A stretch of DNA of 64,000 nucleotides from Bacillus tequilensis KCTC 13622 (GTDB lineage: Bacteria; Bacillota; Bacilli; Bacillales; Bacillaceae): positions 310,001 through 374,000 of the forward strand of contig NZ_AYTO01000034.1 of NCBI RefSeq assembly GCF_000507145.1. Direction: 5' to 3'. The notes under the pieces are model-generated. The model was not told the origin of the DNA and did not search any database. It was given only the letters and a program-made list of their open reading frames with translations. This document shows positions 1 through 64,000 of this stretch, piece by piece; within the stretch, counting starts at the first letter, position 1, and each line of letters starts with the position of its first letter. Made by a program: the position numbers and the translations under genes.

Positions 1-221
1 CTTTGGCTGTTCAGATGGTCATTGGAAATACAAGAGTATTGCCGGAAAGCCTGTTTGACACTGCTGGAACACTGACAACGATCATCACGCTGAATATGGG
101 CCACACGACATACGGCAGCGTTGAAAACAATACGCTGTGGTCAATGGGGCTTGTGCTTCTGCTTATGTCATTCTTGTTCATCCTGCTTATTCGCTACTTG
201 TCATCTAGGAGGAAAGTGTAA
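1..221 (+). CDS. pstC: Phosphate ABC transporter permease PstC (C-terminal fragment)
   Basis: Only the last ~72 codons are present; the gene enters from the left edge in the frame whose first full codon begins at base 3. The visible part ends in a strong hydrophobic segment (about the last 25 residues) and a basic tail, as expected for the final transmembrane helix of an ABC-importer permease. Its TAA overlaps the ATG of pstA by one base, so the two permease subunits are translationally coupled. Identity rests mainly on context: it directly precedes pstA, pstBA and pstBB in the known order of the B. subtilis pst operon. Role: with PstA it forms the membrane channel for high-affinity phosphate uptake. 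The promoter and pstS lie outside the window. Confidence 0.9.
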   Translation, partial: LAVQMVIGNTRVLPESLFDTAGTLTTIITLNMGHTTYGSVENNTLWSMGLVLLLMSFLFILLIRYLSSRRKV

Positions 222-1105
222 TGAACCGCAAACTAACAGATAAATTGGCGACTGGAATGTTTGGTTTGTGCGCAGGCATCATCGCTGCAATTCTCGTAGG
301 CTTGTTTTCTTATATTATGATAAACGGTGTTTCTCAGCTCAGCTTTGATTTTATTACGACAAAATCGAGCGCCATTGCAGCTGGAGGAGGAATACGCGAC
401 CAGCTGTTTAACTCCTTTTACATTTTGTTTATTACGATGCTGATTACAATCCCGCTCGGTGTGGGCGGCGGAGTGTTCATGGCCGAGTACGCGCCTGATA
501 ACAAAGTGACTGATTTTATCAGAACATGTATAGAGGTGCTTTCATCTCTTCCGTCTATTGTCATTGGGATGTTCGGATTATTGATGTTTGTTAACTTAAC
601 AGGCTGGGGGTATACGATCATAGGCGGAGCGCTTGCTTTGACTGTGTTTAACCTTCCTGTCATGGTGCGTGTCACAGAAGACGCGATCCGTTCAGTCCCT
701 AAAGATCTGAAAGAGGCTTCTCTCGCTTTAGGTGTATCACGATGGCATACCGTCAAAACGGTTTTAATTCCAAGTGCGATCCCTTCTATCATCACAGGAG
801 CCATTTTAGCGTCAGGAAGGGTGTTCGGGGAAGCGGCGGCTTTATTATTTACTGCCGGTCTGACAACGCCGCGTCTTCATTTTACAGAGTGGAACCCGTT
901 TTCTGAAACATCGCCGCTTAATATTTTCAGACCCGCTGAAACACTGGCGGTCCATATTTGGAACGTAAATACGCAAGGAATGATTCCGGATGCTGAGGCG
1001 ATCGCCAACGGAGGTTCTGCGGTGCTGGTGATTTCTGTTCTTGTGTTTAATCTCGCAGCGAGATGGCTCGGCACGATGATCTACAAAAAGCTTACGGCAA
1101 ATTAG
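221..1105 (+). CDS. pstA: Phosphate ABC transporter permease PstA
   Basis: 294 residues, usual size for PstA. About six hydrophobic segments are visible, starting around residue 15. The cytoplasmic EAA loop characteristic of binding-protein-dependent permeases is seen as [20 protein letters not shown] around residues 165-185. PstA pairs with PstC to form the phosphate channel energised by the PstB ATPases encoded just downstream. The start ATG overlaps the pstC stop. pstBA starts 20 bases after the stop, so the genes form one operon. Expression is presumably phosphate-starvation (PhoPR) controlled from a promoter left of the window; that is family knowledge, not seen here. Confidence 0.96.
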
Positions 1106-1125
1106 AACAGAAAGAGGCGAAAAAC

Positions 1126-1935
1126 ATGTCTGAACAAATGGTAAAAGAAAAGCCTGAGCATGCTGTTTTCATACCGAAGCAGCACCACGTGCTCCAAGTG
1201 GAAGATTTGTCTATTTTTTATGGGAATAAACAAGCGGTTCACCACGTGAATATGGAGATTGAAAAGAATGCGGTGACCGCTTTGATTGGGCCCTCAGGCT
1301 GCGGAAAGTCTACTTTTTTGAGAAATATTAACCGAATGAATGACTTAATTCCTTCTGCAAGAGCGGAAGGTAAAATCCTTTATGAAGGATTAAATATACT
1401 GGGCGGAAATATTAACGTGGTCAGCCTGAGAAGAGAAATCGGAATGGTTTTTCAAAAACCGAATCCTTTTCCGAAATCAATCTATGCGAATATCACACAT
1501 GCATTAAAATATGCGGGAGAGCGGAATAAAGCTGTTTTAGATGAGATTGTGGAAGAAAGCTTAAGAAAAGCGGCGCTCTGGGATGAGGTGAAGGATCGTT
1601 TACATTCATCTGCACTCTCGTTATCAGGGGGCCAGCAGCAGCGTCTATGCATCGCGAGAACGCTTGCGATGAAGCCCGCCGTTCTTTTGCTGGATGAACC
1701 AGCTTCAGCTCTAGATCCGATTTCAAATGCAAAAATAGAAGAATTAATGACAGAACTGAAAAGGGAATATTCGATTATTATTGTCACGCACAATATGCAG
1801 CAGGCACTACGGGTTTCTGACCGGACGGCATTCTTTTTAAATGGCCAACTTGTAGAATACGGACAGACTGAACAGATTTTCACCAGTCCGAAACAGCAAA
1901 AGACAGAGGATTATATTAACGGGAAATTCGGATAG
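1126..1935 (+). CDS. pstBA: Phosphate ABC transporter ATP-binding protein PstBA (PstB2-type)
   Basis: 269 residues from the ATG at 1126, preceded by AGAGGCG; the open frame extends further upstream into pstA without a ribosome site, so I reject the longer version. Walker A is GPSGCGKST near residue 54, the ABC signature is LSGGQQQ, Walker B is [11 protein letters not shown], and the switch histidine follows in THNMQQ. This is the energising subunit of phosphate import. It is one of two adjacent PstB genes; a 68-base stretch around the signature motif is almost identical to the same place in pstBB (see findings). The extended hydrophilic N-terminus (about 25 residues before the ABC core) distinguishes it from pstBB. 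Confidence 0.97.
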
Positions 1936-1945
1936 GAGGGCGGCA

Positions 1946-2728
1946 ATGAGTATTGCTACTGAGGCTGTAATGAAACACGAAGTCTATCAAGTCAATGGAA
2001 TGAACTTATGGTATGGACAGCACCATGCGTTGAAAAATATCAACTTGAGCATTCATGAACATGAGGTCACGGCGATCATCGGGCCATCAGGATGCGGGAA
2101 ATCGACATTCATCAAAACCTTAAATTTAATGATTCAAATGACGCCGAATGTAAAGCTTGCAGGTGAGCTGAACTATAATGGCTGCAATATTTTAAAGGAT
2201 AAAGTGGATATCGTCGATTTGCGAAAAAATATCGGTATGGTATTCCAAAAAGGGAATCCGTTTCCGCAATCTATCTTTGATAATGTCGCTTACGGTCCGA
2301 GAGTCCACGGCACCAAAAATAAAAAGAAGCTTCAAGATATTGTGGAAAAGTCATTAAAAGACGTGGCGTTATGGGATGAGGTGAAGGATCGTCTGCATTC
2401 ATCTGCACTCTCGTTATCAGGGGGCCAGCAGCAGCGTCTTTGTATTGCAAGAGCACTTGCGACAAATCCTGATATTTTGCTGATGGATGAACCGACATCT
2501 GCACTGGACCCAATCTCAACGAGGAAAATTGAAGAGCTCATTCTTGAGCTGAAAAATAAATATACCATTGTCATCGTCACGCACAACATGCAGCAGGCAG
2601 CAAGGGTCTCTGATCAAACCGCCTTTTTCTACATGGGCGAGCTTGTAGAATCCGGAAATACCAATAAAATGTTCTCTACCCCGCAGGATCAAAGAACTCT
2701 CGATTATATTACCGGAAAGTTTGGGTAA
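1946..2728 (+). CDS. pstBB: Phosphate ABC transporter ATP-binding protein PstBB (PstB1-type)
   Basis: 260 residues, starting 10 bases after pstBA behind GGAGGGCGGC. It contains a complete ABC ATPase set: [35 protein letters not shown] and the THNMQQ switch region. It is the second PstB ATPase of the operon and the last gene before an intrinsic terminator that starts three bases after the stop. Having two pstB genes is normal for B. subtilis. Whether the two ATPases form heterodimers or act alternately cannot be read from sequence. Confidence 0.97.
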
Positions 2729-2730
2729 AA

Positions 2731-2758
2731 AAAACAGGCTGACAATCAGCCTGTTTTT
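2731..2758. terminator. Bidirectional intrinsic terminator, pst operon / yqzC
   Basis: A 12-bp perfect stem (AAAACAGGCTGA paired with TCAGCCTGTTTT) with a 3-base loop and A/T tracts on both sides. It sits between the convergent ends of pstBB and yqzC and can serve both strands. Confidence 0.92.
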
Positions 2759-3222
2759 TATCGTGTTAACGTTTTTACGATCTTTTTGAAACTCATATCT
2801 GATTTCACTTTAAACTCGCCGGCGCGGATTTCTTTGTGATAGCCGGCATCAATGACATAGTCATTAAAGTCTTGGGCAGAGGAGATGATGCCTTCTTTTT
2901 CAAGAATAGCTGATACATCTGCAGTGCTCATGCCGTCTTTAATTTTGAGCTTGTACGTTTTTACTTTGTCTGTTTTCGCGTCTGAGCTGCTGTCATTGGT
3001 CAGTGATTTCTCTTTTGAATCGAGAAGTTTTTGATATTCATCACGGTTCACAGAAACCATTTTTTTAGAATCAAGGTAATTGTTCACGTCTTGTTCGGTT
3101 ACTGTTTTATTTTCTTTTACAGCAGCGGCCTGATCTTCATCTGTCAGATAAAACACAGCTGCAAGGACGGCAGTCGCTAAAATGATGCCGCCGGCAAATG
3201 CTTGAATGCCCCGTTTTGTCAT
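2758..3222 (-). CDS. yqzC: Membrane-anchored protein YqzC, YceG/MltG-like N-domain
   Basis: 154 residues. One N-terminal transmembrane anchor (about residues 8-27) is followed by a charged Lys/Asp/Ser-rich linker and a C-terminal module of about 60 residues (TYKLKIKDGMSTADVSAILE onward). That module resembles the small LysM-like or N-terminal domain of MltG/YceG lytic transglycosylases (ILxxEGII, hydrophobic spacing, closing RAGEFKVKSDMS), but the catalytic YceG core is absent. The protein is therefore probably extracytoplasmic and membrane tethered, and not an enzyme by itself. Its start overlaps the end of yqzD by four bases, so the two are co-translated. Function is unknown; the domain resemblance is my inference. 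Confidence 0.82.
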   Translation of the reverse strand: MTKRGIQAFAGGIILATAVLAAVFYLTDEDQAAAVKENKTVTEQDVNNYLDSKKMVSVNRDEYQKLLDSKEKSLTNDSSSDAKTDKVKTYKLKIKDGMSTADVSAILEKEGIISSAQDFNDYVIDAGYHKEIRAGEFKVKSDMSFKKIVKTLTR

Positions 3223-3572
3223 ACGAGCACCTTCTCGTTATCTTTGATAATCGTATTTACGTCTTCCACTGATACATGTTCAGCTTTAGCAATCGCTTCA
3301 GCGGACATGCCGTTGTTATATTTAGAAAGTATTTGTTTAGCGACCTTTTGATTGATATCGCTATGCTTTGATTTGCGGATGACAAGGTTGGTTTCCAATA
3401 ATTCTTCCTCAAGCACTGTCATTTTCTTTTTGAGCTTGTAAATTTCCTGCATCGCAGAAAGCTGCAGGGTTTCGAGTTCCTGTTCTACATCTTTCATCGG
3501 ATCTCTTTGAGAATATGAGAATGCAATTAGCGCTATACTGACGATAAACAACGCAATAATAGCAATTTCCAC
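3219..3572 (-). CDS. yqzD: Conserved hypothetical protein YqzD, membrane-anchored coiled coil
   Basis: 117 residues. A single N-terminal transmembrane segment (about residues 3-20) precedes a coiled-coil stretch rich in Glu, Leu and Lys (about 28-65) and a short C-terminal region (about 75-112) with helix-turn-helix-like spacing (ILSKYNNGMSAEAIAKAEHV). It is the upstream partner of yqzC with a four-base overlap. I do not recognise a biochemical function. The pattern of a membrane anchor, coiled coil and small helical domain is typical of DUF-type cell-envelope adaptor proteins. Confidence 0.82.
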   Translation of the reverse strand: MEIAIIALFIVSIALIAFSYSQRDPMKDVEQELETLQLSAMQEIYKLKKKMTVLEEELLETNLVIRKSKHSDINQKVAKQILSKYNNGMSAEAIAKAEHVSVEDVNTIIKDNEKVLV

Positions 3573-3751
3573 GTTTCATCACCTTCTATTCTTTTTTTAT
3601 CCTTCTTTTTTATACCATAAAACCAATGGATTCTAAAGGAATTCGCGAAAAAAACGAGATTTTGTCGAGAAATCTTTCTTTGCTTCCTCTCTATGTAATG
3701 GTTTAATAGGAACACTGAGTGAACGATAGGAAAGGAGAGTGTTAGAAGTCC

Positions 3752-4222
3752 ATGGATAAATACCCATTTCTCTATAATATACGGCATAGGCTTTCTTTTT
3801 TTAGGGACACATTCGACATGATCATTCAAAACGCTCACACCTTGACCGTACGCTGGGAAATTTCAGAAGAAACAATGCGGCTTGCTGAAGCTATGCTTTT
3901 CGAAAAACCGCAGGACATGATAAAAGAATTGCGCGTTGTCATCAAAAGACAAGGCATCGAAGCCGTCAGGACAAAACGCACAACGTATGATAAAGGGGAA
4001 TGGACGATGAGCCAGGCGGCTGGTGATGCAGTATACCGGGCTGAATACAGAATGGTAAATGCAATGAATGTCTCTCTCAAGCTCACCGATACAAAGGGCA
4101 TTTATCTGGCTGGAAACGGGATTAGTGATATACACTGCTTTCAGAATGAGGACGCAAACACCAAGTGGGAGAAGCAATTTTCAGCCTACACCTGTTATGA
4201 GAGAGGGGAAAAAGAACGGTGA
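3752..4222 (+). CDS. yqgL: Conserved hypothetical protein YqgL
   Basis: 156 residues. No signal peptide, membrane segment or recognisable catalytic motif; moderately basic, probably cytosolic. Ribosome-binding sequence AAAGGAGAG lies rather far (about 14 bases) upstream of the ATG chosen, and no better in-frame start is visible, so the exact N-terminus is uncertain. The stop TGA overlaps the GTG start of the glycosyltransferase yqgM (GTGA), which implies coupled translation and possibly a linked function. It is divergent from yqzD-yqzC, with a shared 180-base intergenic region. Confidence 0.78.
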   Translation: MDKYPFLYNIRHRLSFFRDTFDMIIQNAHTLTVRWEISEETMRLAEAMLFEKPQDMIKELRVVIKRQGIEAVRTKRTTYDKGEWTMSQAAGDAVYRAEYRMVNAMNVSLKLTDTKGIYLAGNGISDIHCFQNEDANTKWEKQFSAYTCYERGEKER

Positions 4223-5298
4223 ATATTCTCATGCTGTCCCTCGAACATCCTCATGAGCCGAAAAGCGGGCTTGGTGTCCATTTAAACCGTCTCATTTCTT
4301 ATGTAAAGCCGTATATCAATGTTACCGTTTTTACGCCAAGCAGGAGGCTGGTTTCATATGCGCAGTTTGAAGATTTCATAGCTGATGCCAACTTTACATT
4401 GGTTCAGCACGTCTTATCCTGCAAGGAACGTTTCGATTTGATTCATGCCCATGACGACATGACAGCCCCTGCTGCTCATTATTTGAAAGAACAGTTTGGC
4501 CTTCCGCTTGCTGCGACAATCCACGGTCTTGAAAGTGAAAGGAAGAAGGCGTGCCGAGAAGCACCGCATCCATACAGACAGCAGACTGAACGGCTCCTTA
4601 TAGAATCTGCTGATGAACTGATCGTGTTAAGCACATTTATGAAACAGGCTTTTGATCAGGCAGCACATAAAAAAATAACTGTTATCCCGAGTCCTGCATC
4701 TATGGAGGAAGAAAAGGGGGAACTGCCACGGAGCATGAATAGAAGGTTCTTATTTTCGTTTGGAAGGTTTGTTCCGGAAAAAGGGTTTTCCCAGCTGTTA
4801 AAGGTGTTTGCTGTTTTGAGGCGGCGTCAGCCTGACCTGCATTTGGTGCTGGCTGGGGAAGGGCCGTCTCTATCCTCCTATGAGAAATTATCTGCGGCAT
4901 TGAACTTGAAGGAACGTGTTATCTTCCTGCCGTTTCTGCATAGAAGGGATATCAGAGCGTTGCTGTCTCAGTGTGAAATGTCAGTTTTCCCTAGTTTTTA
5001 TGAGCCGTTTGGGCTTGCCGCGCAGGAAAGCATGGAACAAGGTGTGCTGACTGCCGTTTCTCAGTCGGGCGGTTTTTGTGACTACGCCGTTCATGACAAA
5101 ACGGCAATTACCGTTGATTTTACTCGCGAGCAGGAAGCGGCTGATCTGCTGGACAGGGTATTGAAAGACCGGGAAAAGGCCCGCCGCATAAAAGAAGCCG
5201 GCAGACAACAAGTAATCAAACTCCACAATCCCCGGGTCATTACAGGATCATATTTGCAGCTTTATAGGAGAATCCTCAATAATTCAGCAATTCATTGA
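4219..5298 (+). CDS. yqgM: GT4-type glycosyltransferase YqgM
   Basis: 359 residues from a GTG start overlapping yqgL. Two Rossmann-like halves are apparent: an N-terminal acceptor domain opening with the SLEHPHEPKSGLGVHLNRL motif (the GGxGxH-like loop of GT-B glycosyltransferases) and a C-terminal nucleotide-sugar domain with FGRFVPEKGF, VLAGEGPS and the EX7E region EPFGLAAQE (about residues 258-266). This is the GT-B fold glycosyltransferase family 4. Donor and acceptor sugars cannot be deduced; neighbours give no polysaccharide cluster. Likely cytosolic or peripheral at the membrane. Confidence 0.9.
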   Translation: MNILMLSLEHPHEPKSGLGVHLNRLISYVKPYINVTVFTPSRRLVSYAQFEDFIADANFTLVQHVLSCKERFDLIHAHDDMTAPAAHYLKEQFGLPLAATIHGLESERKKACREAPHPYRQQTERLLIESADELIVLSTFMKQAFDQAAHKKITVIPSPASMEEEKGELPRSMNRRFLFSFGRFVPEKGFSQLLKVFAVLRRRQPDLHLVLAGEGPSLSSYEKLSAALNLKERVIFLPFLHRRDIRALLSQCEMSVFPSFYEPFGLAAQESMEQGVLTAVSQSGGFCDYAVHDKTAITVDFTREQEAADLLDRVLKDREKARRIKEAGRQQVIKLHNPRVITGSYLQLYRRILNNSAIH

Positions 5299-5366
5299 AA
5301 AACAGCCTAGCATTCCGTCGATTATAGTGGTATTATATATAAGTCTGAATAAGTAAATGATTTTAG

Positions 5367-5531
<165 letters not shown>

Positions 5532-5559
5532 CAGCCCAGCTGTTTGAGGTGTGAGAAAG

Positions 5560-5594
5560 AAGCCAGAGCTTTGAAAAAGGTTCTGGCTTTTTTC
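5560..5594 (+). terminator. Intrinsic terminator of rpmGA
   Basis: AAGCCAGA pairs with TTCTGGCTT, with a 14-base loop, followed by TTTTT. It lies between rpmGA and yqgN. Confidence 0.85.
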
Positions 5595-5615
5595 TATTCC
5601 AAGGGGGGATGAGAG

Positions 5616-6179
5616 ATGAAATCACAAGTAAGAAAAAAAACGATAGAGGCACTATCTGCTGTATCAAATGAAGAGCTTCTTCAAAAAACCGCACGAATAT
5701 ACCAGGATTTATTTTCCATTCCTGAGTGGCAAAATGCCAGCACCATTGCCGTCACCATTTCCAGAGGTCTGGAAATACCGACTCGTCCCATAATTGAGCA
5801 GGCTTGGGAAGAAGGGAAACAAGTTTGCATTCCAAAATGCGACCCGGAAACGAAGAATATGCAATTTCGCACATATCAGACCGATGATCAGCTTGAAATC
5901 GTTTACGCCGGACTTCTTGAGCCGGTGATTGAAAAAACAAAAGAAGTAAAGCCCTCACAAATTGACCTGGTCATTGTTCCGGGCGTTTGTTTTGATACTG
6001 CCGGGTTTAGGATCGGCTTTGGCGGCGGATATTATGACCGTTATTTATGCGGGTATAAAGGGAAGACAGTCTCATTGCTTTTGGAGTGTCAGCTGTTTGC
6101 ACATCTTCCCCGCCGGCCCCATGACATCCCGGTACATAAGCTGATAACAGAGAATCAAATGATTTCTTGTTTTTCATAA
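5616..6179 (+). CDS. yqgN: 5-formyltetrahydrofolate cyclo-ligase
   Basis: 187 residues, the normal length for the family. The diagnostic C-terminal motif is present ([21 protein letters not shown], about residues 121-141; the GGGYYDR part is the nucleotide-binding loop), and the N-terminus has the RKKTIEAL basic start seen in these enzymes. The reaction is ATP-dependent conversion of 5-formyl-THF to 5,10-methenyl-THF, rescuing folate from an inhibitory storage form that arises partly from glycine metabolism. GGGG ribosome site 8 bases upstream. It precedes small gene yqgO in the same direction. Confidence 0.95.
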
Positions 6180-6242
6180 CTTTCCTGCTCCTTATTCAAG
6201 AATAAATAAGAAAGAATAACAAATCCTATTGACAGGAGGGAT

Positions 6243-6419
6243 ATGATGAAAAAATTTATGATTTATGCCATTTTCGCCGTTTCTGCCGTCATGTTTTATC
6301 AAAACCGCTACCGGCTTATGAATACTGTACTCAGCCAGCCGGGAATCAGACGGTCTTTTATTCATCTCTTTTTAAGAATTCCGTTTATCCGCAATAAGTT
6401 TATACAGCAAGCTTTCTAA
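6243..6419 (+). CDS. yqgO: Small membrane protein YqgO
   Basis: 58 residues, starting with two ATG codons behind GACAGGAGGGAT. An N-terminal hydrophobic stretch (about residues 4-19) is followed by a basic, amphipathic tail with repeated Arg and Phe/Ile. It reads as a one-helix membrane protein with cytosolic basic domain. No homologous function known to me. A rho-independent terminator overlaps its stop, so it ends the yqgN-yqgO transcript and is immediately followed by gluP. Confidence 0.8.
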
Positions 6420-6443
6420 AATCCCGTCAAACGGGATTTTTTG
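6418..6443 (+). terminator. Intrinsic terminator after yqgO
   Basis: AAATCCCGT CAA ACGGGATTT followed by TTTG: a 9-bp stem with a 3-base loop; begins inside the yqgO stop codon. Confidence 0.88.
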
Positions 6444-6506
6444 CTTTTAGTAGGTGTTTTTTAGCGCCAGCTGTTATAATGAGAAAAAACCATTGGAGCG
6501 GTAAAC

Positions 6507-8018
6507 ATGTATTTGCTGGAGTATACATACTGGAACATCGCGGCTCACCTAGTGAATAGCGGGTATGGCGTCATACAAGCCGGTGAGTCTGATGAAATAT
6601 GGATGGAAGCACCGGACAAGTCCTCTCATGATCTGGTTCGCCTTTTTAAGCATGACCTTGATTTCCGTCAAGAAATGGCAAGAGATATCGAAGAGCAGGC
6701 TGAACGGGTAGAGCAAGTCAGAAAGCAACTTGGCAGACGGAAGATGAAGCTGCTGAATGTATGTTTTTCACAAGAAGCCCCTGTCGATGACTGGGAAGAG
6801 ATTGCCGAAAAGCCTTTTGAGAACGGAACTGTGTCAGTTGAACCGGCGATTGTGAGGGGGACAATGCTTCGTGATGACCTTCAAGCTGTTTTTCCATCAT
6901 ATCGTGCAGATGCCCGCGATTCGTTTGAAGACGCGCAAATGGCGAGAGAACGCTTCCTGTCGCTCGTGCTGAGACAAGAGGAACAGAGAAAAAAGGAAGC
7001 GGCGTTTTTTCAAAATGGAAAACCGATCTTTACATATGTATTCATTGCGCTTCAGATCTTGATGTTTTTCTTGCTTGAACGAAACGGAGGCAGCACAAAT
7101 ACGGAGACGCTGGTCGCCTTTGGAGCGAAGGAAAACAGCCTCATTGCAGCAGGAGAATGGTGGCGGCTTCTGACTCCGATCGTGCTTCATATCGGCATTG
7201 CGCATTTAGCGTTTAACACACTGGCTTTATGGTCGGTCGGTACAGCCGTTGAGCGGTTGTACGGATCGGGCAGGTTTCTGCTGATTTATCTGGCGGCTGG
7301 CATTACGGGTTCGATCGCAAGCTTTGTGTTCAGCCCGTATCCTTCAGCAGGAGCTTCGGGAGCCATATTTGGATGCTTAGGCGCATTGCTGTATGTCGCT
7401 TTGTCAAATCGGAAAATGTTTTTAAGAACAATTGGCACCAATATTATTGTCATTATTATCATTAACCTGGGCTTTGGTTTTGCAGTTTCGAATATTGATA
7501 ATTCGGGACATATCGGCGGCTTGATTGGCGGCTTTTTCGCAGCAGCCGCACTTGGATTGCCAAAAGCCGGAGCCTTTGGAAAAAGAGTGCTGTCAGCGGT
7601 TTTGCTGATCGCTTTGACGGTCGTTTTTTTATATTACGGATTGCATTCGCCTTCTCATCAGGAGTCAGCGCTGATTCAGCAGGCAAGCGAGCTTTATCAG
7701 GAAGGAAAGTATGAAAAAGTAACGGAATTGCTGAATGGAGAAGCGGAGCAAAAAGATGCTTCAGTCGATCTGTTGAAAATTCTGGCTGTTTCAGATATTC
7801 AAATCGGCGAATATGACCAAGCGATTTCTCTTTTGGAAAGAGCAGTGAAAAAAGACCCTAAAGACCACGCCTCATATTATTATTTAGCCTCGTTGTATGC
7901 TGAAAAAAATGAGCTGGGTCAAGCTGAAAAGGCGATCAAATCGGCTCTGAACGTAAAGCCGAAGGAGCAGCACTACAAAGAGCTGCAGCAGCAAATTGAA
8001 CACAGTAAAGAATCATAA
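6507..8018 (+). CDS. gluP: Rhomboid intramembrane serine protease with TPR domain
   Basis: 503 residues. An N-terminal cytosolic domain (about 1-170) is followed by a membrane core of about seven helices (about 173-382) and a C-terminal TPR-like region (about 385-503; QASELYQEGKYEKVTELL and two further repeats). The catalytic dyad is visible: Ser284 in GASGAIFG and His335 in NSGHIGGLIGG; the L1-loop HxxxN-type pattern appears as HLAFNTLALW. The family cleaves transmembrane helices; in B. subtilis this gene (yqgP) has been linked to membrane protein quality control, magnesium transporter MgtE turnover and glucose export. Slightly shorter than the 168 protein as I remember it (507). Starts behind TTGGAGCGG. 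Confidence 0.95.
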   Translation: MYLLEYTYWNIAAHLVNSGYGVIQAGESDEIWMEAPDKSSHDLVRLFKHDLDFRQEMARDIEEQAERVEQVRKQLGRRKMKLLNVCFSQEAPVDDWEEIAEKPFENGTVSVEPAIVRGTMLRDDLQAVFPSYRADARDSFEDAQMARERFLSLVLRQEEQRKKEAAFFQNGKPIFTYVFIALQILMFFLLERNGGSTNTETLVAFGAKENSLIAAGEWWRLLTPIVLHIGIAHLAFNTLALWSVGTAVERLYGSGRFLLIYLAAGITGSIASFVFSPYPSAGASGAIFGCLGALLYVALSNRKMFLRTIGTNIIVIIIINLGFGFAVSNIDNSGHIGGLIGGFFAAAALGLPKAGAFGKRVLSAVLLIALTVVFLYYGLHSPSHQESALIQQASELYQEGKYEKVTELLNGEAEQKDASVDLLKILAVSDIQIGEYDQAISLLERAVKKDPKDHASYYYLASLYAEKNELGQAEKAIKSALNVKPKEQHYKELQQQIEHSKES

Positions 8019-8066
8019 ACGGAAATGCCTAAGAGGGAGGCTTTGCTGTTTGTCAGGGGTTTCTAC

Positions 8067-8095
8067 TTGACTGGCCGCTTCCATATGAATACGCT
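8067..8095 (+). promoter_or_regulatory. Candidate sigma-A promoter for yqgQ-glcK
   Basis: TTGACT at 8067-8072 and TACGCT at 8090-8095 with 17-bp spacing, 33 bases before the yqgQ start. The -35 is good and the -10 is moderate; a call from sequence only. Confidence 0.5.
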
Positions 8096-8127
8096 TAAGA
8101 TAGTTAAAATCAAGAATGGTGAAGAAA

Positions 8128-8331
8128 ATGAATACATTTTATGATGTGCAGCAGCTGTTAAAAACATTTGGCCACATCGTTTACTTTGGAGACAGAGAGC
8201 TTGAGATTGAGTTTATGCTAGATGAATTAAAGGAATTATACATGAACCACATGATTGAGAAGGAGCAGTGGGCCAAAGCCGTGGCTGTCCTTCGGAAAGA
8301 ATTGGAACAAACAAAAAAACGAAAGAGATAG
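8128..8331 (+). CDS. yqgQ: Conserved small protein YqgQ
   Basis: 67 residues from the ATG at 8128, chosen because GGTGA sits five bases upstream, whereas the in-frame ATG at 8116 has no ribosome site. All-helical, Leu/Glu/Lys-rich ([17 protein letters not shown]), cytosolic, of the DUF910 family of tiny three-helix proteins. It is located immediately ahead of glucokinase with 23 bases between them, so the two are very probably co-transcribed. Biochemical role unknown. Ends in a Lys/Arg run. Confidence 0.88.
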
Positions 8332-8354
8332 ATGTAAAGGTTAAGGTGATAAAA

Positions 8355-9320
8355 ATGGACGAAATATGGTTTGCAGGCATTGACCTGGGAGGAACGACGA
8401 TTAAACTCGCTTTTATTAATCAATATGGTGAAATTCAGCATAAGTGGGAAGTCCCGACTGATAAAACCGGTGACACCATTACAGTTACAATCGCAAAAAC
8501 AATCGACAGCAAACTGGATGAGCTGCAAAAACCGAAGCATATCCTCAAATACATCGGAATGGGCGCACCAGGCCCTGTAGATATGGCGGCAGGAGTCGTT
8601 TATGAAACGGTAAATCTGGGATGGGAAAACTATGCATTGAAAAATCATCTGGAGACAGAAACAGGCATTCCGACTGTTATCGAAAACGACGCGAATATAG
8701 CAGCGCTCGGAGAAATGTGGAAGGGAGCAGGTGACGGTGCAAAAGACGTCATTCTCGTGACACTTGGCACTGGAGTTGGCGGCGGCATTATTGCAAATGG
8801 TGAAATTGTCCATGGCATCAACGGCGCCGGCGGAGAAATCGGCCATATTTGCAGCATTCCTGAAGGCGGGGCGTCTTGCAATTGCGGTAAAACAGGCTGT
8901 ATCGAAACGATTGCGTCAGCAACCGGAATTGTAAGAATTGCAAAAGAAAAAATAGCAAATGCTAAAAAGACGACACGTTTAAAAGCAACTGAACAATTGT
9001 CAGCGCGGGATGTGTTTGAAGCGGCGGGTGAAAATGATGAAATTGCCCTTGAGGTGGTTGATTATGTAGCCAAGCACCTTGGTTTGGTGCTAGGAAATTT
9101 GGCAAGCTCGCTTAATCCGTCAAAAATCGTTCTTGGCGGCGGTGTTTCGAGAGCCGGAGAACTGCTGAGATCAAAAGTCGAAAAAACATTCCGCAAATGC
9201 GCGTTTCCGCGGGCAGCCCAAGCAGCTGATATTTCAATCGCAGCACTTGGTAATGATGCCGGTGTTATCGGAGGCGCTTGGATCGCTAAAAATGAATGGC
9301 TGAAACACCAAAATTGTTAA
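8355..9320 (+). CDS. glcK: Glucokinase (ROK family)
   Basis: 321 residues from ATG 8355 behind AAGGTGA; the longer open frame from 8268 overlaps yqgQ and is rejected. The ROK N-terminal phosphate-binding motif ([10 protein letters not shown], residues 8-17), catalytic region with Asp in [11 protein letters not shown], and the Cys-rich zinc loop [10 protein letters not shown] are all present. Catalyses ATP-dependent phosphorylation of glucose to glucose-6-phosphate, important for internal glucose released from disaccharides, since external glucose enters through the PTS. Operon with yqgQ. Nearly identical to the B. subtilis enzyme from memory. Confidence 0.97.
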
Positions 9321-9426
9321 AATTGTGTAAATGAAATTGATTTTTTGTTGTGCTCAGGTTAAGATTTAATTTGATGTGTTAATGAGAATGTTGGGAATAG
9401 ACTGATTTTTTGAGCGTGCTGCATAG

Positions 9427-11352
<1,926 letters not shown>

Positions 11353-11359
11353 CCACAAT

Positions 11360-11397
11360 GTCTCCCGCATCAAAGTGAGCGGGAGGCTTTCTTTTTT
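11360..11397 (+). terminator. Intrinsic terminator after yqgS
   Basis: GTCTCCCGC and GCGGGAGGC form a 9-bp stem (one wobble) around a 10-base loop, followed by a TTTCTTTTTTT tail. Confidence 0.88.
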
Positions 11398-11434
11398 TAA
11401 ACACGCTGTCATATAGTAACAAAAAAGGGGGATA

Positions 11435-12565
11435 ATGATGGCGTTTATTACGGTGAAACCTGAGATCAAGCACAATTTAGCCAAAGTGGCGAGAGAGCTG
11501 GAGATAGACGAGGAATTGCTTAACATTGCAAATCGCTTTGCACAGAAAGATCAATTGTATTGTCCTGGTTACATTATAGAAGAGCAGAACGACAAGGAGC
11601 TGCAAACCATTGAGGACATAAAGAGCTTTTTGCAGCCTTGGCAGCTGGACCTTTCTGATAGCTGGGTGAAGCAAGAAAAAATCTATGATCATTCAGCTGT
11701 TGAAAAGGAGATAAAAAAGATCATTGATGTGTTTCCGTTTGTTTCATGCCGGGAAATCGGCCGTTCTGTACTCGGCAGGCCAATCTGGGAGCTGAAGACT
11801 GGCGGGGAGCATGCCGCAAAAAAGGTCCATATGAACGCCTCATTTCATGCGAATGAGTGGATTACAACGTCCGTTCTGCTGAAATGGTTTAAGGAATACT
11901 GTATGTCATTATGCTGCGGCTCTTCTTTTTTCGGCTTTTCTCCCATGAAGCTGTTCAGCAGCACTTCCTTGTCTCTTGTGCCTCTTGTTAATCCGGATGG
12001 CGTTGATCTTGTCTTAAACGGAGCAGAAAGTATGGGGGCCAGGAAGGATGAGCTCGAAAGGCTAAATGGCCATCGTCCGAATTATAATGAATGGAAGGCG
12101 AATATAAACGGGGTCGATTTAAATAAACAATTTCCGTCGCTATGGGAAATTGAAAAATACCGCAAACCGACAGAGCCGAGCTACCGTGATTTTCCGGGAA
12201 TTTCTCCGCTTACGGAGCCGGAATCCATTGCGATGTACCGGCTGATAATGGAGAATCCGCCTGACAGACTGCTGGCTCTCCATACTCAGGGAGAAGAAAT
12301 TTATTGGGGCTATAAAGGACTTGAGCCTGAAGAATCTGCTGCTGTCATAGAGGATTTTGAGAAGGTAAGCGGGAACATTTATAAAGGAATAAGGGATATA
12401 GACAGCTATGCTGGATTTCGCGATTGGTTTATTCACCATTATTTTAAAGAAGGGTATACGGTGGAACTTGGAAAGGGGCAAAATCCTTTGCCGTTTCAGC
12501 AGTTTTCACATATTTATAACGCGACAAACGGCATTTTGTGGAGAGCGTTATTTTTTCATGAGTAA
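11435..12565 (+). CDS. yqgT: M14-family zinc peptidase, gamma-D-glutamyl-diamino acid endopeptidase-like
   Basis: 376 residues; two adjacent ATG codons follow AAAAAGGGGGATA, the first is used here. Residues about 5-50 look like one degenerate LysM-type repeat. The peptidase core follows: zinc ligands His138 and Glu141 (HANEW), later His283 (ALHTQGEE), and catalytic Glu344 (VELGKG). This set matches M14 carboxypeptidases of the endopeptidase I/MpaA type, which cut the gamma-D-Glu-diaminopimelate bond of muropeptides. No signal peptide is visible, so it likely acts in the cytosol or forespore on recycled or spore peptidoglycan; substrate is inferred from the family. Confidence 0.88.
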   Translation: MMAFITVKPEIKHNLAKVARELEIDEELLNIANRFAQKDQLYCPGYIIEEQNDKELQTIEDIKSFLQPWQLDLSDSWVKQEKIYDHSAVEKEIKKIIDVFPFVSCREIGRSVLGRPIWELKTGGEHAAKKVHMNASFHANEWITTSVLLKWFKEYCMSLCCGSSFFGFSPMKLFSSTSLSLVPLVNPDGVDLVLNGAESMGARKDELERLNGHRPNYNEWKANINGVDLNKQFPSLWEIEKYRKPTEPSYRDFPGISPLTEPESIAMYRLIMENPPDRLLALHTQGEEIYWGYKGLEPEESAAVIEDFEKVSGNIYKGIRDIDSYAGFRDWFIHHYFKEGYTVELGKGQNPLPFQQFSHIYNATNGILWRALFFHE

Positions 12566-12632
12566 CTGAAACTTTTTCTTTTTTCTGCCGAAGTAAATAT
12601 GAGACAATAAAAGATGATCGGGGGGAAGGCTG

Positions 12633-13685
12633 ATGAGATCAGTTTGTTTCATTCTGCTGTCAGCGTTGCTGTTTAGTTTGTCGGCATGCGAACCATCTCA
12701 TCAGCAGCAACAAGCATCAGCGGCAAAAGATGAGGAAAAAGATATCATACCGCTTTCCGCGGAAAAAGCGGACGGAGCGGAAGGATGGCTTAATGACAGC
12801 ACCATTTTATATACCGCGTCTGATCCAACGAAAACGGAGCTTTATACGTACCGCATCTTTACCGGGAAAGCGAAAAAGCTCTATCAAACAAATGGCCAGA
12901 TCGTTGATGTTCAAATCAATCCAAGGAAGCAGATGATTCTGCTGCAAATCACACACAGCCATAAGACTGCAGTGGTTTTGCTTAATGCAAAGGGAGAGCT
13001 GCTCTACCAAAAAGATTATGAAACGTATGAGCTGGAGGCTGCTTGGAATCAATATGACCCTTATCAAATGATGGTTACGGTATTCTCTGAAAACTGGGAC
13101 TTCCATACATATCAGGTGAATGCTAAAAAAGACGAGTCTAACCTAAGTCCGGTACAGGTTCCGTTTATTCATTGGACATCGAAAAACACATTTGATTATG
13201 TAAAAGAGGGAAGAGATGACAAGTCAGGCTCTTTATATACGTTTGATACAGAAACGAAAACGGAACAGAAGCTTGAGGATGACGTTCTTTTCTTGGATTC
13301 TTTCCATCAAATGAGTTTTACTGTCAAATCAGATTCCGAAGAAAAAGGGATGTATCAGTTTAAAACACCGCAAACAAAATATCCAGTTACAGTGGAATGG
13401 CCGCTCCAAACGAAATATACTAGTTTGGCTCCGATGGAGTATGACTATGATGAAGGAGAAGGCCTGTTTTATACGTTTAAGGAAAGCGGCGATGCGTATA
13501 AGCTCGCAGCTGTCAATGTGGCAACGGGGAAGGCTAAAGATCTTTTCTCTTTGCCGGAAATGGAGCCGATTCAAATATCTCCGAACGGGAAATATGCATT
13601 ATACGGCTTTCATTTTGAGCAGATTATGTTATTGAAATCACATGAAACGAAGCAACTCATCATTGATCACAAGGAGATGGAATAA
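12633..13685 (+). CDS. yqgU: Putative lipoprotein YqgU
   Basis: 350 residues with a classical lipoprotein signal: basic start, hydrophobic core and lipobox LSAC (Cys19). The mature part is beta-rich with repeated Tyr/Thr/Lys motifs (ILYTASDPTKTELYTY, GQIVDVQINPRKQ, QISPNGKYALYGF) suggestive of a TolB/WD40-like beta-propeller. Membrane-anchored on the outer face. Function unknown. GGGG ribosome site 8 bases before ATG; yqgV follows two bases after its stop, so they share an mRNA. Confidence 0.87.
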   Translation: MRSVCFILLSALLFSLSACEPSHQQQQASAAKDEEKDIIPLSAEKADGAEGWLNDSTILYTASDPTKTELYTYRIFTGKAKKLYQTNGQIVDVQINPRKQMILLQITHSHKTAVVLLNAKGELLYQKDYETYELEAAWNQYDPYQMMVTVFSENWDFHTYQVNAKKDESNLSPVQVPFIHWTSKNTFDYVKEGRDDKSGSLYTFDTETKTEQKLEDDVLFLDSFHQMSFTVKSDSEEKGMYQFKTPQTKYPVTVEWPLQTKYTSLAPMEYDYDEGEGLFYTFKESGDAYKLAAVNVATGKAKDLFSLPEMEPIQISPNGKYALYGFHFEQIMLLKSHETKQLIIDHKEME

Positions 13686-13687
13686 CG

Positions 13688-14002
13688 ATGGCTATCGCAG
13701 ATGTAACCATTATCCCAATCGGTACGGAAACACCTAGTGTCAGTGCTTATGTGGCCGATGTGCAAAAGATTTTAGAAGGGTATAAAGCTGAAGGGAAAAT
13801 CAAATATCAGCTGACACCTATGAATACGCTGATCGAGGGAGAACTGAGTGACCTTTTCACAGTCATTCAGGCTATTCACGAAGCGCCGTTTCAACAAGGG
13901 CTGCACAGAGTGGCAACTAACATCCGCATCGATGACAGGCGTGACAAAAAAACAACGCTTAAAAGCAAAATAGAAAGTGTCAATAAACATTTACAGCAAT
14001 AA
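13688..14002 (+). CDS. yqgV: Thiamine-binding-like protein YqgV (MTH1187/YkoF fold)
   Basis: 104 residues, small alpha/beta protein with the opening DVTIIPIGTETPSVSAYVAD characteristic of the MTH1187/UPF0045 family, and a repeated ferredoxin-like layout (MNTLIEGELSDLFTVIQAIH). Members bind thiamine or hydroxymethylpyrimidine-type ligands. No catalytic residues. Located right after lipoprotein yqgU; the convergent palindromic terminator follows at once. Ligand is inferred from the family, not seen. Confidence 0.88.
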   Translation: MAIADVTIIPIGTETPSVSAYVADVQKILEGYKAEGKIKYQLTPMNTLIEGELSDLFTVIQAIHEAPFQQGLHRVATNIRIDDRRDKKTTLKSKIESVNKHLQQ

Positions 14003-14005
14003 AAT

Positions 14006-14033
14006 AAACCTGTATCCGATCGGATACAGGTTT
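14006..14033. terminator. Palindromic terminator between yqgV and yqgW
   Basis: A perfect inverted repeat (AACCTGTATCCGA / TCGGATACAGGTT) with short A and T tracts. It separates convergent yqgV and yqgW and can act on both; its right edge touches the yqgW stop codon. Confidence 0.85.
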
Positions 14034-14206
14034 TAATGTGCGGTTGGATAGCCGCTGTTTATCACCGTCATCACGGTAAACCAGCCAAAGACAAATAAAG
14101 TGGCTCCGGCCAATAAAAATCCAAGTATATTTCTATTCTTCACAGAACGCAAGACTCCCCATAAAGCGAAAAGAGCGACAAGGCCGAAAATCACGACAAG
14201 TAACAT
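14033..14206 (-). CDS. yqgW: Small two-helix membrane protein YqgW
   Basis: 57 residues, below usual length cut-offs. Start ATG is preceded on the minus strand by AAAGGGGGCTGCGTA, a good ribosome site. Two hydrophobic helices (about residues 1-18 and 29-48) are separated by a short basic loop (RSVKNRN). Cytoplasmic membrane; function unknown. Lies opposite to its neighbours, ending against the yqgV terminator. Confidence 0.84.
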   Translation of the reverse strand: MLLVVIFGLVALFALWGVLRSVKNRNILGFLLAGATLFVFGWFTVMTVINSGYPTAH

Positions 14207-14363
14207 TACGCAGCCCCCTTTTACATTGAAAAACCTGCAATTCTTTCCAGTTTTATTCTACCTGTTTTTTATAGGTTTGTCGATAGCGTTTTCATTGCGA
14301 TTGATTGAATCTTTTTTCAAAAACCTTCATAATAGGAGGATAAAAAAGAAAAAGGTGATAAAA

Positions 14364-14999
14364 GTGAAATGGAGACGAATGCCGGTAGGGCCGATTCAAG
14401 CGAACGCATATTTTCTCATCAGTGATGATCAATGCCTGATTTTTGATCCGGGCGGTGAAGGAAATAAAATCAATCAATACATAAAAGAAAAAGGGCTGAC
14501 GCCTTTAGCCATTTTACTTACACATGCCCATTTTGACCATATTGGGGCATTAGACGAAGTGAGAGAAAAATGGAATATCCCTGTTTACCTGCATCAGAAT
14601 GAAAAGAATTGGCTTACGGACGCCTCTTTAAACGGCTCCGGCATGCTGCGGGGGATAGAAGTCACAGCTAAGCCCGCAGACCATCTGATTGAAGGAGACG
14701 GTGAACTGAATATCGGGCCGTTTCATTTGAAAACATTATTTACGCCGGGACATTCGCCAGGCAGTGTTTCTTACTATGTGAAGGATGCAGACTTGGTGAT
14801 CTCTGGAGATGTCCTGTTTCAAGGCGGCATAGGGCGTACAGATTTAATAGGCGGTGATCAAGAGACGCTGCTGACGTCCATTCATGAAAAACTGCTTACG
14901 CTGCCGGAGGACACGCTGGTGTTAAGCGGTCATGGCCCTGAAACAGACGTGCGGACAGAGCAGGATCAAAATCCGTTTTTAAATGGGTTTTCACTGTAA
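14364..14999 (+). CDS. yqgX: Metallo-beta-lactamase-fold hydrolase (glyoxalase II-like) YqgX
   Basis: 211 residues from a GTG at 14364 behind AAGGTGATAAA; the longer open frame starting at 14100 runs through an intergenic region and lacks a ribosome site. The HxHxDH dinuclear metal motif (THAHFDHIGALD), downstream His in TPGHSPGS, Asp in SGDVLFQGGIGRTD and final His in SGHGPET are all in place. This is the small glyoxalase II-type hydrolase; in bacilli it is implicated in methylglyoxal/bacillithiol thioester detoxification. Cytosolic. It ends directly at a strong bidirectional terminator shared with yqgY. Confidence 0.92.
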   Translation: MKWRRMPVGPIQANAYFLISDDQCLIFDPGGEGNKINQYIKEKGLTPLAILLTHAHFDHIGALDEVREKWNIPVYLHQNEKNWLTDASLNGSGMLRGIEVTAKPADHLIEGDGELNIGPFHLKTLFTPGHSPGSVSYYVKDADLVISGDVLFQGGIGRTDLIGGDQETLLTSIHEKLLTLPEDTLVLSGHGPETDVRTEQDQNPFLNGFSL

Positions 15000-15035
15000 A
15001 AAAAGAGACAAACCGATAAGGTTTGTCTCTTTTTG
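14999..15035. terminator. Bidirectional terminator between yqgX and yqgY
   Basis: Perfect stem of AAAAGAGACAAACC and GGTTTGTCTCTTTT around a 5-base loop, with A and T tracts on either side. Confidence 0.94.
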
Positions 15036-15038
15036 CAT

Positions 15039-15284
15039 TTAATGCCCTCCGCCGCCGGGCACCATAATAAAAATCGAGTAATATGTAAAGCCGGCGAAGA
15101 AGATCGTTAAATAGGCGCCAAAAATATAAATATACATGCGTTCAGTTAAGTTCAAATACGATAGGAATACAAATAAGATCGTCTGACCAAAAAATAAAAG
15201 GGAAGCATCTTTCATATCACCCAAATAAAACATGACTGCAAAAATTCCTGTCCAAAATCCTAACACCCGGAACATGCGATTCAT
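15039..15284 (-). CDS. yqgY: Small membrane protein YqgY (DUF2626-type)
   Basis: 81 residues from the ATG at 15284, chosen for the GGGAGGGGATAAAA just upstream; the frame extends further but without a ribosome site. Three hydrophobic segments (about residues 6-22, 27-44 and 50-72) and a Gly-rich end (PGGGGH). Integral membrane protein of unknown function, conserved in Bacillus. It stands alone between two convergent or divergent neighbours. Confidence 0.86.
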   Translation of the reverse strand: MNRMFRVLGFWTGIFAVMFYLGDMKDASLLFFGQTILFVFLSYLNLTERMYIYIFGAYLTIFFAGFTYYSIFIMVPGGGGH

Positions 15285-15436
15285 TTTTATCCCCTCCCGA
15301 GAGTCCCTCTGATGTTTATTATAATAGATCGCATCTAAAAATGTAAACATTTTCATTACTTATATACAAATGGAATTTATATTTCTATTATATGAATGAT
15401 TTTTTTAAAATAACTCAAAAAAACTTTTCCTAAATG

Positions 15437-15462
15437 GTTTAAATGAAAAATGATCCGGGTAG
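15437..15462 (+). promoter_or_regulatory. Sigma-B-type promoter of mgsR
   Basis: GTTTAA at 15437-15442 and GGGTAG at 15457-15462, 14 bp apart, against the sigma-B consensus GTTTAA-N13-15-GGGTAT. Position 43 bases ahead of the mgsR start. Matches the known sigma-B control of this regulator. Confidence 0.85.
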
Positions 15463-15504
15463 TTATTCTACAAAGAGATGGTTAACTGAGGAGGAAAAAA
15501 ACGA

Positions 15505-15882
15505 ATGGAACAAATCATTTTTTACTCATATCCAAGCTGTACGTCATGCCGGAAAACAAAACATTGGCTAAAGGCGCATCAAATTGAATTTAATGAACGG
15601 CACTTATTCAGAGAAACTCCCACTGTAGAAGAATTAAAGTACATTTTATCGTTAACGACAGAGGGAATCGATGAAATTTTAGCAACAAGAAGCCAGACAT
15701 TCAAAAATTTGAACTTAAACATTGAAGAGATGACGGTAAATGAGGTGCTGGAACTTTTAGTTGATAAGCCGAAGCTTTTGAGACGGCCGATTCTTGTGGA
15801 CAACAAAAAACTGGTGATTGGTTATAATCCGGGAGAACTGTTGAAATTATCAAAAAAGAAAACGGTTCATCAATCTGCATGA
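15505..15882 (+). CDS. mgsR: Spx-family stress regulator MgsR
   Basis: 125 residues, ArsC/Spx fold. The redox switch CxxC (Cys12-Thr-Ser-Cys15) follows the first beta strand (IIFYSYPSCTSCRK), and the C-terminal half contains the family RRPILVDNKKLVIGYN signature. Spx proteins bind the RNA polymerase alpha C-terminal domain. In B. subtilis MgsR (YqgZ) controls a sub-regulon of general stress genes downstream of sigma-B, and the promoter seen here fits that. Behind GAGGAGGAAAAAAACGA. Followed by a bidirectional terminator and then a tRNA on the other strand. Confidence 0.94.
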   Translation: MEQIIFYSYPSCTSCRKTKHWLKAHQIEFNERHLFRETPTVEELKYILSLTTEGIDEILATRSQTFKNLNLNIEEMTVNEVLELLVDKPKLLRRPILVDNKKLVIGYNPGELLKLSKKKTVHQSA

Positions 15883-15884
15883 TG

Positions 15885-15935
15885 AAAAACCGAAGATCCG
15901 CTGATTTAGACGAATCAGCTTATCTTCGGTTTTTC
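15885..15935. terminator. Bidirectional terminator between mgsR and tRNA-Gln
   Basis: Long hairpin: AAAAACCGAAGAT and ATCTTCGGTTTTT flank an inner GCTGATT/AATCAGC stem. Poly-A and poly-T arms allow use by mgsR from the left and by the tRNA gene from the right. Confidence 0.92.
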
Positions 15936-15948
15936 ACCTGTTCAGAAA

Positions 15949-16019
15949 CTGGGCTAGCTGGATTCGAACCAACGATCACGGAGTCAAAGTCCATTGCCTT
16001 ACCGCTTGGCTATAGCCCA
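15949..16019 (-). tRNA. tRNA-Gln (UUG anticodon)
   Basis: 71-nt cloverleaf on the minus strand. The 7-bp acceptor stem TGGGCTA/TAGCCCA, T-arm GGTTCGAATCC and an anticodon loop CTTTGAC with UUG reading CAA/CAG codons are all visible. The 3' CCA is not encoded. It stands alone, outside the rRNA-linked tRNA clusters, and is followed by the hairpin it shares with mgsR. I believe this is one of the solitary B. subtilis tRNA-Gln genes, but the exact name is not certain. Confidence 0.96.
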
Positions 16020-16105
16020 ATGATGTAAACATAGTATGTGCTGAGGCAGACGCGTTATACACATATGAAAATATATTTTCAAAAGACAGGAGGGAGCTCA
16101 TTAAG

Positions 16106-16945
16106 ATGATGGCTCTTGATCAGCATATAACAGAGCATAAAGAAGATATTATAAAACAATGGCTGGAAGCTTGCACGGCAAAAGGAAGCCGGCTGCATTC
16201 CGCTAAAGATCAGCAAAAATTAGAAAAAAAGTTAAAAGACCAGCATGAAGCATTAGTGACCATCGTGGCGAAATCCCTTAGAAAGGCAGAAGGCGTAAAG
16301 GATGAGCTCAATCGATGGTCTCTTCAATGCGCCAGAGACCGTGCCGTTCATGAAGTGACTGTAACAGAAAGTGTCGGTCAGTTTAACGCGTTCAGGCAGA
16401 TCATGTTTGAATGGATTTTGAAATTCAGCGAAGCGTCTTCTCAGGAGAACAGCATTCGGAATATGTATGAGTGGAGCAGGATGTTGAACCAAACCATTGA
16501 TGAGATCATCGAAGTGTTTACTGAAGAGTATCACCAGGTCACCATGATCCAATTAAACGCGCAAAAAGAAATGATTAATGAATTGAGTGCGCCGATTATT
16601 CCGATAACTGAGGGGGTAGGGATCCTTCCGCTTGTCGGTGAAATTGATACGTACAGAGCGAGAACGATTTTGGAATCGGTGCTGCAACAATGTTCGGCGT
16701 TAAAGCTCTCGTATTTGTTTTTAGATATTTCAGGCGTACCCATCGTCGATACAATGGTGGCCTATCAAATTTTTAAAGTGATTGACAGCACCAAACTGCT
16801 TGGCATTGAGACGATTATTTCAGGAATCAGGCCGGAAATTGCCCAAACTGTGGTGAAGCTTGGTCTGGATTTTTCGAATGTGAAAACCGAGCAAAGTCTC
16901 GCTAAAGCCTTGGCCAATAAAGGATTTAAGATAGAAGAGCGTTGA
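16106..16945 (+). CDS. rsbRD: Stressosome protein RsbRD (YqhA)
   Basis: 279 residues (278 if the second ATG is used), behind AGGAGGGAGCTC. An N-terminal non-haem globin-like helical domain (about 1-140) leads into a C-terminal STAS domain (about 160-275) with PLVGEIDTYRA and LDISGVPIVDT, the latter holding the Thr phosphorylated in RsbR paralogues by RsbT. The protein is one of the co-antagonists that, with RsbS and RsbT, form the 1.8-MDa stressosome controlling sigma-B. Its location next to the sigma-B-dependent mgsR is notable. Monocistronic, ending at a terminator shared with yqhB. Confidence 0.93.
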   Translation: MMALDQHITEHKEDIIKQWLEACTAKGSRLHSAKDQQKLEKKLKDQHEALVTIVAKSLRKAEGVKDELNRWSLQCARDRAVHEVTVTESVGQFNAFRQIMFEWILKFSEASSQENSIRNMYEWSRMLNQTIDEIIEVFTEEYHQVTMIQLNAQKEMINELSAPIIPITEGVGILPLVGEIDTYRARTILESVLQQCSALKLSYLFLDISGVPIVDTMVAYQIFKVIDSTKLLGIETIISGIRPEIAQTVVKLGLDFSNVKTEQSLAKALANKGFKIEER

Positions 16946-16969
16946 TGGCGTTCATTTATCTTGTAATAA

Positions 16970-17008
16970 AGAAGCTGAACAGCCACCTTCAGGCTATTCA
17001 GCTTTTTT
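16970..17008. terminator. Bidirectional terminator between rsbRD and yqhB
   Basis: AAGCTGAACAGCC and GGCTATTCAGCTT around a 7-base loop, with a T6 run. The last codons of yqhB are inside this hairpin. Confidence 0.85.
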
Positions 17009-18322
17009 AACTTCTATAAATGAAATGTGGTGGCTGTCGATATCTTTTACCTTAAAAGAGTAGCCGTCATAGTCAATGATACTTTCAGGCTCGGCGTCTA
17101 TGTTTTGTGTCAGAAACCAGCCGCCCAAGGTATCCACTTCTGTATCTGATAAATCTGTTCCAAGCAGGTTGTTTACATCGCTGATTAATAATTTTGCGTT
17201 TAATAAGTAGTGATCCTTTCCAAGCTCGCGAATAGGAGGCACTTCATCCGCATCAAATTCATCGCGGATTTCTCCAACAATTTCTTCGATAATATCCTCG
17301 ACAGTGACCAAACCGGAAGTCCCGCCATATTCATCAATGAGGATGGCCATATGAGTGCGTTCCTTTTGCATTTTCACCAGTAATTTATAAACAGGAATCG
17401 TCTCAATCACGTGGATAACAGGTTGAATGAAAGGTTCGATTTGCTGTTTTTTGAGTGAAAAATCTTTCGTCAGCATGGAAAACAGCACTTCTTTCATATT
17501 GATTACACCGATGACGTTATCTTTATCCTCTTTAACGACTGGGTACCGTGTATATTTTGTTTGCTTCACTGTTTCCTTCAGATGAGGAATGGAATCTTCA
17601 TCAAGTGACAAACTGACCATCTCATTTCGCGGCACCATGATTTCCTTTGCCATCCGTTTGTCAAACGTGAAGATATTATTCATATATTTCAATTCACTTT
17701 TTCTGATTTCACCGCTTTTATAGCTTTCAGCCAAAAGAACCCGCAGCTCTTCCTCCGTATACGCCAGTTCGTGCTCTGATGCAGGCTTCAGTCCAAACGC
17801 CCCTGTTATCAACCGGGCAGAGTGGTTCAGCAGCCAAATGAATGGAAACATGATCTTATAAAACCAAATAAGCGGTTTGGCGAATAGCAAGGTAATGCTT
17901 TCAGCTTTTTGAATGGCGAAGCTCTTTGGCGCCAGCTCTCCGATGACAACATTTAAATACGTCACCGCTAAAAAGGCGATGACAAGTGAAAGAAGATGAG
18001 TAAGCGACTCATTTAACCCTGCTTTATGAAAAAGCGGCCGAAGCATGGTTTGCACAGTCGGTTCCCCAAGCCAGCCCAGTCCTAAAGCTGCGACTGTGAT
18101 GCCCAGCTGGCAAGCTGATAAATATTCATCAAGGTGAGTGATGACATGCTTTGCTGCTTTAGCGCCTTTCTTGCCTTTAGCAACAAGCTGATCAATTCTC
18201 GATCGCCGGACTTTTACGATCGAAAATTCTACGGCAACAAAAAATCCTGTTAACAAAATGAGAATAGCGACTGCTAGTAAATTGATAAATTCCAAAATAA
18301 CTGCCTTCTCCAAGGAAGGCAT
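16994..18322 (-). CDS. yqhB: DUF21/CBS/CorC-domain membrane protein YqhB
   Basis: 442 residues. Domain order: three or four transmembrane helices of a DUF21 (CNNM) domain (about 8-190), a pair of CBS domains (about 215-340, e.g. [20 protein letters not shown] and [14 protein letters not shown]), and a C-terminal CorC/HlyC domain (about 355-440). This is the hemolysin-C/TlyC-like family now mostly connected with magnesium or cation efflux (CNNM/MpfA-type). It is divergent from yqxL, another magnesium-type transporter gene, so the pair could be functionally linked. Confidence 0.92.
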
Positions 18323-18464
18323 GCACCTCCCTTTTCCGATGTCTTTCTACATTCCATACCACCGCAAACTGCTCACAAAACATGTGTTAAAGAGGCTGAT
18401 TGGTTTAGTAATGCTTTTCTTGGGCAATTAAAGAATAAAGAACAAAAGTTTGGAGGAGCTTGTT

Positions 18465-19418
18465 ATGAAGGCACATACGGGAAAGGATTGGTTTTGGTAC
18501 CAAATGGGCCCGCAGGAAAGAAATAAGGCAAGAGATCTGATCCATTTTTCTCACTGGCCTCAATGTGAAAAGTGGTTTGAAAATAATCATCATATTAATT
18601 TTTTGCGAGTAGACACGACTGAAACGGATAATGAAGCGGTATTTGGCTCGATTGTATATGATCAGGGGCTTGGTGAGGAAAAAGACCATACCGTTTTTCA
18701 CTTTTATATTACCAGACAATATTTCTTTACCATTAACTTTGATTTTTCGATTTTGAAGGGGATCAAGGGAAAACAAGTTGTTCAGCAAATGGAAAGAGCC
18801 GACAATGCGATAGAGGGATTTTTGATTCTTCTCGGGGAGTTAATGAATGCGTACCTAATCGGTGTTGATGAATTTGAAGTAAAGCTGAGAAAGCTAAGAT
18901 GGCAAATCAAAGACGACAATAGCAAAAGCATTTTAAACCGCGTTCATCTTCTGCGCCATGAGCTGATGATCTGGAAAAACTTAATCCTAAGCGCTAAAAA
19001 AATTGAAATGGCGTTGAAAGAAACCTTTTTGCCGGAAAATGAAGAAAAAAAGGACTATCAGCGAACCCGCCTGAAAATCGACAGGGGATTTACATACATC
19101 AGTGAATTTGAAGGAGAGCTTAACAATCTGCTGCATTCAGAGGAAGTCATTACCTCTCACAGGGGAAATGAAATTGTAAAAGCACTGACCATTTTCACAA
19201 CGCTTTTTACGCCGATTACAGCACTGGGCGCTCTCTGGGGGATGAACTTTTCAGTGATGCCTGAGCTAAATTGGAAATACGGATATCTCTTTTCTCTCTT
19301 ATTGATTATCACGTCTACGGTTCTCATCTACCTATATTTGAAGAAGAAAGGCTGGACGGGAGATATGCTGCAGGAACGGAAGGAGAAAAAGAAATCTCGT
19401 AAAAGGCGGATACTGTAG
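18465..19418 (+). CDS. yqxL: CorA-family divalent cation transporter YqxL
   Basis: 317 residues from ATG 18465 behind TTGGAGGAGC (the same GAGGAG also yields a longer reading that I reject). A large N-terminal cytosolic domain is followed by a long helix, then two C-terminal transmembrane helices with the selectivity motif GMN (ALWGMNFSVMPEL, about residues 260-272). The family imports Mg2+, Co2+ or Ni2+ as pentamers. A basic tail (KEKKKSRKRR) ends the protein. Substrate not determined by sequence alone. Confidence 0.92.
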   Translation: MKAHTGKDWFWYQMGPQERNKARDLIHFSHWPQCEKWFENNHHINFLRVDTTETDNEAVFGSIVYDQGLGEEKDHTVFHFYITRQYFFTINFDFSILKGIKGKQVVQQMERADNAIEGFLILLGELMNAYLIGVDEFEVKLRKLRWQIKDDNSKSILNRVHLLRHELMIWKNLILSAKKIEMALKETFLPENEEKKDYQRTRLKIDRGFTYISEFEGELNNLLHSEEVITSHRGNEIVKALTIFTTLFTPITALGALWGMNFSVMPELNWKYGYLFSLLLIITSTVLIYLYLKKKGWTGDMLQERKEKKKSRKRRIL

Positions 19419-19483
19419 AGTATTTGATTTTTTGTGCAGTGAATAAAAAATAAATCGAACCCGGTAAAGGAGGAGTGGGTAGA

Positions 19484-19795
19484 ATGCTGTAAACCAACCG
19501 CTTCAACTGCAATATCGGTTCTATTCATGGGACACTTCAAAGGATTGTTTCTGACCGGGATACTGTGACGAGATGCTTAGCTGAAAATTAGATGAATGCA
19601 AAGCAAGTGACATCATGAGGGGTGATATCGTATCCATATTATGGAATAACACCCAAATCCGCGGTTTACCCGATTCTTGAAAACGAACGAATTGCAGGCA
19701 TTGTTGCATTAGGCGATCTTTCCGTTAAGAAAGATACTGATCAAAAAAACGGAGAAGCATTAAGCGAAATTTCAAATCAGCATAATAAAAGATGA
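19484..19795 (+). pseudogene. Degraded CBS-domain protein (YhcV-like) upstream of comGA
   Basis: A strong ribosome site (AAAGGAGGAG at 19466-19475) precedes an ATG that meets a stop after two codons. Downstream, fragments of one CBS-pair protein appear in order but in different frames and with internal stops: CNIGSIHGTLQRIVSDRDTV and the following TRCLAEN, then DECKASDIMRGDIVS, then QIRGLP, and last ILENERIAGIVALGDLSV up to GEALSEIS and a TGA at 19793. The layout matches a ~140-residue CBS protein such as YhcV, with at least two frameshifts and deletions of about 50 residues in total. It is therefore a pseudogene, yet still followed by a terminator. Confidence 0.8.
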
Positions 19796-19800
19796 AGTGA

Positions 19801-19832
19801 AGCAGGCGTGATGATGATCATGCCTGCTTTTT
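19801..19832 (+). terminator. Terminator left behind the CBS pseudogene
   Basis: AGCAGGCGTGAT pairs with ATCATGCCTGCT (one wobble) around a 4-base loop, followed by TTTT. Insulates comG from upstream transcription. Confidence 0.88.
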
Positions 19833-19891
19833 GGAGAAAATAATGAAATCAAGCAGGTCATGTAGCTAAAAACCATCTTTTCTTCCATCAG

Positions 19892-19970
19892 AAAATGATT
19901 TTTCGTCATATAACACCTTCAGGAAATCACTTTTTCCCAGTTTGATTATGGGTTCTTCTTTTTCTACAAT
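19892..19970 (+). promoter_or_regulatory. ComK K-box and sigma-A promoter of comG
   Basis: Two AT-boxes of the AAAA-N5-TTTT type: AAAATGATTTTTC at 19892-19904 and GAAATCACTTTTT at 19923-19935, separated by 18 bp, one of the standard ComK spacings. Just downstream, TTGATT (19942-19947) and TACAAT (19965-19970) with 17-bp spacing form a good sigma-A promoter. The comGA TTG start is 25 bases further. The arrangement is the known ComK-dependent control of comG. Confidence 0.88.
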
Positions 19971-19995
19971 ACGAATTGAAAGGAGGGGAATCAAT

Positions 19996-21066
19996 TTGGA
20001 TTCAATAGAAAAGATAAGCAGAACCTTGATTGAAGAGGCATATATAACGAAGGCTTCTGATATTCATATTGTGCCGAGGGAGCGTGACGCTATCATTCAT
20101 TTTCGAGTGGATCATGCCTTGCTGAAAAAAAGGAACATGAAAAAAGAAGAGTGTGCAAGACTGATTTCCCATTTTAAATTCCTCTCAGCAATGGACATAG
20201 GAGAAAGACGAAAACCGCAAAATGGCTCCCTTACGCTAAAGCTTGAAGAGGGACATGTTCATTTAAGAATGTCAACGCTCCCCACAATTAATGAAGAAAG
20301 TCTCGTAATCAGAGTGATGCCTCAATACAATATCCCTTCAATAGACAGACTGTCACTATTTCCAAAGACAGGAGCCACCTTACTCTCTTTCTTAAAACAT
20401 TCCCACGGCATGCTCATTTTTACCGGGCCGACTGGTTCGGGCAAGACCACCACATTATATGCTCTCGTTCAATATGCAAAAAAACACTTTAATCGAAATA
20501 TTGTCACACTGGAGGACCCTGTTGAAACAAGGGACGAGGATGTTCTTCAAGTACAGGTGAATGAAAAAGCAGGCGTGACCTATTCCGCAGGGCTGAGAGC
20601 GATTTTGCGCCATGACCCGGATATGATTATTTTAGGTGAGATCAGAGACGCGGAAACCGCTAAAATTGCTGTGCGGGCAGCGATGACGGGGCATCTGGTG
20701 CTGACGAGCCTTCATACGAGAGATGCGAAGGGCGCGATTTACAGGCTGCTTGAATTCGGCATCAATATGAATGAAATCGAACAGACTCTCATTGCAATAG
20801 CTGCTCAGCGTTTAGTTGATTTAGCTTGTCCGTTTTGTGAAAACGGTTGTTCATCGGTGTATTGCCGCCAGTCACGGAACACCAGGAGAGCAAGTGTTTA
20901 TGAGCTCCTTTACGGAAAAAATCTTCAGCAATGCATTCAGGAGGCAAAAGGAAATCATGCAAATTACCAATATCAAACACTCCGTCAAATTATCCGAAAA
21001 GGAATTGCGCTTGGCTACTTGACGACCAACAACTATGACCGGTGGGTTTATCATGAAACAGATTAG
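19996..21066 (+). CDS. comGA: Competence pseudopilus assembly ATPase ComGA
   Basis: 356 residues from a TTG start behind AAAGGAGGGGAATCAA. GspE/PilB-type secretion ATPase: Walker A GPTGSGKTTT, Asp box (LEDPVE), Walker B (DMIILGEIRD), His box (TGHLVLTSLHT) and a zinc-type cysteine set CPFCENGCSSVYC near residue 279. It lacks the long N1 domain of PilB, normal for ComGA. It energises assembly of the ComGC pseudopilus used for DNA uptake and is also implicated in growth arrest of competent cells. First gene of the seven-gene comG operon; its end overlaps comGB by 14 bases. Confidence 0.96.
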   Translation: MDSIEKISRTLIEEAYITKASDIHIVPRERDAIIHFRVDHALLKKRNMKKEECARLISHFKFLSAMDIGERRKPQNGSLTLKLEEGHVHLRMSTLPTINEESLVIRVMPQYNIPSIDRLSLFPKTGATLLSFLKHSHGMLIFTGPTGSGKTTTLYALVQYAKKHFNRNIVTLEDPVETRDEDVLQVQVNEKAGVTYSAGLRAILRHDPDMIILGEIRDAETAKIAVRAAMTGHLVLTSLHTRDAKGAIYRLLEFGINMNEIEQTLIAIAAQRLVDLACPFCENGCSSVYCRQSRNTRRASVYELLYGKNLQQCIQEAKGNHANYQYQTLRQIIRKGIALGYLTTNNYDRWVYHETD

Positions 21067-22090
21067 AAAAACTTGGACGTTAAAGGATCAAGCACAGTTA
21101 TTAAAGCGGCTCGGTGAAATGACGGCGGGCGGATATACACTTCTGGATGGATTGCATCTGATGGAACTCCAGATGAATAAGAGGCAGGCTGATGCCTTGG
21201 CTGACGCGGTCACACGTTTGAGGGAAGGGGCTCCGTTTTATCAAGTATTACAGAGCTTGTCATTTCATAAGGAAGCCGTAGGTATTTGTTATTTTGCTGA
21301 AACACATGGAGAACTGCCTGCTTCCATGATCCAGAGCGGAGAGCTGCTAGAACGAAAAATGGCACAGGCGGATCAGATGAAAAGGGTGTTGCGGTATCCG
21401 CTTTTCCTCATCTTTACTGTTGCTGTCATGTTTTATATATTACAGTCGATCATCATTCCTCAGTTTTCCGGTATTTATCAATCGATGAATATGGAAACCT
21501 CACATTCAACTGACATGCTTTTTGCTTTTTTTCAGCATTTTGATCTTGTGATCATTTTGCTGGTTCTTTTTGCAGCAGGTATCGGGCTTTATTATTGGCT
21601 TGTGTTTAAGAAAAAATCACCTGCCCGGCAAATGCTTATTTGTATCAGGTTACCTTTGATTGGACAACTGATCAGGCTGTTTAACAGCTACTTTTTTTCT
21701 TTGCAGCTAAGCAGCCTTTTACAATCAGGTCTCTCCATTTATGACAGCCTTAACGCATTTAAACATCAAACGTTCCTCCCTTTCTACCGCAGCGAGGCCG
21801 AACAGGTGATTGAACGGCTGAAAGCTGGTGAATCAATTGAAGCCGCTATTTGTAAAAGTCCTTTTTATGAAACTGATTTTTCAAAAGTCATATCTCACGG
21901 ACAGCTGAACGGCCGTCTTGATCGGGAGCTGTTCACATACAGCCAGTTCATATTGCAGCGGATGGAGCACAAGGTGCAAAAATGGACAGGCATCCTGCAG
22001 CCGATCATTTATGGGTTTGTTGCAGCAATGATCGTCATTGTGTATTTATCTATGCTTTTGCCCATGTATCAGATGATGAATCAAATGTGA
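21053..22090 (+). CDS. comGB: Competence pseudopilus inner-membrane platform ComGB
   Basis: 345 residues if translation begins at ATG 21053 inside the comGA end (MKQIRKTW), or 323 from a downstream ATG at 21119; no strong ribosome site decides. Two repeated GspF/PilC-like helical domains with hydrophobic segments around residues 120-145, 165-190 and 315-340. It is the polytopic membrane base on which the ComGC filament is assembled and through which ComGA acts. Overlap with comGA implies translational coupling. Confidence 0.94.
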   Translation: MKQIRKTWTLKDQAQLLKRLGEMTAGGYTLLDGLHLMELQMNKRQADALADAVTRLREGAPFYQVLQSLSFHKEAVGICYFAETHGELPASMIQSGELLERKMAQADQMKRVLRYPLFLIFTVAVMFYILQSIIIPQFSGIYQSMNMETSHSTDMLFAFFQHFDLVIILLVLFAAGIGLYYWLVFKKKSPARQMLICIRLPLIGQLIRLFNSYFFSLQLSSLLQSGLSIYDSLNAFKHQTFLPFYRSEAEQVIERLKAGESIEAAICKSPFYETDFSKVISHGQLNGRLDRELFTYSQFILQRMEHKVQKWTGILQPIIYGFVAAMIVIVYLSMLLPMYQMMNQM

Positions 22091-22103
22091 AAGGAAGAGG
22101 CTG

Positions 22104-22400
22104 ATGAACGAAAAAGGATTTACACTTGTTGAAATGCTGATTGTGCTCTTTATTATTTCGATATTGCTTTTAATTACGATACCGAACGTCACAAAACATA
22201 ACCAAACCATTCAGAAAAAGGGCTGTGAAGGCCTGCAAAACATGATTAAGGCCCAAATGACCGCATTTGAGCTCGATCATGAAGGGCGAACACCGAGCCT
22301 GGCTGATTTGCAGTCAGAGGGTTATGTGAAAAAGGATGCAGTTTGTCCAAACGGGAAGCGCATTATCATCAGTGGCGGAGAAGTTAAGGTTGAACATTAA
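22104..22400 (+). CDS. comGC: Major competence pseudopilin ComGC
   Basis: 98 residues. Begins MNEKGFTLVEMLIVLFIISI, a textbook class-3/type IV prepilin leader: basic start, cleavage after Gly5 before Phe, Glu at +5 of the mature protein, then a 20-residue hydrophobic helix. Two cysteines (KKGCEGLQN and AVCPNG) fit the known intramolecular disulfide. It is the main subunit of the DNA-uptake pseudopilus, processed by ComC peptidase. GGAAGAGG ribosome site. Overlaps comGD by 11 bases. Confidence 0.97.
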   Translation: MNEKGFTLVEMLIVLFIISILLLITIPNVTKHNQTIQKKGCEGLQNMIKAQMTAFELDHEGRTPSLADLQSEGYVKKDAVCPNGKRIIISGGEVKVEH

Positions 22401-22821
22401 ATTAAACGAGGAGAAGGGATTTACTCTTTTAGAAAGCTTGCTTGTGTTAAGTCTCGCCTCTATCCTCTTGATTGCCGTGTTTACCACACTTCCTCCTGTT
22501 TATGCTAATACTTCTGTTCGTCAGGCTGCATGGCAGCTAAAAAACGACATTATGCTTGCGCAGCAGACTGCAATGTCCACTCATCAAAGAACAAACATTC
22601 TCTTTCAGAGAAACAATTATCAATTAGTCATGGGTGATACGGTAATTGAACGGCCGTATGCATTGGGACTTTCTATAGAACCACAGACATTAAAAGACCG
22701 TTTGGAATTTAATGAGAAAGGTCACCCGAATTCAGGCGGAAAAGTAAGAGTAAAAGGACATACTGACTATGACATAACAGTTTATTTAGGGAGCGGGAGA
22801 GTCAATGTGGAGAGAAAATAA
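22390..22821 (+). CDS. comGD: Minor competence pseudopilin ComGD
   Basis: 143 residues from a TTG start (LNIKLNEEKG...) inside the comGC end; the longer frame starting at 22336 is entirely within comGC. Prepilin cleavage motif EKGFTLLESLLVLSL with Gly|Phe and Glu+5 is clear. Mature part is beta-rich. A minor pseudopilin required for transformation. Next gene comGE overlaps by 17 bases. Confidence 0.94.
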   Translation: MNIKLNEEKGFTLLESLLVLSLASILLIAVFTTLPPVYANTSVRQAAWQLKNDIMLAQQTAMSTHQRTNILFQRNNYQLVMGDTVIERPYALGLSIEPQTLKDRLEFNEKGHPNSGGKVRVKGHTDYDITVYLGSGRVNVERK

Positions 22822-23152
22822 AGGCTTTTCTACAATTGAAACAATATCTGCACTAAGCCTGTGGCTGTTTCTGCTGCTGACAGTCGTTCCTTTATGGAAC
22901 AAGCTGATAGCCGATGAAAAAATGGCAGGATCTCGTGAAATCGGCTACCAGATGCTGAATGAAAGCATTAGCAAATATATGATGACTGGTAAAGACACTG
23001 CGCCAAAAACGGTTACAAAAAACAATATTAATTATGAAATGAAGTGGGAGGAGGAGGGGGAGTATCAAAACGTGTGCATCTCAGCATCAGTTTATAAAGA
23101 AAAACCATTTTGCCGCAGCATTCTGCGGACAGACTGGCTATACGCTTCTTAA
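22805..23152 (+). CDS. comGE: Minor competence pseudopilin ComGE
   Basis: 115 residues. N-terminal ENKGFSTIETISALSLWLF holds the Gly|Phe prepilin site and Glu+5 followed by a hydrophobic helix. Short C-terminal globular part with two Cys (NVCISASV and FCRSIL). Minor pseudopilin of the uptake machine. The GAG-rich stretch (EEEGE) close to its end creates a run of Shine-Dalgarno-like sequence that may serve comGF (see findings). Confidence 0.93.
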   Translation: MWRENKGFSTIETISALSLWLFLLLTVVPLWNKLIADEKMAGSREIGYQMLNESISKYMMTGKDTAPKTVTKNNINYEMKWEEEGEYQNVCISASVYKEKPFCRSILRTDWLYAS

Positions 23153-23156
23153 CGTC

Positions 23157-23561
23157 TTGTTTTCACTTTCCGTCTTTTTGCTCATATCAGGTTCGTTAGC
23201 TGCTATCTTTCAGCTGTTTTTGTCACGACAGCAGGAACATGACGGTTTCACACAGCAAGAATGGATGATATCGATGGAACAGATGATGAATGAGTGCAAG
23301 CAGTCACACGCTGTTAAGACATCCGAGCATGGGAGCGTGCTGATCTGCACCAATCTGTCCGGCCAAGATATCCGTTTTGAAACCTATCATTCCATGATAA
23401 GAAAAAGGGTAGATGGTAAAGGGCATGTTCCGATTCTAGATCATATTACAGCCATGAGAGCTGATATTGAAAATGGGGTTGTTTTGCTCAACATTAAGAG
23501 TGAGAACGAAAAAATGTATCAAACTGCTTTTCCGGTTTACCCGTATTTAGGAGGAGGATAA
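23157..23561 (+). CDS. comGF: Minor competence pseudopilin-like protein ComGF (start unresolved)
   Basis: The coordinates give the part readable from the first conventional codon, a TTG at 23157 (134 residues; another TTG at 23178 would give 127). However the same frame is open back to 23043 and encodes a pilin-type cleavage motif GQTGYTLLNVLFSLSVFLLI directly upstream, which these starts truncate. The real N-terminus is therefore probably upstream, perhaps from a non-AUG codon near 23064. The rest is a beta-rich globular domain; minor pseudopilin role in transformation. Ends one base before comGG with GGAGGAGG overlapping its last codons. Confidence 0.88.
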   Translation: MFSLSVFLLISGSLAAIFQLFLSRQQEHDGFTQQEWMISMEQMMNECKQSHAVKTSEHGSVLICTNLSGQDIRFETYHSMIRKRVDGKGHVPILDHITAMRADIENGVVLLNIKSENEKMYQTAFPVYPYLGGG

Positions 23562-23936
23562 ATGTACCGCACGAATGGGTTTATTTATCCAGCTGTTCTG
23601 TTTGTCTCCGCACTTGTATTGCTCGTTGTGAACTTTACTGCTGCTCAATATGTTTCACGCTGCTTGTTTGAAAAGGAAACAAAAGAATTTTACACAGGAG
23701 AGAATTTGCTTCAAAATGGCGCTCTTCTGTCAATTCGGCATGTTCTTGAACAGAGGAAAGGGCAACAGGGTTCACAGCAGTTTACATATGGGCAGGTATC
23801 TTATCGTATTCACGATACGACCAAAAAAGAGCAAAAAGAAATCAGCCTAAGAGCGTTGACGGAGTCTGGAACAGAAAGAACTGCACAGATCGTGTTTGAT
23901 CAAAAGCAGAAAAAACTGCTGAACTGGACAGAATAA
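23562..23936 (+). CDS. comGG: Minor competence pseudopilin-like protein ComGG
   Basis: 124 residues, starting directly after comGF behind AGGAGGATAA. N-terminal hydrophobic helix (FIYPAVLFVSALVLLVVNF) lacks the usual charge motif E+5 of pilins, as known for ComGG/PilX-like subunits. C-terminal part is Gln/Lys-rich. Part of the tip complex of the competence pseudopilus. Last gene of the operon proper; yqzE follows after 71 bases. Confidence 0.92.
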   Translation: MYRTNGFIYPAVLFVSALVLLVVNFTAAQYVSRCLFEKETKEFYTGENLLQNGALLSIRHVLEQRKGQQGSQQFTYGQVSYRIHDTTKKEQKEISLRALTESGTERTAQIVFDQKQKKLLNWTE

Positions 23937-24007
23937 AGCAGAGAAAAGAGTATAAAAAAAGTCATGTGAGCCGACACTTTATAATAATTGAATGATGAGG
24001 TGATCAC

Positions 24008-24187
24008 GTGAAAACGAATGATTATGTCAAATATATGACTCAGCAATTTGTCAAATATATAGATACCCCGAGGGATGAGCGGAAAGAACGAAAAGAGGTT
24101 CGGAAAGAAATAAAAACGCCTGTTTCACAGCACTGGTTCGGTATTTTGCCCTATGGTTTCAAGCTATGGCTGAAGCGGAAAAAATAA
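24008..24187 (+). CDS. yqzE: Small basic protein YqzE
   Basis: 59 residues from a GTG start behind GAGGTGATCAC. Highly charged, Lys/Arg/Glu rich central part ([14 protein letters not shown]), hydrophobic patch near the C-terminus ([15 protein letters not shown]). Probably cytosolic or membrane-peripheral. Commonly co-transcribed with comG in B. subtilis and reported to be ComK influenced; not needed for the pseudopilus model. Function unknown. Confidence 0.85.
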
Positions 24188-24228
24188 TAGCGAATATAAC
24201 GAGTAAGGTCCTTCAACAATGGAGGACC

Positions 24229-24555
24229 TTATTGATATTCTTCTAATATGGCAATTTTATTAACTTTTTGGCTGTAGGGATCGAATGAAATTGTCACAAA
24301 AACGCCGAATTCCTTTGATCCTTCCCTCAGCGTTAAGTGATATTGCTTCACGGCTTCATCTTTTCTTTTGCGGTCCCATACCTTTTGTTTGAACAGTACC
24401 TGTGCGAGCGGGTACCTTTTTTTTGCTTCTTTTACTGCAAGAGCTTCCCATTTGGACATGTGGCGGGCGGTTACAAGCGGTGTTTCTTCTGCGTGAGCGG
24501 CAGCGGTGCCGAAAACGAGAAGAGAAAGACAAATCACACATTGTTTGATCATCAT
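24229..24555 (-). CDS. yqzG: Secreted protein YqzG (DUF3889-type)
   Basis: 108 residues with a Sec signal peptide (MMIKQCVICLSLLVFGTAAAHA, AxA cleavage near residue 22). Mature domain of about 85 residues is a small alpha/beta fold with Lys/Arg-rich strand motifs (YPLAQVLFKQKVWDRKRK). Extracellular; unknown function. Divergent from the tapA operon, so the ~270-bp gap contains promoters of both. Confidence 0.85.
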   Translation of the reverse strand: MMIKQCVICLSLLVFGTAAAHAEETPLVTARHMSKWEALAVKEAKKRYPLAQVLFKQKVWDRKRKDEAVKQYHLTLREGSKEFGVFVTISFDPYSQKVNKIAILEEYQ

Positions 24556-24726
24556 GCTGTCACCCTTTCTTTGTTTATGATTACCAAATCAAAAATCGAT
24601 ATGCATTTCGTTTTCCGTTTGTAGTTCCAAAAATTTCAAAAAATAAAAAGGTGAGCAATATGGAGCAAGACTTTGTAATATGGCGGAAATATTCTTTTTA
24701 ACGAACAAAATGAACGATTTTGGTGG

Positions 24727-24782
24727 TTTTCAATCGATTAATCGTTGATTATACTCTAGTTGCTAGGTTCTTTAAAGAGAAC
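24727..24782 (+). promoter_or_regulatory. tapA promoter with SinR operator
   Basis: TTTTCA (24727-24732) and TATACT (24750-24755), 17 bp apart, give a sigma-A promoter. Overlapping the predicted start, GTTCTTT (24767-24773) faces AGAGAAC (24776-24782), an inverted pair matching the SinR consensus GTTCTYT. This is the point at which SinR represses the matrix operon. The rest of the 24556-24823 gap is AT-rich with a further AACGAACAAAATGAAC element at 24701-24716 that could hold extra regulator sites. Confidence 0.8.
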
Positions 24783-24823
24783 GATTGTCATATCCAGTGA
24801 CAGTGTTTTACAGGGGGTAAGAT

Positions 24824-25585
24824 ATGTTTCGATTGTTTCGCAATCAGCAACAGGCAAAAACGAAACAGAAAGTTCTGCTTATGTTTCAGCTTTCAGTCAT
24901 TTTCAGTCTGACTGCTGCGATATGCTTACAATTTTCCGATGATACAAACGCCGCTTTTCATGATATTGAAACATTTGACGTCTCGTTTCAAACGTGTACA
25001 GACTTTCAGCATACAGATAAAAGCTGCCATTATGATAAACGCTGGGATCAAAGTGATTTGCACCTATCAGATCAAACGGATACGAAAGGCACTGTATGCT
25101 CACCTATCGCTTTATTTGCTGAGCTCGAAAATACAGGTGAGAAACTTAGCAAATCAAAGTGGAAGTGGGATCTTCATAAGCTGAAGAATGCCCGCAAACC
25201 GTTAAAGGATGGGAACGTAATCGAAAAAGGATTTGTTTCCAATCAAATTGGCGATTCACTTTATAAAATTGAGACGAAGAAAAAAATGAAACCTGGCATT
25301 TATGCATTTAAAGTATATAAACCGGCCGGCTACCCAGCAGACGGCAGTAATTTCGAGTGGTCGGAGCCTATGACGATTGCAAAGTGCGATGAAAAACCGA
25401 CAGTCCCGAAAAAAGATACGAAGGCTGCCGTCAAAAAGAAGAAGGAAACAGCACAAAAAGATAGACAAGAAAAACCAAATAAAGAAGATACCTCTCAAGA
25501 AGCAGTAACAGATGAAAAAGAAGCCAAATCAGTTCAGAAAGAAAGTGGTGAAGAAGATGAAAAAAGCAATGAAGCTGATCAGTAA
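24824..25585 (+). CDS. tapA: TasA anchoring/assembly protein TapA
   Basis: 253 residues behind AGGGGGTAAGAT. An N-terminal signal/membrane segment (about residues 22-43) is followed by a globular extracellular domain with cysteine pairs (FQTCTDFQHTDKSC and GTVCSPIA) and, from about residue 185, a disordered highly charged tail rich in Lys, Glu and Thr. TapA is processed by SipW and starts and anchors TasA amyloid-like fibres. First gene of the SinR-repressed operon. The end overlaps sipW by 29 bases. Confidence 0.95.
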   Translation: MFRLFRNQQQAKTKQKVLLMFQLSVIFSLTAAICLQFSDDTNAAFHDIETFDVSFQTCTDFQHTDKSCHYDKRWDQSDLHLSDQTDTKGTVCSPIALFAELENTGEKLSKSKWKWDLHKLKNARKPLKDGNVIEKGFVSNQIGDSLYKIETKKKMKPGIYAFKVYKPAGYPADGSNFEWSEPMTIAKCDEKPTVPKKDTKAAVKKKKETAQKDRQEKPNKEDTSQEAVTDEKEAKSVQKESGEEDEKSNEADQ

Positions 25586-26141
25586 TATTCTCTACGTGAT
25601 CATCTTTACTCTCATTATTGTGCTGACACTTGTCGTGATTTCAACACGTTCATCCGGGGGGGAGCCCGCAGTGTTTGGATACACGATGAAATCAGTTCTG
25701 TCAGGTTCGATGGAGCCGGAGTTCAACACAGGGGCCTTAATATTGGTTAAAGAAATCACTGATGTGAAGGATCTCCAAAAGGGTGACGTTATTACATTTA
25801 TGCAGGATGCAAATACAGCGGTCACCCACAGAATAGTTGACGTGACGAAGCAAGGAGACCATTTGTTATTTAAAACAAAAGGGGACAATAACGCGGCAGC
25901 TGATTCAGAGCTTGTATCAGACGAAAATGTCCACGCGCAATATACAGGTTTTCAGCTTCCGTATGCGGGTTACATGCTTCATTTTGCCAGTCAGCCGATC
26001 GGGACTGCTGTTTTATTGATAGTCCCCGGCGTGATGCTGCTGGTGTACGCTTTTGTGACGATCACAAGCACGATTAGAGAAATTGAAAGAAAGACAAAAG
26101 CCTTGGAAACAGATACAAAGGACAGCACGATGTCTACTTAA
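25557..26141 (+). CDS. sipW: ER-type signal peptidase I SipW
   Basis: 194 residues from ATG 25557, favoured because GGTGA lies five bases upstream; an ATG at 25569 would give 190. Membrane helix at the N-terminus (about 10-30) and another near the C-terminus (about 145-175). The catalytic Ser is in SGSMEP and the general base is His (VTHRIVD) rather than Lys, which defines the ER/archaeal type. It cleaves the TapA and TasA signal peptides. The start lies within the tapA tail, so the two are coupled. Confidence 0.94.
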   Translation: MKKAMKLISNILYVIIFTLIIVLTLVVISTRSSGGEPAVFGYTMKSVLSGSMEPEFNTGALILVKEITDVKDLQKGDVITFMQDANTAVTHRIVDVTKQGDHLLFKTKGDNNAAADSELVSDENVHAQYTGFQLPYAGYMLHFASQPIGTAVLLIVPGVMLLVYAFVTITSTIREIERKTKALETDTKDSTMST

Positions 26142-26147
26142 CATCAG

Positions 26148-26178
26148 TTGTAAACCTGGCAACAGGTTTCGATATAAT
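26148..26178 (+). promoter_or_regulatory. Hairpin with GCAA tetraloop and -10-like element before tasA
   Basis: AAACCTG (26152-26158) and CAGGTTT (26163-26169) form a 7-bp stem closed by GCAA. Immediately after, TATAAT (26173-26178) lies 19 bp from TTGTAA (26148-26153). It may be an mRNA processing or stability element or a weak internal promoter; sequence alone does not decide. Confidence 0.5.
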
Positions 26179-26205
26179 ATCATTTTAATAAAAGGGGAGT
26201 TTGCC

Positions 26206-26991
26206 ATGAGTATGAAAAAGAAATTAAGTTTAGGAGTAGCTTCTGCGGCGCTAGGATTGGCTTTAGTTGGAGGAGGAACTTGGGCAGCATTTAACGACAT
26301 TAAATCAACGGATGCTGCTTTTGCATCAGGTACGCTTGATTTATCTGCTAAAGAAAATTCAGCGAATGTTAACCTGTCAAATCTTAAGCCGGGAGACAAA
26401 TTGACAAAGGACTTCCAATTTGAAAATAACGGCTCTCTTGCGATCAAAGAGGTGTTAATGGCACTGAATTATGGTGAATTTAAAGCAAACGGGGGCAGCA
26501 ATACATCTGCAGAAGATTTTCTCAGCCAGTTTGAAGTGACCTTATTGACAGTTGGAAAAGAGGGCGGAAATGGATACCCGAAAAATATTATTTTAGATGA
26601 TGCCAATCTAAAAGACTTGTATTTGATGTCCGCCAAGAATGATACAGCGGCTGCTGAAAAAATCAAAAAACAAATTGATCCTAAGTTCTTACATGCAAGC
26701 GGTAAAGTCAATGTAGCAACAATTGACGGTAAAACCGCTCCTGAATACGATGGTGTTCCAAAAACACCGACTGATTTCGATCAGGTTAAAATGGAGATCA
26801 AATTTAAAGATGACAAAACAAAAGATGAAAAAGGGCTAATGGTTCAAAATAAATACCAGGGCAACTCTATTCAGCTTCACTTCTCGTTTGAAGCGACACA
26901 ATGGAATGGTTTGACAATTAAAAAGGAACATACGGATAAAGACGGTTACGTGAAGGAAAATGAAAAGGCGCACAGTGAGGATAAAAATTAA
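26206..26991 (+). CDS. tasA: Major biofilm fibre protein TasA
   Basis: 261 residues from ATG 26206 behind AAAGGGGAG; the longer open frame reaching into sipW is rejected. N-terminal signal peptide (MSMKKKLSLGVASAALGLAL, cleavage after about residue 27) is cut by SipW. The mature protein is a jelly-roll type domain of the camelysin/TasA family with NLSNLKPGDKLTKDFQFENN near its start and a hydrophilic C-terminus. It polymerises into matrix fibres in biofilms and spore coats and has antibacterial and toxin-like effects reported. Last gene of the operon, closed by a strong terminator. Confidence 0.97.
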   Translation: MSMKKKLSLGVASAALGLALVGGGTWAAFNDIKSTDAAFASGTLDLSAKENSANVNLSNLKPGDKLTKDFQFENNGSLAIKEVLMALNYGEFKANGGSNTSAEDFLSQFEVTLLTVGKEGGNGYPKNIILDDANLKDLYLMSAKNDTAAAEKIKKQIDPKFLHASGKVNVATIDGKTAPEYDGVPKTPTDFDQVKMEIKFKDDKTKDEKGLMVQNKYQGNSIQLHFSFEATQWNGLTIKKEHTDKDGYVKENEKAHSEDKN

Positions 26992-27006
26992 TAGCAGCAT
27001 TAAAAA

Positions 27007-27045
27007 AGAGACGGCCCGGTATATCATATACCGGGCTGTTTCTGT
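27007..27045 (+). terminator. Terminator of tapA-sipW-tasA
   Basis: ACGGCCCGGTAT and ATACCGGGCTGT form a 12-bp stem with a 4-base loop, followed by TTCTGTGTTT. Preceded by AAAAAAGAG, so it may also help terminate sinR from the other side. Confidence 0.88.
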
Positions 27046-27085
27046 GTTTATTGACAAAAGAGGAGTTAGCGCCTCTGCTCAGGCA

Positions 27086-27421
27086 CTACTCCTCTTTTTG
27101 GGATTTTTTCCATTTTTGATAATCTAAAAATTCACGAAATTGTTTTTTCGATACCCCGGATGTCATTGCATCCCGAACCAATTTCTCCCATTCACTATCT
27201 AATTGACCATCGTATTCGGTTTCATGTTTCTCATCGAGCAAAGTATGAACCGAGACGTCCAGAACAGCGGAGACTTTTTCGAGAAATTGAATGGAGGGGT
27301 TCGTTTGTAGATTTCGTTCTATTGAGCTTAAATAAGACTTCGCTACCCCAGCCTTTTCGGCTAGTTCTGATAGTGAGTAGCCTTTTTCTTTACGGTATTG
27401 TTTAATACGCTGGCCAATCAA
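27086..27421 (-). CDS. sinR: Master biofilm repressor SinR
   Basis: 111 residues from a TTG start at 27421 (AAGGTGATGACA upstream on the minus strand). N-terminal Xre-type helix-turn-helix (about residues 2-60: GQRIKQYRKEKGYSLSELAE, then AKSYLSSIERN) binds GTTCTYT boxes, and the C-terminal helical hook (about 74-111) mediates tetramerisation and SinI binding. SinR represses tapA-sipW-tasA, whose operator is present at 24767, and also eps. Encoded on the other strand and convergent with tasA. sinI lies 33 bases upstream. Confidence 0.97.
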   Translation of the reverse strand: MIGQRIKQYRKEKGYSLSELAEKAGVAKSYLSSIERNLQTNPSIQFLEKVSAVLDVSVHTLLDEKHETEYDGQLDSEWEKLVRDAMTSGVSKKQFREFLDYQKWKKSQKEE

Positions 27422-27454
27422 TGTCATCACCTTCCTTGTGATATTATAGCACAT

Positions 27455-27628
27455 TCAGAAAGGATTTACGGTATGACTTCTAGCTGCCGGACCAGGATGA
27501 GAAGACTTTTTGTTTAAAAGTAAATATTTTCGTATTTCTTCAGGGCTGATATTTGCCTCTTTGGCTTTCAGCATTAATTCAACCCATTCTTGATCTAATT
27601 CGAAGTGCTCTTGTTTTGCATTTTTCAT
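27455..27628 (-). CDS. sinI: SinR antirepressor SinI
   Basis: 57 residues; start ATG 27628 behind AGGAGGAGAAACTGC. A short helical protein whose central part (ELDQEWVELMLKAKEANISP) mimics the SinR oligomerisation helices, so that a SinI-SinR heterodimer forms and the SinR tetramer is dissolved. Transcribed from a Spo0A-activated promoter; a perfect Spo0A box is seen 166 bases upstream at 27794. Compared with my memory of 168, the 'VELMVEAKEAN' segment here reads VELMLKAKEAN, a small change within the interaction helix. Confidence 0.95.
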   Translation of the reverse strand: MKNAKQEHFELDQEWVELMLKAKEANISPEEIRKYLLLNKKSSHPGPAARSHTVNPF

Positions 27629-27793
27629 GCAGTTTCTCCTCCTAAAATACTTGTTTATGTATTTCAGCCAGTCCGGCCATGCCTCATTGTATGCCTTCAT
27701 TGGTCTCTGGAAGTCATTTCCCATTAAATTGCCAGAATTTTTTTCCAATATATCTTTATTATAAACGCATTTTTTCAAAAAAAACGAGAATGA

Positions 27794-27800
27794 TGTCGAA
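27794..27800 (+). promoter_or_regulatory. Spo0A box upstream of sinI
   Basis: TGTCGAA, the core 0A-box, in the 27629-27812 gap between sinI and yqhG. It is the only perfect copy here and fits the Spo0A~P-dependent sinI P1 promoter. The remainder of the gap is AT-rich with no other clear element. Confidence 0.7.
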
Positions 27801-27812
27801 TGGTAAAAAAAG

Positions 27813-28607
27813 TTAGCCTGACATATTACTTTGCAAATAAAATAATCCGCCATTTTCAATTCCAACTGATATCTTTGGTTGATACAAGGCTTTCAGCGCC
27901 TGTTTTTCCAGATGATACTCTTCTGGTTTTTCTTCTATATGCTCATAAAACTTGTCAAGCAATATCATATCGTTTTTCCACCTGGTTACCGCCTGCTCTG
28001 CCCAGTCTGACGGCTCCTGCATGGCGGATTTGGCAATATAATTTTCCATCCGTTTAAGGCCGCTTTCTGGTTTGATCATAGGTGATATGGTGAAGCAATA
28101 ATCACATATTTGAGACGTGAGTGAAAGCTGTGTCAGCTTGCTTTGAAAGTCTTCAATGATGGTTCCAGAGACTAGGTGAAGACCTAGTGACAATAGCTTA
28201 TCCTTTTTCATGTCGGACTGGTATGAAATCGTGACGTTTATACCAAGCCAAGGCTGAAGTGGGACTTTAGCTCCGACTGATTCAATTTTCTCATACATTC
28301 TGGTAAATCTCCCATTTTGTTTAACTGCTTTAAATATTTGAAAGAGACGGGGCGCCCCAAAATAAATAAATTCTCCGTCTAGGTCTTTTGGTGTGTTTTC
28401 TTTATCTGTAATAAAAGTGATTTTCATCGGATTCGGATCGCCGCCAGTCTTCTCGCGCCAGTGCCAGTAGAAAGGGCGGTTCATGATTTGTTTGTCCATT
28501 TCAACTGTAAGCTGTACTGTCATATAGCCTAAGCTTTGATCGATGATTTGGCAGCTGTTTGCTTGGAAAAAACGCAGCAGAAAATCGTGAACCTCTTGCT
28601 GTCTCAC
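27813..28607 (-). CDS. yqhG: Conserved protein YqhG
   Basis: 264 residues, no signal peptide or membrane segment. Sequence has mixed alpha/beta character with conserved-looking aromatic blocks (PFYWHWREKTGG, EFIYFGAPRLFQIF) and a Glu/Lys-rich helical C-terminal half. No domain I can name. It follows yqhH by 20 bases in the same direction, so the two form a probable operon; a protein that accompanies a SNF2 helicase may be a nucleic-acid-binding or regulatory partner. Function unknown. Confidence 0.88.
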   Translation of the reverse strand: MRQQEVHDFLLRFFQANSCQIIDQSLGYMTVQLTVEMDKQIMNRPFYWHWREKTGGDPNPMKITFITDKENTPKDLDGEFIYFGAPRLFQIFKAVKQNGRFTRMYEKIESVGAKVPLQPWLGINVTISYQSDMKKDKLLSLGLHLVSGTIIEDFQSKLTQLSLTSQICDYCFTISPMIKPESGLKRMENYIAKSAMQEPSDWAEQAVTRWKNDMILLDKFYEHIEEKPEEYHLEKQALKALYQPKISVGIENGGLFYLQSNMSG

Positions 28608-28627
28608 TCGTAAAACCTCCTCACAGG

Positions 28628-30301
28628 CTAAGATCCTCTTTTTTCAGCAGGCTGATGTTCTTTATAAGATAAAAATGAGGTTAAGTTATCCATTTTTATT
28701 TTCATTTCTTCTTCAGTTGCTGAATGGTACAAAATGTCGTGCAGGTGCTCTTCAAAATTGTTCACTTGAATTTTCGTTAAAATATCATCAAGTTCACCGA
28801 CCACTTTTTCAAACAAATGAATTTTCTCATATAACAGCTTTAAAATATGCTCCTCCACCGTATGTTTTGTCGCCATGTTATAAATGTGCACGTCACGCTC
28901 CTGCCCGAGCCTGTGGATTCTTCCGATTCTCTGCTCCAGACGCATCGGATTCCATGGTAGGTCATAGTTGATCATGTGATTGCAAAATTGCAGGTTGATT
29001 CCTTCACCGCCGGCTTCAGTTGCAATCAGAACTTGGATTTTCCCGCGGAAAAGATCCTTCATCCAGTCTTTTTTCCCGCGTTTAAATCCGCCTCTGAACG
29101 GCACAGAACTGATGCCGTTTTGCTGTAGAAACCATTGCAGGTAAATCTGGGTTGCCCGGTATTCTGTGAAAATGATGACCTTATCGTCTATCTTTTTGAT
29201 CAGGTCAACCACTTGAAGCGCTTTAGAGTTTTGTGTCACTTGATTGATGCGATCTATTAAAATCGATATGGTGTGCTCATCAATGGCTGGTGCTTGTTTG
29301 TCTTTTTGATCGAGCATTTTTTTCAGCGTCATATAGACTGCTTCTCTGCTCGAACAGCACTCCCTTTGCAAGGTCATAATCGAGAACATGCTGGCCGGCT
29401 TGTTGCTGGCTTCCTTCAGACTGGAAATCTCATCGTAAAGCGCCTGCTCCGTTGGAGAAAATTCGATTGGCACTGTTTCAACATGACGCTGTTTCCAATT
29501 CAGTCCGGTGTCATGCCGCCTGTTGCGGATCATCACCTTATTCACAAGATCTTTTAAATGCTCATGCGCTTCTAAACTGGATTTCTTCTTGGCGAACTCT
29601 TCCTGAAAGTGATTCTGGCTGCCTAAATGGCCCGGCTTTAATAAGGACACTAAATTGAAAATTTCTTCGATACGATTTTGGATCGGCGTCGCGGTAAGAA
29701 GCAGGCAATATTTTTTTACGAGATTCTGGACGAATTCATAGTTCTTCGTTTTGCTGTTTTTCAGTTTGTGCGCCTCATCAATAATGACGAGATCGTATGG
29801 GATTGACAGGACGATTTCACGGTGGGGCGAACGCTTTGCGGTGTCGATTGATGAGACGACAATATCGCATTGCTCCCACACATAGCTTTTCTTTTGTTCA
29901 ACAGCCGGGATCAAAAATTTTTCCTGAAGCTCTTTGACCCACTGTGAGACAAGGGAAGCAGGCACAAGGATCAATATTTTTTTTGCTAAACCGCGAATCA
30001 TGTATTCTTTTAGAATCAGGCCGGCTTCAACAGTTTTCCCGAGACCCACCTCATCTGCTAAAATTGCTTTCCCGTTCATTTTTTCAACCACTTTTTGCGC
30101 CACCTCAAGCTGGTGGGGGAGCGGTGTAAAGGAAGGCAGGTATAAAGGGGCCCGTAAGCCTTCAAATTCAGGAATGGCTAATGTTTTCTGGATTTCCGCA
30201 GAAAGCTTGTACAGTTCCCAGTTCGCCCACGGTCCATCATTTTTTAGTTTTTCGGCGAATTCTTCAGGCCATTTTGCATCGTAGATCATTTCTGTGTCCA
30301 T
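28628..30301 (-). CDS. yqhH: SNF2/RapA-like helicase YqhH
   Basis: 557 residues, only the two-lobe helicase core. Motif I DEVGLGKTVEAG (about residue 80), motif II DEAH (VIIDEAHKL), motif III LLTATPIQN, motif V ATEAGGEGINLQ and motif VI QRIGRIHRLGQ are all present. RapA/HepA family members translocate on DNA and recycle RNA polymerase, but YqhH lacks the Tudor-like RapA N-terminal domains and the large C-terminal parts. DNA translocase with unknown target. Upstream of yqhG; divergent from the glycine riboswitch. Confidence 0.94.
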   Translation of the reverse strand: MDTEMIYDAKWPEEFAEKLKNDGPWANWELYKLSAEIQKTLAIPEFEGLRAPLYLPSFTPLPHQLEVAQKVVEKMNGKAILADEVGLGKTVEAGLILKEYMIRGLAKKILILVPASLVSQWVKELQEKFLIPAVEQKKSYVWEQCDIVVSSIDTAKRSPHREIVLSIPYDLVIIDEAHKLKNSKTKNYEFVQNLVKKYCLLLTATPIQNRIEEIFNLVSLLKPGHLGSQNHFQEEFAKKKSSLEAHEHLKDLVNKVMIRNRRHDTGLNWKQRHVETVPIEFSPTEQALYDEISSLKEASNKPASMFSIMTLQRECCSSREAVYMTLKKMLDQKDKQAPAIDEHTISILIDRINQVTQNSKALQVVDLIKKIDDKVIIFTEYRATQIYLQWFLQQNGISSVPFRGGFKRGKKDWMKDLFRGKIQVLIATEAGGEGINLQFCNHMINYDLPWNPMRLEQRIGRIHRLGQERDVHIYNMATKHTVEEHILKLLYEKIHLFEKVVGELDDILTKIQVNNFEEHLHDILYHSATEEEMKIKMDNLTSFLSYKEHQPAEKRGS

Positions 30302-30457
30302 TGCTTTGAAACCGCCTTTCTTATTCTTCGATTCTTAAAATGAACAATATAGAAAATCTGCCCAAATTGCTGTTGCCCAGCATATCATGATGATGGTAGG
30401 ATATGAGTATGTATTTGATGTAAGATATTGCTATAGTATGTCCATAACAGCATGAAA

Positions 30458-30698
30458 ATATGAGCGGATGACAGCAAGGGGAGAGACCTGACCGAAAAAC
30501 TCGGGATACAGGCGCCGAAGGAGCAAACTGCGGAGTGAATCTCTCAGGCAAAAGAACTCTTGCTCGACGCAACTCTGGAGAGTGTTTGCGTGAATGCGCA
30601 AGCCACCAAAGGGGACGTCTTTGCATATGCAAAGTAAACTTTCAGGTGCCAGGACAGAGAGCCTTCATTTTATATGAGGTGTTTCTCTGTCCTTTTTT
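30458..30698 (+). ncRNA. Tandem glycine riboswitch with terminator expression platform
   Basis: Two consecutive glycine aptamers are recognised by the conserved motifs GGGAGAGACC, GGCGCCGAAGGAGCAAACTG and CTCTCAGGCAAAAG for the first, and GACGCAACTCTGGAGAGTG, CACCAAAGGGG and AACTTTCAGG for the second. The linker is short, as in the cooperative gcvT riboswitch. A hairpin then follows (AGGACAGAGA paired with TCTCTGTCCT, T6 tract at 30691) which is the transcription terminator; glycine binding should prevent it and turn on the glycine-cleavage operon. Located 43 bases before gcvT. Confidence 0.95.
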
Positions 30699-30741
30699 GT
30701 ATCGTTTTTTAGCTGCACCGTTGAAAAAGGGGAGGAATTTG

Positions 30742-31830
30742 ATGCTGAAAAGAACGCCGTTATTTGAACTGTATAAAGAATATGGAGGGAAAACAATTGA
30801 TTTCGGAGGCTGGGAGCTTCCTGTTCAATTTTCTTCTATAAAAAAGGAACACGAGTATGTCCGGACTGCGGCCGGACTGTTTGATGTTTCTCATATGGGA
30901 GAAATCGAAGTGTCCGGAAACGACAGTCTGTCATTTTTGCAAAAGCTGCTGACAAATGACATTTCCGCATTAACGCCGGGCCGTGCGTTATATACGGCGA
31001 TGTGCTATCCGGATGGCGGAACCGTCGATGATTTACTTGTCTATCAAAAAGGAGAGAACCGCTATCTGCTTGTCATTAATGCTTCTAATATAGATAAAGA
31101 CCTGGCATGGATGAAAGAACATGCAACAGGTGATGTGCAGATTGATAATCAGTCAGATCAAATTGCGCTCTTGGCTGTTCAAGGGCCGAAAGCAGAAACA
31201 ATTTTAAAAAAACTGACAGCATCAGAGGTGTCTGCTTTAAAGCCGTTTTCGTTTATTGATGATGCTGATATCAGCGGCTGCAAAGCACTCATTTCGCGCA
31301 CCGGCTATACGGGTGAGGACGGGTTTGAAATTTACTGCCGTGCTCATGATGCAATGCATTTGTGGAAGCAAATCATTGATGCGGGTGAGGACTACGGACT
31401 GATTCCATGCGGACTCGGCGCACGTGATACGCTCCGGTTTGAAGCGAAGCTCCCGCTCTACGGCCAGGAGCTGACACGGGATATTACACCGATTGAAGCA
31501 GGTATAGGCTTTGCCGTAAAGCACAAAAAAGAGTCTGACTTTTTCGGTAAGTCAGTATTGAGTGAACAGAAAGAAAACGGGGCGAAGCGGAAGCTTGTCG
31601 GCCTTGAAATGATTGAAAAAGGAATACCGCGGCACGGGTATGAAGTGTTCCATAATGGTGATTCCGTCGGAAAGGTGACAACAGGCACGCAGTCACCGAC
31701 ATTAGGGAAAAACGTCGGCCTTGCCCTAGTTGCTGCGGAAGCGAGTGAAATCGGGACAGTTGTAGAGGTGGAGATTCGTACAAAATTAGTAAAAGCAAAG
31801 GTTGTCAAAACACCATTTTATAAACGCTAA
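30742..31830 (+). CDS. gcvT: Aminomethyltransferase (glycine cleavage T protein)
   Basis: 362 residues from ATG 30742 behind GGGGAGGAATTTG; the open frame extending to 30535 lies in the riboswitch and is rejected. Hallmarks: folate-binding domain with [10 protein letters not shown] near the N-terminus, GALYTAM-like segment, and [18 protein letters not shown] late in the protein. It transfers the methylene group from lipoyl-H to tetrahydrofolate, releasing ammonia. First gene of gcvT-gcvPA-gcvPB, controlled by the riboswitch. Confidence 0.97.
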
Positions 31831-31859
31831 TATTTTTTCTTGGGGAGAGGAGTCAACAC

Positions 31860-33206
31860 ATGAAGCACCGTTATTTGCCCGCAACAGAAAAGGATAAACA
31901 GGAAATGCTCGCTGCTATCGGCGTAAGCGGCATTGATGAATTATTTGCTGATATACCGGAAAACGTCAGATATAAAAAAGAGTATCAAATCAAAAAAGCG
32001 AAATCAGAAACAGAATTAACAAAAGAACTGACAAAGCTGGCCTCTAAAAATCGTGATACCGTGCAACACGCATCTTTTTTAGGAGCGGGTGTATATGACC
32101 ATTATCAGCCTGTCATTGTGGATCATGTCATTTCACGCTCTGAGTTTTATACCGCGTATACGCCTTATCAGCCGGAAATTTCACAAGGGGAGCTTCAGGC
32201 CATTTTTGAATTCCAAACGATGATCTGTGAACTGACAGGAATGGATATCGCCAACTCCTCTATGTATGATGGCGGTACAGCCTTGGCGGAAGCGGCAATG
32301 CTTGCTTCAGGTCACACGAAAAAGAAAAAAATTGTTGTGTCAAAAACTGTGCATCCTGAATCGAGAGAAGTGCTGAAAACATACGCAAAAGGTCAGTATA
32401 TTGAAGTCGTTGAAATTCCCGCTCCAGATGGCGTTACTGATCTTGATGCTTTGCGCCAAAATGTTTGCGAGGATACAGCCGCAGTGATCGTTCAGTACCC
32501 GAATTTTTTTGGCCGGATCGAGCCGTTAAAGGATATTGAACCTATCGCTCACCAAGGGAAATCCATGTTTATTGTGTCATCCAACCCGCTTGCGCTAGGC
32601 CTTCTCACGCCGCCGGGCAAGTTTCAGGCTGATATCGTCGTCGGTGATGCGCAGCCTTTCGGTATTCCTTCAGCTTACGGCGGCCCGCATTGCGGATTTT
32701 TTGCCGTCACCAAAAAATTAATGAGAAAGGTGCCTGGCCGCCTCGTTGGACAAACGGTAGACGAAAATGGGAAAAGAGGCTTTGTGCTTACTTTACAAGC
32801 TAGGGAGCAGCATATCCGCCGGGATAAAGCAACATCAAACATCTGCTCGAACCAAGCTTTAAATGCGTTGGCAGCTTCTGTGTCCATGACTGCTCTCGGG
32901 AAAAACGGGGTAAAAGACATCGCCCGCCAAAACCTTCTAAAAGCCAGCTACGCAAAGGAAGAAGCAAAAAAAGCAGGCCTTACCGTGATATTTGACGGTG
33001 CGATGTTTAATGAATTTGTCATCAAACTGAATGAACCGGTGAAAGCTGTGAACCACCGTTTGCTGGCAAAAGGCATCATCGGCGGATATGATCTTGGGCT
33101 GACGTATCCGGAGCTGGACTGTCATATGCTGATTGCTGTCACGGAGCTGAGAACAAAAGAAGAAATTGACGCACTCATTCAGGAATTGGGGGATCGCCAT
33201 GAGTAA
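31860..33206 (+). CDS. gcvPA: Glycine dehydrogenase (decarboxylating) subunit 1
   Basis: 448 residues, start behind GGGGAGAGGAGTCAACAC. N-terminal half of the split P protein: [40 protein letters not shown] and [13 protein letters not shown] are typical. Fold type I PLP enzyme whose lysine is supplied by subunit 2. The heterodimer decarboxylates glycine and loads aminomethyl onto lipoyl-H. It overlaps gcvPB by 8 bases, so subunits are made in balance. Confidence 0.97.
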
Positions 33207-34665
33207 TCAGGATCAGGCACTTATATTTGAACTTTCCAGAGAAGGCCGTATCGGCTACAGTCTGCCGGAGCTCGATGTACCAGAAATCAAATTGGAGGAC
33301 CTCCTGTCAGACACCTATATCCGTGACGAGGACGCAGAACTGCCGGAGGTGTCCGAGCTGGATATCATGCGCCATTTTACAGCGCTTTCCAAACGTAATC
33401 ACGGGGTGGATTCCGGATTTTACCCGCTCGGTTCCTGCACGATGAAATACAATCCGAAAATAAATGAAAAAATTGCGCGCATTCCTGGATTTGCTGCGAT
33501 ACATCCTTTACAGGACGAGGACACGGTGCAGGGTGCTTTAGAGCTTTTATATGATTTAAGCAGGCACCTTGAGGAAATTACGGGTATGGATGAAGTCACG
33601 CTTCAGCCCGCTGCCGGAGCGCACGGTGAATGGACGGGGCTGATGATGATCCGGGCCTATCATGAAGGGCGCGGCGATTTTAAGCGGACGAAGGTCATCG
33701 TTCCTGATTCTGCGCACGGGACGAATCCTGCTTCAGCGACAGTAGCAGGCTTTGAAACCATAACGGTGAAATCAAATGGAAATGGGCTTGTCGATCTGGA
33801 GGATTTAAAAAGAGCGGTGAATGAAGAAACTGCGGCTCTTATGCTGACGAATCCGAACACGCTCGGCTTGTTTGAGGAACAGATCACCGAGATGGCGGAC
33901 ATTGTTCACCAAGCGGGCGGAAAACTGTACTATGACGGTGCGAATTTAAATGCCGTTTTAAGTAAAGCGAGACCGGGGGATATGGGGTTTGACGTGGTGC
34001 ATCTCAACTTGCATAAAACATTCACCGGACCTCATGGAGGCGGTGGCCCGGGTTCAGGTCCTGTCGGTGTAAAAAAAGACCTGATTCCTTACTTGCCAAA
34101 ACCAGTTTTAATCAAAAAAGAAGACCGCTTCACGTTTGATCATGACCGCCCTCATGCGATCGGCCGCGTGAAGCCGTATTACGGCAACTTCGGCATCAAT
34201 GTCAGAGCGTATACGTACATTCGCTCCATGGGGCCTGACGGGTTAAAGGCTGTTACTGAGAACGCAGTGTTAAACGCTAACTATATGATGAGAAAGCTTG
34301 CGCCTTATTACGATCTTCCATTTGATCGCCATTGCAAGCATGAATTTGTTTTGTCAGGGAAGCGGCAGAAAAAGCTGGGGGTGCGTACGCTTGATATAGC
34401 AAAACGGCTGCTTGACTTCGGCTATCATCCGCCGACGATTTACTTCCCTCTTAATGTTGAAGAATGTATCATGATTGAGCCGACCGAGACGGAATCAAAG
34501 GAAACACTGGATGCGTTTATCGAGGCTATGATTCAAATCGCAAGGGAAGCGGAGGAAAATCCGGAGCTTGTCCAAGAGGCGCCTCATACGACGATTGTAA
34601 AAAGAATGGATGAAACAAGAGCGGCGAGGCAGCCGGTGCTTAGATACGAAGCGGAAAAGAGTTAA
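33199..34665 (+). CDS. gcvPB: Glycine dehydrogenase (decarboxylating) subunit 2
   Basis: 488 residues from ATG 33199 (behind TTGGGGGATCGCC). It carries the PLP-lysine motif [20 protein letters not shown] around residues 269-288 and [14 protein letters not shown] near residue 75, both diagnostic of P-protein subunit 2. Pairs with GcvPA. The H protein and lipoamide dehydrogenase genes are elsewhere. Ends in a strong terminator. Confidence 0.97.
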
Positions 34666-34667
34666 AT

Positions 34668-34698
34668 AAAAACAGCTGTCTGTTAGACAGCTGTTTTT
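34668..34698. terminator. Bidirectional terminator between gcvPB and yqhL
   Basis: AAAAACAGCTGTC / GACAGCTGTTTTT with a 5-base loop; perfect 13-bp stem with A and T arms. Confidence 0.94.
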
Positions 34699-34700
34699 AT

Positions 34701-35081
34701 TTAGTTCTTCGCTTTAATCTTTCCGCCCCACTTTTTAAAGCCGCCTTTTAAGTTGTAAATCTCAGTGCAGCCGTTTTTGCGCAGGGTTTGTGCCGCGCGT
34801 CCGCTACGGACACTGTTTTGGCAGTACAGGTAGACAGGCTTGTCCGGACGGATTTCGTTTTTTCTCTGTTTCAGCTGGGAAAGCGGAATGTTGCGTGCAC
34901 CTAAAATGTGTCCGCCCTCAAACTCGTTCGGTTCACGAACATCAATGAGCTGTGCTTTTCGGTAACCCGCGCGGAATTCTTCTTCCGTAAGTGTTTTCAT
35001 AATTCGCTGCTGATACACATATGAAGCAATCATATAGACGAGAAACGCAGCAAAAATAATTAAAACGATCATATTAGACAA
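34701..35081 (-). CDS. yqhL: Membrane-anchored rhodanese-like protein YqhL
   Basis: 126 residues. N-terminal transmembrane helix (about 3-22) and a rhodanese domain (about 40-120) with active-site Cys87 in the loop YCQNSVRSGRAA. The family transfers sulfane sulfur from thiosulfate or persulfides to thiol acceptors; a single-domain, membrane-tethered form may handle sulfur trafficking near the membrane. GGAGT ribosome site. Divergent from lipM. Physiological role not known. Confidence 0.92.
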   Translation of the reverse strand: MSNMIVLIIFAAFLVYMIASYVYQQRIMKTLTEEEFRAGYRKAQLIDVREPNEFEGGHILGARNIPLSQLKQRKNEIRPDKPVYLYCQNSVRSGRAAQTLRKNGCTEIYNLKGGFKKWGGKIKAKN

Positions 35082-35271
35082 TGTGATTCTACTCCTTTAG
35101 CATATAAAATCAAAACCTTGCTTCTTAAAACAAGGCCATAGAGCCGTTTTCGACAAATACTATTATAGTAAAGCACGGCGTGATTGTCATCCATAATGGA
35201 ACGAAAATATTTTTCATTTTCCCGGCAGTTTGATAAACTGATTCTATTAAAACGGTAAGGAAGGTCTCAAA

Positions 35272-36108
35272 ATGGAAAAAGAAACTTGGCGGTTTATAGA
35301 CTCAGGCAACGCAAGTCCGGCATTCAATATGGCGCTTGATGAAGCGCTTTTATATTGGCATAGCGAAAAGAAAATTCCTCCGGTTATCCGTTTTTACGGC
35401 TGGAATCCGGCGACACTTTCTGTAGGGTATTTTCAAAATATTAAAAAGGAAATCAATTTTGAAGCAGTACATAAGTATAATCTCGGATTTGTCAGACGCC
35501 CGACCGGCGGAAGAGGTGTGCTGCATGATCAGGAATTGACATACAGCGTGATTGTTTCAGAAGAGCATCCCGAAATGCCGGCGACTGTTACTGAGGCATA
35601 CCGGGTCATTTCAGAAGGCATACTCCAAGGCTTTAGAAATCTCGGCCTGGACGCTTACTTTGCCATCCCGAGAACTGAAAAAGAAAAAGAAAGCTTAAAA
35701 AATCCGCGGTCATCTGTTTGTTTTGACGCGCCTTCGTGGTATGAGCTGGTGGTCGAGGGACGCAAGGTAGCAGGTAGCGCGCAAACGAGACAAAAAGGCG
35801 TGATTCTCCAGCACGGCTCCATTCTGCTTGATTTGGATGAGGATAAGCTGTTCGATCTGTTCTTGTATCCGAGTGAAAGAGTCAGAGAACGCATGCAGCG
35901 CAATTTCAAAAATAAAGCGGTTGCCATTAATGAACTCACTGAAAAGCGGGTAACGATGGATGAGGCCCGTAAAGCATTTAAAGAAGGGTTTGAAACAGGA
36001 CTTAACATTCTGTTGGAGCCGTACGAGCTATCTGGGGAGGAACTTGATTTTGTTCATCATTTGGCAGAAACAAAATACGCCTCAGATGAATGGAATTATA
36101 AGCGGTAA
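35272..36108 (+). CDS. lipM: Octanoyl-ACP:protein octanoyltransferase LipM
   Basis: 278 residues. BPL/LplA-type fold with the catalytic Cys150 in [10 protein letters not shown] and the lysine in [31 protein letters not shown] is the substrate-binding signature. It moves octanoyl from ACP to GcvH, the first step of lipoate synthesis in B. subtilis (then LipA and LipL). Presence a few genes after the glycine-cleavage operon is consistent. GTAAGGAAGGT precedes the ATG. Confidence 0.95.
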
Positions 36109-36145
36109 ACAGGGCTTTTGGCCTGCCGGGCATCCTTGTTTTTTC
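36106..36145 (+). terminator. Probable terminator after lipM
   Basis: AAACAGGG and CCTTGTTT pair imperfectly around an inner GCCTGCCGGGC hairpin, ending in TTTTTTC. It overlaps the lipM stop. Confidence 0.55.
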
Positions 36146-36207
36146 AAGTTCATTAGTGTAAACTTGTAATGGTTTATAAAGTTAAGGTGCTTTTTGGGAG
36201 GGTTTCG

Positions 36208-36636
36208 ATGACAACACCAAGTATGGAAGATTATATTGAACAGATTTATATACTGATTGAAGAAAAAGGATATGCACGGGTTTCTGATATCGCAGAAGCA
36301 TTGGCAGTCCATCCCTCCTCTGTAACAAAAATGGTTCAAAAACTAGATAAAGACGAATATTTAATTTATGAAAAATATCGCGGTCTCGTGTTAACGTCTA
36401 AAGGGAAAAAAATAGGCAAACGGCTGGTATACAGACATGAATTGCTTGAGCAGTTTTTAAGAATCATTGGTGTTGATGAAGAGAAAATATATAACGATGT
36501 CGAAGGAATCGAACATCATTTAAGCTGGAACAGCATTGATCGCATCGGAGATCTTGTGCAATATTTTGAAGAAGATGATGCTCGTAAAAAAGATCTGAAA
36601 TCAATCCAAAAGAAAACAGAACATCATAATCAGTAA
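36208..36636 (+). CDS. mntR: Manganese-responsive transcription repressor MntR
   Basis: 142 residues from ATG 36208 behind TTGGGAGGGTTTCG; an upstream in-frame start at 36169 has no ribosome site. DtxR family: winged HTH ([20 protein letters not shown]), followed by dimerisation helices. All metal-site residues are present: Asp8, Glu11, His77, Glu99, Glu102 and His103 ([26 protein letters not shown]). Under Mn2+ excess it represses mntH and mntABCD and activates efflux genes. Monocistronic with a terminator. Confidence 0.96.
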
Positions 36637-36667
36637 AAAGACGGTCTCAAAGGAGGCCGTCTTTTTT
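36635..36667 (+). terminator. Terminator of mntR
   Basis: AGACGGTCTC and GAGGCCGTCT (one wobble pair), 4-base loop, preceded by AAAA and followed by TTTTTT. Confidence 0.9.
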
Positions 36668-36759
36668 GATGCGTGCGCCGCATGTCATTCGTTGGTCTAT
36701 TTCTTCGCGTATTTTCTTAAAATGATAGTACACGATCGGATGGAGGGGGAGGGAATGAG

Positions 36760-37635
36760 ATGTATATTGACGGCGTGTTTTCCGGCGGCGGAGTAAAAGG
36801 CATTGCGCTCGCAGGCGCTTATGAAGCGCTTGAGGAAAAAGGATTTCGCTTTAAAAGGATTGCGGGTACAAGCGCGGGCGCCATTATCGCCGCTTTCATT
36901 GCGTCAGGTTACACCAGTAAGGAAATCCGCGCTTTGATTGAAGAAGTGGAAGGAGAGAAATTGCTGGACCAGAGATACTCATGTCTCCCCTTAAAAATGC
37001 TCCAGTGGGTGTCCATCTACTGGCGTCTCGGCTTATACAAAGGCGACACGATGGAAAAGTGGATTGCTGATCTGTTAAGAGCGAAAGGCATAAGGGTTTT
37101 TGGTGATTTGCCAAAAGGGTCCCTGCGCCTTATCGCTTCTGATTTGACAAACGGCACCATGATTGTTTTGCCGGACGATTTAGTCCGTTACGGGTTAAAT
37201 CCTGATATGTTCCCGGTTGCCAGAGCGGTCAGAATGAGCTGCAGCATTCCGTATTTCTTCGAACCGATCAAGTTAAAAACGGCAACAGGCACCGCTACGG
37301 TTGTTGACGGAGGCGTGTTAAGCAATTTTCCAATCTGGCTGTTTTCAAAGGAAAGAAAGCGGCCTGTAATCGGTGTAACGCTTGCGCCGCGGGAAAGAGA
37401 GCGCCCGAAAAAAAATATCCGCAACGCTTTCGAGCTGTTTGGCGCCCTGTTTGAAACGATGAAGGATGCACATGACGCAAGGCATATTGCGTCACGCTAT
37501 GAACAAAACATCATTTTTCTCCCTGTTGATGACGTAATGGCGACGGAATTTCATTTAACACAACAAAAAAAGCTAGCCCTGATTGAGCTAGGTAAAAGAC
37601 GGACAGAGCTATTTTTAAAACAGTGGACCTATTAA
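36760..37635 (+). CDS. yqhO: Patatin-like phospholipase YqhO
   Basis: 291 residues. Ser-Asp dyad enzymes: oxyanion loop SGGGVKGIALAG, nucleophile GTSAG (Ser40) and the Asp in DGGVLSNFP (about residue 186). Members hydrolyse acyl chains of phospholipids. No signal peptide, so cytosolic face. The stop overlaps the stop of the convergent yqhP by four bases with no terminator in between. Confidence 0.92.
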   Translation: MYIDGVFSGGGVKGIALAGAYEALEEKGFRFKRIAGTSAGAIIAAFIASGYTSKEIRALIEEVEGEKLLDQRYSCLPLKMLQWVSIYWRLGLYKGDTMEKWIADLLRAKGIRVFGDLPKGSLRLIASDLTNGTMIVLPDDLVRYGLNPDMFPVARAVRMSCSIPYFFEPIKLKTATGTATVVDGGVLSNFPIWLFSKERKRPVIGVTLAPRERERPKKNIRNAFELFGALFETMKDAHDARHIASRYEQNIIFLPVDDVMATEFHLTQQKKLALIELGKRRTELFLKQWTY

Positions 37636-38027
37636 AAAAGCGCTCTGTTTTTCTTTTTATTCTTTTTCCCTTCTATAACAGTCAGCTGAGTCTGGCTTTT
37701 CTTCTTGAGAATCATCGGTTTAGGCTTGCTGGCGCTCGGAACGCTTCGCAGGTGGCTGACACGCCCCTTATGTCCGGCACGGTGCTTTGCTTTTTGTTCT
37801 TTCATTCGGCGCCGCGATTGTTTCGCCGCTTTTTTGAAGGCTGCCCCTTCGCTGCCCGCATTTCGATTCATTACATATTTCATAATAAAATAAATAATGA
37901 TGCCTGCCACGATGACGGTTACCGCCATTTTTGCCAATTCTCCGGGATTGGTTACCAGCACATAGAGGAACCCGAACGCTCCCAGCGCAATCAATACAGC
38001 AATAATAGGTTGTACACGATGATTCAT
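37632..38027 (-). CDS. yqhP: Small basic membrane protein YqhP
   Basis: 131 residues from ATG 38027, supported by GGAGGTGG upstream on the minus strand. Two hydrophobic segments (about 9-24 and 33-52) and a long, very basic C-terminal region (KKAAKQSRRRMKEQKAKHRA and repeats of Lys). It could bind nucleic acid or ribosomes at the membrane. A little shorter than the 168 version as I recall. Downstream of yqhQ by 40 bases on the same strand, so possibly one operon. Confidence 0.84.
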   Translation of the reverse strand: MNHRVQPIIAVLIALGAFGFLYVLVTNPGELAKMAVTVIVAGIIIYFIMKYVMNRNAGSEGAAFKKAAKQSRRRMKEQKAKHRAGHKGRVSHLRSVPSASKPKPMILKKKSQTQLTVIEGKKNKKKNRALF

Positions 38028-38066
38028 AACTGTCCACCTCCGAAAGTAATAGCAGGGCAACGGATA

Positions 38067-39023
38067 CTAGATGACGTTGTGAGAAGGCTTCTGATTTTGC
38101 TCAGATATGTCTTCCAGTCTGAGAAGCTCGTTAAAGCTTTCGATGGCAACTTCAACCTGGTCATCCTTAGGTTCTTTTGTTGTTAACAGCTGAAGCCAGA
38201 GACCGGGGTAGCCAAGAAATTTCAGTCCGGGAATATCACGAACTTTGTTTGTCAGCTGCAGAACTTCAAATGATATGCCGAGTACGACCGGTATCAGTGC
38301 AACACGATCTATAACACGCAGCCAAAGCGGATCTGTCGGAACAAGCAAATAGACAAACATGCCGACAATAATCGTAAATAAGATAAAGCTTGATCCGCAG
38401 CGGTAATGAAGCCGGGATTGGTTTTGAACATTCCCCACTGTAATTGGCAAATTCTGTTCATAACAGTTTATGACTTTATGTTCGGCTCCATGATATTGAA
38501 ACACTCTTTTAATGAGCGGTGTCATGGACAGAAAGTAAATGTAGCCGAGCAGCAAAATCAACTTAAACAGGCTTTCAACCGCGATTTGCGCTGTGTCTGA
38601 TGAAAAAATCGGCCTTGTCAGTTCAGCTAAGAAAACGGGAACCAATGTAAATACGAATTTACTGAACAAAAATGATAAGACGCCGATTACCGCAAGGCTG
38701 AGATACATAGACAGCCCGGAGGATTTTTTTTCTTCCTGCTCAAGTGTCCCGTCCTCAGATGGATCGAGTCCGTAGCGTTCGCTTGAAAAATTCAAATGCT
38801 TTGTGCCGTTTGCGCTCGCTTCAATAATGGCCGCGATCCCCCGTAAAAACGGTATCTTTTTCACGATGTTCAGTTTCGGATTGTGTTTGCGGGAAAGCTT
38901 AAAGAAGTCAATGCTTCCATCCGTTCTTCTAATAGCCGTAACGTAATGATGCTTTCCGCCAAACATAACGCCTTCCACAACTGCCTGCCCGCCGTAAGCG
39001 GGCGGAATTTTATGTTTTGACAT
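38067..39023 (-). CDS. yqhQ: Conserved membrane protein YqhQ (DUF1385)
   Basis: 318 residues. N-terminal GGQAVVEGVMFGGKHH is the well-conserved DUF1385 signature, followed by several transmembrane helices (about 110-180, 215-265) and the motif FQYHGAEHKVINCYE with H-x-x-E-H typical of metal-binding membrane proteins. Widely conserved in Firmicutes; biochemical function not established. The 40-base gap to yqhP suggests a joint transcript. Confidence 0.9.
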   Translation of the reverse strand: MSKHKIPPAYGGQAVVEGVMFGGKHHYVTAIRRTDGSIDFFKLSRKHNPKLNIVKKIPFLRGIAAIIEASANGTKHLNFSSERYGLDPSEDGTLEQEEKKSSGLSMYLSLAVIGVLSFLFSKFVFTLVPVFLAELTRPIFSSDTAQIAVESLFKLILLLGYIYFLSMTPLIKRVFQYHGAEHKVINCYEQNLPITVGNVQNQSRLHYRCGSSFILFTIIVGMFVYLLVPTDPLWLRVIDRVALIPVVLGISFEVLQLTNKVRDIPGLKFLGYPGLWLQLLTTKEPKDDQVEVAIESFNELLRLEDISEQNQKPSHNVI

Positions 39024-39251
39024 ATTATCAACCTGCCTATTTCTTTAGGATTGCTAACCATTTCCTTTCACTCTATTGTACAGGAAACAGTGCTAAACCT
39101 CTAGATTGACAGGTTGAAAAATTGCCATAGCCTTGCTTTTTCTACATGCATTATACCCGTTATTTTCAAATTTTACTCACAGATGTCAAAAAGTGTGAGC
39201 TTTTTTATTGACATTTCATTTTTTGGGCACACTTTAACTGGAGGTGCCGAG

Positions 39252-39785
39252 ATGACAAGCGAAAAAGATACAGAACAAAATGAAGAATTGAATGAGAAGC
39301 AAGGGCCGCCTGTTTCAATGGCCGGCAGGGTGGCTGCAACGGGTTTTTGCGGAGGTGTATTATGGAGTTTCATTGCTTATATCGCATATCTGTTTCATTT
39401 TTCTGAAATCAGCCCGAATATGATTTTGCAGCCGTTTGTTCTCGGAGAGTGGAAAAAACATGGACTGGGAACCATAATCAGCATTATTTTGATCGGAGTG
39501 ATTTCGATTGGTGCAGCGTTTCTTTATTTTCTTCTATTGAAACGGTTAAAAACAATGTGGCCTGGTATTTTATACGGCTTGCTGCTTTGGCTGCTCGTGT
39601 TTTTTGTTTTTAATCCGATTTTTCCTAATGTGCGCGCGGTGACCGAACTGAAATCAGATACCATTATTACGACCATTTGCATCTATTTGCTTTACGGGCT
39701 GTTTGTTGGTTATTCCATTTCTTTTGAATACAACGAGCTGAATTCGGAAAAGCTGGCACGTGCGCTGGGAACGTATAGAGAATAG
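39252..39785 (+). CDS. yqhR: Conserved membrane protein YqhR
   Basis: 177 residues from ATG 39252 behind ACTGGAGGTGCCGAG. Charged N-terminus (EKDTEQNEELNEKQGPP) is followed by four transmembrane helices (about 30-52, 72-98, 105-130, 140-165). It resembles other YqhR proteins found in Bacillus close to aroQ-papB-efp. Function unknown. An upstream TTGACA at 39208 may be a -35 element, but I find no good -10. Confidence 0.85.
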   Translation: MTSEKDTEQNEELNEKQGPPVSMAGRVAATGFCGGVLWSFIAYIAYLFHFSEISPNMILQPFVLGEWKKHGLGTIISIILIGVISIGAAFLYFLLLKRLKTMWPGILYGLLLWLLVFFVFNPIFPNVRAVTELKSDTIITTICIYLLYGLFVGYSISFEYNELNSEKLARALGTYRE

Positions 39786-39872
39786 TGTATTATCCTTTTC
39801 CAGTATGATAAAATGTTCACGAGAAGTGAACATTTTTTACATGAGAAACCCTCGCGAAAAGGAGAGATTCAT

Positions 39873-40313
39873 GTGCCTCATTTTTTGATTTTGAATGGAC
39901 CGAATGTCAATCGGCTGGGAAAGCGTGAGCCGGAGGTATTCGGCCGCGGGACACTGACCGATATCGAAACAGATCTTTTTCATTTTGCTGAAGCCTTACA
40001 TATCCAGCTTACTTTCTTCCAGTCAAACCATGAAGGCGATTTGATAGATGCGATACATGAGGCTGAGGAGCAATACGACGGGATTGTTCTGAACCCTGGC
40101 GCTCTGAGCCATTACAGCTACGCGATCAGAGATGCTGTTTCAAGCATCAGTCTTCCCGTGGTTGAGGTGCATTTATCAAACTTATACGCCAGGGAGGAAT
40201 TCAGGCATCAGTCGGTCATCGCTCCGGTTGCGAAAGGGCAGATTGTCGGTCTTGGAGCTGAAGGCTACAAGCTTGCTGTTCGCTACTTATTAAGCCAGCA
40301 AGGGGGAGAATAA
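39873..40313 (+). CDS. aroQ: 3-dehydroquinate dehydratase, type II (with Tyr to Phe change)
   Basis: 146 residues from a GTG at 39873 (ribosome site AAAAGGAGAG); the ATG two bases earlier is in another frame. Type II DHQase: NGPNVNRLGKREPEVFGRGT, FFQSNHEGDLID, LNPGALSHYSYA, VEVHLSNLYARE (His) and the Arg-containing end. The position of the catalytic Tyr in the LGxRxPxxYG motif is Phe (VFG). The enzyme normally converts 3-dehydroquinate to 3-dehydroshikimate; B. subtilis also has a type I enzyme elsewhere, so this copy may be weak or repurposed. papB follows after two bases. Confidence 0.92.
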   Translation: MPHFLILNGPNVNRLGKREPEVFGRGTLTDIETDLFHFAEALHIQLTFFQSNHEGDLIDAIHEAEEQYDGIVLNPGALSHYSYAIRDAVSSISLPVVEVHLSNLYAREEFRHQSVIAPVAKGQIVGLGAEGYKLAVRYLLSQQGGE

Positions 40314-40315
40314 AG

Positions 40316-41377
40316 ATGAAGCTAGAGAAATTAAGAAACCTGTTTGGACAGCTGGGTATTGACGGTATGCTGATTACAAGCAGCACAAATGTACGCTATA
40401 TGACTGGATTCACTGGTTCGGCGGGCTTGGCTGTTATTTCAGGTGACAGGGCAGCGTTTATTACGGATTTTCGGTATACAGAGCAGGCGAAGGTTCAGGT
40501 AAAGGGCTTTGAGATCATTGAGCATGGCGGCAGCTTGATCCAGACTACGGCCGACACAATTGAAGTGTTCGGGATCAAGCGCCTCGGCTTTGAGCAGAAC
40601 AGTATGACATACGGCACATACGCCTCATACAGCGCGGTTATCAGTGAGGCTGAATTAGTGCCTGTGGCTGAATCCGTAGAAAAGTTGCGCTTGATTAAGT
40701 CTAGTGAAGAGATTAAGATATTAGAGGAAGCTGCGAAGATTGCAGATGATGCCTTTAGACATATCTTGACGTTTATGAAACCCGGCATTTCTGAAATCGC
40801 TGTTGCCAATGAGCTGGAGTTTTATATGAGAAGTCAGGGGGCAGACAGCTCTTCTTTTGATATGATTGTCGCCTCAGGCCTTCGGTCAAGCCTTCCGCAC
40901 GGTGTGGCCAGCGACAAACTGATTGAAAGCGGAGACCTCGTTACGCTTGATTTTGGCGCTTATTATAAAGGATATTGTTCTGATATTACCCGTACGGTCG
41001 CTGTAGGTCAGCCTAGTGATCAGTTGAAGGAGATGTATCAGGTCGTATTTGATGCTCAGGCACTCGGCGTCGCACATATCAAGCCGGGAATGACAGGAAA
41101 AGAGGCTGACGCCCTCACTAGGGATCACATTGCTGCAAAAGGCTACGGTGAGTATTTCGGCCATTCAACAGGGCACGGGCTCGGCATGGAAGTTCATGAA
41201 TCGCCGGGATTGTCCGTCAGATCTTCAGCTATCCTTGAACCGGGCATGGTGGTCACAGTGGAGCCGGGCATTTACATACCAGAAACAGGCGGTGTCCGCA
41301 TAGAAGATGACATCGTCATTACAGAAAACGGCAACCGGACAATCACCCATTCCCCAAAAGAACTTATTATTTTGTGA
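40316..41377 (+). CDS. papB: Xaa-Pro dipeptidase/aminopeptidase PapB (M24B)
   Basis: 353 residues, start behind AGGGGGAGAATAAAG. Creatinase-like N-domain followed by pita-bread domain with full dimetal ligand set: Asp in LDFGAYYKGYCSDITRT (two Asp), His in HSTGHGLGMEVHE, Glu in VEPGIY and Glu in GVRIEDDI. It releases N-terminal residues before proline; cytosolic. Between aroQ and efp, an arrangement conserved in bacilli. The stop is 24 bases from efp, so they probably share mRNA. Confidence 0.95.
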   Translation: MKLEKLRNLFGQLGIDGMLITSSTNVRYMTGFTGSAGLAVISGDRAAFITDFRYTEQAKVQVKGFEIIEHGGSLIQTTADTIEVFGIKRLGFEQNSMTYGTYASYSAVISEAELVPVAESVEKLRLIKSSEEIKILEEAAKIADDAFRHILTFMKPGISEIAVANELEFYMRSQGADSSSFDMIVASGLRSSLPHGVASDKLIESGDLVTLDFGAYYKGYCSDITRTVAVGQPSDQLKEMYQVVFDAQALGVAHIKPGMTGKEADALTRDHIAAKGYGEYFGHSTGHGLGMEVHESPGLSVRSSAILEPGMVVTVEPGIYIPETGGVRIEDDIVITENGNRTITHSPKELIIL

Positions 41378-41401
41378 TTGGAATATAGGAGGACATTAAA
41401 C

Positions 41402-41959
41402 ATGATTTCAGTTAACGATTTCCGTACAGGATTAACTATCGAAGTAGACGGCGGCATTTGGCGCGTCGTTGACTTCCAGCACGTAAAACCTGGTAAGGGC
41501 GCGGCGTTTGTCCGCTCTAAACTTCGCAACCTGCGCACTGGTGCAATTCAAGAAAAAACCTTCCGCGCTGGTGAAAAAGTAGCGAAAGCGCAAATCGAAA
41601 CAAAAACAATGCAATACCTTTATGCAAACGGAGATCAGCACGTATTTATGGATACCTCTTCTTATGAGCAGCTTGAACTGGGCGCGGCTCAAATCGAAGA
41701 GGAATTAAAATACCTGCTTGAAAACATGTCTGTGCATATCATGATGTACCAAGATGAAACGCTCGGTATCGAACTTCCAAACACAGTTGAGCTGAAAGTT
41801 GTTGAAACCGAACCCGGTATTAAAGGTGATACGGCATCAGGCGGTACAAAACCTGCGAAAACGGAAACCGGCCTTGTTGTCAACGTGCCGTTCTTTGTGA
41901 ACGAAGGCGACACACTTGTTGTCAATACATCAGACGGTTCTTACGTTTCAAGAGCATAG
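41402..41959 (+). CDS. efp: Translation elongation factor P
   Basis: 185 residues from ATG 41402 behind TAGGAGGACATTAAAC. Three-domain EF-P with modification lysine Lys32 in [14 protein letters not shown], the position receiving 5-aminopentanol in B. subtilis. EF-P relieves ribosome stalling at polyproline. Its placement after a proline-specific peptidase is noted but might be coincidental. Codon use is clearly more biased (GCG, CGC, AAA) than neighbours, fitting high expression. A terminator follows. Confidence 0.97.
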
Positions 41960-41970
41960 AAAGAAAAAAG

Positions 41971-42006
41971 AAGTCTGTTCCCAAATGGGAGCAGGCTTTT
42001 TTTTGT
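41971..42006 (+). terminator. Terminator of efp
   Basis: AAGTCTGTTCCC and GGGAGCAGGCTT form an 11-bp stem with a 4-base loop, then T8. Confidence 0.92.
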
Positions 42007-42103
42007 GCCCAAAAACAGAATCTTTCTTTTATACGAAAATGACAAGACTACTTCCGGAAGCTAGAGCATATCATATAAAAAAATGGGAGGTTGGGAGAGT
42101 GTC

Positions 42104-42385
42104 ATGAAATTTTTGCTTGGAAACATCAATTCTACGGTTTTAACGATGGCCGGCTTGCGCGTTTTATCCTCTATGATTGAGCTGACGGCAGCGATTATCA
42201 TGCTTGTGACAAACGATGTTCGGAAGGCGGTTGTGGTAAACAGCATTCTTGCTATTGTCGGTCCGCTGATATTTATCATCACCATGACTGTCGGAATCTA
42301 CCAAATTGCCGGGCAGTTGTCGTATGCAAAGCTGATTCTGATTTTTACGGGTGTTGTTTTGATTTTAGCGGGTGTTCATAAATAA
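42104..42385 (+). CDS. yqhV: Small membrane protein YqhV
   Basis: 93 residues from ATG 42104, behind GGGAGGTTGGGAGAGTGTC. Three hydrophobic helices (about 14-36, 44-64 and 70-90) and very few charged residues. Precedes the sporulation operon spoIIIA by 74 bases; I recall yqhV being found together with spoIIIA in related spore-formers, which suggests mother-cell membrane function, but no domain tells what. DUF2619 type. Confidence 0.86.
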   Translation: MKFLLGNINSTVLTMAGLRVLSSMIELTAAIIMLVTNDVRKAVVVNSILAIVGPLIFIITMTVGIYQIAGQLSYAKLILIFTGVVLILAGVHK

Positions 42386-42394
42386 AGAGAGCTT

Positions 42395-42423
42395 GTCATA
42401 AAGTCTGCCTCACATCATACATT
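42395..42423 (+). promoter_or_regulatory. Sigma-E promoter of spoIIIAA
   Basis: GTCATAA at 42395-42401 and CATACATT at 42416-42423 with 14 bp between. Both elements fit the sigma-E consensus (GTMATA and CATACAMT). It is 37 bases before the spoIIIAA start, agreeing with mother-cell expression of the operon. Confidence 0.85.
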
Positions 42424-42459
42424 TTAAAGAAGCCGATCGGTAGAAAGGAGGAGGCTCTG

Positions 42460-43383
42460 TTGAATGAAATCGCTGAGGTTCTCCCTGAATCCATGAAAAA
42501 CGCCCTTTCTGAAATACCGGAACATCAATGGCTGGAAATCGAAGAAGTCAGAATTCGCGTCAACCGCCCTGTTGAATTGACTCGAAAAGGACAACCTGTT
42601 TTTTTGTCCTATGCGGGCACGGTCGAGGATGCCCATCTGATCCTCAGCCGGCTCAGCAATTATAGTATGTATACGCTCGAGGAAGAGCTGAAGAAAGGAT
42701 ATGTCACGATCAGAGGCGGCCACAGAGTCGGACTGGCAGGCAGAGTCATTACGGAAAACGGAGGTGTGAAAGGCCTCCGTGACATCACATCTTTTAATAT
42801 ACGAATTGCCCGGCAAAAGCTGGGGATTGCGGAACCGCTGCTTCCATACTTATATCAAAACAGCTGGCGAAATACGCTGATTATCGGACCGCCGCAAACC
42901 GGTAAAACAACACTTCTCCGGGATCTTGCGAGACTCTCGAGCACCGGTAAAGACGGCATGTTGCCCGTGAAAACAGGAATCGTCGACGAAAGGTCAGAAA
43001 TTGCCGGATGCCTGCGCGGCATTCCGCAGCATCAATTTGGACGGAGGGTTGACGTATTAGACGCCTGTCCGAAGGCTGAGGGGCTGATGATGATGATTCG
43101 TTCGATGAGTCCCGAGGTGATCATTGTCGATGAAATCGGGCGTATGGAAGATACAGATGCCCTTCTTGAGGCGCTCCATGCAGGTGTTTCAGTAATCGTA
43201 TCGGCGCATGGCTGGAGCTTATCCGACCTGATGAAGCGGCCTTCATTGAAGCGTTTGTGGGAAGAAAGAGCCTTTGACCGCTATTTGGAATTATCGAGAG
43301 CAAAGGGGCCGGGCACAGTAAGCCGCATGTATGACAAAGATGGACATGTGCTGTCTGGGACGATGGATGTGAAGACATGCTGA
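42460..43383 (+). CDS. spoIIIAA: Stage III sporulation ATPase SpoIIIAA
   Basis: 307 residues from a TTG start behind AAAGGAGGAGGCTC. Secretion-type AAA ATPase with Walker A GPPQTGKTTLL (about residues 143-153), Walker B-like IIVDEIGRME and an Arg finger candidate in TGIVDERSEI. Energises the mother-cell side of the SpoIIIA-SpoIIQ feeding-tube complex needed to keep the forespore active. First of eight genes; overlaps spoIIIAB by 7 bases. Confidence 0.97.
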   Translation: MNEIAEVLPESMKNALSEIPEHQWLEIEEVRIRVNRPVELTRKGQPVFLSYAGTVEDAHLILSRLSNYSMYTLEEELKKGYVTIRGGHRVGLAGRVITENGGVKGLRDITSFNIRIARQKLGIAEPLLPYLYQNSWRNTLIIGPPQTGKTTLLRDLARLSSTGKDGMLPVKTGIVDERSEIAGCLRGIPQHQFGRRVDVLDACPKAEGLMMMIRSMSPEVIIVDEIGRMEDTDALLEALHAGVSVIVSAHGWSLSDLMKRPSLKRLWEERAFDRYLELSRAKGPGTVSRMYDKDGHVLSGTMDVKTC

Positions 43384-43892
43384 AGCTGCTGGGCGCTGTA
43401 TTCATTGTAGTAGCGACAACATGGACAGGTTTTGAGATGGCGAAGATTTATACGGAACGGCCGCGGCAAATCCGTCAGCTGCGTGCGGCGCTCCAATCCC
43501 TTGAGGCTGAAATCATGTATGGCCATACACCGCTGCATATTGCTTCACAGCAGATTGCCAAGCAGCTTGCACAGCCTGTTTCGGCTCTTTTTATTACGTT
43601 CAGTGATCAGCTGGACAAGGGAAGCGATTCCGCGAAAACAGCGTGGGAGCAAAGCTTAAAACAGGTGTGGAATGCCATGTCTCTGAAAAAAAACGAATAC
43701 GAAGTGCTGAAGCAGTTTGGCGAGACGCTCGGTATTCATGATCGAATCTCGCAGCAAAAGCATATCAAGCTGGCGCTGACACATTTGGAAGCCTCGGAAG
43801 CGGATGCTGAACAGGCACAAGCAAAAAATGAAAAGATGATAAAAAGTTTAGGCTTTTTAGCAGGCTTGTTACTCATTCTTCTATTGATGTAA
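43377..43892 (+). CDS. spoIIIAB: Stage III sporulation protein SpoIIIAB
   Basis: 171 residues. N-terminal hydrophobic helix (about 2-18) and C-terminal hydrophobic helix (about 153-171) enclose a helical domain with Gln/Lys/Glu. Related to GspF-like platform proteins of type II secretion, and thought to form the inner-membrane base with SpoIIIAA. Starts inside the end of spoIIIAA. Confidence 0.96.
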   Translation: MLKLLGAVFIVVATTWTGFEMAKIYTERPRQIRQLRAALQSLEAEIMYGHTPLHIASQQIAKQLAQPVSALFITFSDQLDKGSDSAKTAWEQSLKQVWNAMSLKKNEYEVLKQFGETLGIHDRISQQKHIKLALTHLEASEADAEQAQAKNEKMIKSLGFLAGLLLILLLM

Positions 43893-43914
43893 ACGTGAGG
43901 GGAGCAAAAATAAA

Positions 43915-44121
43915 ATGGGAGTAGACGTGAATGTCATATTTCAAATCGCCGGAGTGGGGATCGTAGTGGCATTTTTACACACGATTTTGGATCAAATGGG
44001 CAAAAAAGAATACGCCCAGTGGGTGACGCTGTTGGGTTTTATCTATATTTTATTTATGGTTGCCACGATTGTAGATGACCTTTTTAAAAAGATCAAAGCT
44101 GTGTTTTTATTTCAAGGATAG
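43915..44121 (+). CDS. spoIIIAC: Stage III sporulation protein SpoIIIAC
   Basis: 68 residues behind GTGAGGGGAGCAAAAATAAA. Two hydrophobic helices (about 6-26 and 38-58) and a short basic tail (KKIKAVFLFQG). Small integral membrane subunit of the SpoIIIA complex, paralogous in layout to SpoIIIAD. Confidence 0.95.
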   Translation: MGVDVNVIFQIAGVGIVVAFLHTILDQMGKKEYAQWVTLLGFIYILFMVATIVDDLFKKIKAVFLFQG

Positions 44122-44127
44122 GGGGGC

Positions 44128-44529
44128 TTGCAGATTGACATTGTTCAAATTGTAGGTTTAGGGCTGATTGCCACCTTCCTTTCTTTAATTGTCAAAGAAC
44201 AAAAGCCGACCTTTGCGTTTTTAATCGTCGTGTTTGCCGGCTGTGCCATTTTTCTTTATTTGGTAGACCAAATCTATGACATTATTCGAATGATAGAAAA
44301 AATCGCGATGAATGCAAATGTCAACATGGTTTATGTTGAGACGATTTTAAAAATTATCGGAATCGCCTATATTGCTGAATTCGGGGCCCAGCTCACCAAA
44401 GACGCCGGACAAGGGGCCATCGCTTCGAAAATAGAATTGGCGGGGAAAATTTTAATTCTCGTGATGGCTGTGCCGATTTTAACAGTCATTATCGAAACAA
44501 TTCTCGGACTTATACCTTCTATGTCATAA
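44128..44529 (+). CDS. spoIIIAD: Stage III sporulation protein SpoIIIAD
   Basis: 133 residues from a TTG start; an AAGGA at the end of spoIIIAC sits 9 bases upstream. Four hydrophobic helices (about 5-20, 29-49, 72-92 and 106-128). First half is homologous in pattern to SpoIIIAC, suggesting an ancient duplication. Membrane subunit of the SpoIIIA channel. Six bases after spoIIIAC. Confidence 0.95.
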   Translation: MQIDIVQIVGLGLIATFLSLIVKEQKPTFAFLIVVFAGCAIFLYLVDQIYDIIRMIEKIAMNANVNMVYVETILKIIGIAYIAEFGAQLTKDAGQGAIASKIELAGKILILVMAVPILTVIIETILGLIPSMS

Positions 44530-44547
44530 CCGAAAGGAGGCGGTAGA

Positions 44548-45747
44548 TTGAAGCGTTTTCAATGGGCTTTTCTTCTGGTCGTGCTGCTCATAGCGGGACG
44601 AGCTGACATTGTACAAGCAGCCGGAGACGCCGAACAAACGGAAAACCATGCTGAAACGGCTGAGCAATTAGCGGAAAGGACAGCGGCCTCGCTTGAAACA
44701 GATAAGATCGGTGAATTTTGGAATGATATTATGACAGAGTACGGCGGACTGCTGCCGGAAAGCCAAAAAGGCAGCTTAATTGAGTTTATCAATGGCGATA
44801 AATCATTTTCACCGCAAGAATGGCTGAAAGCTCTCTTTTCTTATTTGTTCCATGAAGTGCTGGCCAATGGTAAGCTGCTGGGCACATTGATTTTGCTCAC
44901 GATTTTTTGCGTCATCCTGCAGCTTCTGCAAAATGCGTTTCAACAAAGCACCGTCAGCAAGGTCGCCTACTCAATTGTGTATATGGTGCTGATTATCCTT
45001 GCGCTGAACAGTTTTCATGTGGCAATCAATTATGCAACAGAGGCCATTCAGACGATGACCAGCTTTATACTGGCGCTCATTCCGCTCCTCTTGGCGCTTT
45101 TGGCTTCCTCAGGCGGAGCTGTATCTGCTGCCTTCTTTCATCCTGTTATCCTCTTTCTGATGAATACGAGCGGTCTCTTGATTCAGAATATTGTCATGCC
45201 GTTGATTTTCTTATCAGCGATTTTAAGCATCGTCAGCACAATGACCGAGCAATATAAAGTCACGCAGCTGGCCAACCTGCTCAGAAATATCGCCATCGGA
45301 GCACTGGCCGTCTTTCTCACCATCTTTCTCGGCGTCATTTCTGTTCAAGGGGCTTCAGCTGCAGTGACAGACGGCATTACGCTCAGGACGGCTAAATTCA
45401 TAACCGGAAACTTTATTCCTGTGCTTGGCCGAATGTTTACAGATGCGACAGATACAGTGATCAGCGCTTCCTTATTGCTGAAAAATACAGTAGGAATTCT
45501 CGGTGTCGCGATTTTGATCTGTATTGCGGCTTTTCCGGCAATCAAAGTGCTCTCCCTCGCTTTTATTTATAAGCTGGCAGCCGCAATTCTTCAGCCGCTT
45601 GGTGGCGGGCCCGTCATTACCTGCCTGGATGTTATCAGCAAAAGCGTGATTTATATTTTTGCCGCTCTCGCCATTGTGTCTCTCATGTTTTTTTTAAGCC
45701 TTACCGTCATAATCACAGCCGGAAACCTCACGATGATGATGAAATAA
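44548..45747 (+). CDS. spoIIIAE: Stage III sporulation protein SpoIIIAE
   Basis: 399 residues from a TTG start behind AAAGGAGGCGGTAGA. N-terminal signal peptide (about 1-25, AQAA-type end), a hydrophilic extracytoplasmic segment (about 26-110) and then about seven transmembrane helices. Permease-like core of the SpoIIIA apparatus. It has the strongest hydrophobic content in the operon. Confidence 0.96.
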   Translation: MKRFQWAFLLVVLLIAGRADIVQAAGDAEQTENHAETAEQLAERTAASLETDKIGEFWNDIMTEYGGLLPESQKGSLIEFINGDKSFSPQEWLKALFSYLFHEVLANGKLLGTLILLTIFCVILQLLQNAFQQSTVSKVAYSIVYMVLIILALNSFHVAINYATEAIQTMTSFILALIPLLLALLASSGGAVSAAFFHPVILFLMNTSGLLIQNIVMPLIFLSAILSIVSTMTEQYKVTQLANLLRNIAIGALAVFLTIFLGVISVQGASAAVTDGITLRTAKFITGNFIPVLGRMFTDATDTVISASLLLKNTVGILGVAILICIAAFPAIKVLSLAFIYKLAAAILQPLGGGPVITCLDVISKSVIYIFAALAIVSLMFFLSLTVIITAGNLTMMMK

Positions 45748-45760
45748 AGGAGGCTGGCAG

Positions 45761-46381
45761 ATGAGTTTTTTAACTGAATGGCTTACCACCATCGTGTTGT
45801 TTATCCTATTTGCAATTGTGATCGACATGCTGCTGCCGAGCTCCAGCATGCAAAAGTACGCAAAAATGGTAGTCAGCCTGCTCTTGATTGTCGTCATGCT
45901 CACTCCGATTTTTAAGCTTTTCAATACAGACCCCGAAGTCATCTTTGAATACCTCACAAAAAACGGGCAGTCAGAGTCTGCCGATATAAAAAATCAAGTC
46001 AATTCAAAAAAAATAGAAATACAAGCTTCCCAGCGCGCATATATTTTAGAAGAAATGGCTGTCCAATTAAAACAGAAAGCGGAGGAGAGATTCAGTCATG
46101 ATGAATACAAAGTAGGCCGCATCAAACTGATGGCGGGAGAAAAGGTAGATTCAGAAGAGGATATTAAAACAATCAGCGTGTACATGGCCCCGTCTTCTGA
46201 AAAAACAGTCCAAACGGTCGCGCCGGTCAACATTGATACAGATCACGCATACGTAACGAAAGAAGCAGCAGAACAAAAAGAAGCCAGACAAATCCAGTCA
46301 CAGCTTGCGGACATTTGGGAAATCGGAAGTGAGAAAATTACGGTTCATATGGAAGGCGGGGAGAGTGTCGGCAATGAATAA
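45761..46381 (+). CDS. spoIIIAF: Stage III sporulation protein SpoIIIAF
   Basis: 206 residues behind AAAGGAGGCTGGCAG. Two N-terminal helices (about 6-24 and 36-54), then a soluble domain with the EscJ/PrgK-type ring-building pattern seen in SpoIIIAF-AH. Domain faces the intermembrane space between mother cell and forespore. It overlaps spoIIIAG by 8 bases. Confidence 0.95.
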   Translation: MSFLTEWLTTIVLFILFAIVIDMLLPSSSMQKYAKMVVSLLLIVVMLTPIFKLFNTDPEVIFEYLTKNGQSESADIKNQVNSKKIEIQASQRAYILEEMAVQLKQKAEERFSHDEYKVGRIKLMAGEKVDSEEDIKTISVYMAPSSEKTVQTVAPVNIDTDHAYVTKEAAEQKEARQIQSQLADIWEIGSEKITVHMEGGESVGNE

Positions 46382-47063
46382 AAACGGATTATGGAATGTT
46401 TTGAAAAAGCAGTTTCTCCCGGGGCAAACGAAGGACGGTGAAAAGCCGAAGCTGACCAAATATCATTACTTTCTGTTCGTTTTTGTTCTCGGAGTTTCCT
46501 TTATGCTTGTCAGCCAGCTGTTTTCTTCACCTGAGAAAACAGAAAGCGCCAAAACGATAACGGCCGTATCATCACAAGATGCCGCAGACGGCAAAGAGAA
46601 AACAGCCGAAGTGTTTAAAGCCTCTAAATCTGATAAACCTAAAGACTCGATCGATGACTATGAAAAAGAATACGAAAATCAGCTGAAGGAAATTCTTGAA
46701 ACCATCATAGGTGTAGAGGATGTCTCGGTTGTCGTGAATGTTGACGCAACGTCGCTGAAAGTATACGAAAAAAACAAATCAAACAAAAATACAACCACTG
46801 AAGAAACAGACAAAGAAGGCGGAACAAGAAGTGTGACTGACCAGACATCAGAAGAGGAAATTGTCATGATCAAAAATGGCGATAAAGAAACACCCGTCGT
46901 CGTCCAAACGAAAAAGCCTGATATACGCGGTGTACTCGTTGTTGCTCAAGGAGTGGACAACGTTCAAATAAAACAAACCATTATTGAAGCGGTGACACGG
47001 GTCCTGGATGTTCCAAGCCACCGGGTTGCGGTTGCCCCTAAAAAAATAAAGGAGGATTCATAA
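46374..47063 (+). CDS. spoIIIAG: Stage III sporulation ring protein SpoIIIAG
   Basis: 229 residues from ATG 46374 (AAGGCGGGGAGAG upstream). A transmembrane helix (about 30-50), a charged linker and a ring-building domain with KEILETIIGVEDVSVVVNVD, interrupted by a Thr/Lys/Glu-rich insertion (NKNTTTEETDKEGGTRSV, about residues 138-157) that forms the beta-triangle in the known 30-mer ring. Channel component. The stop adjoins the spoIIIAH start without a gap. Confidence 0.96.
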   Translation: MNKNGLWNVLKKQFLPGQTKDGEKPKLTKYHYFLFVFVLGVSFMLVSQLFSSPEKTESAKTITAVSSQDAADGKEKTAEVFKASKSDKPKDSIDDYEKEYENQLKEILETIIGVEDVSVVVNVDATSLKVYEKNKSNKNTTTEETDKEGGTRSVTDQTSEEEIVMIKNGDKETPVVVQTKKPDIRGVLVVAQGVDNVQIKQTIIEAVTRVLDVPSHRVAVAPKKIKEDS

Positions 47064-47720
47064 ATGCTCAAAAAACAAACCGTTTGGCTATTAACAATGC
47101 TCAGTCTTGTCGTGGTGTTAAGCGTCTACTATATCATGTCGCCGGAAAGCAAAAATACCGTGCAAATGCAAAGTGAAAAAAGCGCATCTGACTCAGGAGA
47201 GGTCGCAACTGAAAAAGCGCCTGTTAAACAAGACACGAAGGAAAAAAGCGGTACAGAAACTGAAAAAGGAAAAGAAGATGGAACAAAGGGCACGAAAGAT
47301 TCATCAGCAGATAAGGAAACCTCCGCTGAAGCCAATGAAAAAGGAACTGTTGTAACAGAAACAGCCGACGATGATCTGTTTACGACATACCGCCTTGATT
47401 TAGAAGATGCCAGAAGCAAAGAAAGAGAAGAGCTGAACGCCATTGTGTCAAGCGATGACGCAACAGCAAAAGAAAAGAGCGCAGCATATGATAAAATGAC
47501 GGCTCTCAGTGAAGTGGAAGGAACAGAAAAACAGCTTGAAACCCTTATTAAAACACAAGGCTACGAAGACGCGCTTGTTAATGCTGAAGGAGATAAAATC
47601 AACATTACAGTCAAATCAGACAAACACTCCAAATCGAAAGCGACAGCCATTATAGACCTTGTGGCAAAAGAAATTAAAACAATGAAAGACGTCGCTGTTA
47701 CATTTGAGCCGTCTAAGTAA
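47064..47720 (+). CDS. spoIIIAH: Stage III sporulation protein SpoIIIAH
   Basis: 218 residues. One N-terminal membrane helix (about 7-25), a long disordered, charged linker rich in Lys, Glu and Thr (about 30-105) and a C-terminal ring-building domain (about 110-218) that binds forespore SpoIIQ LytM domain across the septum. GGAGGATTCATAA is just upstream. Last gene of the operon, followed by a terminator. Confidence 0.96.
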   Translation: MLKKQTVWLLTMLSLVVVLSVYYIMSPESKNTVQMQSEKSASDSGEVATEKAPVKQDTKEKSGTETEKGKEDGTKGTKDSSADKETSAEANEKGTVVTETADDDLFTTYRLDLEDARSKEREELNAIVSSDDATAKEKSAAYDKMTALSEVEGTEKQLETLIKTQGYEDALVNAEGDKINITVKSDKHSKSKATAIIDLVAKEIKTMKDVAVTFEPSK

Positions 47721-47735
47721 ATAAGAGAAAAACAC

Positions 47736-47758
47736 GCCCGCTTAAGCAGCGGGCTTTT
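47736..47758 (+). terminator. Terminator of the spoIIIA operon
   Basis: GCCCGC and GCGGGC around TTAAGCA, then TTTTGG; a moderate hairpin 15 bases after spoIIIAH. Confidence 0.75.
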
Positions 47759-47874
47759 GGCGTGACAATGATATTAGAGTTGAATTCAAAAGTCCGCTCC
47801 TGTAAGATAAACATAGTATGTACTTTTAGTAGTAACCTATAAAAAAGAAATTTCATACATAGGAGTGCGATTGA

Positions 47875-48348
47875 ATGTTAAATATGAAAGAAATCCACGA
47901 GCTGATAAAAGCAATTGATGAGTCTACAATTGACGAATTCGTATATGAAAATGAAGGTGTATCCTTAAAACTGAAAAAACATGAAGCAGGAACTGTTCAA
48001 GTCATGCAGCAGGCACCTGCTGCACCTGTACAGGCACAGGCTCCGCAGGCGGTTCAGCAGCAAGCAGCGCCGGCACCTGCTCAAGAAGCACCGAAGCAAG
48101 ATGAGAATTTGCATAAAATCACTTCACCAATGGTAGGGACGTTTTATGCATCTTCATCACCGGAAGCAGGCCCGTATGTAACAGCCGGTTCAAAAGTAAA
48201 TGAAAACACAGTTGTCTGCATTGTAGAAGCGATGAAGCTTTTCAACGAAATCGAAGCCGAAGTAAAAGGTGAAATTGTTGAAGTATTAGCAGAAAACGGC
48301 CAGCTGGTTGAATACGGACAACCTCTATTTCTTGTGAAAGCAGAGTAA
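47875..48348 (+). CDS. accB: Biotin carboxyl carrier protein of acetyl-CoA carboxylase
   Basis: 157 residues behind CATAGGAGTGCGATTGA. N-terminal helical region, then an Ala/Pro/Gln-rich flexible linker (about 45-73: [16 protein letters not shown] onward) and the biotinyl domain with Lys121 in the EAMKLF motif. Carries CO2 from AccC to AccDA in fatty-acid synthesis. The linker is slightly shorter than in 168 as I recall, typical variation. Operon with accC. Confidence 0.97.
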
Positions 48349-48359
48349 GGAGACTTAAC

Positions 48360-49712
48360 ATGATTAAAAAGCTATTGATCGCCAACCGAGGAGAAATTGC
48401 TGTCAGAATCATCAGAGCCTGCAAAGAGCTCGGAATTGAGACTGTCGCTGTTTATTCAGAAGCTGATAAAGATGCCCTTCATGTTCAAATGGCCGATGAA
48501 GCTTTTTGTATTGGACCGAAAGCATCAAAAGACAGCTATTTAAACGTTACTAATATTGTGAGTGTTGCGAAACTGACAGGCACGGACGCTATTCATCCGG
48601 GATATGGATTTTTAGCTGAAAATGCCGATTTCGCTGAATTATGTGAAGAAGTTAACGTCATATTTGTCGGCCCGAGTGCTGACGCCATTTCAAAAATGGG
48701 AACAAAAGATGTTGCGCGGGAAACGATGAAGCAGGCTGGCGTGCCAATCGTGCCGGGATCACAAGGAATTATAGAAAATGTGGAAGAAGCGGTTTCGCTT
48801 GCTAATGAAATTGGGTATCCTGTTATTATAAAAGCCACTGCAGGCGGAGGCGGAAAAGGGATCAGGGTTGCCCGCACTGAAGAGGAACTGATTAACGGCA
48901 TTAAGATTACACAGCAGGAAGCCGCAACAGCATTCGGCAATCCAGGTGTATACATCGAAAAATACATAGAAGATTTTCGCCATGTTGAGATCCAGGTGCT
49001 TGCCGATAACTACGGAAATACCATTCATTTAGGGGAACGCGACTGCTCGATTCAAAGACGCCTGCAAAAGCTTTTGGAAGAATCGCCATCTCCTGCCCTT
49101 GATTCAGAAATCCGGGAGCAGATGGGAGATGCAGCGGTAAAGGCTGCAAAAGCGGTTGGCTATACAGGTGCTGGAACAGTTGAATTTATTTATGACTACA
49201 ATGAACAGCGCTATTACTTCATGGAAATGAACACGAGAATCCAGGTAGAGCACCCAGTCACAGAAATGGTAACGGGAACTGATTTGATTAAGGAACAAAT
49301 CAAAGTGGCATCGGGAATGGAACTGAGCCTCAAGCAAGAAGATGTTGAATTTGAAGGCTGGGCTATCGAATGCCGAATTAACGCAGAAAATCCAAGTAAA
49401 AATTTTATGCCGTCACCTGGTGAAATTAAAATGTACCTGCCTCCTGGCGGTCTTGGCGTCCGTATTGATTCAGCTGTGTACCCGGGCTATTCCATTCCAC
49501 CGTATTACGACAGCATGATTGCAAAAGTAATCACATACGGAAAAACGAGGGATGAAGCGATTTCCCGCATGAAGCGCGCGTTAAGCGAATTCGTCATCGA
49601 AGGCGTTGAGACGACAATCCCGTTCCACTTAAAACTGCTTGAACACGAAACATTTGTGAGCGGAGAGTTTAATACGAAATTTTTAGAAACATATGATGTA
49701 ATGGGCTCATAA
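48360..49712 (+). CDS. accC: Biotin carboxylase subunit of acetyl-CoA carboxylase
   Basis: 450 residues behind AAGGAGACTTAAC. ATP-grasp enzyme: [19 protein letters not shown], the glycine-rich loop [11 protein letters not shown], the catalytic [17 protein letters not shown] segment. It carboxylates biotin on AccB using bicarbonate and ATP. Eleven bases after accB. Followed closely by yqhY. Confidence 0.98.
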
Positions 49713-49732
49713 TTTTTATGGAGGTGAATTGA

Positions 49733-50140
49733 ATGAAAGACAATAGCTTGCTTAAAATGGATCAAGAAGATACGCATTTGGGTAAGGTTGAGATTGCACC
49801 GGAAGTCATTGAAGTTATTTCCGGCATTGCAGCCTCTGAAGTTGACGGTGTTGCCGAAATGCGAGGAAACTTTGCGACAGGCGTCGTCGAACGCTTCGGT
49901 AAAGTGAATCATGGCAAAGGTGTCAAAGTCGACCTGGCGGATGACGGAATTACGATCGATGTTTACTGTGTCGTGTCATTCGGTGTTTCCATTCCGAAAG
50001 TTGCAGCGTCCGTTCAGGAAAACATTCGTCAAACCTTATTAAATATGACGTCTCTTGCGATTAATGAAATCAATATTCACATCGTCGGCATTCAATTTGA
50101 CACAAAAGCCCAGGAAGTCCAAATCGACGAAGAAATGTAA
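49733..50140 (+). CDS. yqhY: Asp23-family protein YqhY
   Basis: 135 residues behind TGGAGGTGAATTGA. Asp23/DUF322 domain with GKVEIAPEVIEVISGIAASEVDGV and VDVYCVVSFGVSIPKVA-like strands. In B. subtilis yqhY sits with accB-accC and its deletion is reported to upset acetyl-CoA carboxylase control with suppressors in acc genes; its place here, 20 bases after accC, supports such a link. Cytosolic. A terminator follows 15 bases after the stop. Confidence 0.92.
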   Translation: MKDNSLLKMDQEDTHLGKVEIAPEVIEVISGIAASEVDGVAEMRGNFATGVVERFGKVNHGKGVKVDLADDGITIDVYCVVSFGVSIPKVAASVQENIRQTLLNMTSLAINEINIHIVGIQFDTKAQEVQIDEEM

Positions 50141-50153
50141 ATGGCTTAACACG

Positions 50154-50187
50154 AAACCAAGGGGAGGGCGGCCCTTTGGTTTTTTTA
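50154..50187 (+). terminator. Terminator of accB-accC-yqhY
   Basis: AAACCAAGGGG and CCCTTTGGTTT with AGGGCGGC in the middle, then T4. The remaining ~210 bases up to nusB are AT-rich and hold a TATGAT-like -10 around 50347; I see no gene there. Confidence 0.75.
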
Positions 50188-50403
50188 CACGTTACCCTTT
50201 ATTTCAAAGCATGAAGAAAGCCGGCTCAAGGCAGCCGAGTTTCTTCATGATCGTGAAATCCGAATGATCATATTAAGGTGTTTGAAAATATTCGGTAATA
50301 GGGCGGAAAACCTTGATTTCAATATGCGGATGCGAAAAAAATATGTTATGATCTCTTTGTGGCTTAACGACAAGCGGATAAAGAGGATCAAAGGAGAAAG
50401 AAA

Positions 50404-50799
50404 ATGAAAAGAAGAACAGCAAGAGAAAAAGCTTTGCAGGCACTATTTCAAATTGATGTCAGCGATATTGCAGTGAATGAAGCCATCGAACACGCACTGG
50501 ATGAAGAAAAAACAGATCCTTTCTTTGAACAGCTTGTACACGGGGTATTGGAACACCAAGTCCAGCTGGATGAAATGATCTCCAAGCATCTTGTGAATTG
50601 GAAGCTTGATCGGATTGCCAATGTTGACCGCGCGATTTTACGTTTGGCAGCATACGAAATGGCATATGCTGAAGACATTCCGGTGAATGTCTCTATGAAC
50701 GAAGCAATTGAGCTGGCAAAACGGTTTGGTGATGACAAAGCGACAAAGTTTGTAAACGGGGTTCTTTCTAACATTAAATCTGATATTGAACAATCATAG
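50404..50799 (+). CDS. nusB: Transcription antitermination factor NusB
   Basis: 131 residues behind AAAGGAGAAAGAAA. All-helical NusB domain with the Arg-rich start [35 protein letters not shown] and the signature [27 protein letters not shown]. It binds boxA RNA with NusE (S10) and is needed for rRNA antitermination. Also listed as yqhZ. Leads a folD-xseA-xseB-ispA neighbourhood. Confidence 0.97.
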
Positions 50800-50810
50800 G
50801 AGGAAAGAAA

Positions 50811-51662
50811 ATGACTGCAACAATCATCGACGGAAAAGAAACGGCTAGAGAAAAACGCGAACAATTGGCAAAAGAGGTAGAAGAGCTTAAAAAGCAAGGC
50901 GTCACTCCAGGGCTTGCGGTTATTTTGATTGGAGATGATCCTGCTTCTCACTCTTACGTGCGAGGAAAGAAAAAAGCGGCTGAAACGATGGGAATGAATT
51001 TCAAGCTCGATCAATTTGACAGCAGCCTCACAGAAGCTGAACTGCTTTCCATTATCGATCAGTACAATCAAGATCCTGAGTTTCACGGCATTCTCGTTCA
51101 ACTTCCGCTTCCAGACCACATTTCTGAAAAAGCGGTGATTGAACGTATCTCTCCTGATAAAGATGTAGACGGTTTTCATCCATTAAACGTAGGGAAAATG
51201 CTGCTTGGCGAAGATACGTTTCTTCCTTGTACGCCTCACGGAATTGTTGAGCTTTTGAAGAAAACCAATATTGACCTTTCCGGTAAAGAAGTTGTTGTAG
51301 TCGGCCGAAGCAATATTGTCGGCAAACCTGTCGGCCAGCTTTTATTAAATGAAAACGCGACGGTTACTTACTGTCATTCAAGAACAGAAAATATGACAGA
51401 ACATACGAAAAAAGCGGACATCCTGGTGGTGGCAGTCGGCAGAGCCAATTTCATCAGCGCAGACCAGATCAAAGAGGGCGCTGTTGTCATTGACGTCGGT
51501 GTGAATCGTCTGGAAAGCGGAAAGCTTTGCGGAGACGTTGAATTTGAAGGGGCGAAGGAAAAGGCATCCTTCATCACGCCGGTTCCGGGCGGAGTAGGTC
51601 CGATGACCATCACGATGCTTGCGCATAATACTGTTAAATCTGCGAAACGTACGTTATCATAG
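50811..51662 (+). CDS. folD: Methylene-THF dehydrogenase/methenyl-THF cyclohydrolase
   Basis: 283 residues behind TAGGAGGAAAGAAA. Catalytic Tyr-Lys pair in [16 protein letters not shown] (about residues 45-60), GILVQLPLP signature, and NADP-binding PVGQLLLN and [13 protein letters not shown]. Interconverts 5,10-methylene- and 10-formyl-THF, central to one-carbon metabolism together with the gcv operon and yqgN in this same window. Eleven bases after nusB. Confidence 0.98.
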
Positions 51663-51717
51663 ATTATTGGAGATATTCACAGGCGAAATGTTTACCAGCC
51701 GTGAATATGAGCACGAT

Positions 51718-51756
51718 ACCCGCTTCTTCAGGCTCCTATGCCAGAGCGGGTTTTCT
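51718..51756 (+). terminator. Terminator after folD
   Basis: ACCCGCT and AGCGGGT bound a 20-base loop, then TTTCTTT. The 135-base gap to xseA has no other element that I can name. Confidence 0.7.
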
Positions 51757-51797
51757 TTAGTTATGGTGCAGGAATGCTTATGAGAGGAGTTTGAGAC

Positions 51798-53144
51798 ATG
51801 GGCGAAACAGCGTATGTTACTGTCTCAGCGCTGACAAAGTATATAAAACGAAAATTCGATGTAGATCCTCACCTTGAAAATATTTGGATTAAAGGCGAAT
51901 TATCGAATGTCAAAATACACACAAGAGGCCACATTTATTTCACATTGAAAGACGAAAACGCCAGAATGCAGTCGGTGATGTTCGCGAGGCAAAGCGAGCG
52001 TCTGCCTTTTAAGCCTGAAAACGGCATGAAGGTGCTGGTCAGAGGCGGAATTTCTGTATATGAACCGAGCGGAAACTATCAGCTATATGCCAAAGAAATG
52101 CAGCCTGACGGGGTCGGAGCGCTTTATTTAGCGTATGAAGAGCTAAAAAAGAAGCTTGCCGGAGAAGGTTTATTTGACGACCGTTACAAAAAACAAATCC
52201 CCGCATTTCCAGCCACAATCGGGGTTGTGACATCTCCGACGGGTGCCGCTGTCAGAGACGTCATTACAACTCTAAAAAGAAGATATCCCCTTGTAAAAGT
52301 CATTGTTCTTCCAGCGCTCGTACAAGGCGAAAATGCGAGCAGATCTATCGTAAAGCGCATAGAAGAGGCAAATGAAAAACAGATTTGCGATGTATTAATT
52401 GTCGGGAGAGGCGGCGGTTCGATAGAAGAACTGTGGGCGTTTAATGAAGAAATTGTAGCACGCGCGATCTTTGCATCCGGCATTCCGATTATATCGGCGG
52501 TCGGGCACGAAACGGACTTTACGATCAGTGATTTTGTCGCTGATATCAGAGCCGCAACACCGACAGGAGCAGCTGAGATTGCTGTACCGCATACCACTGA
52601 TTTAATCGAACGGACAAAAACAGCGGAAGTCAGAATGACAAGAGCGATGCAGCAGCACCTTGGCCAGAAAAAAGAACGGATTCAATCGCTGCAATCCTCG
52701 TATGCCTTTCGTTTTCCAAAACGGTTGTACGCACAAAAAGAGCAGCAGTTTGATCTTGCTTATCAGCAGTTTCAGGCACAGCTTACCGCTCTTTTAGATC
52801 GAAAAAACAGACAGCTTGAGCGTGAAACATACAGATTAGAGGCCCTTCATCCTCATGAACAGCTGAAGCAAGCAAAAACACGCTACGAAGAACAAACAAA
52901 CCAGCTGAAAAAAAATATGTCCATCCAAATGAAGCAGCTGCACTCCCAATTTCAATCCGTTCTTGGCAAGCTGAATGCGTTAAGTCCTCTTCAAGTGATG
53001 GAAAGAGGATACAGCTTGGCTTATAAAGAAGACGAACTCATTAAAAGTGTCAGTCAGATAGAAGAGAAGGACCAGCTTGAGGTCAAGCTGAAGGATGGCG
53101 TTGTGACCTGCGAAGTATTAGAAAAGAGAGGGGAAGAAAAATGA
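51798..53144 (+). CDS. xseA: Exodeoxyribonuclease VII large subunit
   Basis: 448 residues behind GAGAGGAGTTTGAGAC. N-terminal OB-fold ([20 protein letters not shown]), catalytic core with [29 protein letters not shown] and [20 protein letters not shown], then a long coiled-coil (about 270-390) that carries XseB subunits. Degrades single-strand DNA in both directions. It overlaps xseB by four bases. Confidence 0.97.
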
Positions 53145-53395
53145 CAGACGTGAAAAAAAATGAAAACATGACATTTGAAGAGGCGATGAAAGGGCTTGAG
53201 AGCATTGTGTCAAAGCTTGAAGAGGGCGATGTGCCTTTAGAGCAAGCAATTAACTATTTTCAGGAAGGAATGGCTCTTTCAAAAATGTGTCACGAAAAGC
53301 TGCAAAAAGTTGAAAAACAAATGGACTTCATTTTGAAAGAAGACGGCGAACTGGCACCTTTTAGTGTTCAGGAGGAAGACGAAGGTGACAAATAA
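53141..53395 (+). CDS. xseB: Exodeoxyribonuclease VII small subunit
   Basis: 84 residues; start ATGA overlaps the xseA stop. Family motif [20 protein letters not shown] and the second helix [17 protein letters not shown]; short acidic end. Several copies coat the XseA coiled-coil. It overlaps ispA by 11 bases. Confidence 0.96.
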
Positions 53396-54275
53396 TTTAA
53401 CGAGCTTTCTGGCGGAGCGGAAAGAAACGATTGAAAAACAGCTTTATGTCTATACAGAAAAGCTTGATATGCCGGACTCATTAAAAAAATCTATGCTCTA
53501 TTCCCTTGAGGCTGGAGGAAAGCGGCTGCGTCCTCTCATTGTACTGGCCGTTTTAAACGCATATGGTAAAGGTGAAAAAGACGGTATACCGGTCGGATGT
53601 GCCGTTGAAATGATTCATACGTATTCGTTAATTCATGATGATCTTCCTTGTATGGATGATGACGATTTGCGCCGCGGGAAGCCGACAAACCATAAAGTGT
53701 TTGGTGAAGCGACAGCGGTATTAGCGGGTGACGGGCTTCTAACAGAAAGCTTTAAGCTGATCACCTCCCACGTGTCAGACGAGGTGTCAGCAGAGAAGCG
53801 CCTTCGGCTTGTGAATGAACTGATTTCAGCGGCAGGCACTGAAGGCATGGTCGGGGGACAAGTAGCTGATATGGAAGCGGAAAACCGTCAAGTTACGCTT
53901 GAGGAACTCGAATCCATTCATGAGCGGAAAACGGCCAAACTCCTTGGTTTTTGCATAATCGCCGGTGCTATTTTGGCGGATGCGCCTGAGGAAGACATCG
54001 AAACGCTGCGTACCTTCAGCAGCCACATTGGAATTGGCTTTCAAATCAGAGACGACATTTTAGATCTAGAAGGCAGTGAAGAGAAAATCGGCAAGCGAGT
54101 CGGCTCGGATACAACAAACGACAAATCGACGTACCCGTCACTCCTGTCACTGGAAGGGGCCAAACATAAATTGGATGTTCATATAAAAGAGGCGAAGCGT
54201 TTGATCGGCGGGCTCTCTCTTCAAAAAGACCTTTTATATGAGCTTTGTGATTTAATTGCGGCAAGAGATCATTAA
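53385..54275 (+). CDS. ispA: Farnesyl diphosphate synthase IspA
   Basis: 296 residues from a GTG at 53385 within xseB (GAGGAAGACGAAG upstream). All-helical prenyl synthase; first Asp-rich motif is [15 protein letters not shown], the second is [12 protein letters not shown]; Arg in GGKRLRPL. Makes C15 farnesyl diphosphate from IPP and DMAPP, feeding undecaprenyl, quinone and squalene-type products. Directly before dxs, which provides the precursor pathway. Confidence 0.97.
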
Positions 54276-54287
54276 AACGATCCTAAT

Positions 54288-54317
54288 TTGAAGCGGCTGC
54301 ACGAGATATGGTAAAAT
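54288..54317 (+). promoter_or_regulatory. Internal sigma-A promoter for dxs
   Basis: TTGAAG (54288-54293) and TAAAAT (54312-54317) with 18-bp spacing, just after ispA. It would create a leader of around 130 bases before the dxs start. Confidence 0.6.
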
Positions 54318-54453
54318 GTAAGCAGTTTATATGAAAAGTGAAAAGGAAAAGTGCGTTTGTCTTTTTTTATGTCTGAGATTGGCCATTGGCAGCTCGGCAT
54401 ACGGAAGACATGTATCATTGCAGAAATTCATGCTGAAAGTGAGTTGATCCGCT

Positions 54454-56355
54454 TTGGATCTTTTATCAATACAGGACCCGTCGTTTTTAAAAAACATGTC
54501 CATTGATGAATTAGAAAAATTAAGTGATGAAATCCGTCAATTTTTAATTACAACTTTATCTGCTTCCGGCGGCCACATCGGTCCAAACTTAGGTGTCGTT
54601 GAGCTTACTGTTGCATTGCATAAGGAATTTAACAGCCCGAAAGACAAATTTTTATGGGATGTAGGCCATCAATCGTATGTCCATAAGCTGCTGACAGGAC
54701 GCGGAAAAGAATTTGCGACGCTTCGCCAGTACAAAGGGCTTTGCGGATTTCCAAAGCGGAGTGAAAGCGAGCATGATGTGTGGGAAACCGGACACAGCTC
54801 AACTTCTCTTTCAGGCGCGATGGGAATGGCAGCAGCTCGTGATATTAAGGGAACGGATGAATTTATTATTCCGATCATTGGGGACGGCGCGCTGACCGGC
54901 GGAATGGCGCTTGAAGCCCTGAATCATATCGGCGACGAGAAAAAAGACATGATTGTCATTCTAAATGACAATGAAATGAGTATTGCACCGAATGTGGGCG
55001 CCATTCATTCTATGCTTGGGCGGCTGCGCACTGCCGGAAAATACCAGTGGGTGAAAGATGAGCTCGAATATTTGTTTAAAAAGATTCCGGCAGTTGGAGG
55101 CAAACTTGCCGCCACGGCGGAACGTGTCAAAGACAGCCTGAAATACATGCTCGTATCCGGAATGTTTTTTGAGGAGCTTGGTTTTACGTATTTAGGCCCG
55201 GTGGACGGACATTCTTACCATGAGCTGATTGAAAATCTTCAATACGCCAAAAAAACGAAGGGCCCTGTTCTCCTGCATGTCATCACGAAAAAAGGGAAGG
55301 GGTACAAACCGGCTGAAACCGATACGATCGGTACATGGCACGGGACCGGCCCTTATAAAATTAATACCGGTGACTTTGTAAAGCCGAAAGCCGCAGCTCC
55401 ATCATGGAGCGGCCTTGTCAGCGGCACTGTGCAGCGAATGGCACGCGAGGACGGACGGATTGTAGCCATTACGCCGGCTATGCCTGTCGGCTCAAAGCTT
55501 GAAGGCTTCGCGAAGGAATTCCCTGATCGCATGTTCGACGTAGGAATCGCAGAACAGCATGCCGCAACGATGGCAGCAGCTATGGCAATGCAGGGAATGA
55601 AACCATTTTTGGCGATTTATTCAACCTTCCTGCAAAGAGCGTATGACCAAGTGCTTCACGACATCTGCCGCCAAAATGCCAATGTGTTTATTGGAATAGA
55701 CCGTGCAGGACTCGTAGGCGCGGACGGAGAGACACATCAAGGCGTGTTTGATATTGCGTTTATGCGCCACATTCCAAACATGGTCTTAATGATGCCGAAA
55801 GATGAAAACGAAGGACAGCATATGGTTCATACCGCACTCAGCTATGACGAAGGCCCGATTGCGATGCGTTTTCCGCGGGGAAACGGACTCGGCGTAAAAA
55901 TGGATGAACAGCTCAAAACGATTCCGCTTGGGACGTGGGAAGTGCTGCGCCCGGGAAACGATGCTGTCATCTTAACATTTGGAACAACGATCGAAATGGC
56001 GCTTGAAGCTGCTGAAGAGCTGCAAAAAGAAGGCCTCTCCGTGCGCGTTGTGAATGCGCGTTTTATTAAGCCGATTGATGAAAAGATGATGAAGAGTATC
56101 CTAAAAGAAGGCTTGCCGATTTTAACGATTGAAGAAGCGGTCTTAGAAGGCGGTTTCGGAAGCTCGATTTTAGAATTTGCTCATGATCAAGGTGAATATC
56201 ATACACCAATCGATAGAATGGGCATTCCCGATCGATTTATCGAACACGGAAGTGTAACGGCGCTACTTGAAGAAATTGGACTGACAAAACAGCAGACGGC
56301 AAACCGCATTAGATTAATGATGCCGCCGAAGACACACAAAGGAATTGGATCATGA
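54454..56355 (+). CDS. dxs: 1-deoxy-D-xylulose-5-phosphate synthase
   Basis: 633 residues from a TTG start; GAAAGTGAG lies 14 bases upstream, so the ribosome site is weak. Thiamine diphosphate motif [15 protein letters not shown] (about 150) and [19 protein letters not shown] in the transketolase domains; the conserved catalytic Glu in [11 protein letters not shown]. Condenses pyruvate and glyceraldehyde-3-P, first step of the MEP isoprenoid route. Overlaps yqxC by four bases. Confidence 0.98.
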
Positions 56356-57197
56356 CGTCAAAGAAAGAACGATTAGATGTATTACTAGTAGAAAGAGGGC
56401 TGGCCGAGACGCGGGAAAAAGCCAAGAGAGCCGTTATGGCGGGGATCGTCTATTCAAACGAAAACCGCTTGGACAAGCCTGGGGAAAAGATTGACCGCGA
56501 CCTTCCTTTAACGGTTAAAGGAAACCCGCTGAAATATGTAAGCAGAGGCGGTTTGAAGCTTGAAAAAGCGCTGAAGGAGTTTCCCGTCTCTGTGAAGGAC
56601 AAAATCATGATTGATATTGGCTCTTCCACTGGCGGTTTTACGGACTGCGCCCTGCAAAATGGAGCGAAACAGTCATATGCAGTAGATGTAGGCTACAATC
56701 AGCTTGCATGGAAGCTCAGACAGGATGAACGGGTCGTCGTGATGGAACGGACGAACTTCCGTTATGCAACACCGGCAGACTTTACTAAGGGCATGCCGGA
56801 GTTTGCCACAATTGATGTGTCCTTTATTTCACTGCGGCTCATCCTGCCCGTTCTCAAAACATTGCTTGTACCGGACAGCGACTGCATGGCTCTTGTTAAG
56901 CCGCAGTTTGAAGCGGGACGGGAATCAGTCGGCAAAAAAGGGATTGTCAGAGACCCTAAAGTGCATGCTGATGTTCTGAAGCGAATGATCAGTTTTTCTG
57001 CGGCTGAAGGCTATATCTGCCAAGGCCTGTCATTTTCACCGATTACGGGAGGAGACGGAAATATCGAATTCCTCCTTCATTTGCATTGGCCGGGAGAAGG
57101 ACAGGAAGGACAGGAGCTGTCGGAAGAAGAGATCAATCGCGTTGTTGAAGAGGCGCATAAGACGTTAAAAGAAAAAAAAGCAGATGTACCGGAATAA
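56352..57197 (+). CDS. yqxC: TlyA-type rRNA/RNA methyltransferase YqxC
   Basis: 281 residues starting ATGA inside the dxs end. N-terminal S4 RNA-binding domain ([20 protein letters not shown]) and FtsJ-like methyltransferase with SAM loop [12 protein letters not shown] and catalytic Lys/Asp in KPQFEAGRE and IDVSFIS. Family members (TlyA) 2'-O-methylate rRNA in mycobacteria; some are called hemolysins. Here an RNA methylase is most likely; target not shown. Stop lies in a perfect terminator palindrome. Confidence 0.92.
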
Positions 57198-57221
57198 TAG
57201 GGCGCTATTATTCCTTTTTTC
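57191..57221 (+). terminator. Terminator of the nusB/dxs-yqxC transcript
   Basis: GGAATAATAG and CTATTATTCC form a perfect 10-bp stem with a 4-base loop, then TTTTTT. It includes the yqxC stop. Confidence 0.93.
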
Positions 57222-57293
57222 TGCATTCATGTACAATTTGCAGAGAATCATATAACATAAAAGAACAGATAAGCTGGAAATAGAGGTGCTTAC

Positions 57294-57743
57294 ATGAACA
57301 AAGGCCAGAGGCATATTAAAATCAGAGAGATCATTACAAGCAATGAAATCGAAACGCAGGATGAATTGGTCGACATGCTGAAGCAGGATGGATACAAAGT
57401 AACACAAGCCACGGTTTCACGTGATATTAAAGAACTTCACCTTGTGAAAGTGCCTACGAATAACGGCTCATACAAATACAGTCTTCCGGCAGACCAGCGT
57501 TTCAACCCGCTGTCCAAGCTGAAGCGGGCATTGATGGACGCATTTGTGAAAATAGACTCAGCAAGCCATATGATTGTGCTGAAAACGATGCCAGGCAACG
57601 CTCAGGCAATCGGGGCGCTGATGGATAACCTGGACTGGGATGAAATAATGGGGACCATTTGCGGAGATGACACGATTTTAATTATTTGCCGGACTCCTGA
57701 AGATACAGACGGCGTAAAAAACAGGCTGCTTGAGCTGCTGTAA
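57294..57743 (+). CDS. ahrC: Arginine repressor/activator AhrC (ArgR)
   Basis: 149 residues behind ATAGAGGTGCTTAC. N-terminal winged HTH ([34 protein letters not shown]) and C-terminal arginine-binding hexamerisation domain with the conserved [20 protein letters not shown] and [12 protein letters not shown]. Represses arginine biosynthesis and activates catabolic rocABC and rocDEF. Between yqxC and recN, an order typical in Firmicutes. Confidence 0.97.
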
Positions 57744-57778
57744 GAGAAATCTAACAAAGATAAGAGGTGTAATGCTGT

Positions 57779-59509
57779 TTGTTAGCTGAACTATCGATTA
57801 AAAACTTTGCCATTATTGAGGAACTGACGGTTTCTTTTGAACGAGGGCTTACGGTATTAACAGGAGAAACCGGAGCCGGCAAATCCATTATCATAGACGC
57901 CATTTCTCTTTTAGTCGGCGGCCGCGGATCATCTGAATTTGTCAGATATGGAGAGGCAAAAGCCGAGCTTGAAGGGCTGTTTCTATTGGAGAGCGGCCAT
58001 CCCGTTTTTGGTGTATGCGCTGAGCAGGGAATCGACGTTTCAGACGAAATGATTGTCATGAGAAGGGATATCAGCACGAGCGGAAAAAGTGTTTGCCGTG
58101 TGAATGGCAAGCTTGTCACGATTGCCTCGCTAAGAGAGATCGGAAGGCTTTTATTAGATATTCACGGGCAGCACGATAACCAGCTGTTAATGGAGGACGA
58201 AAATCATCTCCAGCTTTTGGACAAGTTTGCCGGAATCGAAGTGGAAAGCGCACTCCAAGCGTATCAGGAAGGGTATCAGCGGTATATGAAGCTCCTTAAA
58301 AAGCTAAAGCAGCTTTCTGAAAGCGAACAGGAAATGGCCCATCGACTGGATCTGATTCAATTTCAGCTGGAAGAAATTGAATCGGCAAAGCTTGAGCTTA
58401 ATGAAGATGAACAGCTCCAAGAAGAACGCCAGCAAATTTCAAACTTTGAGAAGATCTATGAATCGCTGCAAAATGCATATAACGCGCTGCGCAGTGAGCA
58501 GGGCGGACTGGATTGGGTCGGAATGGCATCAGCGCAGCTTGAAGATATATCGGATATTAATGAACCGCTTAAAAAACTGTCCGAAAGTGTTTCGAATTCT
58601 TACTATCTTCTGGAAGACGCTACATTTCAGATGAGAAATATGCTGGATGAGCTTGAATATGATCCGGATAGGCTGAACTATATTGAAGCTCGTCTCAATG
58701 AGATGAAACAGCTGAAGCGAAAATACGGTGCAACTGTTGAGGACATTTTAGAATATGCTTCTAAGATTGAAGAAGAGATTGACCAAATAGAAAACAGGGA
58801 CAGCCATCTTCAAACTTTGAAGATGGAGCTTGACTCAGTCGGCAAAGATGTTGCAGTGGAAGCGGCAAATGTTTCGCAAATTCGGAAAGCATGGGCAAAA
58901 AAACTGGCTGATGAAATTCATCGGGAATTAAAAAGCCTGTACATGGAAAAATCAACGTTTGATACGGAGTTTAAGGTCAGAACAGCGTCTCACAATGAGG
59001 AGGCGCCGGTTGTAAACGGCCAGCCTGTTCAGCTGTCTGAACAAGGGATTGATTTGGTGAAGTTTTTAATTTCAACCAATACAGGCGAACCATTGAAATC
59101 TCTTTCGAAAGTTGCTTCCGGCGGAGAGCTGTCACGGGTCATGCTTGCCATAAAAAGCATTTTTTCTTCTCAGCAGGACGTGACATCGATTATTTTTGAT
59201 GAAGTCGATACCGGTGTAAGCGGCAGAGTCGCACAGGCAATCGCTGAGAAGATCCACAAAGTGTCAATAGGATCACAAGTGCTGTGTATTACACATTTGC
59301 CTCAGGTAGCGGCCATGGCAGATACGCATCTTTATATTGCGAAGGAATTAAAAGACGGCAGAACGACGACCCGTGTCAAGCCGCTTTCTCACCAGGAAAA
59401 GGTGGCGGAAATCGGGCGCATGATTGCCGGAGTCGAAGTGACAGACTTAACAAAACGCCATGCGAAAGAACTTTTAAAACAAGCGGATCAAGTCAAAACA
59501 ACAGGGTAA
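57779..59509 (+). CDS. recN: DNA repair protein RecN
   Basis: 576 residues from a TTG start with AAGAGGTG 9 bases upstream. SMC-like: Walker A GETGAGKSII near residue 30, QDVTSIIFDEVDTGVSG (Walker B) near the C-terminus, ABC signature KVASGGELSRVMLA, and two central coiled coils (about 160-220 and 290-360). Recruits to double-strand breaks and promotes end processing. A terminator starts within the stop. Confidence 0.97.
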   Translation: MLAELSIKNFAIIEELTVSFERGLTVLTGETGAGKSIIIDAISLLVGGRGSSEFVRYGEAKAELEGLFLLESGHPVFGVCAEQGIDVSDEMIVMRRDISTSGKSVCRVNGKLVTIASLREIGRLLLDIHGQHDNQLLMEDENHLQLLDKFAGIEVESALQAYQEGYQRYMKLLKKLKQLSESEQEMAHRLDLIQFQLEEIESAKLELNEDEQLQEERQQISNFEKIYESLQNAYNALRSEQGGLDWVGMASAQLEDISDINEPLKKLSESVSNSYYLLEDATFQMRNMLDELEYDPDRLNYIEARLNEMKQLKRKYGATVEDILEYASKIEEEIDQIENRDSHLQTLKMELDSVGKDVAVEAANVSQIRKAWAKKLADEIHRELKSLYMEKSTFDTEFKVRTASHNEEAPVVNGQPVQLSEQGIDLVKFLISTNTGEPLKSLSKVASGGELSRVMLAIKSIFSSQQDVTSIIFDEVDTGVSGRVAQAIAEKIHKVSIGSQVLCITHLPQVAAMADTHLYIAKELKDGRTTTRVKPLSHQEKVAEIGRMIAGVEVTDLTKRHAKELLKQADQVKTTG

Positions 59510-59538
59510 GCTGCGCGAGAAGCGCAGCTTATTTTTTT
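59508..59538 (+). terminator. Terminator of recN
   Basis: AAGCTGCGC and GCGCAGCTT, 5-base loop, then ATTTTTTT. The gap to spoIVB (140 bases) has no sure promoter; a GTATA/TATGA pair at 59560-59590 could be the sporulation promoter but is weak. Confidence 0.93.
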
Positions 59539-59681
59539 CGCACACATCCATTCGTTCATCAGTATATCCAATGTTTTTCTTTATATGACAGTTATAAATA
59601 AGCCGTCGGAAGGCAAAATTAAATGATGTAGCAGCAAGTCAAAGAAGGTGTGGGATAGGAGCGAGGAGAGTGAAGTAGTGA

Positions 59682-60962
59682 ATGCCCGATAACATCAGAA
59701 AAGCAGTAGGTTTAATTCTCCTTGTTTCGTTATTAAGTGTAGGTTTATGCAAACCGCTAAAAGAGTATTTACTGATTCCAACGCAAATGAGAGTATTTGA
59801 AACGCAAACACAAGCGATTGAAACGGGTTTATCAGTAGACGCTCATGCACAAGAATCGTCAGAAGCGTTTACAGTTAAGAAAGACCCGCATGAAATCAAG
59901 GTGACAGGCAAAAAATCAGGGAAGTCTGAATTAGTATATGATTTAGCCGGATTTCCCATTAAAAAAACAAAAGTGCAAGTTCTTCCTGATTTAAAGGTCA
60001 TACCCGGCGGACAATCAATCGGTGTAAAACTTCATTCCGTCGGTGTTCTCGTCGTCGGATTTCACCAAATCAATACAAGTGAAGGTAAGAAATCTCCGGG
60101 CGAAACGGCCGGTATTCAAGCAGGCGACATCATTATCGAGATGAATGGACAGAAAATTGAAAAAATGAATGATGTTGCCCCATTTATCCAGAAAGCCGGT
60201 AAAACTGGGGAATCGTTAGACTTGCTGATTAAACGTGAGAAACAGAAAATCAAAACAAAGCTCATTCCGGAAAAAGATGAAGCTGAAGGCAAGTACAGAA
60301 TTGGTTTATACATCAGGGATTCTGCCGCTGGCATCGGCACCATGACCTTTTATGAACCAAAAACAAAAAAATACGGAGCACTTGGCCACGTGATTTCCGA
60401 TATGGACACAAAGAAACCAATCGTAGTGGAGAATGGAGAAATCGTTAAATCCACTGTAACATCCATTGAAAAAGGGACAGGCGGAAATCCGGGAGAAAAA
60501 CTGGCGCGATTTTCCTCAGAACGCAAAACGATCGGCGATATAAACAGAAACAGCCCATTTGGCATTTTCGGCACACTGCATCAGCCGATTCAAAACAACA
60601 TTTCAGATCGAGCATTGCCGGTTGCGTTTTCTACTGAAGTCAAAAAAGGGCCTGCTGAAATTTTAACGGTCATTGATGACGACAAGGTAGAAAAATTTGA
60701 TATAGAAATCGTCAGCACAACGCCGCAAAAATTCCCTGCGACAAAAGGAATGGTTTTAAAAATAACTGATCCAAGGCTGTTGAAAGAAACAGGCGGGATC
60801 GTACAGGGAATGAGCGGAAGTCCGATCATTCAAAATGGAAAAGTGATCGGCGCTGTCACCCATGTATTTGTAAATGATCCGACAAGCGGCTATGGCGTTC
60901 ATATTGAATGGATGCTGTCAGAAGCGGGAATCGATATTTACGGAAAAGAAAAAGCAAGCTGA
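59682..60962 (+). CDS. spoIVB: Sporulation serine peptidase SpoIVB
   Basis: 426 residues. N-terminal membrane segment (about 8-26), PDZ domain (about 125-200: [13 protein letters not shown] and [19 protein letters not shown]) and SA-clan peptidase domain with the catalytic Ser378 in GMSGSPII; His in GHVISD. Made in the forespore under sigma-G, it is secreted into the intermembrane space and cleaves SpoIVFA, so that pro-sigma-K is processed. Start has GGAGCGAGGAGAG upstream. Located just before spo0A, as in all Bacillus. Confidence 0.96.
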
Positions 60963-60988
60963 CTGCCGGAATTTCCGGCAGTTTTTTT
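60963..60988 (+). terminator. Terminator of spoIVB
   Basis: CTGCCGGAA and TTCCGGCAG (2-base loop), then T7. Insulates spo0A from spoIVB. Confidence 0.92.
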
Positions 60989-61001
60989 GTTTTGATCCCT
61001 C

Positions 61002-61185
61002 TTCACTTCTCAGAATACATACGGTAAAATATACAAAAGAAGATTTTTCGACAAATTCACGTTTCCTTGTTTGTCAAATTTCATTTTTAGTCGAAAAACA
61101 GAGAAAAACATAGAATAACAAAGATATGCCACTAATATTGGTGATAATGATTTTTTTTAGAGGGTATATAGCGGTTTTGTCGAAT
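61002..61185 (+). promoter_or_regulatory. spo0A control region: Pv, Ps and Spo0A boxes
   Basis: Vegetative promoter Pv: TTCACT (61002-61007) and TAAAAT (61025-61030), 17-bp spacer. Sporulation promoter Ps of sigma-H type: AGGGTAT (61161-61167) and GAAT (61182-61185), 14-bp spacer. Spo0A boxes (TGTCGAA): a reverse perfect copy at 61047-61053, TGTCAAA at 61072-61078, AGTCGAA at 61089-61095 and a perfect copy at 61178-61184, which overlaps the Ps -10. This explains the auto-regulated promoter switch. The interval 60989-61238 has no gene. Confidence 0.85.
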
Positions 61186-61238
61186 GTAAACATGTAGCAA
61201 GGGTGAATCCTGTTAACTACATTTGGGGAGGAAGAAAC

Positions 61239-62042
61239 GTGGAGAAAATTAAAGTTTGTGTTGCTGATGATAATCGAGAGCTGGTAAGCCTGTTGAGTGA
61301 ATATATAGAAGGACAGGAAGACATGGAAGTGATCGGTGTTGCCTATAACGGACAGGAGTGCCTGTCGTTGTTTAAAGAAAAAGATCCCGATGTGCTCGTA
61401 TTAGATATTATTATGCCGCATTTAGACGGACTTGCGGTTTTAGAGAGGCTAAGGGAATCAGATCTTAAGAAACAGCCGAATGTCATTATGCTGACAGCCT
61501 TTGGGCAGGAAGATGTCACGAAAAAGGCCGTCGATTTAGGCGCGTCCTACTTTATTCTCAAACCGTTTGATATGGAAAACCTTGTCGGACATATCCGCCA
61601 GGTCAGCGGAAATGCCAGCAGTGTGACGCATCGTGCGCCATCATCCCAAAGCAGCATTATACGCAGCAGCCAGCCTGAACCAAAGAAGAAAAATCTCGAT
61701 GCGAGCATCACAAGCATTATCCATGAAATCGGAGTCCCAGCACATATTAAAGGTTATCTCTATTTACGCGAAGCAATCTCAATGGTATACAATGACATCG
61801 AATTGCTCGGCAGCATTACAAAAGTCCTCTATCCAGACATTGCCAAAAAATTCAACACAACTGCAAGCCGTGTAGAAAGAGCGATTCGCCATGCGATTGA
61901 AGTGGCATGGAGCAGAGGAAACATTGATTCCATCTCCTCACTGTTCGGTTATACCGTCAGCATGACAAAAGCTAAGCCGACCAACAGCGAGTTTATTGCG
62001 ATGGTTGCGGATAAGCTGAGATTAGAGCATAAGGCTTCTTAA
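61239..62042 (+). CDS. spo0A: Master sporulation response regulator Spo0A
   Basis: 267 residues from a GTG at 61239 behind GGGGAGGAAGAAAC; the longer in-frame start at 61203 is upstream of that ribosome site. Receiver domain (1-123) with acidic Asp10, Asp11 and phosphorylation site Asp56 ([10 protein letters not shown]), Thr84 region (MLTAFGQ) and Lys106 (ILKPFD), then a linker and the Spo0A-specific C-terminal DNA-binding domain (about 150-267: [15 protein letters not shown] and [15 protein letters not shown]). Receives phosphate through the phosphorelay and sets sporulation, biofilm and competence choice. Own box sites are present before it. Confidence 0.99.
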
Positions 62043-62071
62043 GCGTGAACATATGAAGTGATAATTAAATC

Positions 62072-62125
62072 AAACGTCTTTTATTTATTGGTTTGCACTG
62101 ATAAATAGGAGGCGTTTTGTTTTTG
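62072..62125 (+). terminator. Terminator of spo0A
   Basis: AAACGTC and GGCGTTT with an inner TATTTAT/ATAAATA stem, then TTTTT. Long and somewhat imperfect. Confidence 0.7.
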
Positions 62126-62185
62126 CGGACATTTGTTATGATAGGTGTGGAATGAAAAATTTATTTTCCGTAAGGAGCGATGCTT

Positions 62186-62365
62186 GTGTTTGAAAAGTAT
62201 GGATTGGTGATTGCACTATTTATTCTTGCGCTTTGCGTCAATTCGAACATCATGACAGAATCACGAATACTCGGCATGTTTATCGACTTTATCTCATTTA
62301 CGGTCATGGTTTCATGTGTCCTCGCTGCTTGGAGAATCAAAACCAAACAATCAGAATCAAATTGA
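62186..62365 (+). CDS. Hypothetical two-helix membrane protein
   Basis: 59 residues from a GTG at 62186, favoured because GGAG is 8 bases away (the ATG at 62180 is too close to it). Two hydrophobic segments (about 5-22 and 34-53) and a short polar tail (WRIKTKQSESN). I do not recognise it. It stands between spo0A and yqiG with its own promoter-like region (TATGAT near 62134). Could be a membrane micro-protein; no homologue comes to mind. Confidence 0.6.
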   Translation: MFEKYGLVIALFILALCVNSNIMTESRILGMFIDFISFTVMVSCVLAAWRIKTKQSESN

Positions 62366-62422
62366 AACCTTCCTCCTCTAAAATCGTAAGTAAGGTGTAT
62401 TTTATTTAAAGGAGACGTATGA

Positions 62423-62536
62423 ATGAAAAAGAAAAAAACAAGAAAGCGTGATGGGCTTTTCCTAGACTTTCTTTTCGAAGCGGGTGGGGAACTCATACTT
62501 TTATTGTTTAGATGTGTACATAAACTATTTATATAA
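62423..62536 (+). CDS. Hypothetical small basic-hydrophobic peptide
   Basis: 37 residues, start ATG with AAAGGAGACG six bases before. Begins with a Lys/Arg cluster (MKKKKTRKRDG), then an amphipathic/hydrophobic region (FLDFLFEAGGELILLLFR) and ends CVHKLFI. The ribosome site is strong; the frame starting at 62419 closes after 10 codons. Followed at once by a terminator, so it appears to be a genuine transcription unit end. Function unknown. Confidence 0.5.
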   Translation: MKKKKTRKRDGLFLDFLFEAGGELILLLFRCVHKLFI

Positions 62537-62542
62537 AGGGAA

Positions 62543-62576
62543 AAAAGACTGCCGAATCCGTTTCGGCAGTCTTTAT
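62543..62576. terminator. Bidirectional terminator between the small ORF and yqiG
   Basis: AAAGACTGCCGAA and TTCGGCAGTCTTT, 5-base loop, with A run at left and TATATAT to the right. Confidence 0.92.
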
Positions 62577-62579
62577 ATA

Positions 62580-63698
62580 TTAGTCTTTATAAGGCACCCA
62601 GCCAGACGTGTTTACAATCGCTTGCCACAGCGGTTCAGGCAAGTGATATTTTTCTTTATCTGTGCCTTTGATCACTGTTTCGATTTGTTTTTCCCGGCCA
62701 TCTTTTACTTTTACAGCCCAGTCAGGGTCAACTAAAATTTCGCGTCCCATAGCGACTAGCGGAATGCCGTTTTCGATCACAGCCAGTGCGTCATCTGCAG
62801 AATGAATGGAACCGACAGCGATCAGCGGCACTTTGTTTCCGACACGTTCTTTCAATAAATCCATGCGTGTGCGAGTTGGATCTGCGCCGCGGCGCGCTTT
62901 TGAGTTCACATCCATCAGTGAGATATGAAGGTAATCCAATTCTTTATCCCCTAAAGCGTCAACAAGCGTAAAGGTTTCAGTCATTGTCAATCCTGGTGTC
63001 TCAGGTTCTTCAGGAGACAGACGGTAGCCGACTAAGAATGCACCCTTCGCATGTTCTGCAATGGCTTTTTTGACTTCATCGACAATAGCAAGCGGGAAGG
63101 CTAATCGTTTTTCGTCGCTTCCTCCCCAGCGATCTGTGCGTTGATTGGTTTTCGGAGAATAAAACTGCTGAATCAAATAGCCGTTTGCACCGTGAATTTC
63201 AACACCGTCAAAGCCGGCTTCAATAGCGCGTCTTGTTGCTTCTCCAAATGCCTTTACAATGTTTTCCGTTTCCTCTTCTGTTAAGGCGCGGGCGATTTTC
63301 TTGCCGTTATCAAACACGTCACTTGGTGCTACAACATCTTGTTGTGGGACGAGCTCAGGCGGGCATTCAATGCCGCCGTGATGAATTTGCACAACTGCTT
63401 TAGCGCCTTGTGCCTGAATGGCTTGTGCTAATTTTTTCAAACCTGAAATGTTGGAATCATCATGGATGGCCGGCTGTCCGGGAAAAGCTTTTCCGTCAGG
63501 TGTGACATTTGCGCATGCTGTAATCACCATTCCCATCTCTTTTGAGCGGGGAATGATATAGTCAAGCTCTGCATCAGATATCGAGCCGTCATCATTAGAT
63601 GAATAATGAGTCATGGGTGCTACTGTGATCCGGTTGTCGATTGTAACGCCGCTTTTAAACGTAAACGGTTCAAAGAGCGGTTTATACTTAGGGTTCAT
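62580..63698 (-). CDS. yqiG: Old-yellow-enzyme-type NADH-dependent flavin oxidoreductase YqiG
   Basis: 372 residues. FMN TIM barrel: N-terminal DNRITVAPMTHYSSND, middle GFDGVEIHGANGYLIQQFYSPKTNQRTDRWGG (the last part is the OYE signature) and VAMGREILVDPDW. Catalytic Tyr/His pair H-N type: VQIHHGG and VEIHGANGYL. Reduces activated alkenes or nitro compounds using NAD(P)H. AAAGAAGATGATGAA upstream on the minus strand. Standing alone; substrate unknown. By synteny with B. subtilis, the gene following spo0A is yqiG. Confidence 0.92.
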   Translation of the reverse strand: MNPKYKPLFEPFTFKSGVTIDNRITVAPMTHYSSNDDGSISDAELDYIIPRSKEMGMVITACANVTPDGKAFPGQPAIHDDSNISGLKKLAQAIQAQGAKAVVQIHHGGIECPPELVPQQDVVAPSDVFDNGKKIARALTEEETENIVKAFGEATRRAIEAGFDGVEIHGANGYLIQQFYSPKTNQRTDRWGGSDEKRLAFPLAIVDEVKKAIAEHAKGAFLVGYRLSPEEPETPGLTMTETFTLVDALGDKELDYLHISLMDVNSKARRGADPTRTRMDLLKERVGNKVPLIAVGSIHSADDALAVIENGIPLVAMGREILVDPDWAVKVKDGREKQIETVIKGTDKEKYHLPEPLWQAIVNTSGWVPYKD

Positions 63699-63769
63699 TT
63701 CATCATCTTCTTTCGTTAGATTCGCACATATTCTAGCCTATATGTAAAAATTAATGCAAATGATCTGCT

Positions 63770-63904
63770 TCACCGGCTGAATATCTTGAGTACAGAGTGA
63801 TGTTTTCTTCGCTCTTTTTCAGGAGCTTTGTAGCCGCCGCTGATTTGGTGGCCAATGGTGCAAGTGATGACCGCTGCAGCGAGCAGCAGAACGAATTTTT
63901 TCAT
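63770..63904 (-). CDS. Putative small exported peptide
   Basis: 44 residues. Start ATG preceded by AGAAAGAAGTTACAGCC (AAAGAAG, moderate ribosome site). A Sec-like signal (MKKFVLLLAAAVITC) leads into a short polar, basic tail (APEKERRKHH) and ends IFSR. The 66-base gap to the yqiG start on the same strand would let it be co-transcribed with yqiG or have its own promoter. It looks like a small secreted or signalling-type pre-peptide, but no motif shows this for sure. The rest, 63905-64000, contains no clear gene. Confidence 0.5.
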   Translation of the reverse strand: MKKFVLLLAAAVITCTIGHQISGGYKAPEKERRKHHSVLKIFSR

Positions 63905-64000
63905 GGCTGTAACTTCTTTCTGTAAAGTGAATATCCTTTAAAAGGTTACGCCTCGCTGATTCAGCCGTCAAACGATTTGCTCGCATATTCCTCACATTTT

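What the first reader, a model, noticed from the sequence alone, without database searches (positions are those of the whole stretch)
23040..23200. comGF has a pilin leader but no AUG/GUG/UUG to start it
In the comGF frame the stop TGA is at 23040-23042 and the first AUG/GUG/UUG is TTG at 23157. Between them the frame encodes GQTGYTLLNVLFSLSVFLLI, a good prepilin-type cleavage site plus helix, which a start at 23157 or 23178 removes in large part. A Shine-Dalgarno run (GGAGGAGGAGGGGG, 23047-23060) falls six bases before an in-frame ATC at 23064 (ACG at 23070 is another option). Either translation begins at a near-cognate codon, as with infC ATT in bacteria, or ComGF is made by frameshift from comGE. 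The SD-like run also encodes Glu residues of ComGE, so it may be coincidental.
Basis: partly seen in the sequence, partly recalled or inferred. Interest (0 to 1): 0.72.

Follow-up and report, generated by a model that had tools for sequence, protein, structure and literature searches.

The report
Pilin gene with hidden AUC start
A DNA-uptake pilin gene in Bacillus appears to start translation at a rare AUC codon, kept as AUC, AUU or AUA in relatives from two genera, which would explain why its pilin leader is missed when only the usual start codons are considered.

Summary
The comGF frame has no ATG/GTG/TTG between its upstream stop (23040) and TTG 23157, yet encodes a prepilin leader and helix there. 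The best explanation is initiation at ATC 23064, driven by the Shine-Dalgarno (SD) run just upstream, which is not a coincidence of ComGE coding. In 11 B. subtilis-group genomes that run is the only stretch of 12 or more bases without change in the comGE alignment; its 33 Glu codons are all GAG although GAA prevails elsewhere; the spacer after it varies; ATC is invariant. In 43 genomes of two genera with this SD, the codon 9 nt after AGGAGG is ATC/ATT/ATA in 38; the other five have a canonical start at or next to it. None of the 43 has ATG there. The overlapping ComGE residue varies (Tyr, Asp, His, Asn); the AT is kept. SD pairing equals that of infC (ATT start); TTG 23157 and 23178 have none. 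Frameshifting is unlikely. This is a new member of a known kind (near-cognate AUH starts with extended SDs). It implies that B. subtilis ComGF is an ordinary prepilin whose leader start-codon rules hid. Translation and processing were not measured.

The parts
22805..23152 (+). comGE, whose 3' part overlaps the proposed comGF by 89 nt; comGF lies in the +1 frame relative to it
   Evidence: NF041013 T4P_ComGE 72.3 bits (cut-off 49); the ComGE stop ends at the 14th base of mature ComGF in 24 of 24 genomes examined
23040..23042 (+). stop codon TGA that opens the comGF frame
23045..23060 (+). Shine-Dalgarno element of comGF (tgGGAGGAGGAGGggg), inside comGE codons Trp-Glu-Glu-Glu-Gly
   Evidence: zero changes 23045-23058 in 11 genomes; Glu codons GAG; duplex -14.7 kcal/mol
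23064..23066 (+). proposed start codon of comGF, ATC (AUC)
   Evidence: ATH at this position in 38 of 43 genomes, ATG in none; the 5 exceptions have a canonical start at or next to it
23064..23561 (+). comGF, re-annotated: 165 codons plus TAA, minor competence pilin ComGF
   Evidence: NF041002, 112 bits, cut-off 80; PF15980
23064..23138 (+). prepilin leader, 25 residues (M)KTCASQHQFIKKNHFAAAFCGQTG; predicted ComC cleavage after Gly, 23138/23139
   Evidence: position of Gly-1 and FTLL from the alignments; cleavage inferred
23139..23201 (+). start of mature ComGF: YTLLNVLFSLSVFLLISGSLA hydrophobic N-terminal helix, Asn at +5
   Evidence: helix inferred from sequence and family
23157..23159 (+). 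TTG, first canonical codon; rejected as the main start
   Evidence: no SD (-1.5 kcal/mol); absent in the ten closest relatives (L009-L018), present in L020-L024; would remove the leader and six mature residues
23178..23180 (+). TTG; the homologous codon gives 127 aa in L013 (probably B. subtilis 168; 127 aa is the recalled UniProt length); rejected as the main start
   Evidence: no SD (+0.7 kcal/mol); (L013)

Best explanation
comGF is translated from the near-cognate start codon AUC at 23064. An unusually strong SD, with overlapping GGAGG cores 6, 9 and 12 nt upstream and lying inside comGE, recruits 30S subunits and compensates for the weak codon. Initiator tRNA would insert fMet. The product is a 165-residue prepilin with a 25-residue leader, cut by ComC after Gly to give a 140-residue minor pilin beginning YTLLNVLF. 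Shown: the sequence, its conservation and the dual-frame selection pattern. Inferred: actual initiation at AUC, processing by ComC, and lower yield than with AUG.
For: (a) In 11 B. subtilis-group genomes the only zero-change windows of 12 nt in the 342-column comGE alignment start at 23045-23047 (3 of 331 windows); the spacer 23058-23063 has 11 changes, ATC has none. (b) ComGE Glu codons in the SD are GAG in 33 of 33 cases in those 11 genomes; 51 of 54 against 42 of 221 elsewhere in the comGE frame in 24 genomes; 78 of 92 against 69 of 370 in 43 genomes. (c) In 43 genomes of two genera with the GGR-[AG]GG anchor, the codon 9 nt after AGGAGG is ATC 20, ATT 10, ATA 8, other 5; the next best leader column has ATH in 11 of 43. 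(d) The 5 exceptions all have a canonical start at or next to that codon. Scoring canonical codons 6-15 nt after AGGAGG: 33 ATH only, 5 both, 5 canonical only, none neither. (e) The ComGE codon over the AT is Tyr, Asp, His or Asn. Of the 40 genomes with an NAY codon there, 38 have NAT and the 2 with NAC have an ATG start; elsewhere in comGE 351 of 575 NAY codons end in T; in the 11-genome set 11 of 11 against 96 of 170. (f) SD duplex -14.7 kcal/mol, equal to infC (-14.8), stronger than comGC (-9.6) and comGG (-12.2); TTG 23157 -1.5, TTG 23178 +0.7. (g) ComGE third-position changes drop to 18 in 24 leader codons where 34.8 are expected. (h) 17 of 43 genomes have ATH and no canonical codon between SD and cleavage site. 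(i) infC of this genome carries ATT after GGAGG plus 6 nt (that this ATT is its start rests on established knowledge).
Against: No translation data were available. Species are not independent, so the P values computed are too small. The first third of the leader (23067-23090) is variable, so protein-level constraint there is weak. The GF second base one codon after the ATH is also slow (4 changes on the 43-genome tree, against 3 at the ATH codon). Five of the 38 ATH genomes also have a canonical start close by, and some have ATG or GTG nearer the SD (0-3 nt) that might be used. The pattern is not universal: of 78 family genomes with a comGF frame, 1 was dropped (internal stop), 9 lacked the Trp anchor and 25 lacked this SD. 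The general prepilin models (TIGR02532, Pfam N_methyl) do not hit ComGF at E 0.001, and Glu5 is Asn; a review says that in the B. subtilis com system all putative pilins save one have Glu5 (PMC6370729, passage), yet ComGG here (GFIYPAV) lacks it too by sequence. A 25-residue leader is long.
Confidence: 0.86

Rival explanations
1. ComGF starts at TTG 23157 or 23178; the upstream leader-like sequence is a by-product of comGE coding, and B. subtilis ComGF is an unprocessed membrane protein.
For: These are the first canonical codons. TTG 23157 lies 4 nt after the comGE stop, which could allow reinitiation, and its homologue is present in L020-L024. Two papers list B. subtilis minor pilins without ComGF (PMC10564135 passage; PMC12236230 passages).
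Against: Neither TTG has an SD. TTG 23157 is absent in the ten closest relatives, and the homologue of 23178 is absent in L012 and L019. Such a start would remove the leader and 6-13 residues of a conserved helix, and the ComGF model loses 16.6 bits. It does not explain the conserved SD and ATH. A weak control: all 40 ComGF frames sampled from 36 other families have a canonical codon upstream of the homologous cleavage site. Other papers do treat B. subtilis ComGF as a pilin (PMC10790768; PMC12153270).
Confidence: 0.06
2. ComGF is made by programmed +1 frameshifting out of comGE, helped by the internal SD, as in prfB.
For: comGF is in the +1 frame of comGE, and an SD-like run precedes the junction, as in prfB (recalled).
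Against: No stop codon follows the SD closely in the comGE frame (the stop is at 23150). NAT to ATH slippage does not re-pair, and at the comGE stop TCT to CTT does not either (inference from sequence). The fused second helix would have inverted topology, so ComC could not cut it (inference). It does not explain the ATH codon or the ATG codons that stand in for it.
Confidence: 0.03
3. Initiation at another near-cognate codon of the leader: codon 7 (23061), ACG 23070 or ATA 23094.
For: ACG 23070 shares the SD; ATA 23094 is unchanged in the 11 subtilis-group genomes.
Against: Codon 7 is AGT, AAT, ATT, ATG or ACA in L008-L019. ACG is CCG in L014 and L018 and AAG or AGG in others. ATA 23094 has no SD (-2.0 kcal/mol) and has no counterpart at that place in L019-L024.
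Confidence: 0.04

Closest known systems
infC (IF3) with AUU/AUC/AUA start
   Same: Near-cognate AUH start behind a strong SD; in this genome GGAGG plus 6 nt then ATT, duplex -14.8 against -14.7 kcal/mol
   Different: infC autoregulates through IF3 (PMC5472188, passage). comGF encodes a pilin, and its SD and start lie inside an upstream ORF in another frame
Staphylococcus aureus cvfC1 (AUU) and ccpN (AUA, reported as conserved in B. subtilis)
   Same: Conserved near-cognate start with extended SD (PMC13009471, section 10 read); about 10 % of AUG yield in reporters in poor medium
   Different: Mapped there by retapamulin Ribo-seq and reporters; comGF has only comparative evidence. comGF's SD also codes for ComGE, and AUC/AUU/AUA interchange among species
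Streptomyces sigR (GTC start, repressed by IF3)
   Same: Non-canonical start in an operon gene, misannotated to a nearby canonical codon (PMC5472188, passages)
   Different: GTC codon; the misannotation there is upstream, here (recalled UniProt entry) downstream
ComGF of S. pneumoniae and S. sanguinis
   Same: Minor competence pilin; in S. sanguinis ComGF is cut by ComC (PMC10790768, passage)
   Different: The S. pneumoniae comGF expression primer begins at TTG (PMC8727766, passage); Bacillus ComGF has Asn at +5 and an AUH start

Membership tests
ComGF minor pilin (NF041002 / PF15980) | Score above the curated cut-off | tested here: met
   112 bits, cut-off 80; 86.4 bits, cut-off 27
ComGF minor pilin (NF041002 / PF15980) | Position between comGE and comGG in the comG operon | tested here: met
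Type IV prepilin (class III signal) | Gly/Ala at -1, aromatic residue at +1, then a hydrophobic helix | tested here: met
   TG|YTLLNVLFSLSVFLLI
Type IV prepilin (class III signal) | Glu at +5 | tested here: not met
   Asn at +5; 59 Asn and 16 Gln in 75 family genomes; ComGF E5A is tolerated in S. pneumoniae (PMC8727766, abstract passage)
Type IV prepilin (class III signal) | Hit by the general prepilin models TIGR02532 / N_methyl | tested here: not met
   no hit at E 0.001
Type IV prepilin (class III signal) | Cleavage by prepilin peptidase ComC | not testable with these tools
   needs an immunoblot with and without comC
Genes with a near-cognate AUH start (infC type) | No usable canonical start in frame upstream of essential sequence | tested here: met
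   the window and 9 of its 10 closest relatives (10 of 11 subtilis-group genomes) have none upstream of the cleavage site
Genes with a near-cognate AUH start (infC type) | Strong or extended SD at suitable spacing | tested here: met
Genes with a near-cognate AUH start (infC type) | AUH codon conserved across species | tested here: met
   38 of 43 genomes with this SD
Genes with a near-cognate AUH start (infC type) | Initiation mapped there; sensitivity to IF3 | not testable with these tools
   no Ribo-seq or proteomics data among the tools
Programmed +1 frameshifting (prfB type) | Stop codon in the zero frame at the shift site, slippery P-site codon, SD 3 nt upstream (recalled) | tested here: not met
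   sequence: comGE stop is 90 nt past the SD; TAT-C and TCT-T do not re-pair in +1 (inference)

The most novel reading that the evidence does not exclude
The near-cognate start is a maintained dosage control. Selection keeps AUC, AUU or AUA and avoids AUG so that the pilus-tip, DNA-binding pilin ComGF is made at a low, IF3-sensitive rate matched to ComGE, whose ORF carries the SD. Over the 43 genomes the third base of this codon changed about eight times (seven within the 38 ATH genomes) and no genome has ATG there; the only G is in L034's TTG. The ComGE frame also limits this base, so the avoidance of ATG is suggestive only.
Probability: 0.3. Interest if true: 0.75.

Novelty: new member of a known kind. 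Interest (0 to 1): 0.62.

Why it matters
B. subtilis is a founding model for DNA uptake, yet its ComGF is missing from two of the minor-pilin lists seen here, while streptococcal ComGF is a processed pilin. A start at AUC would remove that anomaly, lengthen the protein by 38 residues relative to the 127-aa form, and bear on constructs and structural models that use the short form. It adds a conserved near-cognate start codon in Bacillota, here embedded in another gene, and shows a comparative signature (SD kept through biased Glu codons, NAT-H kept while the amino acid changes) that could find others where annotation allows only ATG/GTG/TTG.

Tried and rejected
Considered and rejected: TTG 23157/23178, ACG 23070, ATA 23094, a start at codon 7, +1 frameshift (reasons under rivals). 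A first registration of the SD mixed GGG-AGG and AGG-AGG anchors and split the ATH signal over two columns (23 and 24 of 49); it was redone with the ComGE Trp codon as anchor. A first substitution count lost most of comGE in two of 11 genomes through a search-string fault and was redone. Rows dropped: L099 (in-frame stop). In one search the motif was misplaced for L051 and L100 (corrected); it was misplaced for L115, which still has canonical codons upstream. The structure prediction never ran. The PDB profile search gave no hit. The PLoS One 2011 figure mark for absent cleavage sites could not be tied to B. subtilis ComGF because figures are not held. Of the original B. subtilis comG papers one was looked up and not held, the others were not looked up; what I say of the 127-aa annotation (UniProt P25958) is recalled.

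Full report
The window lies in a genome of the B. subtilis group (nearest named relatives B. spizizenii and B. inaquosorum, 90 % and 88 % identical in the ComGF frame) and holds the comG operon. In detail: the comGF frame opens after TGA 23040-23042 and has no ATG, GTG or TTG until TTG 23157, but encodes (I)KTCASQHQFIKKNHFAAAFCGQTG|YTLLNVLFSLSVFLLISGS in between. The NCBIfam ComGF model scores 112 bits with this stretch and 95.4 from TTG 23157. The general prepilin models do not hit it at E 0.001; Glu5 is replaced by Asn.

The frame is not a chance opening. All 44 genomes of the genus have one comGF match, none with an internal stop; in 10 of the 44 the aligned part begins only at query residue 22 or later. 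In 24 of 24 genomes examined the comGE stop ends exactly at the 14th base of mature ComGF. Among the 11 subtilis-group genomes (L008-L018, the window included), 10 have no canonical start upstream of the cleavage site; one (L012) has ATG one codon before the ATC.

The SD is a selected element and not a by-product of ComGE's Glu-Glu-Glu. Counting changes on a tree of the 11 genomes, the only 12-nt windows without any change in the comGE alignment start at 23045-23047 (3 of 331), followed by a spacer with 11 changes in 6 nt, then an unchanged ATC. ComGE Glu codons inside the SD are GAG in 33 of 33 cases there, in 51 of 54 against 42 of 221 elsewhere in the comGE frame over 24 genomes, and in 78 of 92 against 69 of 370 over 43 genomes. 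GAA would be silent for ComGE but would break the SD. The pattern GGAGGAGGAGG-N6-ATH occurs once in the 3.98 Mb genome. Its predicted pairing with the 16S tail (-14.7 kcal/mol; tail sequence recalled) equals that of infC in the same genome (-14.8), which carries ATT behind GGAGG plus 6 nt; the two TTG codons have no SD.

The start codon is conserved beyond the genus. Of 80 family genomes searched, 78 have a comGF match. Of these 78, one was dropped for an internal stop, 9 lacked the ComGE Trp anchor, and 25 had the anchor without this SD (17 genus members with divergent leaders, all 17 with canonical codons upstream; 7 of genus g2; 1 of g3). In the remaining 43 (27 of g1, 16 of g3) the codon 9 nt after AGGAGG is ATC 20, ATT 10, ATA 8, AAT 2, ACT 2, TTG 1. 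The five that are not ATH have ATG one codon before (three), ATG one codon after (one) or TTG at that place (one). Scoring canonical codons 6-15 nt after AGGAGG, 33 have ATH only, 5 have both (L012, L026, L027, L028, L098), 5 canonical only, none neither. The second base of this codon is a ComGE wobble position; on the 43-genome tree it changed 3 times, and the genomes that depart from T there all have a canonical start, against 7 to 14 changes at the same base of codons 3-5 and 8-15 of that register, but only 4 at the next codon. The ComGE codon over the AT is TAT 23, GAT 12, CAT 2, AAT 1 in the 38: the amino acid changes, the AT does not. Of the 40 genomes with an NAY codon at that place 38 have NAT, the two NAC both have an ATG start; elsewhere in comGE 351 of 575 NAY codons end in T. 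The third base of the start codon changed about 8 times over the 43 (7 within the 38), and no genome has ATG there; the only G is in L034's TTG.

Outside the family, 40 of 40 comGF frames taken by hand from 36 families (mostly the best-scoring one per family in the listed part of 248 genomes with matches) have at least one canonical codon upstream of the cleavage site. This is a weak control, since such codons also occur by chance.

Dual coding downstream of ATC is visible: ComGE third-position changes fall to 18 in 24 leader codons where the rest of comGE predicts 34.8. The first third of the leader is variable, as leaders often are. All these genomes are related, so the counts are not independent events.

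Mechanism (inferred from these facts and established knowledge): 30S subunits bind the strong SD inside comGE and initiate with fMet at AUC. The protein has a 25-residue leader, is cut by ComC after Gly and becomes a minor pilin. ComGD and ComGF of the pilus tip bind DNA in streptococci, and models extend this to B. subtilis (PMC12153270, section 9 read; PMC12040237, passages). Near-cognate starts in S. aureus with extended SDs give about 10 % of AUG yield in poor medium (PMC13009471, section 10 read), and IF3 represses the sigR GTC start in Streptomyces (PMC5472188, passages). A weak start for a low-abundance tip pilin is therefore plausible, but the dosage reading is not shown.

Known or not: the searches 'ComGF + Bacillus subtilis' (33 papers, 30 listed), 'ComGF + prepilin + processing + ComC + subtilis', 'comG operon / minor pilin / start codon' (27 papers, 20 listed), 'comGF + start codon' and a non-AUG search including comGF (232 papers, 15 listed, none of the 15 with comGF) showed no report of a non-canonical comGF start. 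I saw listings, and passages of nine of these papers (PMC8727766, PMC12153270, PMC3244431, PMC10790768, PMC10564135, PMC8262900, PMC12040237, PMC6370729, PMC12236230). The library lacks most subscription papers, so this is not proof. Two of the nine list B. subtilis minor pilins without ComGF (PMC10564135; PMC12236230); others treat it as a pilin (PMC10790768), and PMC12153270 models the B. subtilis tip with ComGF after 'minor corrections for ComGF' in its alignment; which N-terminus it used I could not see.

Verdict: real, well supported by comparative evidence, a new member of the class of near-cognate AUH starts, with direct translation evidence outstanding.

Noticed in passing
window 23151-23153 (codon +5 of mature ComGF) and loci: Mature ComGF has Asn (59) or Gln (16) at +5 in 75 family genomes (3 of 78 left out for misplaced or cut motifs), whereas 32 of 40 sampled from other families of the order have Glu; the change roughly coincides with the lineage using AUH starts. 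ComGG of the window also lacks Glu5.
   Followed up: partly
window 19996 and 22390: comGA and comGD also appear to start with TTG, so several comG genes use weak start codons.
   Followed up: no
window 19430-19800: Upstream of comGA, a strong SD (GGAGGAG, about 19470) is followed by a very short ORF and fragmentary coding-like sequence; it may be a degenerate gene or leader.
   Followed up: no
L099 (G066): The comGF frame of this genome carries an in-frame TAA in the matched region; it was left out of counts.
   Followed up: no
L101, L102, L106, L107: In four genomes of genus g2 the SD AGGAGG is followed by TTG at 6 nt and ATC at 9 nt, so a TTG sits directly before the conserved ATC position.
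   Followed up: no
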